Source of the DNA: Deltaproteobacteria bacterium
GTDB lineage: Bacteria > Desulfobacterota > GWC2-55-46 > UBA9637
Reading direction: 5' to 3'
Assembly (NCBI GenBank): GCA_016234985.1
Contig: JACRNK010000025.1
Location: 1-9,869, forward strand
DNA length: 9,869 nucleotides
Part shown: positions 1-9,869 of the stretch, one piece after another
Numbering within the stretch: the stretch's first letter is position 1
Layout of the letters: every line of letters starts with the position of its first letter
The notes under the pieces: generated by a model
The model's input: only the letters and a program-made list of their open reading frames with translations
The model's database searches: none
Told to the model about the DNA's origin: nothing
Translations under genes and position numbers: made by a program

Positions 1-471
1 AAGAGGGATGTATGCGTCTCTGCCAAGCCCTTCTTCCTTTTTTACTATGCCGATAATAGCTTCTTTTGTCTTTGCTGAAAGGATTGCGTTGCGGAAGACC
101 TTGTTTAAAAGGAAACCCTCAAGCCTTGAGAGCAGCTGGAAGTGTGTGCCGCTCTCCTTTATAGGAGATACAAAGAGGCACAATATGTTGATTTTCTCTC
201 TTTTCCTTGTCGGGTGCGGAATGCCGCTTCTGGAAACAGCCAGAATAAACTTTATCTCCTCTGCTGCTTCTGAGAATATGTGAAATATTGCGGAGCCGGT
301 GCCTGCCAAAACGCCGTCTATGCTCTCGTGGTCTTTTAACGCCTTGATGGATTCTTCATCTTCACATACCTTGCCGAGAAGGCAAGTCATATTTCTTAAT
401 GCCTCAGTATGGTCTTTTGCCCTGAAGTCTATGAGGATATGTTCTTTGAAGAGGAGAGAGGATAGATTCAT
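1..471 (-). CDS. PTS EIIA type-2 (fructose/nitrogen-type) domain protein, 3' end missing
   Basis: The reverse strand is open without a stop from ATG at 471 to the window edge (157 codons), beginning MNLSSLLFKEHILIDF. An in-frame TAA lies two codons upstream and a GAGGG Shine-Dalgarno at 483-479 is 7 nt before the ATG, which fixes the start. The order of elements matches the PTS_EIIA_2 fold: an N-terminal helix segment, then GTGSAIFH with His64 at the phospho-acceptor position (family pattern TGIGxGVAIPH; the usual Pro is Phe here), then IKFILAVSRSGIPH, then the strand and helix CLFVSPIKESGTHFQLLSRLEGFL. In this family the His is phosphorylated by HPr, either for sugar uptake or in the regulatory nitrogen PTS. 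The domain is essentially complete by residue 150 and the frame continues, so it may be the N-terminal domain of a larger protein. No sugar-specific partner is visible. Confidence 0.8.
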   Translation of the reverse strand, partial: MNLSSLLFKEHILIDFRAKDHTEALRNMTCLLGKVCEDEESIKALKDHESIDGVLAGTGSAIFHIFSEAAEEIKFILAVSRSGIPHPTRKREKINILCLFVSPIKESGTHFQLLSRLEGFLLNKVFRNAILSAKTKEAIIGIVKKEEGLGRDAYIPL

Positions 472-483
472 TGTTTAGCCCTC

Positions 484-624
484 AAATGTGGCAGGTGTTT
501 ACTATATAACACACTTTTAACTTATACTTAAAAAAGAGCTGTGTCAACAAAACTCAAGCGGCCTAATCTATATAGAATTTTGGGTTGACAATATTTATCA
601 ACCTATGTTAAACAATCTCTCAAG
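484..624. promoter_or_regulatory. Divergent promoter region with palindrome upstream of the XRE-methyltransferase
   Basis: This AT-rich gap separates the EIIA gene (minus) from the methyltransferase (plus). TTGACA occurs at 585-590 on the plus strand, with a weak -10 (TTAAAC, 608-613) after 17 nt. It occurs again on the minus strand (547-542), with weak -10 candidates at 524-519 (17-nt spacing) or 526-521 (15 nt). The plus-strand -35 is inside a palindrome, GTTGA (584-588) and TCAAC (598-602) around a 9-nt centre. A further TGTCAAC lies at 542-548. The downstream product starts with an HTH domain, so autoregulatory binding here is plausible but unproven. No Shine-Dalgarno precedes the methyltransferase ATG. 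Confidence 0.45.
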
Positions 625-1854
625 ATGGAAACGTTAGGACAAAAAATAAGAAATTTAAGATTGAAAAAAGGACTGAGCATAAAAAAGCTATCAGCCCTTT
701 TAAAAATAAATTATACCTACATAAGCCATATAGAGCGCGGTAAATCCATCCCAGCAGAACACCTCCTTGAAAAAATTGCCAACAAATTAGGCACTCATGA
801 AGAAGAGCTTAAAATTCTTTCTGGGAAAATCCCTGAGGATATAAAAACAATCCTCTACAAATATCCGAGAGAAGCCCCTATGCTGATTAGAGACGCTTTG
901 GGCAGTTATGCGGCATTAAAACAAATCTCTTTTTTGAAAGATAAAGAAAAGCGCCTTGAGCAGTTTTTTACACCTCTTGATATAGCATCAGGAATGCTTG
1001 AACTTATTGGAGTCACCAAATGTAATCATAATGCCGAAATAATAGACCCAAGCTGCGGAGATGGCGTGTTTTTAAAGGCGGCAAAAGAAAAGACCGCTCT
1101 TCTTAAGATTTTCGGATGTGATATAGATTCTGAACATATAAACTCTATAAATTCCCAAATCCCGGAAGGTAGTTTTATTGCAGGCAATGCCCTTGATGCA
1201 CTGCTTGAACAGGAAGAGACGTTTGATTTTGCAGTAGGCAATCCACCGTTTAGCGCTCAAGATAATCTTATAACAGATAAAAATATTCTCAATAAGTATC
1301 GACTTGGTTCTGATAAAAAAAGGCAGGCTGTGGAAATACTTTTTCTTGAACTGTTTGTTCGTCTGCTCAAGCAAGGTGGAAAATTTTCCATCATACTGCC
1401 GGAAGGTATTTTGTCTGCCAGACCGCAGAAGTATGTGAGAGATTGGCTGGCGTCAAACACAGTAATATATTCCATTATCAGCCTGCCAAGAAATACCTTC
1501 AAGAAGACTTCTTCTAAGTGCGTAATTATAAGTGGCGAAAGGAATAGTGCGGGTAATAACTTAGTTAAATATGCCGTCTTCAATCATATCGGGGGTGGGA
1601 TAAATTTTTCTGAAACTATAAATATGGTCAGGAATAAATGCAGGAATTCCATTAAACAGGCAGAAATTATACATATAGAAGATTGGCGGCCGGAAAATTT
1701 GGCATTTATTAAAATGAGACAACTCTGTAAAAAACCGGATTGGGCCTGTCTTGGGGAACTTGTAAAATTGAGAACGGGTTTTGTGAAGTATGGGAAAGAT
1801 ATTTGGATAAAGCAAGAAATTTTATTGATGCAGATAACCCTTCATTTTCTATAA
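625..1854 (+). CDS. XRE-HTH / gamma-class N6-adenine DNA methyltransferase, N-terminal part, truncated by frameshift
   Basis: This is probably the modification enzyme of a Type II restriction-modification system, transferring methyl from SAM to the N6 of adenine in a specific site. Residues about 5-60 form an XRE/Cro-type HTH (KIRNLRLKKGLSIKKLSALL, then YISHIERGK). Motif X (EQFFTPLDIASGM) is near 112-124, the SAM-binding motif I (DPSCGDGVFL) at 141-150, an acidic motif II (GCDID) at 164-168 and catalytic motif IV (NPPF) at 206-209. Motif order X-I-IV with a C-terminal recognition domain is the gamma class, as in M.TaqI. The recognition domain starts at 377 (LGELVKLRTGFVKYGK) and then the frame is lost. 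The last 18 or so residues before the stop are out-of-frame, and the domain continues one base back in the next frame. As written, the protein would keep its catalytic core and HTH but lack DNA specificity. An N-terminal HTH on a methyltransferase often represses its own operon. Confidence 0.85.
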   Translation: METLGQKIRNLRLKKGLSIKKLSALLKINYTYISHIERGKSIPAEHLLEKIANKLGTHEEELKILSGKIPEDIKTILYKYPREAPMLIRDALGSYAALKQISFLKDKEKRLEQFFTPLDIASGMLELIGVTKCNHNAEIIDPSCGDGVFLKAAKEKTALLKIFGCDIDSEHINSINSQIPEGSFIAGNALDALLEQEETFDFAVGNPPFSAQDNLITDKNILNKYRLGSDKKRQAVEILFLELFVRLLKQGGKFSIILPEGILSARPQKYVRDWLASNTVIYSIISLPRNTFKKTSSKCVIISGERNSAGNNLVKYAVFNHIGGGINFSETINMVRNKCRNSIKQAEIIHIEDWRPENLAFIKMRQLCKKPDWACLGELVKLRTGFVKYGKDIWIKQEILLMQITLHFL

Positions 1855-2321
1855 AGGCTAAAATAAACAATGGAGAAATACTCTTTGTCAGGGTTGGAGT
1901 AGGATGCTGCGGCCGGACAGCTGTTTTTGATTGGAATATAAAGGCGCAGGCAGATGATTGGATACACATTCTGACACCGCAGGAAGGAGTCAATCCCTGG
2001 TATATAACTTCATGGATGGCAAGTTCTTATGGGCAGCGGCTAATAAAACTGATTTCTCATGGCGTCGGGACTGTGAGCATTTCAAAATCAAGTCTTGGGC
2101 AGTTGTTGATTCCAAGACTTGATAAAAATACGGAAGAAGATATTGCAGGGATTTTTAAGGCATTTACCAAACAGCAAATTCAATACGGTTTATGGGTTGA
2201 TGTTTTAGACGAGATATTCGGAAAGCATATTAAAAATCTGGCGGTATTAGTTCCTCTCCCCACAGTAAAAAGACAGCATCCTCTTCAACACCATCAATAT
2301 CAATCCCAACCAAGTATTTAA
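1797..2321 (+). pseudogene. Frame-displaced target-recognition domain of the methyltransferase
   Basis: From about 1797 the -1 frame carries on the protein whose first 391 residues are in the frame starting at 625. The junction reads KYGK, then RYLDKARNFIDADNPSF. It includes GEILFVRVGVGCCGRTAVFD, a hallmark of HsdS-like and gamma-class recognition domains, followed by SYGQRLIKLISHGVGTVSISKSSLGQLLIP, another typical recognition-domain segment. Joined, the protein would be about 565 residues. The shift corresponds to loss of one base near 1795-1803. The last 30 or so residues (from about 2230) overlap the oppositely oriented endonuclease gene and are rich in Gln, His and Pro, unlike the rest. 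A start inside this frame (TTG at 1740) is not credible because it would precede the homologous region. Confidence 0.75.
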
Positions 2322-2835
2322 AGAAGTTAGTAAAACTTAAAGAACATTGCAATCGCCTCTGAGTTTTTGAATCTATCTTTGGATTTAAGGTAATAATAGT
2401 CGGCTTTTTATTCCTTAATTCTGATAATTTTTCCTGTATACATTTGCGGGCAGCCTCCGGTGATATGCTTCTATCTTTTATAAGACTGTCCAATTCCCTT
2501 ATGTTTTCTGCGGTCAGAGGTTTCCATATCTCTTTCCACCTATCAGTAGAAATAACAGCCTCTACTATTTTAACAATTTTCTTTTTATTAGCTTCACTTT
2601 TCCAAAAACCGACTATAATGGTAAATTGCTGCTGAATCTGAAATTGTCTTAAAGCGTCTCCAAAATATACCGAACCTCTCCATTTTGCTGTTTTTATAGA
2701 GATTGGGCCGCCTTTGGGATTAGGATTCAGTTTTTCAGGAATATCCCATTCGCTGGTGTAGTAAATATCAAAGAAGGTTTTTTTCAGCCAATCTTCAAAC
2801 TTGAAACCGTGCGCTTGTCGCTCATTTCTTGGCAT
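2230..2835 (-). CDS. Probable Type II restriction endonuclease
   Basis: This 201-residue protein is probably the DNA-cleaving partner of the adjacent methyltransferase. The function is inferred from its location and a nuclease-like core, not from a family I can name. The open frame extends upstream to 3045, but that part lies over the hydrolase gene. ATG 2835 gives MPRNERQAHGFKFEDWL and is preceded by a strong promoter 7 nt upstream, so I chose it. The candidate PD-(D/E)xK-like core is SEWDIPE (Asp31, Glu34), then GGPISIKTAKWRGSVYFGDALRQF, with Lys48 and Lys51. Ser46 sits where an acidic residue is usual. Lysine-rich helices follow (KKKIVKIVEAV). Near the end, NPKIDSKTQRRLQCSLSFTNFF looks like a conserved block. 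The gene is uninterrupted and overlaps the methyltransferase 3' end by 92 bp, tail to tail. Confidence 0.65.
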   Translation of the reverse strand: MPRNERQAHGFKFEDWLKKTFFDIYYTSEWDIPEKLNPNPKGGPISIKTAKWRGSVYFGDALRQFQIQQQFTIIVGFWKSEANKKKIVKIVEAVISTDRWKEIWKPLTAENIRELDSLIKDRSISPEAARKCIQEKLSELRNKKPTIITLNPKIDSKTQRRLQCSLSFTNFFKYLVGIDIDGVEEDAVFLLWGEELIPPDF

Positions 2836-2842
2836 ATGTAAT

Positions 2843-2871
2843 TCTATACTACTTTTGATATGTATCGTCAA
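2843..2871 (-). promoter_or_regulatory. Sigma70-type promoter of the putative endonuclease, apparently leaderless
   Basis: On the minus strand, TTGACG (2871-2866), a 17-nt spacer and TATAGA (2848-2843) are followed by only 7 nt before ATG 2835. Transcription would begin at or next to the start codon. It lies in the short gap after the hydrolase stop codon, so the endonuclease need not depend on hydrolase transcription. Confidence 0.6.
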
Positions 2872-2890
2872 GAAAGATGAAGGGGGAATA

Positions 2891-3910
2891 TCAATTCTCA
2901 GAAAACCATCGTCTATTTTTATTGTGCCATTGTGGCAGGACCACATGTCCTGCCTTCGGCGCTTCATACATCTCCTTCTTTGTCTGCGAAGGAATCCTGT
3001 CAAAGGTTGATTTAATGCCCTCTGGCGGGCAGATGGAATCGGCAAGGCCGATCCCGATTATAATCGGCTTGTTTATATACGGCGCATAATTGTATGCATC
3101 CACATATTTAAGCGTATCAAAAACCTTGTCTTTATCTTGAGGAGGCTCTTTCAGGTATTTTTTAACTTCCATATAAGGCCCGCCATCTGCTGTTTTTAAA
3201 CTCTCAGGTATGTTATTTAGAAACGGCACGCCCGCTGCGACAGCCCTCACCCGTGCATCTATTGCAGACACTATCATGGCGCTTCCTCCGCCCATGCTGC
3301 TGCCGCTTAAATAAATTCTATTTATATCTACTTCCGGGAGGGTTTCAAAAAAATCAATCCCCCTTATTGCGTCAAGTATAACGCCGATAAGGCTGTAATT
3401 TTTGCTGTCCAAAATATTATCAACCATAAGGCCGGGGAACCCGGGATTATAATCCTGCCGGCTTTTGCCGTGCCCGCGCACATCTATTGCGAATGCTACA
3501 AAACCCATGCGCGCATATCGCTCAGCCCATGAAGGTCTTCCATAATCAGAATAGCCGTGCAAGAGTAAAACAGCGGGGGCATTTTTAATGTTTGACGGCT
3601 TCGCAAGATACCCGTGAAGTTTTACATTGCCATAGCCCCTAAACCAGACATCCCTGCCGATAATGCTACCCTTATTTACAGGTTTGTCCATCTCAAACCC
3701 TGCCTGAACGGATTTAAGCTCAGAAAGCCTCTTATTCCAGAATTCCTTGAAATCAGGAGCCTCCCCCTTTATCCCCTTCTGTGAGGGGGACAGGGGGAGG
3801 GCGCATGAATTTGAGGCAAGGCTTAAATTGTAAATTAAAACCGGCAAAAAGATTAAGATAAAAAGTCGTGAGGCTCTTTTTTTATGTATGGGAGGGTTGT
3901 TTAATTTCAT
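2891..3910 (-). CDS. Exported alpha/beta hydrolase, acetyl xylan esterase (CE7/AXE1)-like
   Basis: A 339-residue secreted esterase. ATG 3910 gives a basic N-terminus (KLNNPPIHKKRASR) and a hydrophobic segment (LFILIFLPVLIYNLSLA), a signal peptide or anchor. A TTG at 3991 would add 27 residues before this signal and is less likely. The mature domain starts PDFKEFWNKRLSEL, typical of CE7 enzymes. Catalytic-site features are RGHGKS (CE7 has RGQ), the nucleophile Ser205 in GSSMGG, Asp291 in GLADS and His322 in AGHVVLP. LLLHGYSDYGR is the oxyanion-hole strand. CE7 enzymes remove acetyl groups from xylan, oligosaccharides or cephalosporin C; the substrate here cannot be told. An odd Pro/Gly/Lys stretch (LPLSPSQKGIKGEAP, about residues 38-52) between signal and domain is encoded by a palindromic repeat. 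The gene is transcribed away from rsmE. Confidence 0.8.
   Translation of the reverse strand: MKLNNPPIHKKRASRLFILIFLPVLIYNLSLASNSCALPLSPSQKGIKGEAPDFKEFWNKRLSELKSVQAGFEMDKPVNKGSIIGRDVWFRGYGNVKLHGYLAKPSNIKNAPAVLLLHGYSDYGRPSWAERYARMGFVAFAIDVRGHGKSRQDYNPGFPGLMVDNILDSKNYSLIGVILDAIRGIDFFETLPEVDINRIYLSGSSMGGGSAMIVSAIDARVRAVAAGVPFLNNIPESLKTADGGPYMEVKKYLKEPPQDKDKVFDTLKYVDAYNYAPYINKPIIIGIGLADSICPPEGIKSTFDRIPSQTKKEMYEAPKAGHVVLPQWHNKNRRWFSEN
3760..3800. repeat. GC-rich palindromic element inside the hydrolase gene
   Basis: CCTCCCCCT (3760-3768) and AGGGGGAGG (3792-3800) are perfect inverted 9-bp arms. An inner TCCCC (3772-3776) and GGGGA (3786-3790) pair around a 9-nt loop. The 41-bp element is much more GC-rich than its surroundings and encodes the linker after the signal peptide. 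Confidence 0.75.
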
Positions 3911-3916
3911 AACGCA

Positions 3917-3945
3917 AAAATATACCAAACAGCCTAAAGGGTCAA
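3917..3945 (-). promoter_or_regulatory. Candidate promoter of the hydrolase, near-leaderless
   Basis: On the minus strand, TTGACC (3945-3940), a 17-nt spacer and TATTTT (3922-3917) lie 6 nt before ATG 3910. A better -10 hexamer, TATATT (3924-3919), is at 15-nt spacing. No Shine-Dalgarno precedes the ATG, in keeping with leaderless initiation. Confidence 0.45.
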
Positions 3946-3972
3946 GGTATTTTTCTGCGGCCAACTTGCATA

Positions 3973-3992
3973 TTTGACCGAATAATGTCAAA
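3973..3992. promoter_or_regulatory. Perfect inverted repeat between divergent hydrolase and rsmE, overlapping -35 boxes
   Basis: TTTGAC (3973-3978) and GTCAAA (3987-3992) are perfect inverted 6-bp arms around 8 nt. On the plus strand this contains TTGACC (3974-3979), a candidate -35 for rsmE with a poor -10 near 3997-4002. On the minus strand it contains TTGACA (3991-3986). It could be an operator or simply two back-to-back -35 elements. Confidence 0.4.
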
Positions 3993-4022
3993 ATCCAATG
4001 AATTTGGCAAGGGGAACGTCAG

Positions 4023-4778
4023 GTGAAGAGATTTTTTGTAGAACATATTGGCGAGAAAGAAAAAATAGTTCTTATGACCGGCAGGGAGCTCCATCACTTA
4101 AGAGATGTGCTTCGCCTTAAAAAAAGCGATAAGGTTATTTTATTTGACGGGAAAGGCCGGGAATTTATAGGGATTATAGAAGCTGTCAGTAAGGATGAGG
4201 CGCGGATTGTTATAGAAAAGAAGTTTGATGCTTCTAATAAAGAAAGCCGGTTTGAGATAACCCTTGCCCAGGGTATTGCAAGGGGTGAAAAGATGGATAT
4301 TATTATCCAGAAGGCAACCGAACTGGGTGTTTCACGGATTATACCGTTTGTTGCTTCGCGGGTTGTGCCAAAGCTGAGCGGCGGCGAATATATTGCAAAA
4401 AAGACAAAGAGATGGCAGCGCATAGCCCTTGAAGCAGCAAAGCAATGCAGGAGAGATGTTGTTCCGCAGATAGAAGAATCGATGTCATTTGCGGAGGTTT
4501 TAAGCAGGTATTCTCATGGTGCGGAAAAATATATCAAGATTATTCCATGGGAAGGCGAGGAAAAGAATAAGCTCAAAGATATTTTGAATGTGGAGGATTC
4601 TTCAGGATGTGTTGTTTTAATCGGCCCCGAAGGCGGATTTTCCGGGGATGAAGTTGTTGAAGCAAAAAAGGCAGGTTTTTTGCCGGTTACGCTTGGGCCA
4701 AGGATATTAAGGACAGAGACTGCGGCCATAAGCATAGTGGCCATTATTCAGTATGAGCTTGGAGATATAGGAAAATAA
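4023..4778 (+). CDS. rsmE: 16S rRNA (uracil(1498)-N(3))-methyltransferase
   Basis: RsmE methylates N3 of U1498 in 16S rRNA with SAM and belongs to the SPOUT (trefoil-knot) superfamily. The 251-residue length is normal. The N-terminal PUA-like domain shows RFFVEH, GRELHHLRDVLRLKKSDKVILFDGKGREF. The knot domain shows LAQGIARGEKMDIIIQKATELGVSRIIPF, then RWQRIALEAAKQCRRDVVPQI, and the SAM-binding end GPEGGFSGDEV and LGPRILRTETAAI. The start is GTG, with AAGGGG at 4009-4014 about 8 nt upstream. hisD begins 36 nt after the stop on the same strand, so the two may be cotranscribed, although a TATAAT and a TATAAA in the gap could also give hisD its own promoter. Confidence 0.95.
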   Translation: MKRFFVEHIGEKEKIVLMTGRELHHLRDVLRLKKSDKVILFDGKGREFIGIIEAVSKDEARIVIEKKFDASNKESRFEITLAQGIARGEKMDIIIQKATELGVSRIIPFVASRVVPKLSGGEYIAKKTKRWQRIALEAAKQCRRDVVPQIEESMSFAEVLSRYSHGAEKYIKIIPWEGEEKNKLKDILNVEDSSGCVVLIGPEGGFSGDEVVEAKKAGFLPVTLGPRILRTETAAISIVAIIQYELGDIGK

Positions 4779-4814
4779 AATAATCTTGCGCCGCTTATAA
4801 TTCTTCTATAAAAT

Positions 4815-5483
4815 ATGACAATTATGAAGATATTTTTTGCAAACGAAAAGGGATTCATTAAAATGCTTGACGCTATTCTTAAAAGGGGCGAATCCGATAC
4901 TGCCGGGGTAGAGGAGGCTGTAAAGGCAATTCTGAAGGATGTCCGGCGCAGTGGCGACAAAAGCCTTTTCAAATATACGGAACGTTTCGACGGTGTCAGG
5001 GTTAAGAGCAAAGAATTGATGGTAGAGAAAAGGGAGATAAAAAAGGCCCTGCAAAAAATTCCTAAACATGATTTAAAAATATTGGAGCTTGCCGCAAAGA
5101 GGATAAAGGCATTTCACAAAAGACAGCTTGCAAAATCATGGGCATTTGCTGAAAAAGACGGAACAGTGCTTGGCCAGATGGTTACGGCTATTGAAAGAAT
5201 CGGCGTCTATGTTCCGGGTGGAAAGGCTGTTTACCCGTCCACTGTTTTGATGAATGTAATACCTGCAAAGATTGCAGGCGTCAAAGATGTGATAATTGCA
5301 ACACCGCCTTTCCCGTTTAGAAACATAACGGGACAAGCTAAAAACGGGATAAATCCGTATGTCCTTGCAGCGGCATATATTGCCGGCGCAGATAAGGTTT
5401 ACAGGGTGGGCGGGGCGCAGGCCATTGCCGCATTGGCTTACGGCACAGAGACCATTCCAAAGGTGGATAAGATCGTGGGATAG
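4815..5483 (+). pseudogene. hisD: Histidinol dehydrogenase, N-terminal part, interrupted by deletion
   Basis: HisD performs the last two steps of histidine synthesis, oxidising L-histidinol to L-histidine with NAD and Zn. This part holds the N-terminal half: ILKDVRRSGDKSLFKYTERFDG, RIGVYVPGGKAVYPSTVLMNVIPAKIAGV and YRVGGAQAIAALAYGTETIPKVDKIVG. After IVG the family continues PGN and into the signature IDxxAGPSE; here the next codon is TAG. About 40 codons are missing and the reading frame is lost, resuming at 5480. A second oddity is the stretch FPFRNITGQAKNG at the loop where HisD proteins have only a short turn, encoded by a palindromic element. ATG 4815 is used; ATG 4824 is an alternative. 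TATAAT (4796-4801) and TATAAA (4807-4812) lie just before it. Confidence 0.88.
5311..5350. repeat. Palindromic element inserted in frame in hisD, related to the one in the epimerase
   Basis: TCCCGTTT (5311-5318) and AAACGGGA (5342-5349) are inverted arms, with a further AACGGGA at 5327-5333. The right end GCTAAAAACGGGAT (5337-5350) differs from GCTTCTAACGGGAT of the epimerase element by three adjacent bases, and the left end TCCCGTTTAGAAAC resembles its ATCCCGTTAGAAGC. It encodes the extra residues FPFRNITGQAKNG. Confidence 0.55.
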
Positions 5484-6016
5484 CTGCCGACTTGCTCTCT
5501 CAGGCAGAGCATGACGAACTTGCGTCAAGCGTACTTATCACAACTTCAAAAAAGATGGCAGAGGCTGTATCAAAAGAAGTTGCGGCTCAACTCAAGAAAC
5601 TCAAAAGGGAAACTATTGCCAAAAAATCAATTGACAGATACGGCGCGATTATTATTGCAAAGAATCTGGCCGAAGCAGCAGATATATCCAACAAGATTGC
5701 ACCGGAACATCTGGAGCTTTTTGTAGAAAAGCCGTTTGAACTTTTAAAAAAGATTAGAAACGCAGGCGCAATATTTTTAGGACACAACACGCCGGAATCG
5801 CTCGGCGACTACATGGCAGGGCCGAATCACACGCTTCCGACCGGAGGCACTGCAAGGTTTTCCTCTCCGCTCGGCGTCGAAGATTTTATCAAACGTTCGA
5901 GTGTTCTTGCCTTTTCTCAGAAAGGGCTCAAGAGGCTTGGAAAAGATGTGGCGAGGTTTGCAGAGATTGAAGGATTAGAGGCTCATGGGAAAAGCGTTGC
6001 TGTAAGGATGAAATAA
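5480..6016 (+). pseudogene. hisD: Histidinol dehydrogenase, C-terminal part, frame-displaced
   Basis: Homology resumes at ATA 5480 (IAADLLSQAEHDE), the end of the HisD signature, in a frame one base back from the first part. It keeps the Zn and catalytic residues expected from E. coli HisD: Gln and His of SQAEH, the EH pair in IAPEHLEL, the Asp of LGDYMAGPNHTLPT and the His of EGLEAHGKSVAVRM. So the C-terminal half is intact and only the middle block (PGN through IDxxAGPSE and the following strand) is absent. Frame accounting gives a loss of 3n+1 nt, 121 nt if exactly 40 codons are missing. The apparent TTG start at 5492 is not a true start. The stop is 1 nt from the 3' CCA of the convergent tRNA gene. 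Confidence 0.85.
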
Positions 6017-6017
6017 A

Positions 6018-6092
6018 TGGTGGGCGGTACTGGATTTGAACCAGTGACTTCCACCGTGTGAAGGTGACACTCTGCCGCTGAGTTAACCGCCC
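6018..6092 (-). tRNA. tRNA-Val (anticodon CAC), CCA encoded
   Basis: On the minus strand the cloverleaf folds completely: acceptor GGGCGGT with ACCGCCC, D-stem ACTC with GAGT, anticodon stem TCACC with GGTGG (one G-U pair), loop TTCACAC with anticodon CAC (reads GTG, Val), T-arm ACTGG-TTCAAAT-CCAGT, discriminator A, and an encoded CCA at 6020-6018. The variable loop is short. Its 5' end is 62 nt from the end of the citrate synthase gene. Confidence 0.95.
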
Positions 6093-6119
6093 GTTATTAA
6101 ATTGTTACAGACATAAAAA

Positions 6120-6148
6120 ATGGTATAGAAAGAATAACTGCAAGTCAA
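6120..6148 (-). promoter_or_regulatory. Candidate promoter of tRNA-Val
   Basis: On the minus strand, TTGACT (6148-6143), 17 nt and TACCAT (6125-6120) lie upstream of the tRNA, placing the start of transcription about 20 nt before its 5' end. It sits in the short gap after the citrate synthase stop; I see no terminator between the two, so read-through is also possible. Confidence 0.5.
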
Positions 6149-6154
6149 GGAAAT

Positions 6155-7303
6155 TCATCTTCGTTCGCTCATAGGCACATATTCTTGATTGTGCAACCCC
6201 GTATATTTCTGATCCGGCCTGTATATCTTGTTTGTCTTTAGCTGTTCAAGCCAGTGGCTGAGCCATCCTGCAACGCGTCCCATTGCAAATATGGGCGTAA
6301 AAAGCTCGGTCGGGATGCCGATTTCCTGAAGAACTATGCCTGAATAGAAATCAATATTGGGATAGAGTTTTTTGCTCGCCAGCTTGTCATTCACCACCTT
6401 TTCAACCTCTTCCGCTATCTCAAGAATCTTGCCTTTGCCAGTTGTATTTTGGAACAGTTTATGAGCAAATGACTGAAGGCATTTTGCCCTTGGGTCTTTT
6501 GTTTTGTAAACCCTGTGGCCCACGCCCATTATTTTTTCGTGTTTTTCAATCATCCTTTCTATAGAGGGTCTTGCATTTTCCTTTGCGCCAATCTCCTTAA
6601 GCATATGCACCACCTCTTCATTTGCCCCGCCGTGCAAAGGGCCGCTGAGCGTCCCGATGGCTGAAGATATAACTGTATACGGGTCTGCAAGGGTTGATCC
6701 CACAACTCTCGCGCTGAATGTTGATGCGTTCATGGTATGGTCTGCATGAAGGATAAGCATTGCGTCAAGTATTTTTTCGGTGAGGGCGTCTGGAACCTTT
6801 TCAAAAAGCATATAGTAGAAGTTTGCGGCAAAGGAGAGGTTGTTATTTGGTTGAATAGGCGCATCTCCTGACTTAAGCCTTTCACACGTCGCAACAATGG
6901 TAGGCATTTTTGCAATCAGCCTGACAGCAGACCAGTAACGGGTTTCCTCGTTCATTACATCTTTTGCAGGATAATACATACCCATGGCCGCAACCACAGA
7001 CTGGAGATACTCCATCGGGTGGCCGTTTTCCGGCAGCAGTTCCATCATTCTGAGTATCTTTACTTTCAGCCGTGTGTGATAGGTTATATCGTCCTTAAAT
7101 TTTTTGTATTCAGACTCTGCGGGGAGTTTGCCAAAGAGCAAAAGATAGGCAACTTCAAGGAATGTGCTTTTCTCTGCCAGGGTTTCAATAGATATGCCGC
7201 GGTATTCAAGTATCCCCTTTTCGCCGTCCACATAACTTACGGCAGATTCAGCGGCAGGTATGCCTGCAAGGCCGGGAACAACTTCCATCTGTTTTTCTTC
7301 CAT
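6155..7303 (-). CDS. gltA: Citrate synthase (short, type I)
   Basis: This enzyme condenses acetyl-CoA and oxaloacetate to citrate, at the entry of the TCA cycle. At 382 residues it has the short form common in Gram-positives, archaea and several other bacterial phyla, without the N-terminal domain of the E. coli enzyme. GLAGIPAAESAVSYVDGEKGILEYRGISIE is the typical start. HADHTMNASTFSARV (186-200), GPLHGGANE with catalytic His224, GVGHRVYKTKDPRA with His263 and NIDFYSGIV with catalytic Asp318 are all present, as is the C-terminal GRVAGWLSHWLEQ. A close paralogue, 2-methylcitrate synthase, cannot be wholly excluded, but no prp genes are near. The Shine-Dalgarno GGGGG (7318-7314) is 10 nt upstream of the ATG. 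Confidence 0.93.
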   Translation of the reverse strand: MEEKQMEVVPGLAGIPAAESAVSYVDGEKGILEYRGISIETLAEKSTFLEVAYLLLFGKLPAESEYKKFKDDITYHTRLKVKILRMMELLPENGHPMEYLQSVVAAMGMYYPAKDVMNEETRYWSAVRLIAKMPTIVATCERLKSGDAPIQPNNNLSFAANFYYMLFEKVPDALTEKILDAMLILHADHTMNASTFSARVVGSTLADPYTVISSAIGTLSGPLHGGANEEVVHMLKEIGAKENARPSIERMIEKHEKIMGVGHRVYKTKDPRAKCLQSFAHKLFQNTTGKGKILEIAEEVEKVVNDKLASKKLYPNIDFYSGIVLQEIGIPTELFTPIFAMGRVAGWLSHWLEQLKTNKIYRPDQKYTGLHNQEYVPMSERR

Positions 7304-7330
7304 AAATTTTATACCCCCAAATTGAGTTTA

Positions 7331-7360
7331 AATATAGCCTATAAATCTTTTTGTTGTCAA
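7331..7360 (-). promoter_or_regulatory. Promoter of citrate synthase
   Basis: On the minus strand, consensus TTGACA (7360-7355), an 18-nt spacer and TATATT (7336-7331) leave a leader of about 20 nt carrying the GGGGG ribosome-binding site. The -35 overlaps a possible divergent queF promoter (TTGTCA, 7354-7359, with a weak GATGGT at 7376-7381). Confidence 0.65.
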
Positions 7361-7389
7361 TGTCTTAAAAACTCCGATGGTGTTTACAT

Positions 7390-7776
7390 ATGCCGACAAA
7401 CCTGCTAAAATCTCTTTCCATGAGATACGGTGAAAAGGCAGTCAAAAAAGCAAAACTTGAGATATGGGAAAATCCATATCCTGACAGGGATTATACCATT
7501 GACATATCCTATCCTGAATTTACCTGCCTCTGCCCACGTTCAGGCTATCCTGATTTTGCAACAATAAAGGTCAGCTATATCCCTGATAAAAAGGTGGTTG
7601 AACTAAAGAGCCTGAAGCTATATCTAAACAGTTTCCGCAATAAATATATTTCACATGAGGCTGTAACAAACGAGATTTTTGACGCATTAAAGAAAGGCCT
7701 CAAGCCGCGACATCTGGAAGTTATAGGCGATTTTAATGTCCGGGGAAATGTGAAAACAATGATAAGGGTAGTCTAA
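7390..7776 (+). CDS. queF: NADPH-dependent 7-cyano-7-deazaguanine reductase (type I QueF)
   Basis: QueF reduces the nitrile of preQ0 to preQ1 with NADPH in queuosine synthesis; it is cytosolic and related to the GTP cyclohydrolase I (T-fold) family. The 128-residue length fits the small unimodular type I. Cys48 in [16 protein letters not shown] is the residue that forms the thioimide intermediate, and Asp55 has the expected spacing of 7. Glu90 in SHE binds substrate, and [14 protein letters not shown] (71-84) is the QueF motif. ATG 7390 has no Shine-Dalgarno. The 3' 110 bp are duplicated in tandem: the junction creates TAA right after Val128, while the second copy ends GTC ATG TAA, so the ancestral protein probably ended in one extra Met. 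The enzyme should therefore still work. No other queuosine genes are seen here. Confidence 0.93.
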
Positions 7777-7883
7777 CAAACGAGATTTTTGACGCATTAA
7801 AGAAAGGCCTCAAGCCGCGACATCTGGAAGTTATAGGCGATTTTAATGTCCGGGGAAATGTGAAAACAATGATAAGGGTAGTC
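7664..7883 (+). repeat. Perfect 110-bp tandem duplication of the queF 3' end
   Basis: The unit 7664-7773 is repeated base for base at 7774-7883. It starts TAACAAACGAG and ends GATAAGGGTAGTC. The unit is not a multiple of three, and its first three bases form the new queF stop. The second copy is a non-coding remnant of queF and separates queF from the next gene. Confidence 0.97.
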
Positions 7884-7902
7884 ATGTAATCTGCAAAAAA
7901 CA

Positions 7903-7910
7903 AGGAGGTG
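7903..7910 (+). promoter_or_regulatory. Strong Shine-Dalgarno before the secreted protein
   Basis: AGGAGGTG is close to the full anti-SD complement, and its AGGAGG core ends 8 nt before ATG 7917. It decides for that ATG over the GTG at 7908 inside the SD. Several other genes here lack such a site, so this one is probably well translated. Confidence 0.75.
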
Positions 7911-7916
7911 GATTTT

Positions 7917-8423
7917 ATGAAAAAGATTTTTCTGATTATCGCATCAATTGTTTTAATGCCTGCCTTTGCATCAGCCCTTGATTTTGAAATGAGTCTGAAA
8001 GACAAGATAAACTCTTTCAATGTTGAGGCGTCTGGAACAGGCGGGCCGAACAGGGTTGCAGGCGCTTTGGCAAAGGAATTCGGTATAAAAGAAGACTTTA
8101 TCTTGAAGCAAAAAGTAAAGACAGGTTTAAGCTGGGGAGACCTTTCAGTAGCCCTCTACATATCAAACAGGACAGGCAAGGACATCAACATTATTGTGAA
8201 GGATTACAAAAAAGGCAAGGGGCATGCATGGGGAAGGGTTGCAAAGGCATACGGCATACGCACAGACGACCTTTTAAGCACGATGGGCAAGGCGCACGAG
8301 GCGTCACAACAGCACGGCAAAGGGCATGGAAAAATGGGGAAAGATGAGAGTGAAGGCGGCGACTTTAAGGAGAAGAAGGAGCATGGCAAGGGCGGCGGCG
8401 GGGGAAAGGGCAGGGGACATTGA
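7917..8423 (+). CDS. Secreted protein of unknown function with Gly/Lys/His-rich tail
   Basis: I do not recognise a named family. The 168-residue protein starts with a clear signal peptide, MKKIFLIIASIVLMPAFASA, with AxA cleavage before LDF. The middle (about 45-130) has two similar segments, VAGALAKEFGIKEDFIL and WGRVAKAYGIRTDDLL, flanking KTGLSWGDLSVALYISNRTGKDINIIV. These look like a repeated small helical unit. The final 40 residues are low complexity (HGKGHGKMGKDE, then HGKGGGGGKGRGH), strongly basic with several His, and could bind metal or polyanions; this is a guess from composition. The periplasm or exterior is the likely site. The downstream YhcH-family gene starts within the stop codon, so the two are translationally coupled. 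The promoter may lie in the duplicated queF tail. Confidence 0.75.
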   Translation: MKKIFLIIASIVLMPAFASALDFEMSLKDKINSFNVEASGTGGPNRVAGALAKEFGIKEDFILKQKVKTGLSWGDLSVALYISNRTGKDINIIVKDYKKGKGHAWGRVAKAYGIRTDDLLSTMGKAHEASQQHGKGHGKMGKDESEGGDFKEKKEHGKGGGGGKGRGH

Positions 8424-8881
8424 TTGTTACGGACATTAACCACATAGAGCATCAGGTTTCAATGACCGCTTTTTTCAAGAAGGCGGTTGAGTTTTTGCGG
8501 AGGCCGGATATTCACAGCATGGCTGACGGAAAGGTGGATATAGGCGGGCAGGATGTGTTTGCCATTGTCAACCGGTATGAAACTGTAAAGACGGATGCTC
8601 CAAAATTCGAGTATCATAGAAAGTATATTGACATTCAGTATATTGTTTCAGGCGAAGAGGCTATCGGCTGGGTTCCTGCGGAGCAGATGACGATTACTGA
8701 AGCGTATGACATGGAAAAAGACATCTGCTTTGGCATAGCGCCAAAGAAAGAAATAACTATGGTGCGCCTTCAAGCGGGACAATTGGCAGTCTTCTACCCG
8801 GAAGACGGCCATGCCCCCAAACTGGCAGCAGGCTCGCCATCCGCTGTTTTTAAAATTGTCGTCAAAGTTGCCGTAAAATAG
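8420..8881 (+). CDS. YhcH/YjgK/YiaL (EbgC-like, DUF386) family protein
   Basis: This 153-residue protein belongs to a cupin-fold family linked in other bacteria to sialic acid, other sugar-acid and beta-galactoside use (EbgC is the small subunit of evolved beta-galactosidase). Conserved blocks are RPDI, FAIVNRYETV, FEYHRKYIDIQYIVSGEEAIGWVP and AVFYPEDGHAPKLA, then KIVVKV at the end; the His and Glu residues in EYH and DGH are the likely metal ligands. The TTG start at 8420 gives the family-typical MIVTDINHI. It overlaps the upstream TGA by TTGA, after a purine-rich AGGGGA. An internal ATG (8462) would cut the first strand. Coupling to a secreted protein with no sugar-related motif is unusual, and its substrate here is unknown. 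Confidence 0.88.
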   Translation: MIVTDINHIEHQVSMTAFFKKAVEFLRRPDIHSMADGKVDIGGQDVFAIVNRYETVKTDAPKFEYHRKYIDIQYIVSGEEAIGWVPAEQMTITEAYDMEKDICFGIAPKKEITMVRLQAGQLAVFYPEDGHAPKLAAGSPSAVFKIVVKVAVK

Positions 8882-8898
8882 AGAAACCTCTCTAAATC

Positions 8899-8928
8899 TT
8901 GACCCCCTTGCTTTTAATATGCTATCCT
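8899..8928 (+). promoter_or_regulatory. Candidate promoter of the epimerase, near-leaderless
   Basis: TTGACC (8899-8904), 18 nt and TATCCT (8923-8928) lie 7 nt before ATG 8936, the same close spacing as at the endonuclease. If used, the transcript starts at or just before ATG 8936, so the N-terminal extension would be translated. Confidence 0.5.
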
Positions 8929-8935
8929 GCATTGC

Positions 8936-9869
8936 ATGAATCCCGTTAGAAGCTCACCCATAAAGAAATCATCTGCCTCCGCCAAGAATTTGCTTAAAAC
9001 AGAAAAGGCTTCTAACGGGATGAATATTCTTGTTACCGGCGTCGCCGGATTCATAGGCTCTAATCTCACGGACAGGCTTTTGGAGAAAAACGAAAAAGTT
9101 ATCGCCATTGATGATTTCAATGATTTCTATGCTCCTAAGATAAAAGAGGAAAACCTTAAACAGGCTTTAAAAAATCCCAATTTCAAACTCTACAAAGGCG
9201 ATATAAGGGATAATGCCCTCATAGACAAAATCTTTAAAGAAAACTCCATTGATGTCGTCTGCCATATTGCGGCAAGGGCAGGTGTACGGCCGTCTTTGCA
9301 AGACCCCATATTATATGAAGAAGTAAACTGCCTTGGAACCCTGCATCTGCTTGAGGCGGTTAAAAAACATCCTGTCCAAAACTTTGTCTTTGCATCGTCC
9401 TCTTCTGTCTATGGCATAAACAGCAAAGTCCCTTTTTCAGAAGACGACCCGATATCGCAGCCCATCTCGCCTTATGCTGCAACAAAAAGGGCCAGCGAGC
9501 TTATGGCATTTAGTTATGCTCATCTATACAAAATTCCTGTAACAAACTTGAGATTTTTTACCGTATATGGTGAACGCGGAAGACCTGAAATGGCTGTGGC
9601 AAACTTCACACGGCTCATCCATGAAGGCAAGGAGATTGTGGTCAACGGCGATGGAACGGCAAAGAGAGACTTTACATATATCGGAGATATACTTCAAGGT
9701 GTTCTGGCATCTATATACAAACCATTTTCTTACGAGATAATAAACCTTGGAGAGTCAAGGGTGGTTGAGGTGAATTATCTTATATCGTTGATAGAAAAAA
9801 ATCTTGGCAAAAAAGCCAAGATAAAATACCTTCCGCCTGCGCCCGGTGATGTGCCCATAACATACGCTG
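8936..9869 (+). CDS. UDP-glucuronate 4-epimerase-like SDR, 3' end missing
   Basis: An NAD-dependent extended short-chain dehydrogenase/epimerase, open for 311 codons to the window edge. Numbering from ATG 8936: Rossmann motif GVAGFIG (35-41), IDDFNDFYAP (58-67), HIAARAGVRPSLQDP (110-124), SSSSVYG (154-160), catalytic YxxxK in SPYAATK (Tyr180, Lys184), RFFTVYGERGRPEMA (206-220) and KRDFTYIGDI (243-252). FFTVYGxxGRPxMA with DFYxxxxK is typical of UDP-glucuronate 4-epimerases (UDP-GlcA to UDP-GalA for capsule or LPS). UDP-glucose 4-epimerase and dTDP-glucose dehydratase are less likely. The core usually starts at MNILVTG, here Met29 (ATG 9020). The first 28 residues are encoded by a palindromic element. 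The leaderless promoter favours 8936, while family length favours 9020. Confidence 0.9.
   Translation, partial: MNPVRSSPIKKSSASAKNLLKTEKASNGMNILVTGVAGFIGSNLTDRLLEKNEKVIAIDDFNDFYAPKIKEENLKQALKNPNFKLYKGDIRDNALIDKIFKENSIDVVCHIAARAGVRPSLQDPILYEEVNCLGTLHLLEAVKKHPVQNFVFASSSSVYGINSKVPFSEDDPISQPISPYAATKRASELMAFSYAHLYKIPVTNLRFFTVYGERGRPEMAVANFTRLIHEGKEIVVNGDGTAKRDFTYIGDILQGVLASIYKPFSYEIINLGESRVVEVNYLISLIEKNLGKKAKIKYLPPAPGDVPITYA
8940..9021. repeat. 82-bp palindromic element at the 5' end of the epimerase
   Basis: ATCCCGTTAGAAGC (8940-8953) and GCTTCTAACGGGAT (9008-9021) are a perfect 14-bp inverted repeat around 54 nt. The arms are translated as NPVRSS and KASNG in the epimerase frame. The right arm runs into the alternative ATG 9020, so folding in RNA would hide that start. 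Confidence 0.85.

Follow-up and report, generated by a model that had tools for sequence, protein, structure and literature searches.

Elements of the IS200/IS605 type insert as single strands and do not duplicate their target. Cyanobacterial small dispersed repeats (SDRs), as reportedly described by Elhai in 2008, measure 21-27 nt, comprise several stem families with a common fold, and occur both as nested copies and within larger repeats; the same author is said to have proposed that they spread through an RNA intermediate. SDRs are also mentioned in the available text of PMC3116915 and PMC2884548. Short hairpins with a tetranucleotide at the foot represent the architecture recognised by IS200/REP transposases (PMC6006769, available text). 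Rickettsia palindromic elements (RPEs) range from 105 to 146 bp (PMC2229807, in part). According to the available portion of PMC3733652, RPE-4, RPE-6 and the Neisseria dRS3 repeat are placed among CGTC-tagged REPs, which are defined by a CGTC, TGTC or CCTC tag, an 8-9-bp stem with A/T at the base, a loop mostly of 4-5 nt and a CCA tail, and for which no dedicated transposase is known. The same portion reports REPs inside genes in several species, and in-frame palindromes as such are therefore not new.

The hairpin analysed here lies in hisD, in a stretch of DNA of 9,869 nt (the window) that represents one contig (C276) of a 1.49-Mb genome, 63% complete.

Boundaries of the hisD insertion

An earlier note on the window had described a palindrome in frame inside hisD at 5311..5350. 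Its arms (TCCCGTT and AACGGGA), its frame and the lengthened protein loop were all confirmed, but comparison with the hisD genes of relatives restricts the element to 5311-5337 (Table 1). The AACGGGA regarded as a third motif between the arms is actually the true right arm of the hairpin. The relatives' empty sites further indicate that the supposed right end, GCTAAAAACGGGAT, is native hisD except for its first base, and the supposed right arm, AAACGGGA, is the native sequence coding for Lys-Asn-Gly. To the right of the element, relatives read, for instance, CCGTCTAAAAATGGT.

Table 1. Features of the hairpin element and of the interrupted hisD gene (window coordinates).
Feature	Position	Strand	Basis
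27-nt stem-loop element TCCCGTT-TAGAAACAT-AACGGGA-CAAG	5311..5337	+	18 copies in own genome; covariance model 40.1 bits; missing from relatives' hisD
5' stem arm, 7 nt	5311..5317	+	sequence; stem covariation
9-nt loop TAGAAACAT	5318..5326	+	conserved where stems vary
3' stem arm, 7 nt	5327..5333	+	sequence; fold -9 kcal/mol
Unpaired CARG-type tail, CAAG	5334..5337	+	tail counts over 143 copies
Left target flank CCTT (consensus CNNW)	5307..5310	+	87 independent sites
Native hisD sequence CTAAAAACGGGATA	5338..5351	+	relatives' empty sites
Right target flank CTAA (consensus YTTW)	first bases of native 5338..5351	+	relatives' empty sites
hisD 5' part (222 aa) with nine inserted codons, ending in a stop that follows a deletion	4815..5483	+	
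hisD 3' part, other frame, 121 nt missing at the join vs L032	5484..6016	+	

Nine relatives at the level of the order (L032-L040) carry hisD without the element and encode TPP-SKNG or close variants; genome G004 gave no hisD match and hence falls outside this comparison. The empty site of L035 reads ACACCGCCGTCTAAAAATGGT, and the window reads ACACCGCCTT, the 27 nt and CTAAAAACGGG, in this order. Excision of 5311-5337 yields ACACCGCCTTCTAAAAACGGG, which differs from L035 at three positions, all of them third codon positions. No bases are left over after removal of exactly 27 nt, i.e., hisD features no target-site duplication. At the protein level, the short turn of HisD, TPP-SKNG-INP in relatives, is expanded to TPP-FPFRNITGQAKNG-INP, and the nine extra residues are absent from all 18 other aligned HisD sequences (30 loci were drawn from the 55 genomes with a match, and a motif filter removed 11 of the 29 besides the window's own). 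The turn is thus longer here, as the earlier note had supposed, and alignment with close relatives defines a precise insertion of exactly 27 nt, or nine residues.

Directly after VDKIVG (window 5460-5510), 121 nt that L032 possesses are missing from hisD, and the frame shifts. The gap is either a real deletion or an assembly join, and the sequence makes it doubtful that this hisD has a function of its own. With the gene interrupted 3' of the element, this contig provides no basis for tolerance in HisD; the notion that the element occupies tolerant sites is sustained by other genes, among them lipA, a MEMO-like gene, murF, bioF and bioD.

The window holds additional repeats. An inverted repeat, TCCCGTTAGAAGC...GCTTCTAACGGGA, precedes an epimerase gene (8941-9020; arms at 8941-8953 and 9008-9020). 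Since the likely true start of this gene is the ATG at 9020, most of the repeat is probably located upstream of it. The hisD and epimerase palindromes had been taken for related copies. This kinship found no support: at E<=0.01, the covariance model described below has a single match in the window, 5311-5337; because the supposed right arm is native to hisD, the likeness reduces to native codons and a shared CCCGTT. Symmetric, epimerase-like CCCGTTAGA..TCTAACGGG repeats form a separate set found at three places in the genome (L001-L003). An exact 110-nt tandem duplication (7664-7883) spans the end of a gene that, from its motifs, we take to be queF-like, and a methylase-like gene (625-2321) is split over two frames near 1800 by a frameshift or a sequencing error. 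Rfam gave no match for positions 5200-5450.

A dispersed family of hairpins with covarying stems

The first 23 nt of the element, TCCCGTTTAGAAACATAACGGGA, occur 18 times in the 1.49-Mb genome at <=3 mismatches, and the reversed pattern does not occur; the further copies anticipated by the earlier note thus exist. The 27-nt consensus, TCCCGTTTAAATACATAACGGGACAAG, was found in 10 of 97 genomes, every one within the order. A looser form matched all 11 order genomes, controls giving 0-1 matches per strand. A covariance model was built from an alignment of 31 distinct units. At E<=0.05 (these E-values are rough), it yielded between 39 and 143 matches per order genome (11 genomes, 910 matches altogether) among the best 150 candidates scored in each. 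At E<=1e-4 and with stricter filters, 8-39 matches were retained in each of the 11, and at E<=1e-4 five of the 86 genomes outside the order had 1-9 matches, so that 16 of the 97 genomes match overall.

The exact TCCCGTT form was sought in 84,980 species genomes and turned up in 42 stretches. Most (26) come from MAGs labelled Deltaproteobacteria; nine belong to Proteobacteria BP5.bin83, four to Gammaproteobacteria RBG_16_37_9, and one each to Gammaproteobacteria clean993, a Brocadiaceae and a Nitrospirae MAG. The latter five genomes contain 3-18 model matches each at E<=0.001. The near flanks of the Nitrospirae copy (L102) are those of L022 from the window's own genome, and contamination of that MAG is therefore possible. 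Viral contigs gave no match for the one exact pattern searched, the TCCCGTT form. In a limited literature collection, covered in part, no description of a 27-nt family of this type was recognised.

Units consist of a 7-bp stem, a 9-nt loop (e.g., TAGAAACAT) and a CARG-type tail, 27 nt in total. Hairpins with an identical loop but different stems are present in the fetched DNA. Selection by loop and tail only gave 25 matches lacking the TCCCGTT stem: seven pair at all seven positions, none at six and the rest at five or fewer, and the reversed-DNA control gave no perfect stem among four. With a looser loop selection, 9 of 63 matches are perfect and one has six pairs (reversed control, 0/14). 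In the alignment of 31 units, 98.2% of the cells are paired, changes on both sides occur at six of the seven pairs, and none of 500 shuffles reached the observed covariation score. Rows of this alignment were picked partly for pairing, and the selection by loop and tail only is therefore the cleaner test of the stem.

Loop and tail are conserved. When loops of 5-13 nt were allowed, 150 of 151 perfect 7-bp hairpins with a CADG tail had a 9-nt loop, although much of that DNA was fetched since it held 9-nt-loop copies. Within 434 kb retrieved for purposes other than the element, 12 of 13 hairpins have a 9-nt loop (four of the 12 are the hisD and lipA copies and two MEMO copies); reversed DNA gave none. 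Among 143 copies, collected partly by tail, the tail reads CAAG in 81, CAGG in 48, CATG in 12, TAAG in one and CAAA in one, i.e., CADG in 141 (CTTG, CCTG or CATG on the opposite strand).

Target sites, host genes and reading frames

Presence and absence of exactly 27 nt were observed at the DNA level in three genes, hisD, lipA and a gene that we name MEMO-like, in all cases with exact boundaries and no duplication. The lipA gene carries the unit in the window's own genome and lacks it in the eight relatives with a match (G003 and G004 had none): AAG-(27 nt)-ACGGCTGGCGG corresponds to AAGACGGCAGGTGG in L268. As a separate change, the own lipA gene has one extra codon a few codons beyond the unit. 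The MEMO-like gene features the unit in G002, G004 and G007, and is free of it in G001, G003, G005, G006, G008, G009 and G010; in the window's own genome, this gene is cut by the contig end ahead of the site. The MEMO gene tree involves two changes and, its backbone being open, leaves one origin followed by losses and repeated insertion undivided. In L007, one element is inserted inside the loop of another, again as exactly 27 nt.

Insertion sites show a preference. At 87 independent sites, C is found at -4 in 61, A or T at -1 in 72, C or T at +1 in 78 and T at +3 in 67. The full motif CNNW/YTT (slash, point of insertion) occurs at 21 of the 87 sites vs a background of 0.71%, and the preference is seen separately in 41 TCCCGTT-set sites and 52 other-stem sites. 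Read on the element strand, the empty site of the relatives' lipA (CCGT/CTTT) fits fully; those of hisD (CCGT/CTAA) and of the MEMO-like gene (TCCT/TATA) fit in part.

Non-genic copies often reside within larger hairpins, such as a GTAG...CTAC repeat, a terminator-like stem in L077 and BP5 repeats. The GTAG...CTAC repeat holds the 27-mer in its hairpin loop, GCCGA/TTTATCGGC, in L010, L074, L099, L103, L107 and L131, and G003 contains repeats made of aaatatcctcctt followed by the 27-mer. Perfect hairpins around the empty site are modestly enriched at >=5 bp (7/39 vs 122/1637 in the control); the counts at >=6 bp are 5/39 vs 43/1637, and at >=8 bp the difference is not significant. A fold-based test of hairpin-loop targeting revealed no enrichment (9/39 vs 24.8%), and tail position 3 showed no guide-target covariation with flank +2 (p=0.49).

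As 27 nt divide into nine whole codons, a gene that receives the element gains nine residues and keeps its frame beyond the insertion; the nine-codon length is nearly constant. The flanks of the 143 distinct copies were joined, and long ORFs spanning the site were sought. Joined ORFs of >=200 aa span 51 copies, 49 of which are open in frame, with 33.7 expected at random phase (P=1.1e-7); at >=120 aa, 61 of 67 are open vs 44.2 expected. A few copies are orthologous between species, and these counts are accordingly not all independent. The 51 elements lie in sense orientation in 17 ORFs and in antisense in 34, and 26 copies have no spanning ORF. All six phases are used among the ORF-spanned copies. 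A bias towards one particular frame was thus not found; there is instead an excess of readable frames.

Hosts identified by Pfam encode an aminotransferase (BioF by PDB hits), PTH, a secretin, Cas4 (in the Brocadiaceae), TldD/PmbA, a flavoprotein, LpxK, GrdB, the FUR C-terminus (two species) and the HsdM C-terminus. PDB hits added LipA, MurF, TrpF, PcrA, GGPP synthase and BioD, and, from motifs in their translations, we take other hosts to be FolC, HypF, PyrE and QueH. PDB alignments of nine queries display a clear gap at the element or beside it in BioF, LipA, MurF, TrpF, GGPP synthase and BioD, and a small gap only in PcrA. For PTH, no gap is seen at the element in the two PDB alignments shown, and the Pfam match extends over 68 residues across 59 profile positions; a PMT-like ORF had no PDB hit. 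This ORF (L157, 537-2105) carries two 27-mers. In bioF of L154, the 27-mer is accompanied by a second, related hairpin insert with a TAGAAACAT loop, both in frame. Translations of FRISDFKISNLKSQITN/ISNLKSQISNLK-type repeats, another in-frame repeat class, occur in the hosts L183 (FolC-like), L172 (TrpF) and L185. In a weak AlphaFold model of LipA (mean pLDDT 58, nine sequences), the insert (about residues 195-203) falls in a low-confidence stretch between a helix (182-194) and a strand (210-217), a placement consistent with a loop, though no proof of one.

Probable mode of movement and relation to described repeats

The exact hisD insertion is one member of a family of 27-nt stem-loops, dispersed in each of the 11 order genomes searched and with stems that covary. 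The element probably moves as a single-stranded hairpin, cut and joined without target duplication by an enzyme acting in trans. The 27-base hairpin is likely a very small mobile element. A hairpin with a tetranucleotide at the foot, exact joining and a preferred site fit a single-strand cut-and-join reaction of the IS200/IS605 and REP kind. In this scheme, the element would travel as a single-stranded DNA hairpin, with cleavage after the target CNNW and after its own CARG end; a candidate enzyme would act in trans and join the ends without target duplication, and host proteins would tolerate the nine added residues at loop positions.

For the mobilising enzyme, Y1 (IS200/REP-type) transposases are the foremost candidate, but no more than that. 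PF01797 (Y1_Tnp) is found at E<=1e-5 in 10 of the 11 order genomes and in 34 of the 86 outside the order, and at this threshold is absent from two element carriers, G008 (100% complete) and G019 (98%). Around 40 of the order's 53 Y1 matches, eight elements were counted in 191 kb, about the density that comparable cut-offs give genome-wide. Linkage to Y1 genes was thus discarded, given the lack of clear enrichment beside them and the two element-bearing genomes without PF01797. GTAG-tagged hairpins near Y1 genes stand out over the tetranucleotide background. One Y1 locus (L324, 1437-4462, in G009) holds four model matches, two being weak, in a stretch of about 1.7 kb; the sole such cluster among the 40 Y1 stretches searched, it may be due to chance or provide a lead.

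The main rival to single-strand DNA movement is an RNA route, in which the transcribed 27-nt hairpin would be reverse transcribed or reverse-spliced into new sites. The very small size, the covarying stem with its conserved loop, exact insertion without duplication and insertion into the element's own loop would all agree with such a route, which we nevertheless hold to be doubtful because the element occurs in both orientations in host ORFs. Removal at the transcript level, as a tiny intron-like or bypassed sequence leaving the proteins normal, could account for a stable hairpin with exact boundaries, but internal stops would then not matter, and the excess of open frames (49/51) makes it very improbable. 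Still less weight, practically none, can be given to a chance palindrome or a natively longer HisD loop, since the genome holds 18 copies vs none in the reversed control, and relatives lack the element.

The family might also be simply a CGTC-tagged REP, of the dRS3/RPE-4/RPE-6 superfamily, that has lost its tag and is in no way distinct. The same genomes hold CGTC-type hairpins of the form CTGG-ATTCCCGC-loop-GCGGGAAT-GACA; 11 of the 20 found have 9-nt loops, and TARARRCAT, which is also the 27-mer's loop type, appears in seven of them. Moreover, in DNA not fetched for the element, tails on the same stem and loop type are CADG in 12 of 22 cases, TGAC or CGAC in five and other in five, indicating that two kinds coexist with one core. 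CGTC/TGTC-tagged hairpins with 9-nt loops, mostly of the 27-mer type, were noted in L003, L089, L103, L113, L115, L200, L210, L232 and L234. In contrast, the 27-mer has a CADG tail in 141 of 143 copies (a set collected partly by tail), no CGTC or TGTC foot, a 7-bp stem, no CCA tail and an exact insertion boundary of its own. Loss of the tag is therefore an unlikely explanation; sharing a core with the CGTC hairpins but differing in tag, stem length and tail, the 27-mer is better viewed as a sister class than as a CGTC REP.

We tentatively raise the possibility that CARG-tailed 27-mers constitute a third REP-like class, mobilised by an enzyme outside the known REP transposases: a nine-codon unit, seamless at CNNW/YTT, that decorates core enzymes of a whole order with short peptides and has in some cases spread to unrelated lineages. 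If so, they would rank with the smallest mobile DNA units described. With its exact boundaries, its site motif, a nested copy, a structural model and empty sites in closely related genomes, the family makes gains mappable and candidate enzymes assayable. Core enzymes such as LipA, MurF, BioF, BioD and TrpF also offer many natural insertions of nine residues, a resource on how proteins absorb foreign peptides.

Compared with described systems, the family resembles RPEs in that palindromic repeats are found in frame in genes for conserved proteins. The RPE-like behaviour proposed in the earlier note is supported by the short loops of relatives, the many copies and the open frames; in-frame insertion into conserved genes is documented by the empty sites of hisD, lipA and the MEMO-like gene. 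Unlike RPEs, which have a long stem-loop, the element is 27 nt long with a 9-nt loop and another tail, and its hosts are MAGs mostly labelled Deltaproteobacteria. Like CGTC-tagged REPs, it is a short GC-rich hairpin with an unpaired tag and no known dedicated transposase, and resident CGTC-type copies have the same 9-nt loop type; however, its tail is of the CARG type in place of a CGTC, TGTC or CCTC foot tag, and a 7-bp stem, a 9-nt loop and the lack of CCA depart from the 8-9-bp stem, 4-5-nt loop and CCA tail of that class. A hairpin with a tetranucleotide at the foot is shared with GTAG REPs and their RAYT (Y1) transposases and with IS200/IS605 ends, but GTAG is missing, and the element tracks Y1 genes poorly. 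As in IS200/IS605, insertion occurs 3' of a preferred short sequence and without target duplication, the motif being loose (21 full fits at 87 sites). The 27-mers are similar to cyanobacterial SDRs in being dispersed hairpins of 21-27 nt with a common fold and nested insertions; the likeness is one of description, and the two differ in phylum and in the in-frame coding use that is prominent here.
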